Part shown: in pieces, positions 1 through 46,596 of the stretch
How positions within the stretch are numbered: position 1 is the stretch's first letter
Layout: every line of letters begins with the position of its first letter
Assembly (NCBI GenBank): GCA_019119835.1
Contig: DWWE01000075.1
Coordinates: forward strand, 1-46,596
Direction: 5' to 3'
DNA from: Candidatus Gemmiger stercoravium
GTDB lineage: Bacteria > Bacillota > Clostridia > Oscillospirales > Ruminococcaceae
DNA: 46,596 bases
Position numbers and translations under genes: made by a program
Notes under the pieces: model-generated
Told to the model about the DNA's origin: nothing
The model's database searches: none
What the model saw: only the letters and a program-made list of their open reading frames with translations

Positions 1-1
1 C

Positions 2-1936
2 CGCTACGAAGCCGCCCTGCTGCCGCTGCCGCTGCTCTGCGGCGCGGTGACGGTGCTGTATGTGGCCGGGCTGTTCAACGTGCTGCATGTCGGGATGTTC
101 GCGGTGGCCGGCGGTCTGCTGGCCGCCGGCGTCTACTGCGGCGTGCGGGCCGGCTGGCGCGCTGTGCGGGATGCCGCCGGCAGCCCGGGCTTCTGGATGT
201 TTTTCGGCGGCGCCCTGTTTTTGTGGGTGCTGTTTGCGGCGCTGCAGCCGATGTTTACCCAGTGGGACGAGTTTACCGCCTGGGGCCTGGCCCCCAAGAT
301 GGTGGCGGAGCGGGCGAGCCTGTATGTGCAGGACCCGGTCAACCTGACCGCCTCCTTCACCTACCCGGCCACCAGCCTGCTGTCCTTCCTCTTCCAGACC
401 ACCCCCGGCCAGTTTGCCGAATGGCAGTGTCTGGCGGCCATCGACATCCTGGCGCTGGCGGCCTTCGCGCCGCTCACCGTGCTGCCCCGGGCCCGCTGGG
501 CCCACAGCGTGCTGCTGTACGGGGCGGCGGCTGTGCTGCCTTTCTTTTTCAGCACGGCGCCCCAGGGCACGGCCAGCACCGTCTACCGGAACGCCATGGC
601 CGACCTGCCGCTGGCCTGCCTGTTCGGCGGGGCGCTGTGCCTGTACTATGCGGCCGGGCGCCGGCGCGGCGGCTTTTATGCGGTGGCGCTGCCGCTGGCC
701 GTGCTGGCCATGACCAAGGACATCGGGCTGGCCTACGGGCTGATGGCGGTCTTCCTCATCGGGTTGGACCAGCTGTTTGCCGTCGGCCGGGGCCGGGTGC
801 GGGAACTCCTCTGCCGGGCCGCACGCACCGCCGTGCTGGCGGTGCCGGTGCTGGGCGTTTTCCTCAGCTGGAGCCGCTATACCGCCGCCATGTCGCCGGA
901 ATCCGGCGCCGCCACCGTCGGCAGCGCCCAGATGGGCTACGGCGCGGTGCTGCTGGGCGGGGTGCGCCAGCTGCTGGGCATCGGCCGGGACGAGCGGTTC
1001 GGCGCCATCATGCAGGCGATGGGCCAGGCGCTGTTCAGCCGGCGGGTCTGCCTGCTGGGCGCACCGGTGATGGTACTGGCGCTGGTGGCGGGGCTCTCGC
1101 TGCTGGCTGTCCTGGTCGCCCCCCGCGGCGAAGCCCGCCGGCGGGTCGTGACCGCCTGGCTGGGCGGGGCCTTCTGCTTTGCGGCGCTGTATCTGTTCCA
1201 CCTGATCCTTTACTATTACAATTTCTCGGAGGAGGAGGGCCTTGCCCTCAAAGATTACGAGCGCTACCTGATGCCCTACCTGCAGGGCTGGGTCATGGCG
1301 GCGCTCTGCCTGCTGGGGCAAAGCGCGGCGGCGGCGCCGGGGCGCACCCTTCGCCGCCGGCTGGGAACGGTCGCGGTGGGGGCGGCGGCGCTGGGGCTGT
1401 TCGGCGTGTTTGCCTGGCGGGGCATCCCCACCGCCGGGTTCTGGACCCGGGCGGACAGCCTGTACACCGTCCGGCAGGATGTCAAACAGCGGGCCCAGGC
1501 CATGAACGAGGTGCTGGACTGGAACGACCGGGTCCTGGTCATCAGCCAGGGGGACGACGCCACCCGCTGGTATTACTACAAATATGGGCTCACCGCCCGG
1601 GTCGTCAACGGCTACGGCGGCGTCTGGTGGGGGGACGGGGACTACTCCAACCGCTGGGATTCCGACTTCATGAATCTGGTGGAAAGCCTGAACTGGACGA
1701 TGTACGACTACACCGCCGTCTGCACCGATGCGTCGCTGGTGGCCTATATGGAGGAGAAAAACTGCGACTACCTGGTGCTGGACCGGGCGGATGACTACCT
1801 GGAGCGGGACTTCAGCGCCCGGTTTGAAGGGGGCATCCGGGCGGACCAGCCGGCGACCCTGTATCGCTTTATGGGGGCGGACGCCCCGTATGCCTTTGTA
1901 CCGGTGGTCACGGTGGAAAGCGGGGTGACATCATGA
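2..1936 (+). CDS. GT-C-like polytopic membrane glycosyltransferase, 5' end outside window
   Basis: The reading frame is open to the left edge of the window, so the true start lies upstream. A GTG at 47 is an internal codon. At least 644 residues are present. About a dozen hydrophobic segments surround a first large outer loop with an Asp-Glu pair in the context QWDEFTAWG, the place where GT-C transferases (PMT/ArnT type) carry their catalytic acid. The C-terminal third is soluble and contains VISQGDD. The protein is a paralogue of the one at 2649-4688; alignment by eye suggests only about 20-25 N-terminal residues are missing. Its stop overlaps the next start by 4 bases (ATGA), so the two are probably translationally coupled. 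The likely role is transfer of a sugar from a polyprenyl-phosphate donor to a cell-surface polymer. That role is inferred from topology and the DE motif; the substrate is unknown. Confidence 0.7.
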   Translation, partial: RYEAALLPLPLLCGAVTVLYVAGLFNVLHVGMFAVAGGLLAAGVYCGVRAGWRAVRDAAGSPGFWMFFGGALFLWVLFAALQPMFTQWDEFTAWGLAPKMVAERASLYVQDPVNLTASFTYPATSLLSFLFQTTPGQFAEWQCLAAIDILALAAFAPLTVLPRARWAHSVLLYGAAAVLPFFFSTAPQGTASTVYRNAMADLPLACLFGGALCLYYAAGRRRGGFYAVALPLAVLAMTKDIGLAYGLMAVFLIGLDQLFAVGRGRVRELLCRAARTAVLAVPVLGVFLSWSRYTAAMSPESGAATVGSAQMGYGAVLLGGVRQLLGIGRDERFGAIMQAMGQALFSRRVCLLGAPVMVLALVAGLSLLAVLVAPRGEARRRVVTAWLGGAFCFAALYLFHLILYYYNFSEEEGLALKDYERYLMPYLQGWVMAALCLLGQSAAAAPGRTLRRRLGTVAVGAAALGLFGVFAWRGIPTAGFWTRADSLYTVRQDVKQRAQAMNEVLDWNDRVLVISQGDDATRWYYYKYGLTARVVNGYGGVWWGDGDYSNRWDSDFMNLVESLNWTMYDYTAVCTDASLVAYMEEKNCDYLVLDRADDYLERDFSARFEGGIRADQPATLYRFMGADAPYAFVPVVTVESGVTS

Positions 1937-2622
1937 GCCGCTTTGGCAGCTGGAAGGACCGGATGCGCCGCAAGGCGCACACCCGCCCCGGGTGGGAACG
2001 GGTGTTTGCCCCACGGGCGCTGCTGGGGTACTTTTATGCCCTGGCGGCAGCGCTTTGGGTGCTGTGGGTGCTGCTGAACAGCGCCGTGGCGCTGGACCAC
2101 AAGATGAACGGCACGATGCGCACCCAGACCCTGGGCCCCGGCGACCTGACCTACGAGAGCTTTATGAGCTATGCCGAGGATGAATGGGCCACGCCCCCCG
2201 ACGACCGGGAGGGCTGGTACCTGTCCACCGACAACGACCCGCATATTTTCTGGCAAGGGGAGGCCTTTGTGGTCTCGGTCCGGCTGGAGGTGGAACAGCT
2301 GCTGCCGCCCGGCAGCGTGGCGCTGTATTACCTGACCCCCGGCCAGACCGATTACCGGGAAAGCCAGAAGGTCTATGCCTGGCGGGACGGCGACAACGCC
2401 TATGTGTTCGACCTGGGCGGGATCACGGTCACCGGCCTGCGCATCGACCCGGACAGCGTGGGCGGCGTGCCCACCCGGCTGATCGGGCTGGAGCTGAACC
2501 CATCCCGGCCCTGGTTCTGCAGCTTGTTCCCCGGCGGGGGGCAGTGGCTGCTGCTTCTCTTTGGCCCGCCGCTGGCGGCGGCGCTGGCGGCCCTGGTCTG
2601 GCAGGCCGTTAAAAACGACTGA
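1933..2622 (+). CDS. Small membrane-anchored partner of the GT-C protein, copy 1
   Basis: A 229-residue protein with a basic N-terminus, one membrane segment at about residues 32-55, a soluble region of about 140 residues rich in short beta-like stretches, and a second membrane segment near the C-terminus (about 200-224). The soluble part probably faces outside. It resembles the protein at 4685-5344: both share the order membrane segment / beta-rich domain / membrane segment, and a matching stretch, LYYLTPGQTDYRESQKVY here against LYYTTEAGQPYSQDRRVY there. The start overlaps the stop of the GT-C gene (ATGA). No named family is recognised. The pairing suggests an accessory or sugar-binding subunit of the transferase, which is inference. 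Confidence 0.65.
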   Translation: MSRFGSWKDRMRRKAHTRPGWERVFAPRALLGYFYALAAALWVLWVLLNSAVALDHKMNGTMRTQTLGPGDLTYESFMSYAEDEWATPPDDREGWYLSTDNDPHIFWQGEAFVVSVRLEVEQLLPPGSVALYYLTPGQTDYRESQKVYAWRDGDNAYVFDLGGITVTGLRIDPDSVGGVPTRLIGLELNPSRPWFCSLFPGGGQWLLLLFGPPLAAALAALVWQAVKND

Positions 2623-2648
2623 AATCCCGAAATCGAGGAGCCGATACA

Positions 2649-4688
2649 ATGGAACTTCTCTGTGTACTGGCCGCACTGGCGGCCCTGTTCCTGCTCTGCG
2701 TCTTTCTGACGCGGCGCACCGGCCTGCCGGCGGCGCTGGCGCCGCTTACCGCCCTGGGGCTGGTGGTCGGCTGGCTCACGCTGGCGGGCATGGCCGATCT
2801 GCTTTTGCCCGGCGCGGTGGTTTTGTACCTGGTCTGCGCGGGGCTGGGCGTCTGGGCGCTGGTCCCGGCGGGAAAGCGCCGGCCGGACGCACCCGCCCGC
2901 CCGCTGTTCACCCCCGGGTCGGTGCTGTTCTGGGGGCTGGCGCTGGCCTTTGCCGTCTACTTTTTCATCCGGCAGCCCATCGCCTCCAACTATGACGAGC
3001 TGAGCCTCTGGGCCACGGCGGTCAAGGTCACCAAGGTGGACAACCGCCTTTACCCGCTGGCCGAACTGGGCACCCCCTGGCCGACCACCCAGAACCCCGG
3101 CCTGATGCTGCTGAGCTATTTCTTCAGCTTCTTCGGCTCCTATGCCGACTGGAAGATCTACCTGGCCTACGATGTACTGGCCTTTGCGGTGTATGCGGCG
3201 GTGCTGGGCAACCTTGGCTGGAAACAGTACCGGCTGGCGGTGCCGCTGGCGGCCATCCTCTGGTGTACGCCCTATTTCTTCACCGTCTACAACCACGAGA
3301 TCTATCTGGTGGAAGTCTACATGAGCGCCTACGGCGACATCCCCGCCGGCCTTGTGCTGGGCGGTGCGGTGGCGCTCTGGCTGGCGGTGCGCCGCGGCGG
3401 GGGACCGCGCTGGGCTGTGCTGCCGGTCCTGGCCCTTGCGGCCAACATCAAGGACAACACCTTTGTGCTGGCGCTGGTGGCGGCGGGACTGGTGGCGGTG
3501 GACGCCTGGCTGCTGCCCGAAGGAAAATTCCGCCGCGGCCTGGCCCGCCGCACCGGATTTGCGGCGGCCTGCTTCGCGGCGCCGATGGCCGTGTACTACC
3601 TGTGGAATGTCCGCTACCGGGGCATAATCGTCGCCCGCAACGCCGCCCGGGGCGGTACCGGCGAGACCAGCCTGCCGCTGTCCGGCGTGGTGGTCAACGG
3701 CCTGCGGATGCTGCTGGGGGGCGACGGCGCACCGGAATATGAAGCCCGGCGGGAACAGTTCTTCACCGCCATCCGGGACATGGGCACCCAGTATTTCACC
3801 CCCGCCGGCAAGATGAGCATGATCGGCCACGGCCTCATCGTCACGCTGTTCATCCTGGCCATCTTTGCGCTGGCCATGGTGCTGGCCGGCCGCACCCGGC
3901 TGTGCGGGCGGATCGGGCTGACGGCGCTGCTCTCGCTGGTCTGCTTCGGCGGGTACAACCTGGAACTGGCGCTGTGCTACGGCTTCATCTTCAAGCCCGA
4001 CCAGGCGGCGGGGCTGGTTGATTACAACCGCTATATTTACTGCTACTACATCGGCTGGTTCCTTATTGCGCTGGCCTGCCTGGCGGCGGCGCTGCAGGCG
4101 GCCGGGGACCGGGTCCGCGCCGGCGTCTTCCCGCTGCGGCCGCTGGCCGGGCAGGGGATCGTGCTGCTGCTGGCGGCAGGGATGCTGCTGCGGCAGAACC
4201 AGCTGGTGCTGCCCCAGCTCACCGTGCTGGGCTTTTCGGACAGCGAGTTTGCCGACCGGCAGCTCCAGATCGCCGAAGCCAGGGAGGTCAGCCAATATCT
4301 GACCGAGGAGGATCGGGTCTTCTTTGTTTCCCAGGGCGACGACGGCATGGACTGGTTCGCCGCGGTGTTTGACTTCTATCCCATCATCGTGGACTATTCC
4401 GGCGCAAGCGAAAACGGCGGCGGCGGCACCTTCGGGCTGCCCGAACTCTGCCCGGAGACCGGCGTCGAAAACCGCTACTACCACCCCTACACCGTCGCGG
4501 CATTCGCCCGGGTGGTGGAGGAGTCCGGCTGCAGCTACCTGTACCTGCAGCGGATCGACGATATTTTTGTGCAGAGCTACGCGAGCCTGTTCACCGACAG
4601 CCTGCAGGCCGCCCAAAACGGCGAGACGGTGCTGTACAAGGTGACCGAGGCGGGCTTTGCGCCTGTGGAAATGGAGGTGGCGCCATGA
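2649..4688 (+). CDS. GT-C-like polytopic membrane glycosyltransferase, copy 2
   Basis: This 679-residue integral membrane protein has many hydrophobic helices and an Asp-Glu pair in the first large loop (NYDELSLWA). Other landmarks shared with the copy at 2-1936 are a Y-x-x-A-x-x-D-(L/I)-P loop motif, a Lys-Asp before a following helix (IKDNTF versus TKDIGL), and FVSQGDD in the C-terminal soluble region. Identity between the copies is low, so the duplication is old. The start ATG follows CGAGGAG closely. The stop overlaps the next ATG by 4 bases, the same coupling as in copy 1. The function is inferred as a lipid-phospho-sugar-dependent transferase acting at the outer face of the membrane. 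A polymer flippase or O-antigen-ligase-like role is possible but fits the DE motif less well. Confidence 0.7.
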   Translation: MELLCVLAALAALFLLCVFLTRRTGLPAALAPLTALGLVVGWLTLAGMADLLLPGAVVLYLVCAGLGVWALVPAGKRRPDAPARPLFTPGSVLFWGLALAFAVYFFIRQPIASNYDELSLWATAVKVTKVDNRLYPLAELGTPWPTTQNPGLMLLSYFFSFFGSYADWKIYLAYDVLAFAVYAAVLGNLGWKQYRLAVPLAAILWCTPYFFTVYNHEIYLVEVYMSAYGDIPAGLVLGGAVALWLAVRRGGGPRWAVLPVLALAANIKDNTFVLALVAAGLVAVDAWLLPEGKFRRGLARRTGFAAACFAAPMAVYYLWNVRYRGIIVARNAARGGTGETSLPLSGVVVNGLRMLLGGDGAPEYEARREQFFTAIRDMGTQYFTPAGKMSMIGHGLIVTLFILAIFALAMVLAGRTRLCGRIGLTALLSLVCFGGYNLELALCYGFIFKPDQAAGLVDYNRYIYCYYIGWFLIALACLAAALQAAGDRVRAGVFPLRPLAGQGIVLLLAAGMLLRQNQLVLPQLTVLGFSDSEFADRQLQIAEAREVSQYLTEEDRVFFVSQGDDGMDWFAAVFDFYPIIVDYSGASENGGGGTFGLPELCPETGVENRYYHPYTVAAFARVVEESGCSYLYLQRIDDIFVQSYASLFTDSLQAAQNGETVLYKVTEAGFAPVEMEVAP

Positions 4689-5344
4689 AGCTGCGACCGC
4701 TTCTGCGGCGCCGGCTGGCCATCCCGGTGCTGTGTTACCTGGTGGCGCTGGTGGCCTGGATCCTGTGGGGGGCGGCGGCGCTGGGGGCCGACCTGCTGGC
4801 CCGCAACAGCGGCCGGCTGGCCGAACAGACCCTCCACGCCGGGGACTTTGCCCTGGTGGACCTGGAACTGCAGGCGGGGGAGCCGGAGACCCTGCTCACC
4901 CTGACCGGCGACCCGCAGATGATTCTGGAGGATGTGAGCGACCGCACGGTGCGCACCCTGCAGGTGTTTGCCGAGTATGAGGGGGACGCCCGGGAGATGT
5001 GCCTGTACTATACCACCGAGGCGGGCCAGCCCTACAGCCAGGACCGGCGGGTCTACCCGGCCCTCCAGGCGGACGGCAGCTACCTGTACATGCTGCCGCG
5101 GACCCGCATCGTGGCGCTTCGGCTGGACCCCTGCAGCCCGGACGAGGGCAAACAGGTGACCATCCGGCTGGATCGGATCACCCTCAACACCCAGGTGGGC
5201 GGATACTTCCTGCCCAGCTGGTACCAGATCTTCTGCCTGGTGCTCTACCCGGCCCTGGCGGCCGCCGCGCTGGACTGGCTGCGTGCGGTCCTGCTGGCAT
5301 GGCGGCGCCCCCGGCCGGAACCGACCCGGACCGCCGACCCCTGA
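4685..5344 (+). CDS. Small membrane-anchored partner of the GT-C protein, copy 2
   Basis: A 219-residue protein with an N-terminal membrane segment (about residues 13-38), a beta-rich soluble domain, and a C-terminal hydrophobic segment (about 176-200) followed by a basic, proline-rich tail. It is the paralogue of the 1933-2622 product. A good ribosome site (GGAGG) precedes the ATG, which lies inside the stop of the GT-C gene. The gene ends the tandem block, and a long hairpin terminator follows at 5398. No enzyme motif is seen; an accessory role to the adjacent GT-C protein is inferred from the conserved pairing. Confidence 0.65.
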   Translation: MKLRPLLRRRLAIPVLCYLVALVAWILWGAAALGADLLARNSGRLAEQTLHAGDFALVDLELQAGEPETLLTLTGDPQMILEDVSDRTVRTLQVFAEYEGDAREMCLYYTTEAGQPYSQDRRVYPALQADGSYLYMLPRTRIVALRLDPCSPDEGKQVTIRLDRITLNTQVGGYFLPSWYQIFCLVLYPALAAAALDWLRAVLLAWRRPRPEPTRTADP

Positions 5345-5397
5345 ACGGCCGGCCGCCCGATCGGCGGCGCGACCTGCACGCAACGCATACAAAGACG

Positions 5398-5448
5398 AAT
5401 CGACCCTCAAAAGAAGCGGAGCCGGCTTCCTTTGATGGTCGATTTTTT
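5398..5448 (+). terminator. Intrinsic terminator after the GT-C block
   Basis: An imperfect 20-bp inverted repeat (arms 5398-5417 and 5425-5444, two mismatches) with a 7-base loop runs into a T tract. It separates the GT-C block from the sigma-factor unit. Confidence 0.8.
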
Positions 5449-5505
5449 GTATGGGGCGCAAGAGGGCTGTCCCCCGGCCTTTTTCCGCCTTTTTTGGTAC
5501 AGGGG

Positions 5506-5531
5506 TGTAACATTCGGCCGGTTCCGGCGAC
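5506..5531 (+). promoter_or_regulatory. ECF-type promoter, TGTAAC-N16-CGAC
   Basis: TGTAAC at 5506-5511 and CGAC at 5528-5531 are separated by 16 bases. This matches the Bacillus ECF promoter class (SigX type, TGTAAC with CGAC and a spacer of about 16-17). It sits about 30 bases before the start of the sigma-factor gene, as expected if the sigma factor transcribes its own operon. Autoregulation is inferred from this position. Confidence 0.7.
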
Positions 5532-5561
5532 TTATAGACAAACGGCGGGGAGGTGAGCGGC

Positions 5562-6050
5562 GTGCGGGCGGTGGAAGAACTGTATGCAACCTATCGGGAC
5601 GATCTGTTCCGCTACCTCTGCAGCCTGACCCATGACCCGGCCCAGGCCGAGGACCTGCTCAGCGAAACCTTCCTGCAGGCGCTGCAGAGCGCCGGGAGTT
5701 TCCGCGGTCAGTCCAGTGAAAAGACCTGGCTGTTCGGCATTGCCCGCAATCTCTGGCTGCGGGCGCTGCGCAGGCGCCGGCCCACCGTTCCGCTGGAGGA
5801 CCTGGCCGGCCTGGCGGCGGGGGAGGAGCCGGCCGATGCGGCCGCCGCCCGCATGCTGCGGGACCGGATCCGAACGCTGCTGGCCCAAAAGGACGAACGC
5901 ACCCGCGCCATTGTGATGCAGCGGATGCAGGGCGTTCCGTTTGAAACGATCGCCCGGGCACTGGGGATCAGCGCCGGGTCGGCCCGGGTCATGGATTACC
6001 GGACCCGTCAGTGGCTCAAAGAGACCCTGAGAAAGGAGGGACTGCTGTGA
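5562..6050 (+). CDS. ECF-family RNA polymerase sigma factor
   Basis: A group-4 (ECF) sigma-70 factor of 162 residues. Region 2 occupies roughly residues 5-70: LYATYRDDLFRYL, the aspartate/glutamate-rich AEDLLSETFLQAL, and the TWLFGIARN segment that binds the -10 element. Region 4 is the C-terminal helix-turn-helix with VPFETIARALGISAGSAR. The GTG at 5562 is chosen because GGGGAGG at 5547-5553 is spaced well for it; in-frame GTGs at 5553 and 5571 fit less well. The stop overlaps the GTG of the anti-sigma gene by 4 bases. A matching ECF promoter lies just upstream. The stimulus is unknown, although the neighbours suggest envelope stress. Confidence 0.9.
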   Translation: MRAVEELYATYRDDLFRYLCSLTHDPAQAEDLLSETFLQALQSAGSFRGQSSEKTWLFGIARNLWLRALRRRRPTVPLEDLAGLAAGEEPADAAAARMLRDRIRTLLAQKDERTRAIVMQRMQGVPFETIARALGISAGSARVMDYRTRQWLKETLRKEGLL

Positions 6051-6670
6051 AGATCGACTATGACCAGGATCTGCCCTGCGGCGTCTGCCGGGACCTGATC
6101 CCGCTGGTGCGGGACGGGGTGGCCTGCGCCGACAGCCGGCGGCTGGTGGAAGCCCACACCGCCCACTGCGCGGCCTGCCGGGCTTTCCTTGAGGCGGACG
6201 GCCCGCTGCCGGACCCGCCCGAAGCCCGCCGGGTGCTGCCGAAGATCTACCGGCACCTGCGCGTCTGGATGCTGGGGGTGACGGCGATCGGCCTGCTGCT
6301 GGGGATGATGCTGCTGTTCAGCAGTGAGGGCGCCCCCTACAACACCATCATCATGCCGGTGCTGGGCGCACTGCTCTGGTTTTTCGGCGGCCGCCATCGC
6401 CGCCTGCTGCCGCTGGGGGTGGGCGGGCTGTATTCCGTGGCGCTTCTGGTCTATCTGTGCAGCAACATCTCGGCCGGCGCAGACTGGGGGACGGCCCTGC
6501 GGGCCAACCTGGGGTATCTGCTGCTGGTGTCGGCGCTGCATCTGGCGGGCTGCTACCTGGGGATGCTGGCGGCGGCGCTGCTGGAATATGCGTTCACAAA
6601 GGAGGAAATGAAGGATGAAGAAGAGCAAGGAACCGGGGACACCCCCGGCAGGCCCGGCCCCGAAGCGTAG
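6047..6670 (+). CDS. Zinc-finger anti-sigma factor, multipass membrane protein
   Basis: The 207-residue product begins with a cytoplasmic anti-sigma domain. His37, Cys41 and Cys44 form the H-x3-C-x2-C signature of ZAS anti-sigma factors, and Cys11/Cys14 lie just ahead. About four hydrophobic segments follow (from about residue 67 to the C-terminus), so the protein is membrane-embedded. Translation from GTG 6047 is supported by AAAGGAGGG six bases upstream and by the 4-base overlap with the sigma gene; an in-frame upstream extension to 6011 would run inside the sigma gene and is rejected. It most likely holds the upstream sigma factor inactive until a signal reaches it. There is no obvious large extracellular sensor domain, which may be supplied by the next gene. 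Confidence 0.85.
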   Translation: MKIDYDQDLPCGVCRDLIPLVRDGVACADSRRLVEAHTAHCAACRAFLEADGPLPDPPEARRVLPKIYRHLRVWMLGVTAIGLLLGMMLLFSSEGAPYNTIIMPVLGALLWFFGGRHRRLLPLGVGGLYSVALLVYLCSNISAGADWGTALRANLGYLLLVSALHLAGCYLGMLAAALLEYAFTKEEMKDEEEQGTGDTPGRPGPEA

Positions 6671-7403
6671 GCGGATCGCCCTGCCCCGCACCCGGCGGCG
6701 CCGGGCGGCCGCCGCGGCCGGGGGACTGCTGGTGTTCCTGCTGATCCTGCTGGCCTGCGCAACGCTGGGCGACCCGCTCAGCCGGGCGTATTCCCGGTAT
6801 CATGCGGTGGACTGGGCCAACGAGACCTGGCCCGGCCACGACTTCCGGGTGACGGATGTCCAGTTTGAGCCGTTCTGGTGTTATTACGTCACCGTGCAGG
6901 CGTCGGACAGCATCGACACCCACTTCACGCTGACGGTGGTCGCCGGCATTGTCCGCCGTACTGATTATGAACTTGCGGTGGCCAACCTGCAGAACACCAA
7001 ACAACGCTTTTTTGATTCGCTGTACAGCGATGTGCAAAACGCCCTGACCGCGGCGGGGTATGCCCCGGTGGGCGGCAGCGATTTCAGCGTTACGGTGGGC
7101 GACCCCAACCTGGCCATGGACCACACCCTGACGCTGGACATGCCCTACGACAAGGGGGACATCCCGCCCAGGACGAGCCTGTGGGTCAATGGCTGGTCGG
7201 ATGCCCCCGACGCCGAACAGGGGAAAGCGATCCTGCGGGAAGTGTACCGGATCATCACCGAAGCGGGCATCGACATAGACGAATATGCCGTCACCATCTA
7301 CGACGCCTCCTATGCCGGCCGGTACGGAGCGTCTCCCGACGCCGACAACCGGGACGATACCTATGAATCGGGCTGGGTGACCGGGCCGGAACTGGCCGGC
7401 TGA
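6615..7403 (+). CDS. Single-pass membrane protein, possibly YfjL-like, third gene of the sigma operon
   Basis: A 262-residue protein with a strongly basic, proline-containing N-terminus, one membrane anchor (about residues 33-53) and a soluble domain of about 200 residues predicted outside. The segment WPGHDFRVTDVQFEPFWCYY followed by aspartate-rich, low-hydrophobicity sequence resembles YfjL-like extracytoplasmic proteins of Firmicutes; the resemblance is from memory and weak. The start overlaps the end of the anti-sigma gene by 56 bases, and AAAGGAGGA sits 8 bases upstream, so it is co-translated with the pair. It may be a sensor or a target of the sigma factor. No catalytic motif is visible. 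Confidence 0.7.
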   Translation: MKKSKEPGTPPAGPAPKRRRIALPRTRRRRAAAAAGGLLVFLLILLACATLGDPLSRAYSRYHAVDWANETWPGHDFRVTDVQFEPFWCYYVTVQASDSIDTHFTLTVVAGIVRRTDYELAVANLQNTKQRFFDSLYSDVQNALTAAGYAPVGGSDFSVTVGDPNLAMDHTLTLDMPYDKGDIPPRTSLWVNGWSDAPDAEQGKAILREVYRIITEAGIDIDEYAVTIYDASYAGRYGASPDADNRDDTYESGWVTGPELAG

Positions 7404-7429
7404 TCGCCGCGCCCGCGTAAAAGTAAAGA

Positions 7430-7475
7430 CAACAGGCCGGGCGGCCTTCCGCTGGGGAAGCCGCCCGGCCTGTTG
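7430..7475. terminator. Convergent terminator hairpin
   Basis: A perfect 16-bp inverted repeat (7430-7445 with 7460-7475) with an additional TTCC/GGAA inside. It lies between the plus-strand sigma operon and the minus-strand MoxR operon. The T-rich side is toward lower coordinates, so it ends the minus-strand operon best but may serve both. The rest of 7404-7625 shows only G+C-rich sequence and a weak 6-bp repeat (GTAAAG/CTTTAC). Confidence 0.65.
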
Positions 7476-7625
7476 CCCGGCTGTCGGTCGGCGGGCGGCA
7501 AAACCGCCGCGCCCGCAAGGCCGTGCCGGCGCCGGGGAAAACCGCCCGGCCCAAATGATTCTCTGCGTAAAGTGAACCTGCTTTACAGGAAGCATGCGAA
7601 GCCGCGGAAAACCGGGCCCGCCGGC

Positions 7626-9164
7626 TCAAAAGTCGAGGCTTCCCTCGCTGCGGCGCAGCTCGTCCCGATCCAGCTCGGCCAGCAGTTCGTCCTGCCCCTG
7701 GTGGAGCAGCAGCCGCCGGCTGTAAGTCTCGAACCGTTCGCACTCGTTTTCGGCCAGGAAAGCGGCGGAATCCGGCCCCAGGGCCAGCTCGTTGACAAAG
7801 ACCACCATCTCCTGCCCGTCAGGGAAGGCCCGCTCCATAAAATCGAAGGCTGCTTCCAGCGCATCCCCGGCCACGGCGACGGCCTGTTCCCGGCGGCGCA
7901 CCTGGCTGTTGAAGCCGGTGCGCACGGCGTCGAAAGCCTGGTCCGGGTCCATCCGCTCGTCCAGCTTGGCGCCCCAGCTCCGCAGCAGCGCGGCGGCCCG
8001 GGCCCGGGCGGCGGCATCTTCCGGCAGCACGCGTCCGGCCGCCTTGTCGGCCGCCAGCCGGGCTTCGCAGTCGCCGCACAGCCGCCGGAACACGGTGGCC
8101 GGGCCTTCGCCGTCCTCCATCGCTCCCAGCTCCCGGCGGAATGCCCGTAGCTGCTGGTAGCAGGCGTCGGTGGCGGCGTCGGTGCGCCGGGCCTCCCCAA
8201 AGCGGGTGTTCAGCCCGGCCAGCAGCAGGCTCACCAGGCTCATCCGCTCGTCAAACGCCGCCGACAGGGCCCGCTCCAGCACCGCGTCGAAGGGCTTGCC
8301 CTGCAGGATCTCCTCCACGCCGTAGTCGGTCTGGTATTTCTGGTACAGCACCCAGTAGGCCGCAAAGTCCCGGGCTACGTCCGGGTGGCGCAGGTATTGG
8401 CCGATCAGGGCTTCGTCCACCGGCAGGTCCAGCCGGCCGGCGGCCTGCAGATAGGCGGAAAGATCCTCCCACCCCCGGGCGGTGACGAACAGCGGACCGT
8501 CCACGTCGTTTTCCACCTTGTAGAAATGCTGGGGCCGCAGTTCCAGGTAGGCCGTCACGGCCGGGTGCAGCCGGTGGGCGCGGGCATACTCCTGCCAGAC
8601 CGAAAGCTCCGGCTCGATGTCAATGCGTCGCACCCGGTCCAGCGTGACCAGGTCGAAGTCCCGCACGCTCTTGTTGTATTCCGGCGGGTTGCCGGCCGCC
8701 ACGATCACCCACCCTGCCGGCACCGGCTGGTTGCCGAAGGTCTTGCCCTGCAAAAACTGCAGCATGGTGGGGGCCAGCGTTTCGGACACGCAGTTGATCT
8801 CGTCAATGAACAGGATGCCCTGGTCCAGGCCGGTCTGCTCCATCTTGTCATACACGCTGGCAATGATCTCGCTCATCGTGTATTCGGTCACGCTCCGGTT
8901 CGCGCCGCCATAATTGCGGTGGCGGATGAAGGGCAGCCCCACCGCGCTCTGGCGGGTGTGGTGGGTGATGGTGTAGGCCACCAGGGCGATGCCGCACTCC
9001 CGGGCGATCTGTTCCATGATCTGCGTTTTGCCGATGCCCGGCGGGCCCATCAGCAAAATCGGCCGCTGGCGGATCGGCGGGATCAGCGGCGCGCCGGTGT
9101 CGTCGGTGGCCAGGTATGCCCTGACGGCGGATTCGATCTCCTGCTTGGCTCGTTTGATGTCCAT
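7626..9164 (-). CDS. MoxR-type AAA+ ATPase
   Basis: A 512-residue AAA+ protein. The Walker A is GPPGIGKT at residues 40-47 and the Walker B is ILFIDEIN at 117-124, followed by the sensor-1 region VAAGNPPEYN. The ATPase core covers about residues 1-330; the remaining 180 residues are helical and without a recognised domain. MoxR ATPases work with VWA-domain proteins in assembly or activation of protein complexes, and the gene immediately upstream (9196-10569) encodes such a partner. The start ATG is preceded by AGAAGGAG. The gene is last in a three-gene minus-strand operon. The client complex cannot be told from the sequence. Confidence 0.88.
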   Translation of the reverse strand: MDIKRAKQEIESAVRAYLATDDTGAPLIPPIRQRPILLMGPPGIGKTQIMEQIARECGIALVAYTITHHTRQSAVGLPFIRHRNYGGANRSVTEYTMSEIIASVYDKMEQTGLDQGILFIDEINCVSETLAPTMLQFLQGKTFGNQPVPAGWVIVAAGNPPEYNKSVRDFDLVTLDRVRRIDIEPELSVWQEYARAHRLHPAVTAYLELRPQHFYKVENDVDGPLFVTARGWEDLSAYLQAAGRLDLPVDEALIGQYLRHPDVARDFAAYWVLYQKYQTDYGVEEILQGKPFDAVLERALSAAFDERMSLVSLLLAGLNTRFGEARRTDAATDACYQQLRAFRRELGAMEDGEGPATVFRRLCGDCEARLAADKAAGRVLPEDAAARARAAALLRSWGAKLDERMDPDQAFDAVRTGFNSQVRRREQAVAVAGDALEAAFDFMERAFPDGQEMVVFVNELALGPDSAAFLAENECERFETYSRRLLLHQGQDELLAELDRDELRRSEGSLDF

Positions 9165-9195
9165 GATCCTTCTCCTTCTGCCGTGGTGCGGCGGT

Positions 9196-10569
9196 CTACA
9201 ATTCCGGCAAATCCCGGGGGTCCCATTCCTGCCAGTCCAGCGCCGGCGGCGCGGGGGCTTCGTCCTGCTCCAGTTCCTCCGGCGAGAGAATCAGCCGGAT
9301 CGCCCAGGGCGGGGTGGGCGGGGCGGGGGCGCCGTCCTCCACAAAGAGGAAGGCGGTCTGGCAGCCGGGCGGCCGGGCGGGGAAGGTCCCCTTCCCGTCG
9401 GTAAAATACAGGATGCCCTGCAGGTCCCGCAGCCGCCCTTCCGCCTGCAGCGCTTCGATGCGGGCAAAGGCGGGGCGGAAATCGGTCCCGCCGCCGCCCT
9501 GCAGCGTCAGGGCGGCGGCGTACCGCTCCCAGTCCTGCGCCCCGTGCAGGAAGGTCACATCCCGCACCGCGTCGTCACACTGGAGCACCGCCACATTGCA
9601 GCGGTCAAAAAATCCGCCGCTCGTCCGCAGCAGGCGGAAGGTCTCCCGCAAAAAGGCCCGCACCAGCCTGCCCGCCGTAGACTCGCTGGTGTCAATGACG
9701 ATCACCAGGTCCCGGATCTTCCGGCTCTCCCGGGTCTCCAGCGGCTCGATCAGCGGCAGATTGCCGTAGGTGCGCAGCCCGTAGGTGTAGGTGCCCAGGT
9801 CGAACTCGTCCAGGTCCAGGTGCGGTTCCTCCCGCAGCACGGTGAACCGGCGCAGAAAATCCCGGTAGGTCCGCCGGCTGCGGGCGGCCTCCACCTGGGC
9901 GGTCAGGGCCTGTACGCCGCTGGTCTCGCCGGCCTGCCGGCCTGCCTGCTGCATGCTCAGCTGGGTCTGGCGGCCCAGCTGTTCCCACTGGCGGCCCATC
10001 ATCTGGGCGGCGGGGCTTTGGGGGTCGGCGGGCCAGAGCCGGTGGCTGTCACAGTAGAATTCCTGCTGCAGTTTCTGCAGTTCGGCGGTGTCCCGGCCTT
10101 CCAGCAAGCGGAAGATCGGCCCGGCGGCGGGCAGGCGGCAGCGGGTGCGGATCTCGGCGTAAAGCTGCTGGCGCAGCCAGCCCACCGGCCGGCGCAGACC
10201 CGGCAGGTCCAGGTGATCCAGCGTGTCCTCCACGGCAATGTCGCAGGCCAGCCCCCACAGCGCCTGGCTGCGCCGGTCCCGCAGCCAGGGATGGCGGAAC
10301 ACACAGTGCAGCAGGCTGTGCAGGTAGGCCCGGGCCAGGTAGGGCCGGTTGGCCCGGTAGATGCGCAGCACCCAGTCGGCCCCGTAGACCAGGGTCGCCC
10401 CGTCGGTGGCCAGCCCGCGGCCGGGGTCGGGGTCCGGCTGCAGGGCCAGCGCCCCCAGCGCGGCATTCATATACCGCATCTGCAGGTAAAGTTCACTGCG
10501 GGTCAGTTCCATGGCTCTGCGGGCCATGGCCTGTTCCCATTCGGCCTGGGTCTGTGTATGTCCTGGCAC
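9196..10569 (-). CDS. DUF2201-type protein: degenerate metallopeptidase domain plus C-terminal VWA domain
   Basis: The 457-residue protein matches the DUF2201 layout. The N-terminal putative metallopeptidase domain has, at residues 84-88, HSLLH instead of the usual HExxH, so the catalytic glutamate is replaced by serine and peptidase activity is unlikely. The C-terminal VWA-like domain keeps the MIDAS residues: DTSES at 293-297, the threonine of GGTDF at about 362, and the aspartate of FTDGKG at about 391. The VWA part probably binds a metal-dependent ligand and works with the MoxR ATPase encoded next. The start GTG has AAAGGAGGT at ideal spacing. Spacing to the neighbours is 31-33 bases, consistent with one transcript. 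Confidence 0.85.
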   Translation of the reverse strand: MPGHTQTQAEWEQAMARRAMELTRSELYLQMRYMNAALGALALQPDPDPGRGLATDGATLVYGADWVLRIYRANRPYLARAYLHSLLHCVFRHPWLRDRRSQALWGLACDIAVEDTLDHLDLPGLRRPVGWLRQQLYAEIRTRCRLPAAGPIFRLLEGRDTAELQKLQQEFYCDSHRLWPADPQSPAAQMMGRQWEQLGRQTQLSMQQAGRQAGETSGVQALTAQVEAARSRRTYRDFLRRFTVLREEPHLDLDEFDLGTYTYGLRTYGNLPLIEPLETRESRKIRDLVIVIDTSESTAGRLVRAFLRETFRLLRTSGGFFDRCNVAVLQCDDAVRDVTFLHGAQDWERYAAALTLQGGGGTDFRPAFARIEALQAEGRLRDLQGILYFTDGKGTFPARPPGCQTAFLFVEDGAPAPPTPPWAIRLILSPEELEQDEAPAPPALDWQEWDPRDLPEL

Positions 10570-10602
10570 GGCGGCACCTCCTTTCCCCTCGGGGCGGCCC
10601 GC

Positions 10603-11586
10603 TCAATCGGCGGGGTCGTCCAGGTCGTCAAAATCGTAGGTCTTTTTGGTCCGGGCGGGCCGGGCGGCCGGCGCCAGCAGCAGGGCGGCGCCCTCGCTCC
10701 AGCCGGCCTGCCCGCAAGCCAGGGCGCCGCGGCTGCGGTCCTGCGGGGACACCAGCGGCACCAGCAGCCCGGTCAGGACCCGACTGCGCCGGGCAATGGC
10801 CAGTTCCAGCGCCAGCGCACCGTGGCTGTGCAGGTATGCCTCGTACCGGGCTTTGGCGGCGGCGCTCAGCGCAAAGGGGGCCGCCAGCCGGCTCAGGGCC
10901 ACCCGGCACAGCCCGGCCGGGGGCTCCTCGGCGTCCGCCTGGGCGAAGGCTTCGTCATACTCGGCCCAGTTCACCGCCCCGTCGGTGAAGCACTGCCGGT
11001 AACGGTAGCCGATGCCCTCAATGTTGCGGTTGAAGATGTGGGCCGGGGTGTTTTCGTCCAGCACTTCCTGGTATTCCGGGCAGAAGATCCGCCCCAGCAG
11101 CCGGTCGCCCCGACAAAACTCGGCGGCAATGTCTCCGCTTACGGCAGCCAGCATTTTTTTCAGCCCGGTGGGGGCGTCGGGGGATGTGTGCAGCACGAAG
11201 GTCTTCAGGCGGCGGCAGTTGGTGAACAGGTCGCTGCCCAGTGCGTCCAGCCGCGGCCCGGCGTCCAGCCGCTCCAGCGCCCGGCAGTTGTAAAAGGCGC
11301 CGTTGTGCAGCGCTGTCACGCTGTCCGGCAGGGTCACCCGCTGCACAAAGTCGCCGCAGATCGGGTGCAGGTCCCCCGCAGAGGCAGGCCAGAGGGCCCC
11401 GGGCCCCGGTTCGCGCCGGGCCGAAAAGCAATACGGCCCCACCTCGGTCACCGGCTGGCCGGCGACCTGCCCGGGCAGCACCGGGCAGGGTGTGTCGCCG
11501 TATACCCGCAGCAGGCGCACGCCCGCGGCGGCCGGTTCCCACAACACACGGATCTCCTGCTGCAAAAAACTCTCCACCTTCCACAC
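10603..11586 (-). CDS. Leucine-rich-repeat (BspA-like, LRR_5) protein
   Basis: A 327-residue protein, first gene of the MoxR operon. About residues 40-130 hold BspA-type leucine-rich repeats: VTLPDSVTALHNGAFYNC then RLDALGSDLFTNC, with the typical (A/L)F-x-N-C turns. The remainder is helical, ending in an acidic tail with DFDDLDDP. No signal peptide is seen, so the protein is probably cytoplasmic and supplies a recognition surface. The start is uncertain: GTG at 11586 gives the longest frame but lacks a clear ribosome site, and GTG at 11577 is an alternative. An extended -10 promoter lies about 30 bases upstream. Confidence 0.75.
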   Translation of the reverse strand: MWKVESFLQQEIRVLWEPAAAGVRLLRVYGDTPCPVLPGQVAGQPVTEVGPYCFSARREPGPGALWPASAGDLHPICGDFVQRVTLPDSVTALHNGAFYNCRALERLDAGPRLDALGSDLFTNCRRLKTFVLHTSPDAPTGLKKMLAAVSGDIAAEFCRGDRLLGRIFCPEYQEVLDENTPAHIFNRNIEGIGYRYRQCFTDGAVNWAEYDEAFAQADAEEPPAGLCRVALSRLAAPFALSAAAKARYEAYLHSHGALALELAIARRSRVLTGLLVPLVSPQDRSRGALACGQAGWSEGAALLLAPAARPARTKKTYDFDDLDDPAD

Positions 11587-11618
11587 GTTTGTCGGTTTTG
11601 TCTCTTTACAATGCCCCC

Positions 11619-11627
11619 ATTATAGCA
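11619..11627 (-). promoter_or_regulatory. Extended -10 promoter of the LRR-VWA-MoxR operon
   Basis: On the minus strand TGC-TATAAT reads from 11627 to 11619, an extended -10 with a consensus hexamer. No good -35 hexamer is seen, which is common with extended -10 sites. The 5' untranslated region would be about 25 bases. Confidence 0.6.
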
Positions 11628-11714
11628 TAAAATGTTCAGTCGGGAAACAAGGCGTTCCGATAAAATCTTTGCGGCCCCGCAGGCGTCGGGGCCGGTTCAG
11701 GGGGAAAACCGACC

Positions 11715-13103
11715 ATGCGCTCCGTCTCGTCTCAAAATGCCATCCTCACCGGGTCCATCCCGCGGCAGCTGATCCTCTTCTTTCTGCCGATCTGGTTCGG
11801 CACACTGTTCCAGCAGCTGTACAACACCGCCGATACGCTGATCGTCGGCAATTTTGTGGGCACCCAGGCTCTGGCGGCCGTGGGGGCCACCAGTGCGTTC
11901 GTGCAGCTGCTGGTGGGGGTGTTCGTGGGCCTTTGCAGCGGCGCCGGCGTGGTGGTGGCCCAAAGCTATGGCGCCGGCAATGTGGAGGCGGTGGACCGCC
12001 AGGTCCACACCGCGCTGGCCATGGCGGTGCTGGGCGGCGCGGCGCTGACGGTGCTGGGGCTGCTTTCCAGCCGGTGGGTGATGGTGCTGATGGACACCCC
12101 GGCCGAGATCGTCGGGCAGGCGACGGTCTATCTGCAGATCTACTTCCTCGGCATGATCCCCCAGTTTATCTACAACATGGGCACCAACATCCTGCGTGCG
12201 GTGGGGGACAGCAAACGCCCGCTGTACTTCCTCATCATCGCCTCGGTGGTCAACATCGTGCTGGACGTGCTGTTTGTGGCGGGCTTCCACTGGGGCGTGG
12301 CCGGCGCGGCCATCGCCACCGTTATCAGCCAGGTGGCCAGTGCGGTGCTGACCCTGCGCTGCCTGGCCGGCTCCAACGGGATGCCCTGGCACCTGGATGC
12401 GTTCTCCCTTTCGATCGACTGGGCGGTTCTGCGGGATATCTGCCGCATCGGCCTGCCCAGCGCGGCGCAGTCGGCCCTGTACAGCATCTCCAACATCATG
12501 ATCCAGGCATCCATCAACGGGTTCGGCACCACGGCGGTGGCGGCCTGGGGCGTGTACAGCAAGATCGACTTCCTGTTCTGGATGACCGTCAGCTCGCTGG
12601 GAATCTCCATCACGACCTTTGCGGGGCAGAACTTCGGCGCCCGCCAGTATGACCGGGTGCGCCGGGGCACCCGCGTCTGCCTGGGAATGACGGCGGCCAT
12701 CACGGTGGTCATCAGCGCGCTGCTCTACCCGCTGGCCGGGGTGGCGTTCCGGCTGTTCAGCCAGGACGCGGCCGTGGTCGCCCAGGGGGTGGAACTCATG
12801 CACTTCCTGGTGCCCACCTACCTGACCTACATCTGTATCGAGATCCTGGCCGGCGCACTGCGCGGCTGCGGCGACGTGCGGGTTCCGACGCTGATCACCG
12901 TATTCGGCGTCTGCGGGCTGCGCATCCTCTGGCTGCTGACGGTGGTGCCCCGCACCAACACGATCCTGGCGGTGGAAGCCAGCTACCCGATCACCTGGAC
13001 GCTGTCCAGCGTGCTGTTTGTGCTGTACTATCTGCGCGGCGGCTGGATGCCCCGCTGCATCGCCGCCCAGGAAGCAGCGCAGCAGACCGGGGCGGCCCGG
13101 TGA
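11715..13103 (+). CDS. MATE-family multidrug/toxin efflux transporter
   Basis: A 462-residue polytopic protein with 12 hydrophobic segments and family landmarks: IPRQLILFFLPIWFGTLFQQ at the start, YNTADTLIVGNFVG, then GTNILRAVGDSKRP at the end of the first half and ALRGCGDVRVP in the second half. MATE proteins export drugs or metabolites against sodium or proton gradients. The start follows AGGGGGAAA. A 7-bp hairpin (GGCCCCG/CGGGGCC, 11673-11692) sits in the leader. The stop overlaps a GTG by 4 bases, but the acetyltransferase downstream more likely starts at 13118. The substrate is unknown. Confidence 0.92.
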   Translation: MRSVSSQNAILTGSIPRQLILFFLPIWFGTLFQQLYNTADTLIVGNFVGTQALAAVGATSAFVQLLVGVFVGLCSGAGVVVAQSYGAGNVEAVDRQVHTALAMAVLGGAALTVLGLLSSRWVMVLMDTPAEIVGQATVYLQIYFLGMIPQFIYNMGTNILRAVGDSKRPLYFLIIASVVNIVLDVLFVAGFHWGVAGAAIATVISQVASAVLTLRCLAGSNGMPWHLDAFSLSIDWAVLRDICRIGLPSAAQSALYSISNIMIQASINGFGTTAVAAWGVYSKIDFLFWMTVSSLGISITTFAGQNFGARQYDRVRRGTRVCLGMTAAITVVISALLYPLAGVAFRLFSQDAAVVAQGVELMHFLVPTYLTYICIEILAGALRGCGDVRVPTLITVFGVCGLRILWLLTVVPRTNTILAVEASYPITWTLSSVLFVLYYLRGGWMPRCIAAQEAAQQTGAAR

Positions 13104-13117
13104 GGGGAGGGGGCGCG

Positions 13118-13642
13118 ATGGACTTCCAAATCCGACCGGCCGCTGCGGCCGATGTGCCGCAGATTCTGGCAGTGATGGACAGGGCCCGGGCGGCGCTGCC
13201 GGTGCCCGAGTGGTTTGTGGCCGACGATGCTGCGTACCTTCATGCACACCTGGACGGGCCGCTGGGCTTCTGCCTGGTGGCGGAAACGCCGGGGCGGAGC
13301 CTGGCGGCCTACTTCACCGTCAAGCTGGCGGGCACCGCGCCGGATGCGCTGGGGCGGTATCTCTCGCTGGATGACCAGGCGCTGCGGCAGACCGCCCAGA
13401 TGGACAGCTGCTGTGTGGTGCCCGGCTGCCGGGGCCACAGCCTGGAAGGCAGACTGCTGCTTGCATGCGAGGCGCGGCTGCGCAGCCGGCCGGACGGCCC
13501 CTGGCGCCGCTGCCTGGCCACCGTCCACCCGGACAACCTGGCCAGCTTGTACAGCTTTTTGCATCGCGGCTACAGCATTGCCGCCGAAAATGTCCTGTGC
13601 TATGGGGGAAAGCGGCGGCATATCCTTGCCAAACTGCTGTGA
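13118..13642 (+). CDS. GNAT-family N-acetyltransferase
   Basis: A 174-residue protein with a GNAT fold: the N-terminal FQIRPAAAADVPQILAVMD helix, a central beta region, the acetyl-CoA-binding region CVVPGCRGHSLEGRLL, in which the R-G-x-x-L/G loop is recognisable, and the C-terminal TVHPDNLASLYSFLHRGY typical of the family. The ATG at 13118 is preferred over the overlapping GTG at 13100 because GGGAGGGGG lies just upstream of it. It is probably co-transcribed with the MATE gene, 14 bases away. The acceptor substrate is unknown. Confidence 0.88.
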   Translation: MDFQIRPAAAADVPQILAVMDRARAALPVPEWFVADDAAYLHAHLDGPLGFCLVAETPGRSLAAYFTVKLAGTAPDALGRYLSLDDQALRQTAQMDSCCVVPGCRGHSLEGRLLLACEARLRSRPDGPWRRCLATVHPDNLASLYSFLHRGYSIAAENVLCYGGKRRHILAKLL

Positions 13643-13700
13643 GGGGACGGCTGGACACCGCCCTGCAGCCTTCGCAATCCCGCAGTCTTTGCAATCAAAG

Positions 13701-13757
13701 AAAAAAAGGCACCGCTGTGCGCCCGGCTGTGAACCGGGCAGGGCACGGCGGTGCCTT
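13701..13757. terminator. Bidirectional terminator between the GNAT gene and cutC
   Basis: A two-part hairpin: AAGGCACCGC (13706-13715) pairs with GCGGTGCCTT (13748-13757), and an inner GCCCGG/CCGGGC pair lies within. Seven A residues on the left give a T tract for minus-strand transcripts; TTGCTGTTT on the right serves the plus strand. Confidence 0.85.
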
Positions 13758-13774
13758 GCTGTTTGGCTGTCGAT

Positions 13775-14539
13775 TCAGGCAAAGGAGGCGTCCAGCGCCC
13801 GGCGGGCCGCCCGCACGGCCTCCTCGCTGGTCTGCTGGATATGCCACTCGTCCAGCCCGGGCAGCCCCATCGGCACACCGGTGCGCCGGAAGGCCATCCG
13901 GCTTTCCCGCTCCGTTTTCCCGCTCATGTGGAAGGCCCGTGCGGCGGGCAGCCGGCCGCGCAGCGCCCGGATCACGGTTTCGTTCACCCCGGCGCCGATC
14001 AGCACTTCCGGCCCCTGGCCGCGATCCCGTTCGGCCAGCAGCGCTTCCAGTTGGGCGGTGCCCTCCCGGCAGCTGGCTGCGGCGCCGCTGGTCAGCACCG
14101 TGTCAAAGCCCAGGGCCGCGGCGTCGCGGTAGGTCTTGAGCGGGTCCCGGCTCACGTCAATGGCGCGGTGCAGCGTAAAGGCCGCGCCGGCGCCGGCGGC
14201 CGCCATCATCTTCCGCACGGCGGGCCGGTCCAGTTCGCCGTCCGGCGTCAGGGCGCCGATCACAAAGCCATCGGCGCCAGCCCGCCGCAGGGCGGGCATC
14301 TGGGCGCACAAAAGTTCGATCTCCTCCGGCTCATACAGGAAATCGCCGGGGCGCGGGCGCATCAGGCACCGCACGGGGATCGAGGGGGCTTCGGCGCGGA
14401 TCTGGCGCAGCAGCTCGGCGTACGGGCTCAGGCCGCCCACCGCCAGGGCACTGCAAAGTTCCAGCCGATCGGCGCCGCCGGCAATGGCGGCCCGGGCGGA
14501 TGCCAGGCTGTCCACACATACTTCCAGCAAAGGGGTCAT
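13775..14539 (-). CDS. cutC: CutC family protein (copper homeostasis, TIM barrel)
   Basis: A 254-residue protein with the CutC signature from the start: LLEVCVDSLASARAAIAGGADRLELC as two adjoining blocks, then GGLSPYAELL, the VRCLMRPRPGDFLY loop, DGFVIGALTPDG, FHRAID-like TLHRAIDVSRDP and LTSGAAAS. CutC proteins are TIM-barrel proteins linked to copper handling, though their exact biochemistry is unsettled. AAGGAGGGA sits 6 bases upstream of the ATG. The gene is monocistronic, with a promoter at 14565 and a terminator at 13701. Confidence 0.92.
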   Translation of the reverse strand: MTPLLEVCVDSLASARAAIAGGADRLELCSALAVGGLSPYAELLRQIRAEAPSIPVRCLMRPRPGDFLYEPEEIELLCAQMPALRRAGADGFVIGALTPDGELDRPAVRKMMAAAGAGAAFTLHRAIDVSRDPLKTYRDAAALGFDTVLTSGAAASCREGTAQLEALLAERDRGQGPEVLIGAGVNETVIRALRGRLPAARAFHMSGKTERESRMAFRRTGVPMGLPGLDEWHIQQTSEEAVRAARRALDASFA

Positions 14540-14564
14540 GGATCATCCCTCCTTGTTTTTCCCC

Positions 14565-14573
14565 AGTATACCA
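14565..14573 (-). promoter_or_regulatory. Extended -10 promoter of cutC
   Basis: TGG-TATACT on the minus strand, about 25 bases before the cutC start. No convincing -35 hexamer is seen. Confidence 0.5.
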
Positions 14574-14628
14574 CAGCGGCGGAAAAATGCACAGAGCCCC
14601 CGGCCTGTTTGCCGGCCAGGGGATGTGC

Positions 14629-14656
14629 AGTTGTATGTAAAAAGGGGAAAACAACT
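14629..14656. repeat. AGTTGT/ACAACT inverted half-sites downstream of the small membrane gene
   Basis: AGTTGT at 14629-14634 and ACAACT at 14651-14656 form a 6-bp inverted repeat around an A/G-rich loop. The half-sites match those in the operator array at 15054-15392. On the minus strand the loop is T-rich, so it may simply be part of the 3' end of the 14672-14989 transcript. A G+C hairpin (GGCC-rich, 14598-14621) follows. The role is uncertain. Confidence 0.35.
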
Positions 14657-14671
14657 TCGGGCTTCGGTCCG

Positions 14672-14989
14672 TCAGGCTGCCCGGCCGCTGTGTACGGCCG
14701 GGAAAAGGACCGGCCGGACGGTGGGCAGGGTTGCCCGCCGGCCGTGGGGATCCGCCGCAGCCGGCGCCTTCGGGGCAGCCGGCTTGTTCAACTCGGCCGC
14801 CCTGGCAGGTTTCGGGGCCAGCAGACCGCAGAGGGCGTTCATGGCCAGCAGGCAGACCAGTCCCAGCCCCAGCGCGGCCGGGATCGGGAATGACCCCTGC
14901 GCGGCGGCGCTGGCCAGGGCCAGCAGAAAAAAACCGAAACAGACCAGCAGAAGCTGGCACACCCATTGTTTGAGCTGCTGCCATTTCAT
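14672..14989 (-). CDS. Small two-helix membrane protein, divergent from the S24 repressor
   Basis: A 105-residue protein with two hydrophobic segments (about residues 10-31 and 36-58) and a basic, alanine/proline-rich tail of about 45 residues without clear structure. GAGGAGG lies about 8 bases before the ATG. It matches no family I can name. Its 5' region runs straight into the repeat array and operators of the divergent XRE/S24 repressor, so it is a candidate target of that repressor. A role like the small membrane division inhibitors induced by DNA damage in other Firmicutes is possible but is speculation; no LysM domain is present. No clear promoter is visible. Confidence 0.6.
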   Translation of the reverse strand: MKWQQLKQWVCQLLLVCFGFFLLALASAAAQGSFPIPAALGLGLVCLLAMNALCGLLAPKPARAAELNKPAAPKAPAAADPHGRRATLPTVRPVLFPAVHSGRAA

Positions 14990-15051
14990 AAAAAAGCCTC
15001 CTCATAATTTGTCATCAAGATCAACAGGATTCCGATACCGGCCGGGCCAAT

Positions 15052-15366
15052 GTACAACCGGCTGTTGTTTTATGGGCGCCGCCCGCCGGCATCTCGCCTT
15101 GACTGCCGCCCGGGAAGTTGTAAGGTGGCAGGCGTACAACCAACCGTTGTTTTACAACGCCGGGGAAGACATCCGGCAACGCCGTCTTTCGGCGCTCTGC
15201 CTTGACTGCCGCCATGGGAAGTTGTAAGGTGATGGAGATACAACCGTCCGTTGTTTTACAACGCCGGGGAAGACGCCCGGTAACGCCGTCTTTCGGCGCT
15301 CTGCCTTGACTGCCGCCATGGGAAGTTGTAAGGTGATAGGTGTACAACCAACTGTTGTTTTACAAC
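15052..15366. repeat. Tandem array of 104-bp repeats between the small membrane gene and the S24 repressor
   Basis: Two full 104-bp units (15134-15237 and 15238-15341) differ at only about nine positions. A shortened, diverged unit of 82 bp precedes them (15052-15133), and the first 25 bp of another follow (15342-15366). Every unit begins with the palindrome ACAAC-N5-GTTGT plus a further TACAAC (absent from the first). Each contains a small hairpin CGCCG-TCTTT-CGGCG (full units only) and TTGACTGCCGCC, and ends with GTTGTAAGG. Together with the next unit the end forms GTTGTA-N12-TACAAC. With the A+T-rich stretch to 15504 it fills the 515-base gap between the two divergent genes. No coding content is convincing. 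Confidence 0.9.
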
Positions 15367-15392
15367 CCTAGAATAATACAACTTAGAGTTGT
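15054..15392. promoter_or_regulatory. Five-copy palindromic operator candidate, ACAAC-N5-GTTGT
   Basis: Identical 5-bp arms with variable 5-bp centres occur at 15054-15068, 15136-15150, 15240-15254, 15344-15358 and 15378-15392, spaced 82, 104, 104 and 34 bases. The centres differ (CGGCT, CAACC, CGTCC, CAACT, TTAGA) while the arms do not, as expected of a dimer-binding site. Further half-sites are TACAAC at 15361 and 15406, GGTTGTA overlapping the repressor -10 at 15460, and GTACAACC overlapping its ribosome site at 15494. Binding by the adjacent XRE/S24 protein is inferred. Confidence 0.65.
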
Positions 15393-15441
15393 TGTCAATA
15401 GAAAATACAACAAAATTTTGAAAAATAACGGCGGAATGCCC

Positions 15442-15470
15442 TTTACAAAAACTACCAAAGGTTGTATAAT
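15442..15470 (+). promoter_or_regulatory. Promoter of the XRE/S24 repressor gene
   Basis: TTTACA at 15442-15447 and a consensus TATAAT at 15465-15470 with a 17-base spacer. The half-site GGTTGTA overlaps the -10, so bound repressor would block polymerase. The surrounding sequence is conspicuously A+T-rich. Confidence 0.8.
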
Positions 15471-15504
15471 GGGACCAAACAAAGCCAATGGAGGTACAAC
15501 CGCC

Positions 15505-16131
15505 ATGTTCTCAGAACGTTTGAAGCAGGCCCGCAAGGCCAAGCAGTACAGCCAGGCGGAGGTCTCCCGCCTGCTGGGGGTGACCCAACAGGCCGTGGGG
15601 AAATGGGAGACCGGCCGTTCCACCCCGGACCCGCAGACGGTGGCGCGCCTGGCCGAGATCCTGGACACCACGGCGGACGGGCTGCTGGGGCTGCGCCAGC
15701 AGGCGGTGCCGGGGGCCGTGGGGCGAGATGCCTTTATGGGGTATGAGGAATGCCTGATCCCCGTGGTGGGCACCGTCCGCGCCGGCTACGGCGCCCTGGC
15801 CTTTGAAGAGGATTACGGCAAGGAGTATGCCAGTGTCAAGGACCCGGAAAACTACTTTTACCTTGTGGTCAAGGGGGACAGTATGGAACCCCGCATCTCG
15901 GACGGCGACCTGGCCCTGGTGCGCCGCCAGACCACGCTGGACAACGGGGACCTCGGGGTGATGGTCTATGGCCTGGATGGGGAAGGCACACTGAAAAAGT
16001 ACATCCAGCGCGGCAACTCGGTGATCCTGCACCCCTTCAACCCGGCGTATGAGGATCTGGTCATCAAAGGGGAAGAGCTGGACCACCTGTACATTGCCGG
16101 CAAGGTGGTGGAGACCAAGGCCAAGTGGTGA
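15505..16131 (+). CDS. XRE/S24 LexA-like repressor (HdiR type)
   Basis: A 208-residue regulator. Residues 1-62 form an XRE helix-turn-helix (YSQAEVSRLLGVTQQAVGKWETGR). Residues 82-208 form an S24/LexA-like self-cleavage domain: the Ala93-Gly94 scissile pair in TVRAGYG, Ser126 in KGDSMEP and Lys164 in GTLKKYI. All three elements for RecA-stimulated autocleavage are present. The ATG at 15505 has GGAGG at 15490-15494; a longer in-frame extension to 15340 is rejected because it would cover the promoter. It probably represses itself and perhaps the divergent gene at 14672 until DNA damage. No prophage genes are nearby, so it looks like a chromosomal stress regulator. Confidence 0.88.
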   Translation: MFSERLKQARKAKQYSQAEVSRLLGVTQQAVGKWETGRSTPDPQTVARLAEILDTTADGLLGLRQQAVPGAVGRDAFMGYEECLIPVVGTVRAGYGALAFEEDYGKEYASVKDPENYFYLVVKGDSMEPRISDGDLALVRRQTTLDNGDLGVMVYGLDGEGTLKKYIQRGNSVILHPFNPAYEDLVIKGEELDHLYIAGKVVETKAKW

Positions 16132-16346
16132 CCCCCGCCCGATGTCTTGAGTATAGCAAAGAAAAAGTCCGATAATTCGGATGAATGTCCCCGGCCTTAG
16201 CGAAGACCGGCACAATAAAGCGGACCGTTTCCGGCTGCGGCTGAAAAAGAAACGGCCCGGCAAGCGCTCCGTCGGCCGCCGGCCGGCTGACGGGCGTATT
16301 TCTTATACCTTTTTTTGAGCGAACCGCGCCGACGCGGGGGAGGACC
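16132..16346 (+). other. Intergenic region with weak hairpins only
   Basis: Contains TCCGA-TAAT-TCGGA, a CCGTTTC/GAAACGG pair (16225-16255) and a G+C hairpin ahead of a seven-T run near 16310. One of these may end the repressor transcript. No gene or clear promoter is seen. Confidence 0.35.
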
Positions 16347-17714
16347 ATGATGGATCTGGCTGAAAAACTGGAGATCCTGGCGGACAGCGCCAAGTACGAT
16401 GTGGCCTGCACGTCCAGCGGGGTGGAGCGCCCCGGCCGCGCCGGCCGCCTGGGCAGCTGCCGGGCCCCGGGCATCTGCCATTCTTTTACCCCGGACGGCC
16501 GGTGCGTCTCGCTGCTCAAGGTGCTGCTCTCCAACGTCTGCAGCTATGACTGCAGCTACTGCGTCAACCGCCGGTCCAACGACCGCCCCCGGGCCAGCTT
16601 TACCCCGCGGGAACTGGCCGAATTGACCATCGGCTTTTACCGCCGCAATTATATTGAAGGGCTGTTTCTGTCCAGCGCGGTGGCCGGCAGCCCGGACGCC
16701 ACGATGGAGCGCATGATCGAAGCTCTGCGCATTCTGCGGCAGGAATACCGCTTCAACGGCTACATCCACGCCAAAACCATCCCCGGGGCCGATCCGCTGC
16801 TGGTGGAGCAGCTGGGCCTGCTGGCGGACCGGCTCTCGGTCAACATCGAACTCCCCAGCGAGGCCAGCCTTGTCCGCCTGGCGCCGGACAAAGGCCGGAC
16901 CGCCATTCTGCGCCCAATGGGCCAGATCGCCCGCCGCAGTGCACACAGCCGCCAGGAACTGACGGTCTATCGCCATGCGAAGGCGTTCGCCCCGGCCGGG
17001 CAGAGCACCCAGATGATCATTGGCGCCACCCCGGAAAGCGACCGCCAGATCCTGCGCCTGACCGAAGCGCTTTATCAGAAATATGCCCTCAAGCGGGTGT
17101 TTTACTCCGCCTATCTGCCGGTGGTGCAGGACCCGCGTCTGCCGGCTCTCACCACCCGGCCGCCGCTTCTGCGAGAACACCGTCTCTATCAGGCGGACTG
17201 GCTGCTTCGGTATTACCACTTCTCGGCCGAAGAACTGCTCAGCGACGAGCAGCCCAACTTTGATCCCTACCTGGACCCCAAGTGCAGCTGGGCGCTCAAC
17301 CATCCGGAATACTTCCCGGTGGAGGTCAACACCGCCCCCGGGCCCATGCTGCTGCGGGTGCCGGGCATCGGGCCCAAAAGCGCCCGGCGCATCCTGGCGG
17401 CCCGGCGCGGCCAGCATCTGGGGCTGGCGGAACTCAAACGGATCGGGGTGGTGCTCAAGCGGGCCCAGTACTTCATCACCTGCGGCGGGCGGGCGCTGAC
17501 CCGCTCCACCCGCCGGGAGATCGCCGGCGCCCTGGTGGACCCCAAGGCGTTCGGCGTGGGGGTGCAGCAGCTCTCGCTGGATGATTTCTGCGCAAAACCG
17601 CTGCCGGACGCTGCGCCGGCGCTGCACCGGCTGGCGGCCAGCGGTGTGGAAGCCCGGCAGGCCGCCGAACTGACCCGACAGGAGGCGATCACATGGATTA
17701 CCCGGCGTATGTGA
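16347..17714 (+). CDS. Putative DNA modification/repair radical SAM protein (TIGR03916 type)
   Basis: A 455-residue radical SAM enzyme. The cluster motif C-x3-C-x2-C is at Cys65, Cys69 and Cys72 (VCSYDCSYCVNRR). The N-terminus has the family's further cysteines (VACTSSG, GSCRAPGICHSF). The C-terminal third has a helix-hairpin-helix DNA-binding motif around residues 335-352 (VPGIGPKSARRIL). This layout and the partner gene immediately downstream match the paired families described as radical SAM and DUF4130 DNA-metabolism proteins, which are sometimes linked to uracil-DNA glycosylase domains. Its reaction is not established. The start ATG (or the adjacent one at 16350) follows GGGGGAGG. Confidence 0.9.
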   Translation: MMDLAEKLEILADSAKYDVACTSSGVERPGRAGRLGSCRAPGICHSFTPDGRCVSLLKVLLSNVCSYDCSYCVNRRSNDRPRASFTPRELAELTIGFYRRNYIEGLFLSSAVAGSPDATMERMIEALRILRQEYRFNGYIHAKTIPGADPLLVEQLGLLADRLSVNIELPSEASLVRLAPDKGRTAILRPMGQIARRSAHSRQELTVYRHAKAFAPAGQSTQMIIGATPESDRQILRLTEALYQKYALKRVFYSAYLPVVQDPRLPALTTRPPLLREHRLYQADWLLRYYHFSAEELLSDEQPNFDPYLDPKCSWALNHPEYFPVEVNTAPGPMLLRVPGIGPKSARRILAARRGQHLGLAELKRIGVVLKRAQYFITCGGRALTRSTRREIAGALVDPKAFGVGVQQLSLDDFCAKPLPDAAPALHRLAASGVEARQAAELTRQEAITWITRRM

Positions 17715-18493
17715 CCGATACGGCCTACCGATACGACGGCAGCTTCCAGGGCTTTCTGTGCTGCGTCTTTGAGAGTTTTGCCCGCCATGAGCTTCCCGCG
17801 GCCATCCACCCGCCGGAGGAAGGCCAGACCAGCCTGTTCGGCGCCCGCGAGATCCCCACCGATCCGCGGCGGGCCGGGCGGGTGGCGGCGGCGCTGCACC
17901 GGCTGGGCACCCCGGTGGAGCGCTGCGTTACCAGCGGCTTCCTGGCCGACGAAGCCGGCAAGGACCTGACCCTGCTGCATTTTCTGCGTCTGTGTTTTGC
18001 GCAGGGGCCGTCCGCTTTCTGGCGGATGGGCGACGCCCCGGTGGCGCAGGCCCAGGCCCTGGCCCGCCGCGTGGACGGCGAGGCCGGCAAGTACATCGAA
18101 TTCCTCCGCTTTGAGGAGCACGGCGGGATGCTCGGCAGCATCATCCACCCGCGAAACCGGATCCTGCCGCTGCTCCGCGGGCATTTCTGCAGCCGCCTGC
18201 CGGACGAGGAGTTCGTGATCTTTGATGCGACCCACGGCATGGCGCTGCTGTGCCGGGGCGGGCGGGTGCAGTACCTGCGGATGGAGCGGTTCGCCCCGCC
18301 GCCCGACGGGGAGGAAGACGCCTGGAAGCGGCTGTGGCAGCGGTTTTTCCATGCCCTGACCATCGAGGAGCGCCGCAACGAGCGCTGCCAGCGCACCCAC
18401 GCCCCCAAACGCTACTGGCAGGACATGTGCGAGATGGCGCCGGAGGGTCGGGGGCAAAAAAGCACTACCCATCCCGCGGAGGATATGGTATAA
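17693..18493 (+). CDS. DUF4130 / TIGR03915-type DNA-metabolism protein, partner of the radical SAM protein
   Basis: A 266-residue protein with the family's opening YRYDGSFQGFLCCVFESF, the central AGKYIEFLRFEEHGGMLGSIIHPRN region (as two blocks), and the C-terminal (P)KRYWQDMCEM. It overlaps the radical SAM gene by 22 bases, so the two are translationally coupled and probably act together on nucleic acid. No catalytic residues are known to me for this family. The last codons overlap a TATAAT sequence that may be a promoter for the Lrp-type gene. Confidence 0.88.
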   Translation: MDYPAYVTDTAYRYDGSFQGFLCCVFESFARHELPAAIHPPEEGQTSLFGAREIPTDPRRAGRVAAALHRLGTPVERCVTSGFLADEAGKDLTLLHFLRLCFAQGPSAFWRMGDAPVAQAQALARRVDGEAGKYIEFLRFEEHGGMLGSIIHPRNRILPLLRGHFCSRLPDEEFVIFDATHGMALLCRGGRVQYLRMERFAPPPDGEEDAWKRLWQRFFHALTIEERRNERCQRTHAPKRYWQDMCEMAPEGRGQKSTTHPAEDMV

Positions 18494-18494
18494 T
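18486..18494 (+). promoter_or_regulatory. Possible upstream promoter (TGG-TATAAT) overlapping the DUF4130 stop
   Basis: A consensus -10 with the TG extension lies on the stop codon of the preceding gene, 138 bases ahead of the Lrp-type start. No -35 is evident; a second, better placed copy follows at 18580. Confidence 0.4.
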
Positions 18495-18579
18495 GTCCGC
18501 AACTGCGGCAGAACCTTCGCGGCCGGGCTGCCTTGCCGGAAGGCCGGCGGCGGGGATGGTACCATTCCGCGCCGCGGTG

Positions 18580-18588
18580 TGGTATAAT
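18580..18588 (+). promoter_or_regulatory. Extended -10 promoter of the Lrp-type regulator gene
   Basis: TGG-TATAAT, 44 bases before the start codon. ACCATTC occurs both upstream (18561) and just downstream (18592) of the -10; these flanking copies could be binding sites for the regulator itself. Confidence 0.6.
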
Positions 18589-18631
18589 GGAACCATTCTG
18601 CCGAATATTTTGCGCAAAGGGGAGTTGTACG

Positions 18632-19111
18632 ATGGAAGAGCTGCTGCACATTCTGGAAAAGAACGGCCGCCTGCCGGTGGAAGACATCGCCGCCATGATG
18701 GGGAAGACCCCCGTCGAGGTGGCCGCCATGATGGACGAGGCCGCCGAGAAGGGGTTCGTCCGCGGGTATGAGGCGCTGGTGGACTGGGAAAAAGCCGGCG
18801 TCAACCTGGTGGAGGCTGTCATCGAACTGCATGTTTCGCCCCGCAAAAGCCGCGGCTTTGATGAGATCGCCTCGGTGATCGCCAGCTTTGACGAGGTGGA
18901 CAGCGTGATGCTGATGAGCGGCGGGTATGACCTGCAGGTCACCATCAAGGGCCGCAGCTTCCAGGAGATTGCCCTCTTCGTGGCCAAGCGGCTGAGCCCG
19001 CTGGACGATGTTCTGTCCACGGCCACCAGCTTTGTGCTGCGCACCTACAAGCGCAGCGGCCGGCTGTATCAGGACGAAGAAACGGACGATAGGGAGTGTA
19101 CGGTGCTGTGA
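18632..19111 (+). CDS. Lrp/AsnC-family transcriptional regulator
   Basis: A 159-residue protein with an N-terminal winged helix-turn-helix (about residues 1-60, LPVEDIAAMMGKTPVEVAAMM) and a C-terminal ligand-binding RAM domain (about 70-150) with the (V)MLMSGGYDLQVTIKG strand typical of the family. AAAGGGGAG precedes the ATG at 18632; the in-frame extension to 18533 would cover the promoter and is rejected. It overlaps the aminotransferase start (TGATG), so the two are co-translated. It probably senses an amino acid related to the aminotransferase reaction. Confidence 0.9.
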   Translation: MEELLHILEKNGRLPVEDIAAMMGKTPVEVAAMMDEAAEKGFVRGYEALVDWEKAGVNLVEAVIELHVSPRKSRGFDEIASVIASFDEVDSVMLMSGGYDLQVTIKGRSFQEIALFVAKRLSPLDDVLSTATSFVLRTYKRSGRLYQDEETDDRECTVL

Positions 19112-20298
19112 TGAACTACGACCAACTGCTTGCGCCGGCGGCTCAGGCGATGCGTCCGTCCGGAATCCGCAAGTTTTTTGACCTGGCGGCCGACATGCCC
19201 CACTGTATCTCTCTGGGGGTGGGCGAGCCGGATTTCAAGACGCCCTGGAGCATTCGGGATGCGGGCATCCGCAGCCTGGAGCAAGGGCGCACCAAATACA
19301 CCGCCAACGCGGGCCTGAAGGAACTGCGGGTGGAGATCTGCCGTTACCTGCAGCGGCGGTTCGAACTTGGCTACGAGCAGGAGAACATCCTGGTCACGGT
19401 GGGGGGCAGCGAAGCCATCGACATGGCGATCCGCGCCCTGGTCAAACCCGGCGACGAGGTGATCATCCCGGAACCCTGCTTTGTCTGTTACGAGCCCATC
19501 ACCCAGCTGACCGGCGGCGTACCGGTACACATTGCCACCCGGGCGGAGGACGGTTTCCGCCTGACAGCGGAACAGCTGCGCGCAGCCATCACCCCGCGCA
19601 CCAAACTGCTGATCCTGCCTTATCCCAACAACCCCACCGGCGGCGTGATGGACCAGCAAGACCTGGAAGCCATCGCCGAGGTGCTGCGCGGTACCGACGT
19701 GCTGGTGCTTTCGGACGAGATCTACGCCGAACTGACCTACGGCCTTGACCGGCATGTGAGCATCGCTTCGCTGCCCGGCATGTGGGAACGCACGATCGTG
19801 GTCAACGGCTTCAGCAAAAGTTATTCGATGACCGGCTGGCGGCTGGGCTATGCAGCCGGGCCGGAGCCGATCATCAAGGTGATGACCAAAATCCACCAGA
19901 GCTGCATCATGTCGGCCCCCACCACCAGCCAGTACGCGGCCATTGTGGCGCTGCGCTCCTGCGATGATGAGATCGAGATGATGCGGGACGAGTACAACCG
20001 CCGCCGCCGCTATGTGGTCAAGGCCCTCAACGATCTGGGGCTGACCTGCTTCGAGCCAAAGGGGGCGTTCTATGTGTTCCCCAGCATCCAGTGCAGTGGC
20101 CTGAAGAGCAGCGAATTCTGCGAACAGCTGCTCAAGGAACAGGAGGTGGCCATCGTCCCCGGCGACGCCTTCGGCGCGTCCGGCGAAGGGTATGCCCGCA
20201 TCAGCTACGCCTACAGCGTCGATCACCTGGAGACCGCCATGCGCCGCATCCGCCGCTTCCTGCAGGACCACGGCTGGCTGGCCGGGCCGGCGGTGTGA
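19111..20298 (+). CDS. Class I/II PLP-dependent aminotransferase
   Basis: A 395-residue fold-type I aminotransferase. Landmarks are the N-terminal ISLGVGEPDFKTP, the phosphate/cofactor region VTVGGSEAIDMAIRAL, PYPNNPTGG, the Asp of VLSDEIYAEL, the Schiff-base lysine at about residue 236 (NGFSKSYSMTGWRLGY), and the C-terminal arginine region (YARISYA). The family includes aspartate, alanine and aromatic aminotransferases; the substrate cannot be settled here. The ATG at 19111 is chosen; GTGs at 19108 and 19096 are alternatives, and AGGGAG at 19091 could serve any of them. The coupled Lrp-type gene suggests amino-acid-responsive control. Confidence 0.9.
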   Translation: MNYDQLLAPAAQAMRPSGIRKFFDLAADMPHCISLGVGEPDFKTPWSIRDAGIRSLEQGRTKYTANAGLKELRVEICRYLQRRFELGYEQENILVTVGGSEAIDMAIRALVKPGDEVIIPEPCFVCYEPITQLTGGVPVHIATRAEDGFRLTAEQLRAAITPRTKLLILPYPNNPTGGVMDQQDLEAIAEVLRGTDVLVLSDEIYAELTYGLDRHVSIASLPGMWERTIVVNGFSKSYSMTGWRLGYAAGPEPIIKVMTKIHQSCIMSAPTTSQYAAIVALRSCDDEIEMMRDEYNRRRRYVVKALNDLGLTCFEPKGAFYVFPSIQCSGLKSSEFCEQLLKEQEVAIVPGDAFGASGEGYARISYAYSVDHLETAMRRIRRFLQDHGWLAGPAV

Positions 20299-20352
20299 GA
20301 GCCTGACGGCACCCGGCAACCCCATCTTCCCATCTTTTAAGGAGGAATCGCT

Positions 20353-21258
20353 ATGCCGTCCCCCAAGACTGTGACCGTCCTGGCCCCCGCCAAGCTGAAT
20401 CTCTCGCTGGATGTTGTCGGCACGCTCCCCAACGGTTACCACGACCTGGACATGGTCATGCAGGCCATCACGCTGCACGAGACCCTTGTGCTGCGCCGCA
20501 GCCGGTATCTGACGGTCCGTATGCCGGGCAGCTTTGTGCCGGTGAATGAGAAGAACACCGCCGTCAAGGCGGCACTGGCCTTTTTCCACTACACCGGCCT
20601 GCTGGCGGGGGTGGACATCACGATCCGCAAACAGGTGCCGGTACGCGCCGGCATGGCCGGCGGCAGCGCCGACGCCGCCGGCGTGCTGGTGGGAATGAAC
20701 GAACTGTACGGCGCACGGCTGTCCATGAGCGAACTCTGCGCCCTGGGCGCCTCCATCGGGGCGGACGTGCCGTTTGCCCTGATGGGCGGCACCTGCCGGG
20801 TCCAGGGGATCGGGGACCTGCTCAAACCGCTGCCCCCCTGCCCGGACTGCTGGTTTGTGGTGGCCATGCCCAGCGTGGGCATCTCCACCCCCGAAGCCTT
20901 CCAGCGGTATGACCGGATGGGAAGCCCGGCCCATCCCGACTGTGCCGGGCAGGAGCAGGCCGTGCGGGACGGTGATCTGGCCGCCCTCTGCGCGGCTGCG
21001 GGCAACGCGCTGGAATTCTGCTCCGGCGCCACCGAGACGCCGGCGATCCGCAGCATCCTGGATGCAAACGGCGCACTGACCAGCCTGATGACCGGTTCCG
21101 GCGCGGCGGTATTCGGCATCTTCGACGACCCTGACCGGGCCCGCTCTGCCGCCGAGGCGCTGCGTGCCGAGTACCAGCAGGTCTATCTGGCCCGGCCGGA
21201 CCGCGGCGGCGCCCGCGTGGTGCCCAACACACCCCGCCGGAACGCCAAAAATGCCTGA
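20353..21258 (+). CDS. ispE: 4-diphosphocytidyl-2-C-methyl-D-erythritol kinase
   Basis: A 301-residue GHMP kinase that phosphorylates CDP-ME in the non-mevalonate isoprenoid pathway. Seen are the N-terminal APAKLNLSLDVVG with the conserved Lys14, NGYHDLDMVMQ, the ATP-binding glycine-rich loop PVRAGMAGGSADAAG at residues 96-110, GADVPFALMGG, and the C-terminal MTGSGAAVFGIF. Its length is normal for the family. AAGGAGGAATCG lies just upstream. It lies 54 bases after the aminotransferase and may share its transcript; a terminator follows. Confidence 0.95.
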   Translation: MPSPKTVTVLAPAKLNLSLDVVGTLPNGYHDLDMVMQAITLHETLVLRRSRYLTVRMPGSFVPVNEKNTAVKAALAFFHYTGLLAGVDITIRKQVPVRAGMAGGSADAAGVLVGMNELYGARLSMSELCALGASIGADVPFALMGGTCRVQGIGDLLKPLPPCPDCWFVVAMPSVGISTPEAFQRYDRMGSPAHPDCAGQEQAVRDGDLAALCAAAGNALEFCSGATETPAIRSILDANGALTSLMTGSGAAVFGIFDDPDRARSAAEALRAEYQQVYLARPDRGGARVVPNTPRRNAKNA

Positions 21259-21297
21259 AAAACCGGCGGCCGGGCGGCCTCCGCCTGTTTGCCGCGG

Positions 21298-21337
21298 CCC
21301 CTTTTCACCCATACTGACGGGTGAAAGGGGTGTTTTT
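21298..21337 (+). terminator. Terminator of ispE whose 3' arm contains the spoIIR ribosome site
   Basis: CCCCTTTTCACCC (21298-21310) pairs with GGGTGAAAGGGG (21319-21330, one bulged T), followed by TGTTTTT. AAAGGGG in the 3' arm is also the only candidate ribosome site for the ATG at 21340, so in a read-through transcript the site would be folded away. Confidence 0.75.
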
Positions 21338-21339
21338 GT

Positions 21340-21945
21340 ATGAAACGTAGTTTTCCTGCCCGCCGATCCGCCCGCCGTCTGCGCCGGGCGCTGGAACTGG
21401 GCTGTGCCCTGGCTTTCGGGCTGACCGTGGTACTTAGCGGGGCGCTGGCCCGGTATGATGCGGTCTGCCGCCGTGTCTGCCGGGATACGCTGCGGCTGCA
21501 CATCCTGGCCAACAGCGATACGCCGGAAGACCAGCTTCTCAAATTCACGGTGCGGGACGCGATGCTCCGGGCAATCACCGACCTGACAGCCGATGCAGCC
21601 AGCCAGCCGGCGGCGGTGTCGGCGGTGGAGCGCGCCCTGCCGTACCTGCAGCGCACCGCGGAACAGGCGGCCGGGGGCCGCCAGCCGGTGCAGGTCAGCT
21701 TGGAAACCGCCGATTTCCCCGCCAAAGACTACGGCGACTTCCGGCTGCCCGCCGGCCGCTATACGGCGCTGCGGGTGGAACTGGGGCAGGCCCGGGGCCA
21801 CAACTGGTTCTGTGTGCTCTACCCGGCACTCTGCGTCGGCGCGGCCGGGGCCGACTACGGCGACCCGGATGAAAACGCGCTGGTCTTCGGTGAATACCAG
21901 ATCCGCTTCGCGCTGCTGGACTCGCTGCGGGCCCTCTGCGGCTGA
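21340..21945 (+). CDS. spoIIR: Stage II sporulation protein R
   Basis: A 201-residue secreted signalling protein. A basic N-terminus and one hydrophobic segment (about residues 18-36) act as signal sequence. Then comes the family motif LRLHILANSDTPEDQ (51-65), KFTVRDAML, and the C-terminal YGDFRLPAGRYTALRV and GHNWFCVLYPALC. In Bacillus, SpoIIR is made in the forespore under sigma F and triggers SpoIIGA to process pro-sigma E in the mother cell. Its presence implies that the organism, or its recent ancestor, can sporulate. No clear sigma F promoter could be assigned; the ATG lies directly after the ispE terminator. Confidence 0.92.
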   Translation: MKRSFPARRSARRLRRALELGCALAFGLTVVLSGALARYDAVCRRVCRDTLRLHILANSDTPEDQLLKFTVRDAMLRAITDLTADAASQPAAVSAVERALPYLQRTAEQAAGGRQPVQVSLETADFPAKDYGDFRLPAGRYTALRVELGQARGHNWFCVLYPALCVGAAGADYGDPDENALVFGEYQIRFALLDSLRALCG

Positions 21946-22027
21946 AACGCGGCGTCTGTACGGCAGATCTCATTTCTTCCTTACCCATGTGGGCCGATCC
22001 GGCCACCCGACCCGAAAGGCGGTCTGT

Positions 22028-25000
22028 ATGCTAACCTTACTCCTCGGCCCGTCGGGCAGCGGCAAATCCAGCCGTCTGCGCCAGGCCCTCAAGACCCGCG
22101 CCCAGGCCGGCGAGCGCAGCCTGCTGGTGGTGCCGGAACAGTTCACCTCCTCCACCGAGGGCGCTCTCTACCGCACCCTGGGGGATTCGCTGTCCGGCTA
22201 TGTGGAAAGCTATTCCTTCACCTCGCTGGCTGAGACACTGCTGCGCCGCTACGGCGGCGCGGCGGTGCCCACCCTCACCGAAGCCGGCCGGGCGGTGCTG
22301 GTGCGCCGGGCGATGGATTCACTGCTGGATCAGGTGGTCTACTACCGGCGCCAGCGCCAGAATACGGCCTTCTGCCAGAAGGCGGCCGAGACCATCGAGG
22401 AGTTCAAGAGCGCCGGCATCCGCCCGGAGCAGCTGGAAGCCTACGCCCATGCCCCCGGTGCCGACACCGAAAAACTCAGCGAACTGGCGCTGATCTATGG
22501 CGCGTATGAAAGCCTGCTGGCCCAGACCGGCATGGACCCGGGCGACCGGCAGGAGCTGGCGGCCCGCCGGCTGCAGGAAGCCGGCGGGCAGGACTTCTTC
22601 GCCGGCCGGGCGGTGTACATTGATGAATTCGATACCTTCAACGCGCCCAAGCGGGCGCTGCTGGCGGCAATGCTGCCGGCGGCGGACGTGACGGTCAGTT
22701 TGTGCTGCGACGGCCTGCAGCCGGCGGACGGCGGCTTCGGGGCGTTCAGCGGGGCGCAGCAGGTGGCGGCGGCGCTGCGGAACATGGCGGCCCGGGCGGG
22801 CGTCGGCTGCCACACCGAGCTGCTCAATGAGGATCTGCGCCATCAGGACGCCCCGGCGCTGGCGGAACTCTCCCTTCTTCTGGCCGACCCGGGGTATACG
22901 CCCCAGCTGACGGTGGACTCCGACGCCCCGGAAGGGCCGGCCATCACCGTCTTCCAGGCCGACAGCCGGCAGGAGGAGGCCAAGGCGGTGGCGGCGGCGG
23001 TGCGCGCCCGGGCCCGGGCCGGGACGCCCTACAGCCGCATGGCGGTGATCTGCCGGGACGCCGCGGCCTACCTGCCGGCGGTGCGGTACGAATTCCGGCT
23101 GCAGGACATTCCGCTGTTCTGCGACGAACCCACCACCCCGGAAAACACCGCCCCGGCCCGGGCGGTGATGGCGGCCCTGGACCTGCTGCGCGGCGGGCTG
23201 GGCGGCCCGGCACTGCTGCGCCTGGTCAAGACCGGGCTGGCGGATCTGCCGGAGGAATCGGTCTGTGCCCTTGAAAACTATGCCTATACCTGGCCGCTGC
23301 GGGCGGAGGACTGGCGCGCCCCCTTCACCCGCAACCCCAGCGGCTACACCGACCGCTGGTCGGACCAGGACCGGAAGGATCTGGCCCGGGCGGAACAGGC
23401 CCGCGCCTTTCTGGTGGAGCGGGCCGACCGTTTCCTTTCCCGGGCCAGGGGGGCGGATGTCACCGCCCTGACCCGGCAGATCTATCTCTTCCTCGTCTCC
23501 CTGGGGGCCGAGGCGGCGCTGGAACGCCTGGCGGAAGACCTGCGGGCCAAGGGGGAACTGCCGGCGGCCGACGAGGCCCTGCGGGAGTGGAACGTGGTCA
23601 CCGGGCTGCTCAACGATATGGTGCAGCTGGCCGGCACCGCAGGCGGGGCCCCGAACACCCTCAAACCGGCCGAATACGCCGACCTGTTCGGGCTGCTGCT
23701 GCGCACCACCGACATGGGGCACATCCCCCAGAGCCTGGACAGCGTGATCTTCACCACCGCCGGCCGGATGCGCCTGCCGGAGACCGACGCCTGCTTTGTG
23801 CTGGGCCTGGCGGAAGGGGAATTCCCCCAGACGCCGGGGGATACCGGCCTGCTGACCCATGCCGACCGGGACGCCATGATCGCCCAGGGCGCCGAGCTGC
23901 CCGACTGCTTTGAGAACCGGGTCATCCGGGAGCAGGTCTGCTTTTACAAGGCCCTCACGGCGGCGCGGCGCTGGTTGTGGCTGTCCTGGCCCGGCGGTGC
24001 GGCCGGGCTGCCGGTCACGGCGGCGCTGGAACCGGCGCTGGATCTGCTGGCCGTGCCCCGGGCCGAACTTTCGCCGGCGATGCTGGCGGCCACCCCCGCG
24101 GCTGCGCTGGACCTGCTGGGCGGGCTGTGGCAGCAGAACACTGGGGCGCGGGCCGCGGTGGAACAGGCCCTGGACCGGTGCGGGCAGGAATCGGCGGCCC
24201 CGGGGCTGGCGGCGCTGCGCCGGGCGGCCGACCGCACCCCCGCGGCGGTGCAGGACCTGCAGGCGCTGGAAAAACTGCTGGGGCCGCAGCTGCACATCAG
24301 CCCGACCCGGTTTGAGCGGTACGCGCTGTGCCCCTTCGGGTATTTCATGCAGTTCGTGCTGGGGGCCAAACCCCGGCAGAAAGCGGAACTGGCCCCCAAC
24401 ATCAGCGGCACGTTGACCCACTGGGTCCTGGAACAGGCGCTGTCCCGCCAGGGGGACGCTTTCACCGGCCTGGGTGCGGAAGAGCTGGAAAGTCTCGTGC
24501 AGCAGCTGGTGGAGGAATACGTCCAAAACAACCTGCCCGGCGGCGGGGTGCGGATGCAGTATCTGCTGGACCGGATCCGCCGCAACCTGGTCGGGCTGCT
24601 GGGCTTTATCCAGCGGGATATGCAGCAGTCCGGCTTCCGGCCGGTCGCCTTCGAGCTGCGCATCGACGACCGCCCCGACCCCGACACCCCCGACGCCCCC
24701 ACCGTACCGCCGGTGGAACTGACCGGCCCTTCGGGGCATACCATCCGGGTGGTGGGGACGGTGGACCGGGTGGACGCGATGCAGCTCAACGGCCACACCT
24801 ACCTGCGGGTGGTGGATTACAAGACCGGCAGCCGCCGGTTCGATCTGCGGGAAGTGTTCGTGGGGCTGGACTGCCAGATGCTGCTCTATCTCTTTACGCT
24901 GGAGCGCAACGGCGGCAAGCTGTTCCCCAACCCCCGGGCCGCCGGGGTGGAGTATCTCTGGGCCGACCCGTCCCCCACCACCGAGGACCGCCCCGACCCG

Positions 25001-25405
25001 GACGCTTCCGCCGCGCCGCCCGCCTATCCGCTGGAAGGGCTGCTTCTGCAGGACGAGAGCGTCTACGGCGCCATGGACGTGCGCCGCACCGGCGACTTTG
25101 TGCCGCTGTCCTTCAACCCCAAGGACGGCAAGGTCCGGCCGTCCTCCACCTCCCGCCTGGCGGATGCGGACAAGCTCGCCCGCATCCGCGACCATCTGGA
25201 CAAGCTGCTGCGGGAGATGTCCGAGCGGCTGTACGGCGGGCAGATCGCCGCCGAACCCTTCGTGCCCGGCGGCCGGACCCCCTGCGCCTACTGCGATTAC
25301 CGCGCCGTCTGCCGCCATGCGGACGGGGAAGGGGAGCGCACCGCCGACCTGCCCGCCGATCCCTTCGCCGCGCCGAAACCCGGGGCGGGGGAGCCTGCCC
25401 GCTGA
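22028..25405 (+). CDS. addB: ATP-dependent helicase/nuclease subunit B
   Basis: A 1125-residue AddB subunit of the AddAB complex, which processes double-strand ends for recombination. Walker A is GPSGSGKSS near residue 7. The C-terminal RecB-type nuclease domain has VVDYKTGSRRF, and the iron-sulfur cluster cysteines are present: one in YALCPFGYF (about 768) and three in CAYCDYRAVC (about 1086-1095). Length and order fit the family. The start at 22028 matches the usual N-terminus MLTLLLGP; an in-frame extension back to 21593 would run through spoIIR and is rejected. The ribosome site (GAAAGGCGG) is weak. addA follows after 51 bases. Confidence 0.95.
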   Translation: MLTLLLGPSGSGKSSRLRQALKTRAQAGERSLLVVPEQFTSSTEGALYRTLGDSLSGYVESYSFTSLAETLLRRYGGAAVPTLTEAGRAVLVRRAMDSLLDQVVYYRRQRQNTAFCQKAAETIEEFKSAGIRPEQLEAYAHAPGADTEKLSELALIYGAYESLLAQTGMDPGDRQELAARRLQEAGGQDFFAGRAVYIDEFDTFNAPKRALLAAMLPAADVTVSLCCDGLQPADGGFGAFSGAQQVAAALRNMAARAGVGCHTELLNEDLRHQDAPALAELSLLLADPGYTPQLTVDSDAPEGPAITVFQADSRQEEAKAVAAAVRARARAGTPYSRMAVICRDAAAYLPAVRYEFRLQDIPLFCDEPTTPENTAPARAVMAALDLLRGGLGGPALLRLVKTGLADLPEESVCALENYAYTWPLRAEDWRAPFTRNPSGYTDRWSDQDRKDLARAEQARAFLVERADRFLSRARGADVTALTRQIYLFLVSLGAEAALERLAEDLRAKGELPAADEALREWNVVTGLLNDMVQLAGTAGGAPNTLKPAEYADLFGLLLRTTDMGHIPQSLDSVIFTTAGRMRLPETDACFVLGLAEGEFPQTPGDTGLLTHADRDAMIAQGAELPDCFENRVIREQVCFYKALTAARRWLWLSWPGGAAGLPVTAALEPALDLLAVPRAELSPAMLAATPAAALDLLGGLWQQNTGARAAVEQALDRCGQESAAPGLAALRRAADRTPAAVQDLQALEKLLGPQLHISPTRFERYALCPFGYFMQFVLGAKPRQKAELAPNISGTLTHWVLEQALSRQGDAFTGLGAEELESLVQQLVEEYVQNNLPGGGVRMQYLLDRIRRNLVGLLGFIQRDMQQSGFRPVAFELRIDDRPDPDTPDAPTVPPVELTGPSGHTIRVVGTVDRVDAMQLNGHTYLRVVDYKTGSRRFDLREVFVGLDCQMLLYLFTLERNGGKLFPNPRAAGVEYLWADPSPTTEDRPDPDASAAPPAYPLEGLLLQDESVYGAMDVRRTGDFVPLSFNPKDGKVRPSSTSRLADADKLARIRDHLDKLLREMSERLYGGQIAAEPFVPGGRTPCAYCDYRAVCRHADGEGERTADLPADPFAAPKPGAGEPAR

Positions 25406-25456
25406 CCGCCGGCCTTGCGGGCGGACCGAGCCACTTTTTTGTTCAGGAGCCGATTT

Positions 25457-28400
25457 ATGTCTCAATCCATCCGATTCACCCCGGCCCAGGCCGCGGCCAT
25501 CCGGGCCCGGGGCGGCAGTCTGCTGGTCAGTGCGGCCGCCGGTTCGGGCAAGACCCGCGTGCTGGTGGAGCGGGCGGTGGGGCTCATCACCGACCCGCAC
25601 CACCCCATCGAAGCCGACCGCCTGCTGATCATGACCTTCACCAACGCGGCCGCGGCCAAGCTGCGGGCGGATATCACCGCCCGCCTGCTGGAGGAGGTCC
25701 GCGCCCACCCCGGCGACCAGCGGCTGCGCCGGCAGCAGCTGCGGCTGCAGCGGGCTTCCATCGGAACGGTGGATGCCTTCTGCCTGCATTTTGTCCAGCA
25801 GAATTTTGCCTCGCTGGAGATCCCGCCGGACTTCCAGACCGCCGACGAGGCCACCCTCGGCCGGCTGCGGCAGGAAGCGCTGGCCGCCGTGCTGGAACAA
25901 GCCTACACCGACCCGGATTTCCGCGCCTTTGCCGACCTGTACGACCGCGGCCGCACCGACGATACGGCCGGCACGGTCATTCTGGAACTGTATGATTTCA
26001 CCCGCTCGCTGCCTCACCCCGACCAGGCGCTGGAGGCTTTTGCCGCGGCCTGGCAGTCGGACTGCCCGCCGCAGGACACCGCCTGGGGCCGGGCTGTGCT
26101 GGACCGGGCCGCCGCTCGGGTGGAGGGGATCCTCCGCCTGCTGGAAGCCGCCCTGCACACCGCGGTGCGGGACAAGGCCGCCGACCGGGCCTACACGGCG
26201 GTTTTGCTGGATGACCAGAGCCGGCTGCAGCAGCTGGAACGCCTGCTCCGGGACGGCGACTGGGAGAAGGCCCAGGCGGCCGCCCGGGGCCTGAACGAAT
26301 GGCGGCGGGCCGGCCGCATCCAGGGCGGCAAGGAGAGCAACACCGCGGCGCTGGCCGCCAGCGAACTGCGGGACCGGGCCAAAAAGCAGGCTGCCCGGCT
26401 GTGCAGCGACTACCTGGTCTGCACCGGGGCGGAGTTTGCCGCCGACCGCCGCCGGGCGGCGCCGCTGGTCGCGGCGCTGGTGCGGGCGGTCCGGCTGTTC
26501 GGCCAGACTTTCCTGGCGGCCAAGGTGGAGGAAAAACTCCTTGACTATGCCGACTATGAGCACATGACGCTGGATCTGCTGCAGACCCCGGACGGGCAGC
26601 GCACCCCGCTGTGCGAGACGATCAGCCGCCGGTATGAGGCGGTGCTGGTGGATGAATACCAGGACACCAACGCCCTGCAGGACGCAATCTATTTTTCGCT
26701 GGCCGCGCCGGATGCCACCAACCTCTTTTTTGTAGGGGACATCAAGCAGAGTATCTACCGCTTCCGCCAGGCCGACCCCAGCGTCTTCGCCGCCAAACAG
26801 GCCGCCTGGCAGCCCTACCCGGACCCGCCCCGGGTTCCGCTGGCCCGCCCGGCCACCATCGCGCTGGACGCCAACTTCCGCAGCGCACCGGCGGTCATCG
26901 CCGGCATCAACGATCTCTTCGAAGTCCTCTTCTCCGAGCAGCTGGGCGGCATCGGCTACGGCCCCGGCCAGAAGCTGGTGGTGGGCAAACCCGACGAATA
27001 CCAGGGCCTCTGCGAGATCGACGTGCTGGAACAGGCTGGTGCCGACGCCGACGCGGCGGCGATCGCCGAGCGCATCCGGACGATGGTGGAGGAGGGATTC
27101 CCGGTGCGCGGCTCGGACGGTCAGCGCCCCTGCCGGTATGAGGATTTCTGCATCCTGCTGCGCGGCCGTTCGGACTTCCCGGTCTATGAAGCGGCGCTGC
27201 GGTCGGCCGGTGTGCCGGTCTTTGCCGATGTGGCCGCCGACCTGCTGGACGCCCCTCATGTGCGCCCCTTCGCGGCGCTGCTCAGCATTCTCGACAACCC
27301 GGCCCAGGATGTGGAGCTGGCTGCGGTGCTGCTCAGCCCGCTCTATCCTTACACCCCCGACGACCTGGTCCGCCTGCGGGGCAAAGCGCGGGGGGGCAGC
27401 CTCTACGCCGCGGTGCTCCATCAGGGCCAGGGACGGTTTGACGCCTTCCTCAAGGACCTGTCGGTGTTCCGGCAGCTGGCCCGCACCCTGCCGGTGGACG
27501 CCCTGATCGAAGAATTGTTCGCCCGCACCGGCTACCTGGCCGCCGTGGGCGCCATGCCGGACGGCGCACGCTGCCGGGACGATCTGCGCACCTTCGCCGC
27601 CTGGGCCTCCCCGGCCGGGGCGCGGGGGCTTTCGGCGCTGGTCCGCGCCATGGAGGCGGCCCGCCAGTCCGGCGGGCTGCAGCCCGGCGGCAGCGGCCAG
27701 ACCCGGCCCGGCTGCGTTTCGGTCATGACGGTCCACCGCTCCAAAGGGTTGGAGTTCCCGGTGGTCTTTGTGGCCAACACCACCCACAAGTTCAACCAGA
27801 GCGACGCCGTCCGGCCGGTGCTGTGCCACCGCAGCCTGGGGGTGGGGCTGATGCTCCGGGACCCCGGCCGGGCCAGCCGCTACAAGACCCTGCCCTATGC
27901 GGCGCTGGCCCGGACCATCCGGGCCGAGACCCTCAGCGAGGAGATGCGCATTCTCTATGTGGCCCTGACCCGCGCCCAGGACGCCCTGATCGTGACCGTG
28001 CCGGTCAAGCGGCTGGAACAGGAGATCAAGACCCCCGCCCTGTGCGCCTATGCCGAGGCGGCCGACGCCGAGATGCTCCAGAGTTTTTCCTCCTGGGGCG
28101 GCTGGCTGCTGACCGCGGCGCTCACCCACCCGGCCAGCGGTCCGCTCTGGGCCCGCAGCGGCTTCCTGCCCCATTGGCGGGACACCGCGGCGCCGCTGAC
28201 CATCCGGGTGCGGCCGGCCCCGCCGCCGCCCGCCGCACAGCCCGCCCCGCCGCCGGCCGAAGCCGACGCCGGTCTGCGCCAGGCGCTGCTGCAGAGTTTT
28301 GCCTGGCAGTATCCCCGCCGGGCGCTGCGGGACATCCCCGCCAAGGTCAGCGTCACGGCGGTCACCCACGGGGCGGCCGGCCAGCGGCTGGAGCGACCGG

Positions 28401-28984
28401 CTTTCCTGCAGAAATCCGGGCTGACCGGCGCCGAGCGGGGGACTGCCATCCATGCGTTTCTGCAAAACGTCCCCTTTGACGGCCCCGCCCCCGACCTGGA
28501 CGCCGAGGTCCGCCGCCAGACCGAGCTCCGGCTGCTGGACCCCGAACTGGCCCGCCACCTCCGGCTGGAGGAGGTGCGCCCCTTCTTTGAAAGCCCGGTC
28601 TGGCGCAGGATCCGCCTGGCCCGCCGGGTGCTGCGGGAGGAACCCTTCATCACCGCGCTGCCGGCCGGCGAGGTCACCGGCGACCGGCCGGAAGCCGGCC
28701 CGCTGCCCGACGGGGCGCAGGTGCTGGTGCAGGGCATCGCCGACCTGGTGCTGGTTTTTGACGACCACGCCGAGATCCTTGACTACAAGACCGACCGCTC
28801 CCGCGACCCGGACTTTTACCGGCGCGAGTATGCGGGCCAGCTGCGGCTGTACCGCCGCGCCTTTGCCCTGCGCCTGCCGGTGCCGGTCACCCGGCTGACC
28901 ATCTACAGCGTCACTCTGGCGCAGGAGATCGACATTCCGCTGCAGGAGGAACCGGCGCAAAGTTTTTCCGCCCCGACCCCTTGA
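25457..28984 (+). CDS. addA: ATP-dependent helicase/nuclease subunit A
   Basis: A 1175-residue UvrD-type helicase-nuclease, partner of AddB. Helicase motif I AAAGSGKT is at 26-33, then IMTFTNAAAAKL, GTVDAFC, VLVDEYQDTN (motif II), FVGDIKQSIYRFRQADP (motif III), SVMTVHRSKGLEFPVVFV (motif V) and ILYVALTRAQD (motif VI). The C-terminal nuclease motif is ILDYKTDRS at about 1107-1115. The ATG at 25457 has CAGGAG 8 bases upstream; a GTG 14 codons earlier lacks a site. The stop codon TGA lies inside the -35 of the ribosomal-block promoter. Confidence 0.96.
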   Translation: MSQSIRFTPAQAAAIRARGGSLLVSAAAGSGKTRVLVERAVGLITDPHHPIEADRLLIMTFTNAAAAKLRADITARLLEEVRAHPGDQRLRRQQLRLQRASIGTVDAFCLHFVQQNFASLEIPPDFQTADEATLGRLRQEALAAVLEQAYTDPDFRAFADLYDRGRTDDTAGTVILELYDFTRSLPHPDQALEAFAAAWQSDCPPQDTAWGRAVLDRAAARVEGILRLLEAALHTAVRDKAADRAYTAVLLDDQSRLQQLERLLRDGDWEKAQAAARGLNEWRRAGRIQGGKESNTAALAASELRDRAKKQAARLCSDYLVCTGAEFAADRRRAAPLVAALVRAVRLFGQTFLAAKVEEKLLDYADYEHMTLDLLQTPDGQRTPLCETISRRYEAVLVDEYQDTNALQDAIYFSLAAPDATNLFFVGDIKQSIYRFRQADPSVFAAKQAAWQPYPDPPRVPLARPATIALDANFRSAPAVIAGINDLFEVLFSEQLGGIGYGPGQKLVVGKPDEYQGLCEIDVLEQAGADADAAAIAERIRTMVEEGFPVRGSDGQRPCRYEDFCILLRGRSDFPVYEAALRSAGVPVFADVAADLLDAPHVRPFAALLSILDNPAQDVELAAVLLSPLYPYTPDDLVRLRGKARGGSLYAAVLHQGQGRFDAFLKDLSVFRQLARTLPVDALIEELFARTGYLAAVGAMPDGARCRDDLRTFAAWASPAGARGLSALVRAMEAARQSGGLQPGGSGQTRPGCVSVMTVHRSKGLEFPVVFVANTTHKFNQSDAVRPVLCHRSLGVGLMLRDPGRASRYKTLPYAALARTIRAETLSEEMRILYVALTRAQDALIVTVPVKRLEQEIKTPALCAYAEAADAEMLQSFSSWGGWLLTAALTHPASGPLWARSGFLPHWRDTAAPLTIRVRPAPPPPAAQPAPPPAEADAGLRQALLQSFAWQYPRRALRDIPAKVSVTAVTHGAAGQRLERPAFLQKSGLTGAERGTAIHAFLQNVPFDGPAPDLDAEVRRQTELRLLDPELARHLRLEEVRPFFESPVWRRIRLARRVLREEPFITALPAGEVTGDRPEAGPLPDGAQVLVQGIADLVLVFDDHAEILDYKTDRSRDPDFYRREYAGQLRLYRRAFALRLPVPVTRLTIYSVTLAQEIDIPLQEEPAQSFSAPTP

Positions 28985-29009
28985 CGGAAACCCCACTTTG
29001 TGTTACCAT
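28981..29009 (+). promoter_or_regulatory. Strong promoter of the rpmG-secE-nusG block
   Basis: TTGACG at 28981-28986, a 17-base spacer ending in TGT, and TACCAT at 29004-29009 (extended -10). The -35 overlaps the addA stop codon. Confidence 0.7.
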
Positions 29010-29022
29010 GGTATCACCTCTT

Positions 29023-29065
29023 TTGCGGGTTTTATTTTGTTGTCCTTTTTTGGGACTGCCCGCAA
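29023..29065 (+). promoter_or_regulatory. Structured 5' leader before rpmG
   Basis: TTGCGGG (29023-29029) pairs with CCCGCAA (29059-29065); the U-rich loop contains a smaller GTCC/GGAC hairpin. It lies between the promoter and rpmG. It may stabilise the transcript or attenuate it; it matches no known leader that I recognise. Confidence 0.35.
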
Positions 29066-29109
29066 GCACGAGGGAGGCTGAATAAACCGTTTAATGGAGG
29101 TGCCGAACA

Positions 29110-29259
29110 ATGACTGTCAAAATCACCCTGGCTTGCACCGAATGCAAGCAGCGCAACTACAACAAGCAGAAGAACAAGAAGAACAATCCCGACCGTCTCG
29201 AGATGAAGAAGTATTGCCGTTTCTGCAAGAAGCATACTGTTCACCGCGAAACCAAGTAA
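29110..29259 (+). CDS. rpmG: 50S ribosomal protein L33
   Basis: A 49-residue zinc-ribbon L33 starting [17 protein letters not shown] and ending HRETK. Cys9 and Cys12 (CTEC) with Cys36 and Cys39 (CRFC) make it the zinc-binding form. AATGGAGGTG precedes the ATG. It opens the block that continues with secE and nusG, the usual Firmicutes order. No tRNA-Trp is present between it and secE. Confidence 0.95.
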
Positions 29260-29276
29260 GTAAGGAGCGCTGAACG

Positions 29277-29573
29277 ATGGCTGATAAAAAAGCGGCTAAG
29301 GAAACCGCCGCCAAGGCTAACGAGCAGAAAAAGGCCAAGGACAACGGCAAGAAAAAGGTGTCGTTGTGGGAACGGGTCAAGGGCTTCTTCAGCCGCATCG
29401 GCAAGTATTTCAAGGATACCAAGAGCGAGCTGAAGAAAGTGGTCTGGCCCAGCCGCCAGGACATCAAGATCAAGACCATCACGGTCATCGTGGTCGTGCT
29501 CATCGCGGCCGTGGTCCTGATTTTGCTGGATCTGGCTTTCGGCGGGATCATCCACCTGCTCATCGGCGCGTAA
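29277..29573 (+). CDS. secE: Preprotein translocase subunit SecE
   Basis: A 98-residue protein. A lysine-rich N-terminal extension of about 30 residues is followed by the amphipathic helix FFSRIGKYFKDTKSELKKVVWPSR, in which the family signature E-L-K-K-V-x-W-P-(S/T)-R is intact, and a single C-terminal membrane helix (about 68-95). It stabilises the SecY channel. TAAGGAG lies ahead of the ATG, 17 bases after rpmG. Confidence 0.95.
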   Translation: MADKKAAKETAAKANEQKKAKDNGKKKVSLWERVKGFFSRIGKYFKDTKSELKKVVWPSRQDIKIKTITVIVVVLIAAVVLILLDLAFGGIIHLLIGA

Positions 29574-29605
29574 CGCCCATGTCTTGATACGCGGAGGGAA
29601 AGCCC

Positions 29606-30145
29606 ATGGCAGAACAAGCATACTGGTATGTGGTTCATACCTATTCCGGTTATGAGAACAAGGTCGCACAGGACCTGATGACGATGGTGGAAAACCGCCG
29701 CCTGCAGGACCTGATCTGCGACGTGAAGGTCCCTACGGAGACCGCCATTGAGGATGTCCTGGACAAACAGGGCAACAAGGTGGGCGAAAAAGAGGTCCAG
29801 CACAAGATCTACCCCGGCTACGTCTTTGTCAAGATGGTGATGAACGACAACACCTGGTACATCGTGCGCAACACGCGCGGCTGCACCGGTTTCGTCGGCC
29901 CGGCTTCCAAGCCGGAACCCCTGTCGGAAGAGGAGGTCGCCAAGCTCGGCGTCGAGATGGTGGCCGAACCTACGGTCGATTATGCAGTGGGCGACACCGT
30001 CGAGATCACCGCCGGCCCGATGGTCGGCTCGGTGGGCACGGTGGAATCCATCGACAAGAACGAGCGCAAGGTGCAGGTCAAGATCACGATGTTCGGGCGC
30101 GAGATCCCGGCCGAGCTGGAACTGCATCAGGTCAAGCTGCTGTAA
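29606..30145 (+). CDS. nusG: Transcription termination/antitermination factor NusG
   Basis: A 179-residue NusG. The NGN domain opens with WYVVHTYSGYENKVAQDL and includes PGYVFVKMVMND, WYIVRNTRGCTGFVG and the linker around 110-125. The C-terminal KOW domain (about 125-178) has VEITAGPMVGSVGTVESI. It binds RNA polymerase and modulates elongation and termination. GCGGAGGGAAAG precedes the ATG. It is followed by a hairpin with a T run that partly separates it from rplK. Confidence 0.96.
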   Translation: MAEQAYWYVVHTYSGYENKVAQDLMTMVENRRLQDLICDVKVPTETAIEDVLDKQGNKVGEKEVQHKIYPGYVFVKMVMNDNTWYIVRNTRGCTGFVGPASKPEPLSEEEVAKLGVEMVAEPTVDYAVGDTVEITAGPMVGSVGTVESIDKNERKVQVKITMFGREIPAELELHQVKLL

Positions 30146-30174
30146 GGCGGCGGGCCAACCGTTATCTTTCCGGT

Positions 30175-30195
30175 AAAAACCGCAGCGCGGTTTTT
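30175..30195 (+). terminator. Terminator-like hairpin between nusG and rplK
   Basis: AAAAACCGC (30175-30183) and GCGGTTTTT (30187-30195) form a perfect 9-bp stem with a 3-base loop. It could lower or end transcription out of nusG; no clear new promoter was found before rplK, so partial read-through is likely. Confidence 0.6.
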
Positions 30196-30224
30196 ATAGG
30201 GTGCGTCGCCGCTGGCCCGTACCC

Positions 30225-30259
30225 GTGGGAGGCCCGCTTTGCGGGCCGCAACTCACCAC
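30225..30259 (+). promoter_or_regulatory. Ribosomal protein L1 binding site (23S mimic) before rplK
   Basis: GTGGGAGG at 30225-30232, a GCCCGC/GCGGGC hairpin, then AACTCACCAC at 30250-30259. GTGG and CCAC close the stem around an asymmetric internal loop. The same pieces form the L1-binding region of helix 76 in 23S rRNA. Excess L1 is expected to bind here and repress rplK-rplA translation. Confidence 0.7.
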
Positions 30260-30281
30260 AAATTTTGGAGGTGCAAATATC

Positions 30282-30707
30282 ATGGCACAGAAGATCACTG
30301 GCTACATCAAGCTTCAAATCCCCGCCGGCAAGGCGACTCCGGCGCCGCCCGTCGGCCCCGCTCTGGGCCAGAAGGGCGTCAACATCATGTCCTTCACCAA
30401 GGAATTCAACGAGCGCACCAAGAACCAGATGGGTATGATCATCCCCGTCGTCATCACGGTGTACGCTGACCGTTCCTTCAGCTTCATCACCAAGACCCCG
30501 CCGGCCCCGGTCCTCATCAAGAAGGCCGCCGGCATCGAGACCGCTTCCGGCGTGCCCAACAAGAACAAGGTCGGCTCCATCACCCTGGCCCAGGCCGAGG
30601 AGATCGCCAAGACCAAGATGCCTGACCTGAATGCCGCTTCTCTGGAAGCTGCCGTCAGCATGATCAAGGGCACCTGCCGCAGCATGGGCGTCACCGTCGA
30701 AGAGTGA
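30282..30707 (+). CDS. rplK: 50S ribosomal protein L11
   Basis: A 141-residue L11. The N-terminal domain has [26 protein letters not shown] and the C-terminal rRNA-binding domain has [21 protein letters not shown] and [10 protein letters not shown]. The ATG at 30282 has TTGGAGGTG at good spacing; a longer frame from 30201 would cover the L1 site and is rejected. It belongs to the stalk base and the GTPase centre. Confidence 0.97.
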
Positions 30708-30718
30708 TGAATTGCCCC

Positions 30719-30746
30719 GTGGGAGGAAATTTCCGATAACTACCAC
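30719..30746 (+). promoter_or_regulatory. Second L1 binding site, before rplA
   Basis: GTGGGAGG at 30719-30726, a GGAAATTTCC mini-hairpin, then AACTACCAC at 30738-30746, with GTGG/CCAC closing the stem. Its flanks match the site at 30225 and the 23S rRNA L1 site, but the inner hairpin differs, so the flanks are what is conserved. It lies just before the rplA ribosome site. Confidence 0.7.
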
Positions 30747-30763
30747 ACATGGAGGAATAAACA

Positions 30764-31456
30764 ATGAAACACGGTAAGCACTATGTCGAAAGCGCCAAGC
30801 TGATCGACCGTAGCAAAGTTTATGATCCGCAGGAGGCCCTGGAGCTGTGCTGCAAGACCGCCCGCGCCAAGTTTGACGAGACCATCGAGCTGCATGTCCG
30901 CCTGGGCGTTGACAGCCGCCACGCCGACCAGCAGGTCCGCGGCGCCGTCGTGCTGCCCAACGGCACCGGCAAGAACGTCCGCGTCATCGCCATCTGCAAG
31001 GGCGACGCTGCCAAGGCTGCCGAGGCGGCCGGTGCGCAGGAGGTCGGTGATGACGACCTGATCGCCAAGATCCAGGGCGGCTACCTGGACTTCGATGTGC
31101 TGGTCACCACCCCGGATATGATGGGCCGGGTCGGCCGTCTGGGTAAGATCCTTGGCCCCCGCGGCCTGATGCCCAACCCGAAGGCCGGCACCGTGACCCC
31201 CGATGTGGGCCGCGCCGTCACCGAAGCCAAGGCCGGTAAGATCGAGTACCGCCTGGACAAGCAGAACATCATCCATGTTCCTGTGGGCAAGGCTTCCTTC
31301 GGCGCCGAAAAGCTGATGACCAACCTGGACACCGTCCTGGAAGCCATCGCCAAGGCCAAGCCTGCCGCTGCCAAGGGCCAGTATTTCAAGAGCGCCACCG
31401 TGGCCACCACCATGGGCCCCGGCGTCCGCGTCAGCACCACCAAGTACGGTGTCTGA
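30764..31456 (+). CDS. rplA: 50S ribosomal protein L1
   Basis: A 230-residue L1, normal length. Motifs: [25 protein letters not shown] (as adjoining blocks), [16 protein letters not shown], and the family signature region [19 protein letters not shown]. It forms the L1 stalk and is also the autogenous translational repressor expected to act at 30225 and 30719. ATGGAGGAA precedes the start. Confidence 0.97.
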
Positions 31457-31479
31457 TCCATTTTGCCCAGGCAAAATGC

Positions 31480-31508
31480 TTGACAAACGCACGTTCTCGT
31501 GCTATACT
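31480..31508 (+). promoter_or_regulatory. Strong promoter of rplJ-rplL
   Basis: Consensus TTGACA (31480-31485), a 17-base spacer ending TGC, and TATACT (31503-31508). This is the best promoter in the window and separates rplJL from the upstream operon. Confidence 0.9.
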
Positions 31509-31513
31509 AACTA

Positions 31514-31640
31514 AGCTGTTTTTAAGACAGCAGGTGCTGCCAGCCGGCAGCCTAACGGGGTAACACCCGCCTGCCGAGAAACGTGCGCTTTGAACACATG
31601 CTGTCCTAAGCCCTTTTCCCGGCAACGGGGAAGGGGCTTT
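31514..31640 (+). ncRNA. L10 leader (autoregulatory 5' UTR of rplJ)
   Basis: The untranslated leader starts just after the promoter. It contains a GCTGTTTTTAAGACAGC hairpin, GTGCTGCCAGCCGGCAGC, the CTAACGGGG/CCCG region and the terminator-like hairpin at its 3' end. Position and arrangement match the L10 leader found before rplJ in Firmicutes, which binds L10-(L12)4 and regulates the operon by attenuation. Confidence 0.75.
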
Positions 31641-31642
31641 TT
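31608..31642 (+). terminator. Attenuator hairpin in the L10 leader
   Basis: AAGCCCTTTTCCCG (31609-31622) pairs, with two G-U pairs, with CGGGGAAGGGGCTT (31626-31639), followed by TTTTTGATTTT. It should end transcription early when the leader is in the L10-bound form. Confidence 0.75.
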
Positions 31643-31711
31643 GATTTTGTCGAATCACAAAGCCGCTTGCCTGTTTCCTGAAATCTGCAAGCGGAACGAG
31701 GTGAAAACTAA

Positions 31712-32227
31712 ATGCCCAGTGCAAAGATCCTGGAATCCAAGAAGGCGTTCGTCAAGGAGATGAACGAGAAGATCAACGGTTCCCTGGCCGGTGTTGTTGT
31801 GGCTTACAACGGCATCAGCGTGGAAAACGACACCAAGCTGCGCCGCGAACTGCGCGAAGCCGGTGTGGAGTACATGGTCGTGAAGAACACCATGCTGCGC
31901 CTGGCCGTCAAGGGGACTGCCTACGAAGGTCTGACCGAGTACTTCAAGGGCGACACCGCCATCGCGCTGTCTGCCGAGGACCCGGCCGCTGCCGCCCGCA
32001 TCCTGTGCAAGTACGCGGACAACGACAAGTCCAAGCGCTTCACCGTCAAGGGTGGCTTCTGCGATGGTCAGCTGCTGGACGCCGCCGGCGTCAAGAGCCT
32101 GTCCACCATGCCGAACCGCGAGGGTCTGCTGTCCATGCTGGCCGGCTCCCTCAACGGGATCATCGGCGGCCTGGCCGTTGCGATCCAGGGGATCGTGGAC
32201 AAGCAGGAGGAAACTCCCGCTGCCTGA
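31712..32227 (+). CDS. rplJ: 50S ribosomal protein L10
   Basis: A 171-residue L10. The N-terminal domain has (A)FVKEMNEKINGS, VVVAYNGISV, LRRELREAGVEYMVVKNTMLRLA (adjoining blocks), and the C-terminal helix that binds L7/L12 dimers is at about 140-165. ACGAGGTG precedes the ATG. Translation is expected to be repressed by its own complex at the leader. Confidence 0.96.
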   Translation: MPSAKILESKKAFVKEMNEKINGSLAGVVVAYNGISVENDTKLRRELREAGVEYMVVKNTMLRLAVKGTAYEGLTEYFKGDTAIALSAEDPAAAARILCKYADNDKSKRFTVKGGFCDGQLLDAAGVKSLSTMPNREGLLSMLAGSLNGIIGGLAVAIQGIVDKQEETPAA

Positions 32228-32323
32228 TTCTCCCATCGGCTGCATGAGGGAAGCGGCGTGATGCCCTCGCAAACCAAACGGCGCCGCATACTTTACTACA
32301 AAATTTAATGGAGGTATCCTACC

Positions 32324-32698
32324 ATGGCTTCTGAGAAGATCACTGCCATTGTCGAGTCTGTCAAGACTATGACTGTTCTGGAGCTCAAAGAGCTCGTTGA
32401 CACCATCTGCGAAGAGTTCGGCGTTTCCGCCGTTGCCGCTGCTGCTCCGGCTGCCGCCGCTGCCGCTGCTCCCGCTGAGGAAGAGAAGACCGAGTTTGAC
32501 GTCATCCTGAAGGAAGTCGGTGCCAACAAGATGCAGGTCATCAAGGCTGTCAAGGAGCTGACCGGCGTCTCCCTGATGGAGGCCAAGAAGCTGGTCGAAA
32601 CCCCCGAGGCCAAGCTGAAGGAGCAGGCTCCGAAGGCCGAGGCCGAGGAGATGCAGAAGAAGCTGGAAGAAGTCGGCGCCAAGATCGAGCTGAAGTAA
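32324..32698 (+). CDS. rplL: 50S ribosomal protein L7/L12
   Basis: A 124-residue L7/L12. An N-terminal dimerisation domain (about 1-35, [19 protein letters not shown]) is followed by an alanine-rich hinge (about 38-52) and the C-terminal factor-binding domain ([37 protein letters not shown]). It recruits translation GTPases. ATGGAGGTATCC precedes the ATG. The 96-base gap after rplJ holds no clear element. Codon use is visibly more biased and less G+C-extreme than in neighbouring non-ribosomal genes, typical of high expression. Confidence 0.97.
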
Positions 32699-32720
32699 TC
32701 CAGTCTGCTGACAGAGTTTC

Positions 32721-32756
32721 AAAAGGCTGCCGCCCGCAAGGGCGGCAGCCTTTTTT
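32721..32756 (+). terminator. Terminator of the rplJL operon
   Basis: Perfect 15-bp stem: AAAAGGCTGCCGCCC (32721-32735) with GGGCGGCAGCCTTTT (32740-32754), followed by a T run. Confidence 0.95.
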
Positions 32757-32825
32757 CATCTCCGCTTTCCCCAGCGGTCGAAGGGGTGCCTTTGTGTCTG
32801 GCAGGGGCGGGTCCGGCTGCTCCGG

Positions 32826-32884
32826 AAAAAAGCAGAAAAACCGCGCCGGACCGAAGGATGGATCTGCCATTCGGTCCGGCGCGG
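32826..32884 (-). terminator. Terminator of the CBS/aldo-keto reductase operon
   Basis: Perfect 15-bp stem (32841-32855 with 32870-32884) followed on the minus strand by a T-rich tract (32826-32840). Confidence 0.9.
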
Positions 32885-32906
32885 CTGCGCGGCGGTCGTA
32901 TCGGGA

Positions 32907-34046
32907 TTATTGGCTCGGCACCTGCTCGAACACCTCGCTGACCTGCTTGAGCAGGCCGCGGATTTTCAGGTGCTGGGGGCAGACTGCCTCGCACTGGCCG
33001 CAGGCAATGCAGTCGGACGCCTTGCCATGGCCGTTGGTATTCACCTCGTAATAGAAATCGCTGTTCCAGTCCTCATACTGCTTTTTGGCGTTGAGACAGG
33101 CGAACAGGTCGGGAATCTGAATCTGCCGGGGGCAGCCGGCCACGCAGTAGCGGCAGTTGGTGCAGGGGATCGTGTCCTGCCGCTTCAGGATGCTGCACAC
33201 CCGGGCGATGGCGGCCTTTTCCGCGCCGTTGAGCGGGGTGAAAGCCTGCATGTGATTGAGGTTGTCCTCCATCTGGGCCAGGTCGCTCATGCCGCTGAGC
33301 ACCATCTCGATGCCCTCAAAGGAGGCGGCAAACCGGATCGCGTAGCTGGCCGCGCTGCCGCCCTGCAGCCGATCCAGTTCGGCGGCGGCCTCGGCGGGCA
33401 GGGTGGCCAGGCGGCCGCCCTTCACCGGCTCCATCACGATCACCGGCTTGCCGAACCGCCGGCAGACCTCGTACACGCCGTGGCTCTGGACGCCGGGGTC
33501 CTCATAGTCGGCATAGTTGAACTGGATCTGCACCACCTCCATCTCGGGGTGCTCGGTGAGCACCCGGGTCAGGAAGTCGGGCTTGTCATGGAAGGAAAAG
33601 CCGATGTGCCGGATCCTTCCCTCCGCCTTGAGCTGCTGCAGCCGGGCGAAGGCGTTGCAGCTGCAAAAATGGTCGTAGTTGTCGGCGGTGATGGAGTGCA
33701 GCAGGTAGATGTCGAAATACTCCACCCCGCAGGCGGCCAGCTGGCTTTCGAACAGCGGGCGGATGTCCGCCTCGGTCTTGAAAAAGCCGCCGCTGAGCTT
33801 GTTGGTAAGCCGGTAGGTATGCCGCGGGTGGCGGCTGGTCAGGCAGGTGCGCAGGGCGGTCTCGCTCTGGCCGTCCAGGTAGCCGTGGGCGGTGTCAAAG
33901 TAGCAGAACCCCCGCTCCAGAAACCGGTCCACCATGCGGCAGACCTGGTCGGTATCCACGGTGTCCGGGGCGCCGTCGTTCTTGCACATCGGCAGACGCA
34001 TCATGCCAAAGCCCAGTTTTTTCGGGCCAAACAATGATTGATTCAT
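32907..34046 (-). CDS. Aldo/keto reductase with C-terminal ferredoxin-type 2[4Fe-4S] domain
   Basis: A 379-residue protein. The first 280 residues are an aldo/keto reductase barrel: LGFGMMRLPM, the catalytic YFDTAHGYLDG region (Asp and Tyr), FDIYLLHS and IVMEPVKGGRL. The C-terminal 90 residues add two iron-sulfur motifs, CTNCRYCVAGCP (about 307-318) and CIACGQCEAVCP (about 344-355). Such fused reductases are common in anaerobic Firmicutes; substrates and electron partners are mostly unknown. It lies 38 bases after the CBS gene in the same orientation. AGAGAG precedes the start. Confidence 0.93.
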   Translation of the reverse strand: MNQSLFGPKKLGFGMMRLPMCKNDGAPDTVDTDQVCRMVDRFLERGFCYFDTAHGYLDGQSETALRTCLTSRHPRHTYRLTNKLSGGFFKTEADIRPLFESQLAACGVEYFDIYLLHSITADNYDHFCSCNAFARLQQLKAEGRIRHIGFSFHDKPDFLTRVLTEHPEMEVVQIQFNYADYEDPGVQSHGVYEVCRRFGKPVIVMEPVKGGRLATLPAEAAAELDRLQGGSAASYAIRFAASFEGIEMVLSGMSDLAQMEDNLNHMQAFTPLNGAEKAAIARVCSILKRQDTIPCTNCRYCVAGCPRQIQIPDLFACLNAKKQYEDWNSDFYYEVNTNGHGKASDCIACGQCEAVCPQHLKIRGLLKQVSEVFEQVPSQ

Positions 34047-34084
34047 GGGTCAGCTCTCTTTGTCATTGGGTGCGGCGCCTGCCG

Positions 34085-34552
34085 TCAGGAGCGGGGCGCG
34101 GCCGCCTGGCGGGAGGCCACCGGCGGCAGGGTCAGACCGTTGTTGCATTCGGACTCGTACTGCTCGGTAAAGCGGCGCAGGATCACCGTGCGCCGTACAA
34201 TGCCGATGAAGACGTTGCGGTCGTCCACCACCGGCACAAAGTTTTGGTCCACCGCCGCGTGGAGCAGCGCGTGCATGTCGGTGGTCACGGGCACGGCCTT
34301 GTAGTCCCGCCGGCGGGGAAAGCTGGAGATGGGCACATCCTCGCTGGCGTCCAGGTCCAGCCCGTGCAGGTTCTTGATGCCCCACAGTATATCGCCTTCG
34401 GTGATGGTGCCGAGATATTCGCCGTTGCGGCGCAGCACCGGGATGGTGGCAAGGCGCTGGTTGGACCACTTTTCCAGGGTCTGGCGCAAGGTGAAATCCT
34501 CATAGATGAACAGGACATCCTGCTTTGGGGTGAGGAAAAACAAAAGGTTCAT
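34085..34552 (-). CDS. CBS-domain pair protein
   Basis: A 155-residue protein with two CBS domains and little else. The first spans about 8-68 (LRQTLEKWSNQRLATIPVL, YLGTITEGDILWGI) and the second about 75-130 (DMHALLHAAVDQNFVPVVDD, FIGIVRRTVILRRF). CBS pairs bind adenine nucleotides or SAM and act as sensors. It is first in an operon with the aldo/keto reductase. A candidate -10 (TATACT, 34660-34665 on the minus strand) lies about 110 bases upstream, with a GGGAAAGGG hairpin (34631-34654) in the leader. Confidence 0.88.
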   Translation of the reverse strand: MNLLFFLTPKQDVLFIYEDFTLRQTLEKWSNQRLATIPVLRRNGEYLGTITEGDILWGIKNLHGLDLDASEDVPISSFPRRRDYKAVPVTTDMHALLHAAVDQNFVPVVDDRNVFIGIVRRTVILRRFTEQYESECNNGLTLPPVASRQAAAPRS

Positions 34553-34883
34553 AACAGAGACTCCTTCGGGTTGGGTTGACGTTCGGCCGGCAGGCCGCCG
34601 CGGCGCCGCGCCGCCGGGACCGGCCGGCAGGGGAAAGGGCCCCGCCCTTTTCCCTTTCCAGTATACGCGGGCCGGATGGAAACTTTGTGACCGAATTGTT
34701 AAATCGGCATCACAAAAATCCGGGACCTTTTTTGGCGCCCCTTTTCTGCAGGAATTTCTGCGGCGCCCCTCTGTTCAAACCGGAAAAAATAGTGTATAAT
34801 AACTGTAATTATAAGGCGCCGGCCCTGCCGCGGTGCGCGGCGGGCCCCTGGCGCCGAACTTGCAGAAGAAGGAGGTTCGGCTT
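34553..34883. other. Divergent intergenic region between the CBS gene and asp23-like gene
   Basis: This 331-base gap holds a G+C-rich left part with the hairpin 34631-34654, a possible minus-strand -10 at 34660-34665, an A+T-rich middle with a repeated GGCGCCCCT (34733 and 34763), and a plus-strand TATAAT at 34795-34800 with a poor -35 (TGTTCA, 17-base spacer). A strong nested hairpin (34815-34855) follows in the leader of the asp23-like gene. No coding sequence is seen. Confidence 0.6.
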
Positions 34884-35237
34884 GTGATCACAAAAGTCAA
34901 CCCTTACGGGCATATTTCGCTGACCAACGACTACTTCGCCGGGTTGGTCTCCCAGGCGGCCAGGCACTGCTACGGCATTGCCGCCATGGGGGAAAACCCT
35001 GCGGCCAGCACCGTGCGCCAGACCCTGCGCAACGGCAGCCTGCCGGAAAAGGGGGTCACGGTCACCCAGCAGGACGGCCGGCTCATCATTGCGCTGCACA
35101 TCAAGGTCGGGTACGGGCTCAACATTGCCTCCATCACCCAGAGCATCACCCACCGCGTGCAGGATGAAGTCGAGCGCGCCACCGGGCTGAAGGTCGCCCG
35201 CATAGATGTGTTTGTGGATGACATCATCTCAGACTGA
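34884..35237 (+). CDS. Asp23/Gls24 (YloU-like) family protein
   Basis: A 117-residue protein with the family core: GHISLTNDYFAGLVSQAARHCYGIAAM as adjoining blocks, then GVTVTQQDGRLIIALHIKVGYGLNIASI and the final VDDIISD. Asp23-family proteins are cytoplasmic and associate with the envelope; their mechanism is unclear. The GTG at 34884 follows AAGGAGG at 34869-34875. The gene directly precedes fakA, the standard Firmicutes pairing (yloU-yloV). Confidence 0.92.
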   Translation: MITKVNPYGHISLTNDYFAGLVSQAARHCYGIAAMGENPAASTVRQTLRNGSLPEKGVTVTQQDGRLIIALHIKVGYGLNIASITQSITHRVQDEVERATGLKVARIDVFVDDIISD

Positions 35238-35274
35238 TCCGGAACCAAACCAAGACAATGAGGTGTTAAAGCAC

Positions 35275-36963
35275 ATGATAAACGGTAAGACTTTGCGTGA
35301 CGCCATCCTCTCCGGCGCCAACAACATTTCCAACCAGCGCACCCGTGTGGACGAACTGAACGTGTTCCCTGTGCCGGACGGCGACACGGGCACCAACATG
35401 AGCATGACCATCGGCGCCGCCACCCAGGAGCTGGCGGCCCTGCCCGACAGCTGCACGGTGGGGGAGGCCAGCAAGGTGGCCGCTTCCGCCATGCTGCGCG
35501 GGGCCCGCGGCAATTCCGGCGTGATCACCAGCCTGCTGTTCCGCGGTTTTTCCAAGGCGCTGCAGGGCAAGCAGAACGCCGAGGCGGCCGATCTGGCCAA
35601 GGCGCTGCAGATGGGCGTGGAAGCCGCCTACAAGGCGGTCATGAAGCCCACCGAGGGCACCATCCTGACCGTCACCCGCCTGGCGGCGGAGGCGGCGGTG
35701 GCATCCACCGCCACCGAGGTGCCGGCCCTGTGGGCCGAGGTCATGACCGCCGGTCAGGCTGCGCTGGAAGACACCCCCAACCTGCTGCCGGTGCTCAAAA
35801 AGGCCGGTGTTGTGGACGCCGGCGGCCAGGGCATTCTGCTGGTGTTTGCCGGTATGCAGCAGGTCTTTGAAGGCCGCGGCATGGTCCAGGGCGAGGAAGT
35901 GGCCCCCAAACCCAAGCTGAACAGCGACGCCGCCGGCAAGGGCGTCTTCACCGACGATCTGATGAAGGTGGAGGACATCAAGAACGGCTACTGCACCCAG
36001 TTCCTCGTCCACAAAAATCCCGACGCCAGCATCGCCAAGCTGCGGGCCTTCCTGGAATCCAACGGCGACTCGGTGGTGGTCATTGAGGATGACGACGTGG
36101 CCAACTGCCATGTCCATACGGCCGACCCGGGCGTTATGCTCAGCGAAGCGATCAAGTACGGCTACCTGACCAACTTCAAAATCGAGAACATGCACGAGCA
36201 GTTCCTGGCCCGCCAGAAGCAGGGCAAGGGGCTGGAGAAGCAGGCCGCGGCCGAGGAGCGCTCGGCCGGGGAAGAGTTCGTCTACGCGGCCGTGGACCCG
36301 GAGCGTCCCTACGGGTTTGTGGCGGTGGCGGCCGGCGAAGGGCTGCGCGCCGTCTTCAACGACCTGGGGGTGGACGCCGTCGTCTCGGGCGGGCAGACCA
36401 TGAACCCTGCCACCGAGGACATCCTGGCGGCCATCCAGAGCGTGCCGGCCCAGACCGTGCTGGTGCTGCCCAACAACAAGAACATCATCATGGCGGCTGA
36501 ACAGGCCCAGAAACTGGCCGACCGCAAGGTGCTGGTGCTGCCCACCCGCACGGTGCCCCAGGGCATGACCGCCATGCTGAACTTTGACCCTGAGGCCAGC
36601 GCCGAGGACAACGCCGTGAACATGATGGCCGCCGCCGACAAGGTGGCCACCGGCCTGGTGACCTACGCCGCCCGGGACAGCGAATTTGACGGCAAGCCCA
36701 TCAAGAAGGGCGAGATCATGGCGCTGGAAAACGGCAAGATCGTGGCCACCGGCTCCGACATCACCAAAATGACCTACCGCCTGGCCCGCAGCATGAAGAA
36801 GAAGGACACCCAGTTCATCACGGTGATCTCCGGCTGCGATGTGAGCGAGGAGGACGCCCAGCGCACCACCGAGCTGGTCAAAACCAAGTGCGGCGGCAAC
36901 CTGGAAGTCAGCCACATCAACGGCGGTCAGCCGGTCTACTATTACATGATCTCGGTGGAGTGA
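35275..36963 (+). CDS. fakA: Fatty acid kinase catalytic subunit FakA (YloV/DAK2 type)
   Basis: A 562-residue protein. The N-terminal DhaL-type kinase domain (about 1-200) has ELNVFPVPDGDTGTNM with the metal-binding aspartates at about 35 and 37, and RGARGNSGVITSLLFRGF. The C-terminal FakA-specific region ends in VISGCDVSEEDAQRT and a final GGQPVYYYMISVE. FakA phosphorylates fatty acids held by a FakB protein for phospholipid synthesis. The ATG at 35275 is chosen over an upstream in-frame start that would overlap the preceding gene; AATGAGGTG is the ribosome site. A terminator follows. Confidence 0.93.
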   Translation: MINGKTLRDAILSGANNISNQRTRVDELNVFPVPDGDTGTNMSMTIGAATQELAALPDSCTVGEASKVAASAMLRGARGNSGVITSLLFRGFSKALQGKQNAEAADLAKALQMGVEAAYKAVMKPTEGTILTVTRLAAEAAVASTATEVPALWAEVMTAGQAALEDTPNLLPVLKKAGVVDAGGQGILLVFAGMQQVFEGRGMVQGEEVAPKPKLNSDAAGKGVFTDDLMKVEDIKNGYCTQFLVHKNPDASIAKLRAFLESNGDSVVVIEDDDVANCHVHTADPGVMLSEAIKYGYLTNFKIENMHEQFLARQKQGKGLEKQAAAEERSAGEEFVYAAVDPERPYGFVAVAAGEGLRAVFNDLGVDAVVSGGQTMNPATEDILAAIQSVPAQTVLVLPNNKNIIMAAEQAQKLADRKVLVLPTRTVPQGMTAMLNFDPEASAEDNAVNMMAAADKVATGLVTYAARDSEFDGKPIKKGEIMALENGKIVATGSDITKMTYRLARSMKKKDTQFITVISGCDVSEEDAQRTTELVKTKCGGNLEVSHINGGQPVYYYMISVE

Positions 36964-36980
36964 GGTTTCTCCTCCCCGTA

Positions 36981-37037
36981 AAAAGGACGAATTCGGCTCC
37001 CTGGCCGTCAGCGGCTTACAGCCGGGTTCGTCCTTTT
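36981..37037 (+). terminator. Terminator after fakA
   Basis: AAAAGGACGAATTCGGCT (36981-36998) pairs with AGCCGGGTTCGTCCTTTT (37020-37037) with one mismatch; a T-containing tail follows. Confidence 0.85.
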
Positions 37038-37098
37038 GTCGTATCCGCCCGGCCGGCCAGGCTGCGGGCATACAATGTTCAGGAAAGGAGATTCCGCT

Positions 37099-39141
37099 AT
37101 GCCGGCGTTGGATGATTCGGTCCAGTACCTCAAGGGCGTCGGCCCGGCCCTGGCCAAAAAGTTCGAGAAGCTGGGGGTCCGCACGGTACGGGATCTGCTG
37201 GGCCACTACCCCCGCCGCTACATCGACTATACCCGCCCCTACACCGTCACGGCCGCCCCCTTTGATGTGGACTGCTGCGTCCGGGCCACCGTGCTGCAGC
37301 GGGAAGGGGACCGGCGGATCAAGGGCGGGCGGGTCCTGACCCGGGTGCTGGCCGCCGACGACACCGGCACACTGACGCTTTCCTGGTTCAACGCGGCCTA
37401 TGCGGCCCAGAATCTTCAGCCCGGCGAGACCTACTACTTCGAGGGCCGGGTCGGGGGGATGCTCACCCGGCGGGAGATGCTCCACCCGCTGGTGCGCACC
37501 GAGGCCCAGGTGGCCCAGTGCCCGCTGTTCCCGGTCTATGCGGCCACCGAGGGGCTGCCCTCCGCCCGCATCGCCCGCTGCGTGGCGGCGGCGCTGCCGG
37601 CGGCCGGGGAGCTCAAAGACCCGCTGCCGCCGGAACTGCTGGTGAAATACCGGATGCCCCCCAAGGCGGAGACGGTCCGGGCCATCCACGCCCCGCGGGA
37701 TGCGGCCGAGGCTGCCGCCGCCCGCCGCCGCCTGATCTTTGAGGAGCTGTACATCCTGCAGCTGGGCATCTTCCTTCTGCGCAGCCATGGCCGCCAGGCC
37801 ACCAGCGCCCCCATGCGGCCGCTGGACCTGGAACCCTTCTGGCGCAGCCTGCCCTACGCCCCCACCGGCGCCCAGCGCCGGGCCGCCGGGGAGATCGCCC
37901 GCGACCTGTGCGCCGCCACCCCGATGAACCGGCTGCTGCAGGGGGATGTGGGCAGCGGCAAAACGCTGGTGGCGGCGGCGGCCATCTGGTATGCCGCCCA
38001 AAACGGCTGGCAGAGCGCACTGCTGGCCCCCACCGAGATCCTGGCCCGCCAGCACGCCGCCAACCTGGCCGACCGGCTGGAACCCTTCGGCGTCAATGTG
38101 ACGCTGCTGGTGGGCGGCATGAAGGCGGCCGAGCGCCGGGTGGCGCTGGCGGCGGTGGCGGACGGCCGGGCCGGGCTGGTGGTGGGGACCCATGCGGTGC
38201 TCACCGACCAGGTGGTCTTCAAAAACCTCGGCCTTGCCATTGTGGACGAACAGCACCGCTTCGGGGTGCGCCAGCGGGGGCTGCTGGCCGGCAAGGCCCA
38301 AAGCCCCCATCTGCTGGTCATGAGCGCCACCCCCATCCCCCGCACGCTGGGGCTGCTGCTCTACGGGGATCTGGACATCTCGGTGCTGGACGAACTGCCC
38401 CCCGGGCGCAAACCCATCCGGACCTGGTTCATCACCGGCAAAAAGCGGCGGGATATGTACGGCTTTCTGGACAGACAGATCGAGGCCGGGCACCAGGTCT
38501 ACATCGTATGCCCGGCCATCGAGGAGAACGAGGCCGACGCCGGCATGAAAGCGGTCAAGCAATACTACGCCGAGACCGCCTGCAAACTGCTGCCGAACCG
38601 GCGGGTGGGGCTTTTGCACGGGAAGCTCAAACCCCGGGAAAAGGACGAGATCATGCAGCGGTTCAAGGCCGGCGAGCTGGACGTGCTGGTCTCCACCACC
38701 GTCATCGAGGTGGGGGTGGATGTGCCCAACGCCACCGTCATGGTCATCGAAAACGCCGAGAGGTTCGGCCTGTCGGCGCTGCACCAGCTGCGGGGGCGGG
38801 TGGGCCGCGGCGCGGCGGATTCCTGCTGCATCCTGATCTCGGACAACGAAAACCAGTCCGTGCGGGAGCGGCTGCACTTCCTCTGCCGTACCAGCGACGG
38901 TTTTGAGGTGGCCCGGTACGACCTGGAGACCCGCGGCCCCGGGGATTTCTTTGGCGAAGCCCAGCACGGGATGCCGACGCTGCAGGTGGCCGATCTGGTG
39001 CAGGACACCCGCACCCTGCGGGTCGCCCAGGAGGAAGCCAAAGCCCTGCTGGCGGCCGACCCCAACCTGGCCCGGCCGGAACACCGGGCCCTGTCCGACG
39101 AGGTGGAACGCCTGTTTGCCACCACCGGCGCACTGAACTGA
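37099..39141 (+). CDS. recG: ATP-dependent DNA helicase RecG
   Basis: A 680-residue RecG. The N-terminal wedge/OB region begins with VQYLKGVGPALAKKFEKLGV and YPRRYIDYT. The helicase core has motif I LLQGDVGSGKTLVA (about 279-292), LAPTEILARQHA, motif II VDEQHRFGV, MSATPIPRTL, and motif VI HQLRGRVGRG. RecG remodels stalled forks and Holliday junctions. AAAGGAG precedes the ATG at 37099; the in-frame extension to 37036 overlaps the terminator and is rejected. Neighbourhood yloU-yloV-recG is conserved in Firmicutes. Confidence 0.96.
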   Translation: MPALDDSVQYLKGVGPALAKKFEKLGVRTVRDLLGHYPRRYIDYTRPYTVTAAPFDVDCCVRATVLQREGDRRIKGGRVLTRVLAADDTGTLTLSWFNAAYAAQNLQPGETYYFEGRVGGMLTRREMLHPLVRTEAQVAQCPLFPVYAATEGLPSARIARCVAAALPAAGELKDPLPPELLVKYRMPPKAETVRAIHAPRDAAEAAAARRRLIFEELYILQLGIFLLRSHGRQATSAPMRPLDLEPFWRSLPYAPTGAQRRAAGEIARDLCAATPMNRLLQGDVGSGKTLVAAAAIWYAAQNGWQSALLAPTEILARQHAANLADRLEPFGVNVTLLVGGMKAAERRVALAAVADGRAGLVVGTHAVLTDQVVFKNLGLAIVDEQHRFGVRQRGLLAGKAQSPHLLVMSATPIPRTLGLLLYGDLDISVLDELPPGRKPIRTWFITGKKRRDMYGFLDRQIEAGHQVYIVCPAIEENEADAGMKAVKQYYAETACKLLPNRRVGLLHGKLKPREKDEIMQRFKAGELDVLVSTTVIEVGVDVPNATVMVIENAERFGLSALHQLRGRVGRGAADSCCILISDNENQSVRERLHFLCRTSDGFEVARYDLETRGPGDFFGEAQHGMPTLQVADLVQDTRTLRVAQEEAKALLAADPNLARPEHRALSDEVERLFATTGALN

Positions 39142-39189
39142 CCCGGCGCGGACTATTTTTCCGCGATACTTTCCATCCGGCGCCTTTTT

Positions 39190-39198
39190 TGGTATACT
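39190..39198 (+). promoter_or_regulatory. Extended -10 promoter of the carboxypeptidase gene
   Basis: TGG-TATACT at 39190-39198 after a T-rich stretch; no strong -35. Transcription would start near 39205, just before the hairpin at 39212. Confidence 0.65.
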
Positions 39199-39211
39199 AA
39201 AAAGGTATCCG

Positions 39212-39232
39212 TGGGGGAAGTCCCCCATTTTT
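39212..39232 (+). terminator. Short hairpin plus T run in the carboxypeptidase leader
   Basis: TGGGGG-AAGT-CCCCCA (39212-39227) followed by TTTTT. It lies between the promoter and the start codon, so it looks like a small attenuator rather than a gene-end terminator. Confidence 0.45.
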
Positions 39233-39255
39233 CTGGAAGGATAAGGAATTTGCCC

Positions 39256-40590
39256 ATGCGAACCATTTCCGTTTCCAAACTGCTGGCCGCTGTGCTGGCG
39301 CTGCTGCTTTTGCTGCCGCTGGCGGCGGTGCCGGCCCGTGCCATGTCCGGCTACGACCCCTCCTTCGAGCTGACGGCGGAAGCCGCCTATGTGGTCAATC
39401 TGGACACCAATCTGGTGGTCTATGAAAAAAACAGCGAGACCCCGATGCAGTCGGCCAGCGTCACCAAACTGATGACCATGATCCTGCTGCTGAAAACCTA
39501 CCAGGATCAGCTGGACACCATCTCGGTGGAGGCACCGGCCTATATCTACGACTATCTGTACGGCAAGGGCGCTTCCAGCGCCGACATCCGCAGCGGTGAG
39601 ACCCACACGCTGCGCACGCTGCTCTATGCGATGGAGGTGCAGTCCGGCAACGAGGCGGCCTACATCGTGGCGGACTATATGGGCGGCGGCAGCATCGACA
39701 ACTTTGTGGCGATGATGAATGAGGAGGCCGCGGCCATCGGCTGTACCGGCACCGTCTTTACCGACCCCTGCGGCCTGGACGGCGGCAACATGACCACCGC
39801 CCGGGACGCCTACCTGCTGCTGCGCGCCGCCATGGAGTACGACGCCTTCCGGGAAGCCGCCTCGGTGGCCACCTGGCAGGTGCCCCAGGCCAGCGCCCAC
39901 GACGCGCCCTACACCATCATCAGCACCGACAAGATGATCATGTCCGCCAGCAGCCTGTACCGGGAGTATACCCAGGGCGGCAAGACCGGCTCGCTGAGCT
40001 CCGGCTGGCAGAACTTCGTCTCCTGGCACACCCGGGACGGGGAAAGCTATATCAGCAGCATACTGCACTCTTCCACCGACATCGGGGACAACCCGGCCCA
40101 GATCGAGACCGGCCAGATCATGGACTGGGCCTTTGACACCTTCGGGGTGGGGGCCGCGCTGGACACCACCCAGCCCATCTCGGAACTGCCGGTGCGCTAT
40201 GCCACCGAAGCGGACAGCGTCATGCTCTACCCGGTGGATGATATGATGACCCTTCTCCCGCGGGAAGGGGGCGCCGCCGTGACCGAGCAGACCTTCAACC
40301 TGCCGGACAGCCTGGCCGCCCCCATCACCCAGGGGGATGTGGTGGGCACCGTCACCATCTCCATCGAAGGGGAGGAGGTCGGTACGGTGGATCTGATCGC
40401 CGGCAGCACCATTGCCCGCAACCAGGTGCTGTACACCCTGGCCCGCGTGGGTGAATTCTTCAATTCCACCTACTTCAAGGTGGTGGTCATCCTGACCATG
40501 ATCACGGTGGCGGTCTACGCCTTTGTCTGGGTGGCCGCCATGCTCCTGACCCTGAACGAAGAAGGCAAGCGCAGGGCCAAAAAACACTGA
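39256..40590 (+). CDS. D-alanyl-D-alanine carboxypeptidase (PBP5/DacA type)
   Basis: A 444-residue penicillin-binding protein. A signal peptide (about 1-29, ending ARA) is followed by the catalytic domain: SxxK as Ser68-Val-Thr-Lys71, SxN as Ser130-Gly-Asn132, and Lys243-Thr-Gly. A C-terminal PBP5-like region follows, then a membrane anchor (about 412-434) and a basic tail. It trims the terminal D-alanine of peptidoglycan stem peptides outside the cell. Unlike classical DacA, whose C-terminal anchor is an amphipathic helix, this one has a true hydrophobic segment. The ATG at 39256 is preferred to an earlier in-frame start because the signal peptide begins there. Confidence 0.93.
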   Translation: MRTISVSKLLAAVLALLLLLPLAAVPARAMSGYDPSFELTAEAAYVVNLDTNLVVYEKNSETPMQSASVTKLMTMILLLKTYQDQLDTISVEAPAYIYDYLYGKGASSADIRSGETHTLRTLLYAMEVQSGNEAAYIVADYMGGGSIDNFVAMMNEEAAAIGCTGTVFTDPCGLDGGNMTTARDAYLLLRAAMEYDAFREAASVATWQVPQASAHDAPYTIISTDKMIMSASSLYREYTQGGKTGSLSSGWQNFVSWHTRDGESYISSILHSSTDIGDNPAQIETGQIMDWAFDTFGVGAALDTTQPISELPVRYATEADSVMLYPVDDMMTLLPREGGAAVTEQTFNLPDSLAAPITQGDVVGTVTISIEGEEVGTVDLIAGSTIARNQVLYTLARVGEFFNSTYFKVVVILTMITVAVYAFVWVAAMLLTLNEEGKRRAKKH

Positions 40591-40643
40591 CCGGGCGGGC
40601 CGCCCGCCTGCAAGCAAAACCAGAGGGAAAGGATGCGGTAGTT

Positions 40644-42089
40644 ATGCTGGATATTCGGCGCAATCTGACCACCATGACCGACTTTTACGAACTGACCATG
40701 TCGGCCGGGTATTTTGACGAGGGCTACCAGGACAAGATCGCGGTGTTCGACATGTTTTTCCGCCGCGTTCCGGACGGGGGCGGCTACGCCATCATGGCGG
40801 GGCTGCAGCAGTTCATCGACGCGGTGGACAACCTGCAGTTCACCAAGGAGGACATCGACTACCTGCGCAGCACCGGCATGTTCAGGGAGGAGTTTCTCAC
40901 CTACCTGAGCCGGTTCCGCCTGCACTGCAACATCTGGGCCATTGAGGAAGGGGTCCCCATCTTCCCCCAGGAGCCCATCGTCACGGTGGAGGGCCCGGCC
41001 ATCGAATGCCAGCTGCTGGAAACGCTGCTGCTGGTCACCTTCAACCACCAGTGTCTCATCGCCACCAAGTCCAACCGCATCTGCCGGGCGGCTTCCGGCC
41101 GTGCGGTGATGGAATTCGGCGCCCGCCGGGCTCAGGGGTATGACGCCGCCTACTTCGGCGCCCGGGCTGCCTACATCGGCGGCTGCGGGTCCACCTCCTG
41201 CGTGATGGCGGCACGGGACTTCGGCATCCCGGCCTCGGGCACAATGGCCCATTCCTGGGTGCAGATGTTCCCCAGCGAGTACGAAGCCTTCAAGAAATAC
41301 GCCGAACTTTACCCTGACGCCTGCGTGCTGCTGGTGGATACCTACAATGTGCTGCGCCATGGCGTGCCCGACGCCATCAAGGTGTTTGACGAGGTGCTCA
41401 AGCCCATGGGCAAGCGCCCCAAGGGCATCCGCATTGACTCCGGCGACATCGCCTACCTTTCCAAAAAAGCCCGCCGTATGCTGGACGAGGCCGGCTACCC
41501 CGACTGCCCGATCTGTGCTTCCAACAGCCTGGATGAGTACCTGGTGCGGGACCTGATTCTGCAGGGGGCCCGGGTGGACAGTTTCGGCATCGGGGAAAAC
41601 ATGATCACCGCCAAGAGCGACCCGGTCTTCGGCGGGGTGTACAAACTGGCCGCCGTCAAGGACGAAGCCGGCAACTACATCCCCAAGATGAAGCTCAGCG
41701 AGAGCGCCGAGAAAACCACCATTCCCTGCCTGAAAAAAGTCTGGCGCATCTATGACGAGGACGGCAAGGCCATGGCCGACCTGATCACCCTGGCCGACGA
41801 GGAGGTGGAGACCCGCCACGGCATCACCCTGTTCGACCCGGTGGAGACCTGGAAGGAGCGTACCTATGTGAACTGCACGGCCCGCTGCCTGTCCACCCCG
41901 ATCTACCGGGAAGGCCGGCGGGTGTACACCTCGCCCGGCCTTGAGGACATCCGCAAATTCTGCAAGGCCCAGGTGGGCACCCTCTGGGACGAGGTCAAGC
42001 GGTTCGAAAACCCCCACCGCTACTATGTGGACCTGAGCCAGAAACTGTGGGACACCCGCAGCGAGCTGCTGAAAAAGCTGTCCAAATAA
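40644..42089 (+). CDS. pncB: Nicotinate phosphoribosyltransferase
   Basis: A 481-residue enzyme of the Preiss-Handler NAD salvage route, converting nicotinate and PRPP to nicotinate mononucleotide. Motifs: LTTMTDFYELTMSAGYF at the start, EFGARRAQGYDAA, GTMAHSWVQMF with the active-site histidine, LVDTYNVLRHG, and GIRIDSGDIAYLSKKAR. Length fits the bacterial NAPRTase type 1 family. GGGAAAGGATG precedes the ATG. A G+C hairpin (CGGGCGG/CCGCCCG, 40593-40607) lies in the gap after the carboxypeptidase gene. Confidence 0.95.
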   Translation: MLDIRRNLTTMTDFYELTMSAGYFDEGYQDKIAVFDMFFRRVPDGGGYAIMAGLQQFIDAVDNLQFTKEDIDYLRSTGMFREEFLTYLSRFRLHCNIWAIEEGVPIFPQEPIVTVEGPAIECQLLETLLLVTFNHQCLIATKSNRICRAASGRAVMEFGARRAQGYDAAYFGARAAYIGGCGSTSCVMAARDFGIPASGTMAHSWVQMFPSEYEAFKKYAELYPDACVLLVDTYNVLRHGVPDAIKVFDEVLKPMGKRPKGIRIDSGDIAYLSKKARRMLDEAGYPDCPICASNSLDEYLVRDLILQGARVDSFGIGENMITAKSDPVFGGVYKLAAVKDEAGNYIPKMKLSESAEKTTIPCLKKVWRIYDEDGKAMADLITLADEEVETRHGITLFDPVETWKERTYVNCTARCLSTPIYREGRRVYTSPGLEDIRKFCKAQVGTLWDEVKRFENPHRYYVDLSQKLWDTRSELLKKLSK

Positions 42090-42108
42090 AGACAATGACA
42101 AAATGATT

Positions 42109-42169
42109 ACAAACGGCCCTCCCTGCACAGACTATGGACAAGATGCCAGGTTTGTGGGGGAGGGTTTGT
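42109..42169 (+). promoter_or_regulatory. Possible long-range hairpin over the ribosome site of the CmpB-like gene
   Basis: ACAAACGGCCCTCCC (42109-42123) can pair with GGGAGGGTTTGT (42158-42169) with a two-base bulge. GGGAGGG is also the ribosome site for the ATG at 42174. The loop is about 34 bases. It may be chance in a G+C-rich genome. Confidence 0.35.
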
Positions 42170-42173
42170 ATTG

Positions 42174-42614
42174 ATGCGTCACGACCACTGTTGGGAGTCC
42201 GCCATCGTATTTCTGCTGGGCGGGGCGGCCTATCTGGGGCTGGAACTGGCCTGGCGCGGCATGACCCACTGGACGATGTTCTTTGCCGGCGGGCTCTGCC
42301 TGTGCGGGCTGTGCCGGCTGGAACAGGCCCGGCGGCCGGTGGTGCTGCTGGCCGGGGTGGCGGCCGGCGGCGTGTCCGGCGTGGAGCTGCTGTTCGGGCT
42401 GTTCTGCACCCGGGTGCTGGGGCTGGCAGTGTGGGACTACAGCGAGGAGTGGGGCAACCTGGCCGGGCTCATCTGCCCCCGGTATACGCTGCTGTGGTTC
42501 CTGCTCTGTCTCTGGCTGCTCGCGGCCCTGCGGGGGATCCGCCGGTGGACCGCCGCGCCGCTCCGCCTCAACAAATCCCATAAACCGGACCAAACCTGTC
42601 CGGCCCGGGGCTGA
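42174..42614 (+). CDS. Putative ABC-transporter type IV (CmpB-like, PF06541) membrane protein
   Basis: A 146-residue protein with four hydrophobic segments. GGAAYLGLELAWRGMTHWTMFFAGG and the VELLFGLFCTRVLGLAVWDYSEEWGNLAGLICPRYTLLWF stretch (each in blocks here) are typical of the PF06541 family of small Firmicutes membrane proteins. The name is historical and transport has not been shown. A TTG immediately upstream (42171) is an alternative start; GGGAGGG lies about 10 bases ahead. Downstream is a promoter for a tiny gene. Confidence 0.8.
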   Translation: MRHDHCWESAIVFLLGGAAYLGLELAWRGMTHWTMFFAGGLCLCGLCRLEQARRPVVLLAGVAAGGVSGVELLFGLFCTRVLGLAVWDYSEEWGNLAGLICPRYTLLWFLLCLWLLAALRGIRRWTAAPLRLNKSHKPDQTCPARG

Positions 42615-42635
42615 AAGTCCCAGTTATCGCCCTGA

Positions 42636-42671
42636 CCTTTCGTTATAATAAGGACAGAAACAAACGAAAGG
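42636..42671. promoter_or_regulatory. Promoter with flanking 9-bp inverted repeat, tiny gene 1
   Basis: CCTTTCGTT (42636-42644) and AACGAAAGG (42663-42671) are perfect inverted copies. A consensus TATAAT lies at 42644-42649, so the left arm abuts the -10 and the right arm lies near or after the start of transcription. It could be an operator or a leader hairpin. No clear -35 is seen. Confidence 0.55.
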
Positions 42672-42682
42672 CGGCGGCGCGT

Positions 42683-42796
42683 ATGACGACCCAGTTCAAG
42701 CATGTGAATGGCCACATTGAAGTCTATTCCCAGGATGGCGAGTTCCTGTTCTCGGCCGACACGATGGAGGAAGCCTGGCGGGAACTGTGCGCCTGA
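42683..42796 (+). CDS. Tiny hypothetical protein 1 (37 residues)
   Basis: Encodes a 37-residue protein beginning MTTQFKHVNGHIEVYSQDG and ending WRELCA, acidic overall, with no signal or membrane segment. GAAAGGCGG lies upstream of the ATG at a fair distance, and a TATAAT promoter with flanking inverted repeats precedes it. The pattern (beta hairpin FKHVNGHIEVYSQDGEFLFSA then a helix, split here for length) is plausible for a small folded protein. No family is recognised. It is supported by the promoter and ribosome site more than by the protein itself. Confidence 0.6.
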   Translation: MTTQFKHVNGHIEVYSQDGEFLFSADTMEEAWRELCA

Positions 42797-42884
42797 CAGC
42801 GACAATCGTGGACACAACATGTACAAAATAACGGAAAAGTTGAAAATATCAAAATAACTTTTGTAAGTTTGTACAAAGTGACCA
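42797..42884. other. A+T-rich spacer with TGTACAAA copies
   Basis: Unusually A+T-rich for this genome. Contains TGTACAAA twice (42819 and 42869) and an AAAAGTT/AACTTTT inverted repeat. Likely regulatory for tiny gene 2; no coding sequence. Confidence 0.4.
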
Positions 42885-42913
42885 TTGCAAATTGTCGCCC
42901 GACCGGATATACT
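42885..42913 (+). promoter_or_regulatory. Promoter of tiny gene 2
   Basis: TTGCAA (42885-42890), a 17-base spacer and TATACT (42908-42913). One of the better sigma-A promoters in the window. Confidence 0.75.
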
Positions 42914-42982
42914 ATAGATGAAGAAAACAAGGTGACCGGCGCACCAGCCGGCCGCCGGTGTAGCATAAAGGGGGTTCGCCAG

Positions 42983-43114
42983 ATGAAGCTGCACATGATC
43001 ATGCAATGGATGCGCGGTATCATTCAGCGCGATGAGGACTATGGCCTGCCGGAGGATGTCTACAACGACGTGATGCCGTCCGGTGTGCATGAATTCCAGC
43101 GCACGCAGTTCTAA
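42983..43114 (+). CDS. Tiny hypothetical protein 2 (43 residues)
   Basis: Encodes 43 residues starting MKLHMIMQWMRGIIQRDEDYG and ending FQRTQF (with a short middle of PEDVYNDVMPSG). AAAGGGGG lies about 10 bases upstream, and a good promoter and strong terminator flank it, so it is a self-contained transcription unit. The first 15 residues form an amphipathic, methionine-rich helix and the rest is acidic and aromatic. No family is recognised. A longer in-frame version from 42869 would cover the promoter and is rejected. A structured or dual-function small RNA is an alternative reading. Confidence 0.6.
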   Translation: MKLHMIMQWMRGIIQRDEDYGLPEDVYNDVMPSGVHEFQRTQF

Positions 43115-43136
43115 AAGCCCCGGATCCATTCCACAC

Positions 43137-43182
43137 ACAAAGGCCAGCAGCGGTTTTCCGCCGTTTGGCCTTGTTTTTTTTT
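43137..43182 (+). terminator. Strong terminator after tiny gene 2
   Basis: ACAAAGGCCAGCAGCGG (43137-43153) pairs with CCGCCGTTTGGCCTTGT (43158-43174, small internal mismatch), followed by nine T residues. Confidence 0.9.
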
Positions 43183-43195
43183 CGAAAAACAGGTA

Positions 43196-43204
43196 TGCTA
43201 TATA
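43196..43204 (+). promoter_or_regulatory. Possible extended -10 promoter of the glycosyltransferase gene
   Basis: TGC-TATATA, directly behind the T run of the preceding terminator and about 100 bases before the start codon. The hexamer is imperfect and no -35 is clear. Confidence 0.45.
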
Positions 43205-43305
43205 AGACAGGCGCTGCGGCGCCCCCGGCTCGCCGGGGCGGCGCCGGCCTGCCGGATGCGGCCGGCCCTGTGCCAGCCGCCATACCAGGAAGAGGAGAGG
43301 ATCCC

Positions 43306-44325
43306 ATGAAACTGATTACCTTCACTGTGCCTTGTTATAACTCTGCGGCCTATATGGACCGCTGTATCAAGACCCTGCTGCCCGCGGGGGAGGACGCCGA
43401 GATCATCCTGGTGGATGACGGTTCCAAGGACGAGACCGGCGCCATCGCGGACGCCTGGGCGGAAAAATACCCCGACATCATCCGGGTCATCCATCAGGAG
43501 AACGGCGGCCACGGCGAAGGGGTGAACCAGGGCATCCGCAACGCCCGGGGGATCTACTTCAAGGTGGTGGACTCCGACGACTGGCTGGACACCGACGCCC
43601 TGGCCAAAGTCATGGAAAAACTGCGGGCCTTTGCCGCCATGGAGACCCCGGTGGACCTGCTGCTGTGCAACTATGTCTACGAACATACGGTGGACAACAC
43701 CCGCCATACGGTGCGGTATACCGGTGTGCTGCCGGTGGACCGCCCCTTCACCTGGGCCGAGATCGGCCATTTTCCTCAGAGCCAGAATATCCTGATGCAC
43801 AGCGTCATCTACCGCACGCAGATCCTGCGGGACTGCGGCCTGCGCCTGCCCAAGCACACCTTCTATGTGGACAACATCTTTGTCTACCTGCCGCTGCCCC
43901 GCTGCCAGAAGCTCTATTACATGGACCTGGACCTCTACCGCTATTTCATCGGCCGGGAGGACCAGAGCGTCAACGAAAAGGTCATGGTCAAGCGGGTGGA
44001 CCAGCAGCTGCGGGTCACCAAACTGATGATCACCCAGGTGAACCTGTACAGCCTGCCCCCCGAGCAGAAAAAGCTCCAGGCGTATATGTTCAACTACCTG
44101 TCCATGATGATGACGATTTCCAGCGTCTTCCTGACGATGGACGGCAGCGCCGAAGCGCAGGAGAAAAAGCGGGAACTCTGGCAGTTCCTCAAACTGCATG
44201 ACCGCCGGGTCTATCGCCGCTGCCGCCTTTCGGTGGCCGGGCTGTGCGATCTGCCCGGCAAGGGCGGCCGCGCCGTGACCCTGTGGGGGTACCGTGTGGC
44301 CCAGAAGATCTTCAAGTTCAATTAA
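43306..44325 (+). CDS. Family 2 glycosyltransferase
   Basis: A 339-residue GT-A transferase. It has FTVPCYNSAAYMDRCI at the start, the nucleotide-sugar site IILVDDGSKDET, and the metal-binding DxD in VVDSDDWLD (about 88-95). The C-terminal part lacks membrane segments, so it is cytoplasmic or peripheral. It probably adds a sugar to a wall polymer, glycolipid or exopolysaccharide; the acceptor is unknown. AGAGGAGAGG precedes the ATG at 43306; the in-frame upstream extension to 43165 overlaps the terminator and promoter and is rejected. It is monocistronic. Confidence 0.9.
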   Translation: MKLITFTVPCYNSAAYMDRCIKTLLPAGEDAEIILVDDGSKDETGAIADAWAEKYPDIIRVIHQENGGHGEGVNQGIRNARGIYFKVVDSDDWLDTDALAKVMEKLRAFAAMETPVDLLLCNYVYEHTVDNTRHTVRYTGVLPVDRPFTWAEIGHFPQSQNILMHSVIYRTQILRDCGLRLPKHTFYVDNIFVYLPLPRCQKLYYMDLDLYRYFIGREDQSVNEKVMVKRVDQQLRVTKLMITQVNLYSLPPEQKKLQAYMFNYLSMMMTISSVFLTMDGSAEAQEKKRELWQFLKLHDRRVYRRCRLSVAGLCDLPGKGGRAVTLWGYRVAQKIFKFN

Positions 44326-44505
44326 AGGGAAGAAGGACCGGCGGCGCAGAAGGGCCTTTTCCCGGGGCAAGTCTTTGCGGATGGCGGCAAACCCAATCGG
44401 CCATCCGGAACCGGGAAGCGGTTGACGAACTTGCCGGTGGGCGGTACCCGAAATGGAAAACATGGAAGCAAGGGGACCCTTCTGAACGGGATCGGGAAGT
44501 AAAAG
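44326..44505. other. Gap after the glycosyltransferase gene
   Basis: No gene, promoter or known RNA element is recognised on either strand in this stretch. Confidence 0.4.
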
Positions 44506-44559
44506 AAAAGAGAGTGCAGGCGGTTGGATCGCGTTGCGATCCCGTCGGCACTCTCTTTT
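44506..44559. terminator. Bidirectional terminator between the glycosyltransferase and cca
   Basis: AAAAGAGAGTGC (44506-44517) and GCACTCTCTTTT (44548-44559) form a perfect 12-bp stem around a second GGATCGC/GCGATCC hairpin. A/T tracts on both sides fit termination in both directions. Confidence 0.9.
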
Positions 44560-44581
44560 GCTTGCTCTATGGCAGGGCCGG

Positions 44582-45976
44582 TCAGCTCAGTCGCTTCTCC
44601 CGCAGCGCACCCAGCAGGGCGTCCCGGTCGTTGGGCAGCGTGCCGTCCATCACGGCTTGCAGCAGGGCATTCAGCGCCTGGCCCACCGCCGGGCCGGGGC
44701 GCAGCCCGGCGGCCAGCGCGTCGGCGCCGTTGACGGCCAGTGTGCTCAGCCGGTAACAGCCGCCGGCGGCCAGCCGTTCCATCTGCACCAGAAAACGCTG
44801 GACTTCGGCGGTGCGGGCGGCCACGGCTTCGTTCTGGGCGTGGGCGGCCAGGTCGGCCCGCTTGAGCTGGCACAGCCGCCGCACAAACTGGGGCCCCCGG
44901 CGGTGCAGCAGCCGCAGTGTTTCCGGGGTGCTGCCGGGCAGGGGGGCGTCATGCATGGCCACCAGGGCGGGCGCCCCCTCGATCAGATAGGCCGGGGCGC
45001 GCAGCCGCTGCAGGATGGCACGCGCCATCTGGCCGCCCCGCTGGTTGTGCCCGGGGAAGTGGGCGGCGCCATCCGGCCCCACCGTGCGGCAGACCGGTTT
45101 CCCCAGGTCATGGAGCAGGGCAGCCCAGCGCAGCACCCGGGGGCCGCTGTGGTCGCCGTGTGCCCGCAGCGGCTCGTCAAACCCGCCCGCCCGGATGGAC
45201 CCGACGGCCACGGCGGTGTGGGTCCAGACATCATAGCAGTGCCAGCGGCCGGGCTGGCCGCAGCCGATGCAGGGGAGGATTTCGGGCAGTGCGCCGGCCA
45301 GCAGAGGGCCATGCTCGGCCAGTACCCGGCCGGCCGCCGGACCGGCCAGCAGCTTGTCCAGTTCGGTGTACAGCCGCTCCGGCGCGATCCGGGCCACGCT
45401 GTCCCGGCAGCACAGCGCGGCGGCTGCGGTGGCCGGGTCCAGCGCAAAGTCCAGCTGGGCGGCAAACCGCGCCGCCCGCAGCACCCGCAGCGCATCCTCG
45501 GCAAAGCGGGCGCCCGGGTCGCCCACGCAGCGCAGCAGACCGGCCGCCAGGTCGCGCCGGCCGCCAAAGGGGTCGATCAGCCCGGCGTCCGGGGACCAGG
45601 CCATGGCGTTCACGGTGAAATCCCGCCGGGCCAGGTCCGCGCACACATCGGGCACGAACCGGACCGAGTCGGGGTGGCGGCCGTCGGTATAGGCGCCGTC
45701 CTGCCGGAAGGTGGTGATCTCCCAGCTGTGGCCTTCCAGCACCACCGCCACCGTGCCGTGCCGTTTGCCGTTGAGCAGCAGCGGATACCCGCCGAACAGC
45801 TGCTCCAGCTGGTCCGGCAGGGCGCTGGTGCAGATGTCCCAGTCGTTGGGCACCCGCCCCATCAGGCTGTCCCGCACGCAGCCCCCCACCACATAGGCTT
45901 CATACCCGGCTTGCTGCAGGGTATGAAGCAGCCGCTGTACCACAGGCGGCAGCGTCAGTTCCCGGTGCCCCGGCAT
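44582..45976 (-). CDS. cca: CCA tRNA nucleotidyltransferase
   Basis: A 464-residue class II nucleotidyltransferase. The catalytic head has GGCVRDSLMGR (31-41), the metal-binding Asp45 and Asp47 in NDWDICTS, RRDFTVNAMAW and the ALRVLRAARFAAQ neck. The C-terminal part has an HD domain (ALLHDLGKP). It adds or repairs the 3' CCA end of tRNA; the HD domain suggests extra phosphohydrolase activity. The ATG at 45976 has AAAGGAGG at good spacing; an earlier in-frame ATG at 46018 would overlap the neighbour and is not preferred. Confidence 0.94.
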   Translation of the reverse strand: MPGHRELTLPPVVQRLLHTLQQAGYEAYVVGGCVRDSLMGRVPNDWDICTSALPDQLEQLFGGYPLLLNGKRHGTVAVVLEGHSWEITTFRQDGAYTDGRHPDSVRFVPDVCADLARRDFTVNAMAWSPDAGLIDPFGGRRDLAAGLLRCVGDPGARFAEDALRVLRAARFAAQLDFALDPATAAAALCCRDSVARIAPERLYTELDKLLAGPAAGRVLAEHGPLLAGALPEILPCIGCGQPGRWHCYDVWTHTAVAVGSIRAGGFDEPLRAHGDHSGPRVLRWAALLHDLGKPVCRTVGPDGAAHFPGHNQRGGQMARAILQRLRAPAYLIEGAPALVAMHDAPLPGSTPETLRLLHRRGPQFVRRLCQLKRADLAAHAQNEAVAARTAEVQRFLVQMERLAAGGCYRLSTLAVNGADALAAGLRPGPAVGQALNALLQAVMDGTLPNDRDALLGALREKRLS

Positions 45977-46010
45977 GGCGTTCAGCCTCCTTTCCTGCAG
46001 GGCGTCCGGG

Positions 46011-46409
46011 TCAGTCAAACCGCCATTCCTCGCTCAGATCCACCACGCAGGCCACACAGCCGCCCTGGGCGGTCAGGTCGGCCACCTTCTGGCGGGCGGC
46101 GGCCTCGTCGGACATCCAGGTCACCAGAAAGTAGTTCTCGTCCGGCACACCGTAATAGACCCAGAGCCCGTCGGCCCGCACCAGATCGGACAGGTGATCC
46201 AGCTCCTCCCCGTCGGTCAGGCCGGGGCCCTCCTCGGCATAGATCATCTCAGGGCTGACCTGCAGGGTGTCGATCACCGTGATGCTGCTCTGGATATAGC
46301 TGTCCCGGTCGGTCAGTTCCAGTTCATCCTCCCGCACCCGCCAGGCCGAGGCAAACGCCTTGATGAGCAGTTCCCGCACTTCGATCATCGTATCTCCGCT
46401 TTTGTACAT
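46011..46409 (-). CDS. Hypothetical protein upstream of cca
   Basis: A 132-residue acidic protein without signal peptide or membrane segment. An N-terminal helical half (IEVRELLIKAFASAWRVRED) is followed by an alpha/beta half with YFLVTWMSDEAAARQKVADL and the end CVACVVDLSEEWRFD. No family is recognised. GGAGGG precedes the ATG at 46409 at ideal spacing. It is transcribed with cca from the promoter at 46438. Confidence 0.75.
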   Translation of the reverse strand: MYKSGDTMIEVRELLIKAFASAWRVREDELELTDRDSYIQSSITVIDTLQVSPEMIYAEEGPGLTDGEELDHLSDLVRADGLWVYYGVPDENYFLVTWMSDEAAARQKVADLTAQGGCVACVVDLSEEWRFD

Positions 46410-46437
46410 GAAAGATCCCTCCAATTTCTATGGGTAC

Positions 46438-46466
46438 AGTATAACACGCCGGCGCCGCGGCCGCAA
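46438..46466 (-). promoter_or_regulatory. Promoter of the hypothetical-cca operon
   Basis: On the minus strand TTGCGG (46466-46461), a 17-base spacer ending TGT, and TATACT (46443-46438), about 30 bases before the start codon. Confidence 0.75.
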
Positions 46467-46470
46467 TTCC

Positions 46471-46520
46471 TTTCTGTGTACAGACACAGAAAGCCCCCTC
46501 TGCACGGGGCAGAAGGGGCT
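46471..46520. terminator. Two adjacent hairpins left of the last gene
   Basis: TTTCTGTGT/ACACAGAAA (46471-46479 with 46484-46492) and AGCCCCCTCTGC/GCAGAAGGGGCT (46492-46503 with 46509-46520, one mismatch). The second fits a minus-strand terminator for a gene continuing past the window; its T tract is modest. Confidence 0.6.
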
Positions 46521-46564
46521 GTCGGGATGCGATTTCTCAAGCGGCGAGGGGCCGCCCGGTCAGC

Positions 46565-46594
46565 TTACAGCTGGGGGCCGGCGGGAACCAGCGC
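46565..46594 (-). CDS. Possible C-terminus of a gene continuing past the window
   Basis: On the minus strand an open frame enters from the right edge and ends at TAA (46565-46567), reading ALVPAGPQL before the stop. The hairpin at 46492 would be its terminator. Only nine residues are visible, so identity cannot be judged. Confidence 0.3.
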   Translation of the reverse strand, partial: ALVPAGPQL

Positions 46595-46596
46595 CT

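Follow-up and report, generated by a model that had tools for sequence, protein, structure and literature searches.

A phage-type S24 repressor with a divergent small membrane gene as the probable core of a non-canonical SOS response in Gemmiger and related bacteria

The non-canonical LexA of Bacteroidetes, a group without LexA, has been shown to bind its boxes, and induction was shown as well (PMC8565304). As far as the available parts of that report go, it shares with the repressor described here a PF01381 helix-turn-helix joined to an S24 domain, a scissile Ala-Gly bond and a Ser-Lys pair, and also palindromic boxes before its own gene and before SOS genes in the absence of LexA; the words "Firmicutes" and "Clostridia" are both absent from its main text (PMC8565304). 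HdiR of Streptococcaceae is likewise an S24 LexA-like repressor of bacteria without LexA; it is cleaved with RecA, and in Streptococcus thermophilus it also controls cinA-recA (PMC8565304). FddR of Francisella, a phage-type repressor that also combines PF01381 with PF00717, responds to DNA damage (PMC13148647). A parallel of another kind is offered by SosA of Staphylococcus aureus and YneA of Bacillus subtilis, small membrane proteins encoded beside the SOS repressor, as is the small membrane protein described below. SosA is divergent from lexA, and both proteins are under SOS control and are removed by proteases, according to the available parts of the reports (PMC6851548, PMC13396833). Among the matches listed in open-licence full text, we found no description of an SOS regulator of Faecalibacterium or Gemmiger.

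The window, by which we mean the whole stretch of 46,596 nucleotides that was analysed, belongs to a draft genome of Candidatus Gemmiger stercoravium (2.36 Mb, 120 contigs). At 15505..16131 on the plus strand it encodes an XRE/S24 repressor of 208 aa, the proposed non-canonical LexA. Its Pfam domains are HTH_3 (PF01381, 1.4e-15) and Peptidase_S24 (PF00717, 3.3e-24), and the LexA-type winged helix-turn-helix PF01726 was not found in the Pfam scan at E <= 0.001. On the TIGR00498 LexA model the protein reaches 71.7 bits against a cut-off of 110.95, with a match confined to the C-terminal domain; the score under the cut-off and the HTH_3 domain without PF01726 rule out its identity as a canonical LexA. 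The cleavage site and the Ser-Lys dyad were aligned to those of T. maritima LexA, and all 81 proteins compared (81 of 81) keep Ala93-Gly94, Ser126 and Lys164, in agreement with the first-pass annotation of this DNA, which had described an intact cleavage site and catalytic Ser and Lys in the adjacent XRE/S24 protein. The predicted fold has a mean pLDDT of 78.5 and a poorly modelled linker; it resembles the structures of LexA and of lambda repressor, most closely in the C-terminal domain, and HppE enzymes are also present in the fold search from rank 36 on. The phage repressor family phrog_4 matches over the full length of the protein, and the repressors of two Marinitoga viruses are 38-40% identical to it. 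Among named relatives, the closest repressors are those of an uncultured Gemmiger MAG (91% identity) and of Candidatus Gemmiger stercoripullorum (90%). An orthologue with 71.5% identity is found in the phage record MT839076.1 ("Bacteriophage sp.", 4.6 kb, human faeces), which may be packaged chromosomal DNA and not phage. Invariance in the recognition helix of the named loci is biased, since these loci were retrieved with patterns that include part of that helix.

None of 35 genus genomes and none of 10 named genomes (two of them, L055 and L064, in both sets, and several being incomplete drafts) gave a LexA-model match over the cut-off, against 16 of 26 genomes from outside the genus, including both of the same-family genera sampled. 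A strong orthologue of the repressor is present in 33 of the 34 genus relatives, one of these being cut at a contig end. No orthologue was found in the remaining genome, G017 (assembly 86% complete), yet its recA box is present. With PF01381 and PF00717 in one protein, a lineage without a LexA match, and a common box in its own promoter and in those of recA and uvrB, the repressor looks like a non-canonical LexA of the phage-repressor type.

A promoter scan of 14950-15520 returned two divergent promoters only. The leftward promoter, TTGACA-N17-TATTCT (15370..15398, minus strand), scored 10 of 12, and the form TTGACA-N17-TAnnnT is present in all 30 Gemmiger-group loci, a set of the window plus 29 loci with Gemmiger, Subdoligranulum or Oscillospiraceae in their titles. 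The repressor promoter, TTTACA-N17-TATAAT (15442..15470, plus strand), scored 11 of 12, with TTTACA-N17-TAnAnT in 29 of the 30. The upstream sequence of one locus, L045, is too short, and neither the 30-locus nor the 80-locus counts include it. Five perfect ACAAC-N5-GTTGT palindromes start at 15054, 15136, 15240, 15344 and 15378. All five had been listed by the first-pass annotation, which had overlooked a sixth with a single mismatch (ACTACCAAAGGTTGT, 15451-15465) within the repressor promoter, putatively the repressor's own operator. At one mismatch or fewer, these six matches in the window compare with a shuffle mean of 0.46 and a maximum of 2, and 0 of 100 shuffles reached six. The fifth palindrome had been taken for a lone site near the repressor promoter, and in fact lies inside the promoter of the leftward gene (15398-15370 on the minus strand).

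The palindromes define three putative operators. O2 (15378..15392) occupies the spacer of the leftward promoter; it is present in all 30 Gemmiger-group loci, perfect in 19 and never with more than one mismatch. O3 (15451..15465) occupies the spacer of the repressor promoter. It carries one mismatch in 24 of the 30 loci and two or three in 5, with the promoter not matched in 1; O3 is perfect in none of them, and therefore the repressor's own operator may be weaker than the others. O1 is perfect in 27 of 30 and degraded in the G. formicilis-type loci L055, L057 and L060. Among 29 relatives, 26 have O1 exactly 34 bp from O2, and 25 have 72-75 bp between O2 and O3. Compared across loci, the ancestral module is one of the three putative operators O1, O2 and O3, of which the array described below multiplies only O1; with the leftward promoter and O2 in all 30 loci, the divergent module is old and fixed. 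The palindrome had been expected to be conserved in orthologous intergenic regions, and this is what we observed: a perfect copy lies within 400 bp of the repressor in 67 of 79 other loci, and the reversed-pattern control in 0 of 80. In the Faecalibacterium loci L074, L075, L077, L078, L079, L081 and L122, O1, O2 and the small membrane gene were not seen upstream of the repressor; the repressor promoter of the same loci retains O3 with one mismatch, and several of those Faecalibacterium or related genomes retain a perfect recA box.

The same palindrome is found before recA and uvrB. For recA, 35 genomes were searched; three gave no match, and the gene is cut at a contig end in G008 and in the window's own genome, where its box is thus unreadable, leaving 30 loci. 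Two of these were set aside (upstream sequence cut in one, start motif not found in the other), and a perfect box lies close upstream of the -10 element in all 28 examinable Gemmiger loci. For uvrB, a start motif was found in 26 of 30 loci; the box is perfect in 24 of these 26 and has one mismatch in the other two, one of which is the window's own genome. Decoys, namely the reversed pattern and nine permuted-arm patterns, were found upstream of recA in 0 of 28 and of uvrB in 0 of 26 loci. The classical Firmicutes LexA core box, GAAC-N4-GTTC, was likewise looked for, and occurs in 0 of 28 recA and 0 of 26 uvrB upstream regions. The recA box is perfect in 9 of 10 named genomes, among them four Faecalibacterium, Fournierella massiliensis, Gemmiger sp. 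An120 and Pygmaiobacter massiliensis, and absent in one whose repressor is 62% identical (L113/L237). Fournierella and Pygmaiobacter have just two perfect boxes per genome, one at the repressor locus and the other at recA; the sole perfect box of the genome of Faecalibacterium I4-1-79 is at recA.

Counted over whole genomes, eight genus genomes hold 55 perfect boxes against 26 copies of the reversed pattern, and four named genomes together hold 10 against 11 (Faecalibacterium 1 against 2, Pygmaiobacter 2 against 8). With an excess of about twofold or none at all, the case rests on the position of the boxes and not on their number, and single boxes without an assigned target should not be trusted. 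Outside the repressor locus, 32 of 40 perfect boxes in the eight genus genomes have a recognisable target within 700 bp, and 8 of the 40 have none within that distance. The targets are recA (8, in all eight genomes), uvrB (6), gyrB-type genes (4) and one each of rmuC, a Y-family polymerase and SRAP, the last two as the second ORF from the box; phage-type genes (9) and serine recombinases (2) make up the rest. In the window's own draft genome 10 perfect boxes were found. Five of them lie beyond the repressor locus and precede rmuC, a gyrB-type gene and two phage-type genes, with one lacking an assigned target.

Taken together with its placement in the divergent module, the palindrome looks like the SOS box of a Gemmiger-centred clade. 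The first-pass annotation had read the palindromes as operators of the adjacent XRE/S24 repressor, an assignment favoured by conservation and placement, although the set of sites extends beyond that locus to a clade-wide SOS box. Set against the described systems, as these appear in the available parts of the sources, the box differs from GGA-N5-TCC or CTAA-N5-TTAG of the Bacteroidetes, another phylum; binding and induction were demonstrated there, whereas the Gemmiger system is described here from sequence (PMC8565304). The HdiR regulon is minimal and consists mainly of error-prone polymerases (PMC8565304), while recA, uvrB, rmuC and gyrB-type genes carry boxes here, a comparison made by description. 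With FddR, recA is reported not to be induced (PMC13148647), and here recA has a perfect box. We consider it very probable that a non-canonical LexA runs an SOS response in Gemmiger and its kin and that the locus is the divergent, autoregulated core of that response; this estimate stands despite the weak genome-wide counts because the positions of the recA and uvrB boxes carry the case. It would likely be a further case of a phage-type S24 repressor in SOS control, and one that takes in recA and uvrB. Both Faecalibacterium and Gemmiger are commonly found as gut commensals; now that a box, a repressor and a set of targets have been defined, the response to DNA damage, mutagenesis and the activation of phage-type elements can be tested directly in this clade.

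The gene divergent from the repressor (14672..14989, minus strand), identified as an ORF and examined by alignment and modelling, encodes a protein of 105 aa with two predicted helices and a C-terminus ending in RAA. Its model (pLDDT 73, pTM 0.41) has helices at 2-31 and 36-57 and a low-confidence tail, and no Pfam, NCBIfam or PHROG match was obtained. A divergent small hydrophobic ORF is present in 71 of 81 loci, with proteins of 79-105 aa; one of the 71, L122, looks spurious and is counted, and the ten loci without an ORF passing the length and hydrophobicity filter include several from Faecalibacterium. The C-terminus is [A/V/S/I/T]A in 66 of the 71 proteins (AA in 48), against 7 of 414 background ORFs, which are unverified ORFs of at least 220 aa. 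This ending presumably resembles ssrA-like degrons. The gene is divergent from the repressor and has a box in its promoter, like the genes of the small SOS proteins mentioned above; its product does not have their single membrane helix. In the available parts of the reports YneA has one membrane helix with a LysM domain and SosA one predicted helix (PMC6851548, PMC13396833), in contrast to the two predicted helices of the leftward protein, which, unlike YneA, has no LysM or other detected family. The product is a candidate short-lived SOS checkpoint protein, a role that we propose by analogy with SosA and YneA, which are also small membrane proteins, induced by SOS and removed by proteases. 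This family of divergent small membrane proteins is unannotated; its conserved C-terminus is striking, and its proposed role is open to a clear test.

In the mechanism that we propose, a dimer of the repressor would bind the ACAAC-N5-GTTGT boxes at O1, O2 and O3 and before recA, uvrB and other repair genes. Upon DNA damage, RecA filaments would trigger self-cleavage of the repressor at Ala93-Gly94, and the regulon would be switched on together with the leftward gene. The two-helix hairpin with its small-residue C-terminus would then act as a short-lived checkpoint protein. In the window, the array copies of O1 in the leader might provide extra repressor-bound roadblocks, which is the least certain step.

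The array itself was found by Tandem Repeats Finder at 15096-15366, with a period of 104 and 2.6 copies. Counted from each palindrome, its blocks measure 82, 104 and 104 bp, followed by a 23-bp stub; the composition given by the first-pass annotation, two near-identical 104-bp units with a shortened third and a stub, was therefore accurate. The shortened block (15054..15135, delimited by block alignment) is identical to the two 104-bp blocks at 59 and 63 of 82 aligned positions. The 104-bp blocks (15136..15239 and 15240..15343) are identical at 95 of 104 positions, and the terminal stub (15344..15366) consists of the last O1 copy plus 8 bp, as seen with Tandem Repeats Finder and block comparison or alignment. 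The putative operator copies, found by palindrome search, are O1a (15054..15068), O1b (15136..15150), O1c (15240..15254) and O1d (15344..15358). Directly after O1, the 104-bp blocks and the stub carry an outward pair of half-sites, GTTGT-TTT-ACAAC (15146-15158, 15250-15262, 15354-15366), which is missing from the first copy at 15054.

All four O1 copies lie downstream of the leftward start site inferred from the promoter, in the 5' leader of the leftward gene (14990..15363, minus strand). Expanded by the array, this leader measures 374 nt, compared with 49-150 nt in 29 relatives under the same promoter rule. O1a stands 64 bp from the leftward start codon, as the operator does in the relative L044, and O1d keeps the ancestral 34-bp distance from O2 seen across the genus, so that the expansion can be placed between these two anchors. 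On these spacings the array is a local tandem expansion around the putative O1, private to this genome. A DNA search of 61 genomes detected the array block in this one alone, and the array therefore lies outside the core switch. The first-pass annotation had suggested that it may give cooperative or graded repression of the two divergent genes, an effect that may not exist; the array multiplies O1 alone, within the leftward leader. The 104-bp unit was also considered as a mobile repeat, and gave no match at E 0.01 among 50,697 phage and 72,556 plasmid records; no exact 28-mer of it was found in viral contigs, the DNA search gave no match in 60 relatives, and a short-word BLAST against a set of the loci gave matches of just 13-18 bases. 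As a structured leader RNA or member of a known RNA family it gave three Rfam matches, all far under the gathering scores, and a fold z of -1.47, and as a set of rightward promoters (TTGACT-N17-TAAGGT) it was absent from the promoter scan.

What the array does, if anything, is the part of the proposal most exposed to other readings. Transcription can be blocked by a repressor that sits a short way past the start site, so that extra copies of O1 may tighten the repression of the leftward gene; added roadblocks holding this gene more firmly off are an effect to which we give somewhat under an even chance, and about as likely as neutrality. With the core switch working as proposed, the array could equally be a selectively neutral tandem duplication in the leader that carried extra boxes along, and this has nearly even odds in our estimate. 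It fits a repeat confined to one genome of 61, the presence of two perfect boxes at most within 400 bp in the 79 other loci, the ancestral layout kept by O2, O3 and the last O1, and the unremarkable fold of the leader RNA. The conservation of the arms weighs on both sides. All four O1 copies have perfect arms, with 0 of 10 arm columns variable against 23 of 82 other comparable columns, which speaks against neutrality; the difference is only nominally significant (p = 0.03) and is not significant when the two 104-bp blocks are compared by themselves (p = 0.39). Within the array, arm invariance is thus weak evidence for selection, and it is because the arms are conserved across species that they become strong evidence; the first-pass reading of invariant arms and variable centres as a mark of selection draws its strength from the comparison between species and is weakly founded inside the array. 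The genus-wide fixed distance of O1 also tells against a neutral array, since it puts the copies where a bound repressor could matter.

A more remote reading makes the array a sink or local reservoir, whose boxes would titrate or concentrate the repressor and thereby shift the SOS threshold or the autoregulation. In its favour, three of the 10 perfect boxes found in the draft genome are extra copies of O1, and with a helical repeat of 10.5 bp per turn the spacings of 82, 104 and 104 bp come to 7.8, 9.9 and 9.9 turns, near whole turns; however, the array sites are on one chromosome, and relatives without an array hold 5-9 perfect boxes, so that whole-genome totals are similar with or without it, and we regard this reading as improbable. 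That the array is an artefact of a draft assembly in 120 contigs is very unlikely, given blocks that differ from one another as described, a contig that extends about 15 kb and 31 kb past the array, and assemblers that collapse such repeats more often than they create them.

The phage affinities of the repressor suggest an alternative for the locus as a whole, a resident prophage-type repressor that governs its own element alone, the boxes of recA and uvrB being those of another regulator. The full-length phrog_4 match (3.5e-44), CI-like proteins of named phages with up to 40% identity, and the boxes that also precede phage-type genes are in its favour. Against it, the gene is flanked in the window by the chromosomal cutC side and by DNA-repair genes: a TIGR03916 DNA repair radical SAM gene (16347..17714, plus strand), which is a conserved neighbour, and a TIGR03915 putative DNA repair gene (17693..18493, plus strand), both identified by matches to these models. 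The TIGR03916 gene is near the repressor in 66 of 80 named loci and downstream of it in 61. With a strong orthologue in nearly all genus relatives, as counted above, and with the same kind of box in its own promoter and before recA and uvrB, a repressor confined to its own element is scarcely credible. In the Pygmaiobacter-group loci L108, L110, L112, L119 and L121, the TIGR03916 gene is on the leftward side and not downstream of the repressor.

Extending the non-canonical LexA proposal, one may imagine that Gemmiger, Faecalibacterium and their kin built a full SOS response on a captured phage repressor after the loss of LexA; that the leftward proteins represent a new family, namely membrane checkpoint proteins with two helices and a C-terminal degron that are induced by SOS; that the copy number of the 104-bp operator block is an evolvable dial on the checkpoint gene in this species; and that, through the box on a recurrent capsid-type element, DNA damage is linked to DNA packaging in the gut. 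As a whole, this extended picture is rather unlikely to hold. GTA-like packaging has been described in Gemmiger and Faecalibacterium, with a GTA operon found in Faecalibacterium and not in Gemmiger, according to the available parts of the report (PMC12946183).

Among nine genomes, four have the box before a sigma-like regulator ORF and again, 497-875 bp away, before a terminase-small-subunit-like ORF (L006 at 3966 and 4841, in C53 of the window's own genome; L133, L143 and L150), and three more have a box before the sigma-like ORF alone (L126, L138 and L156). The terminase match of the boxed phage-type ORF is weak, and the recurrence of the arrangement suggests a phage or capsid-type element under host SOS control. 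In G011, two perfect boxes 41 bp apart stand upstream of a serine recombinase gene (L136, 2001-2056), perhaps the result of a mobile element taking up the box of its host.
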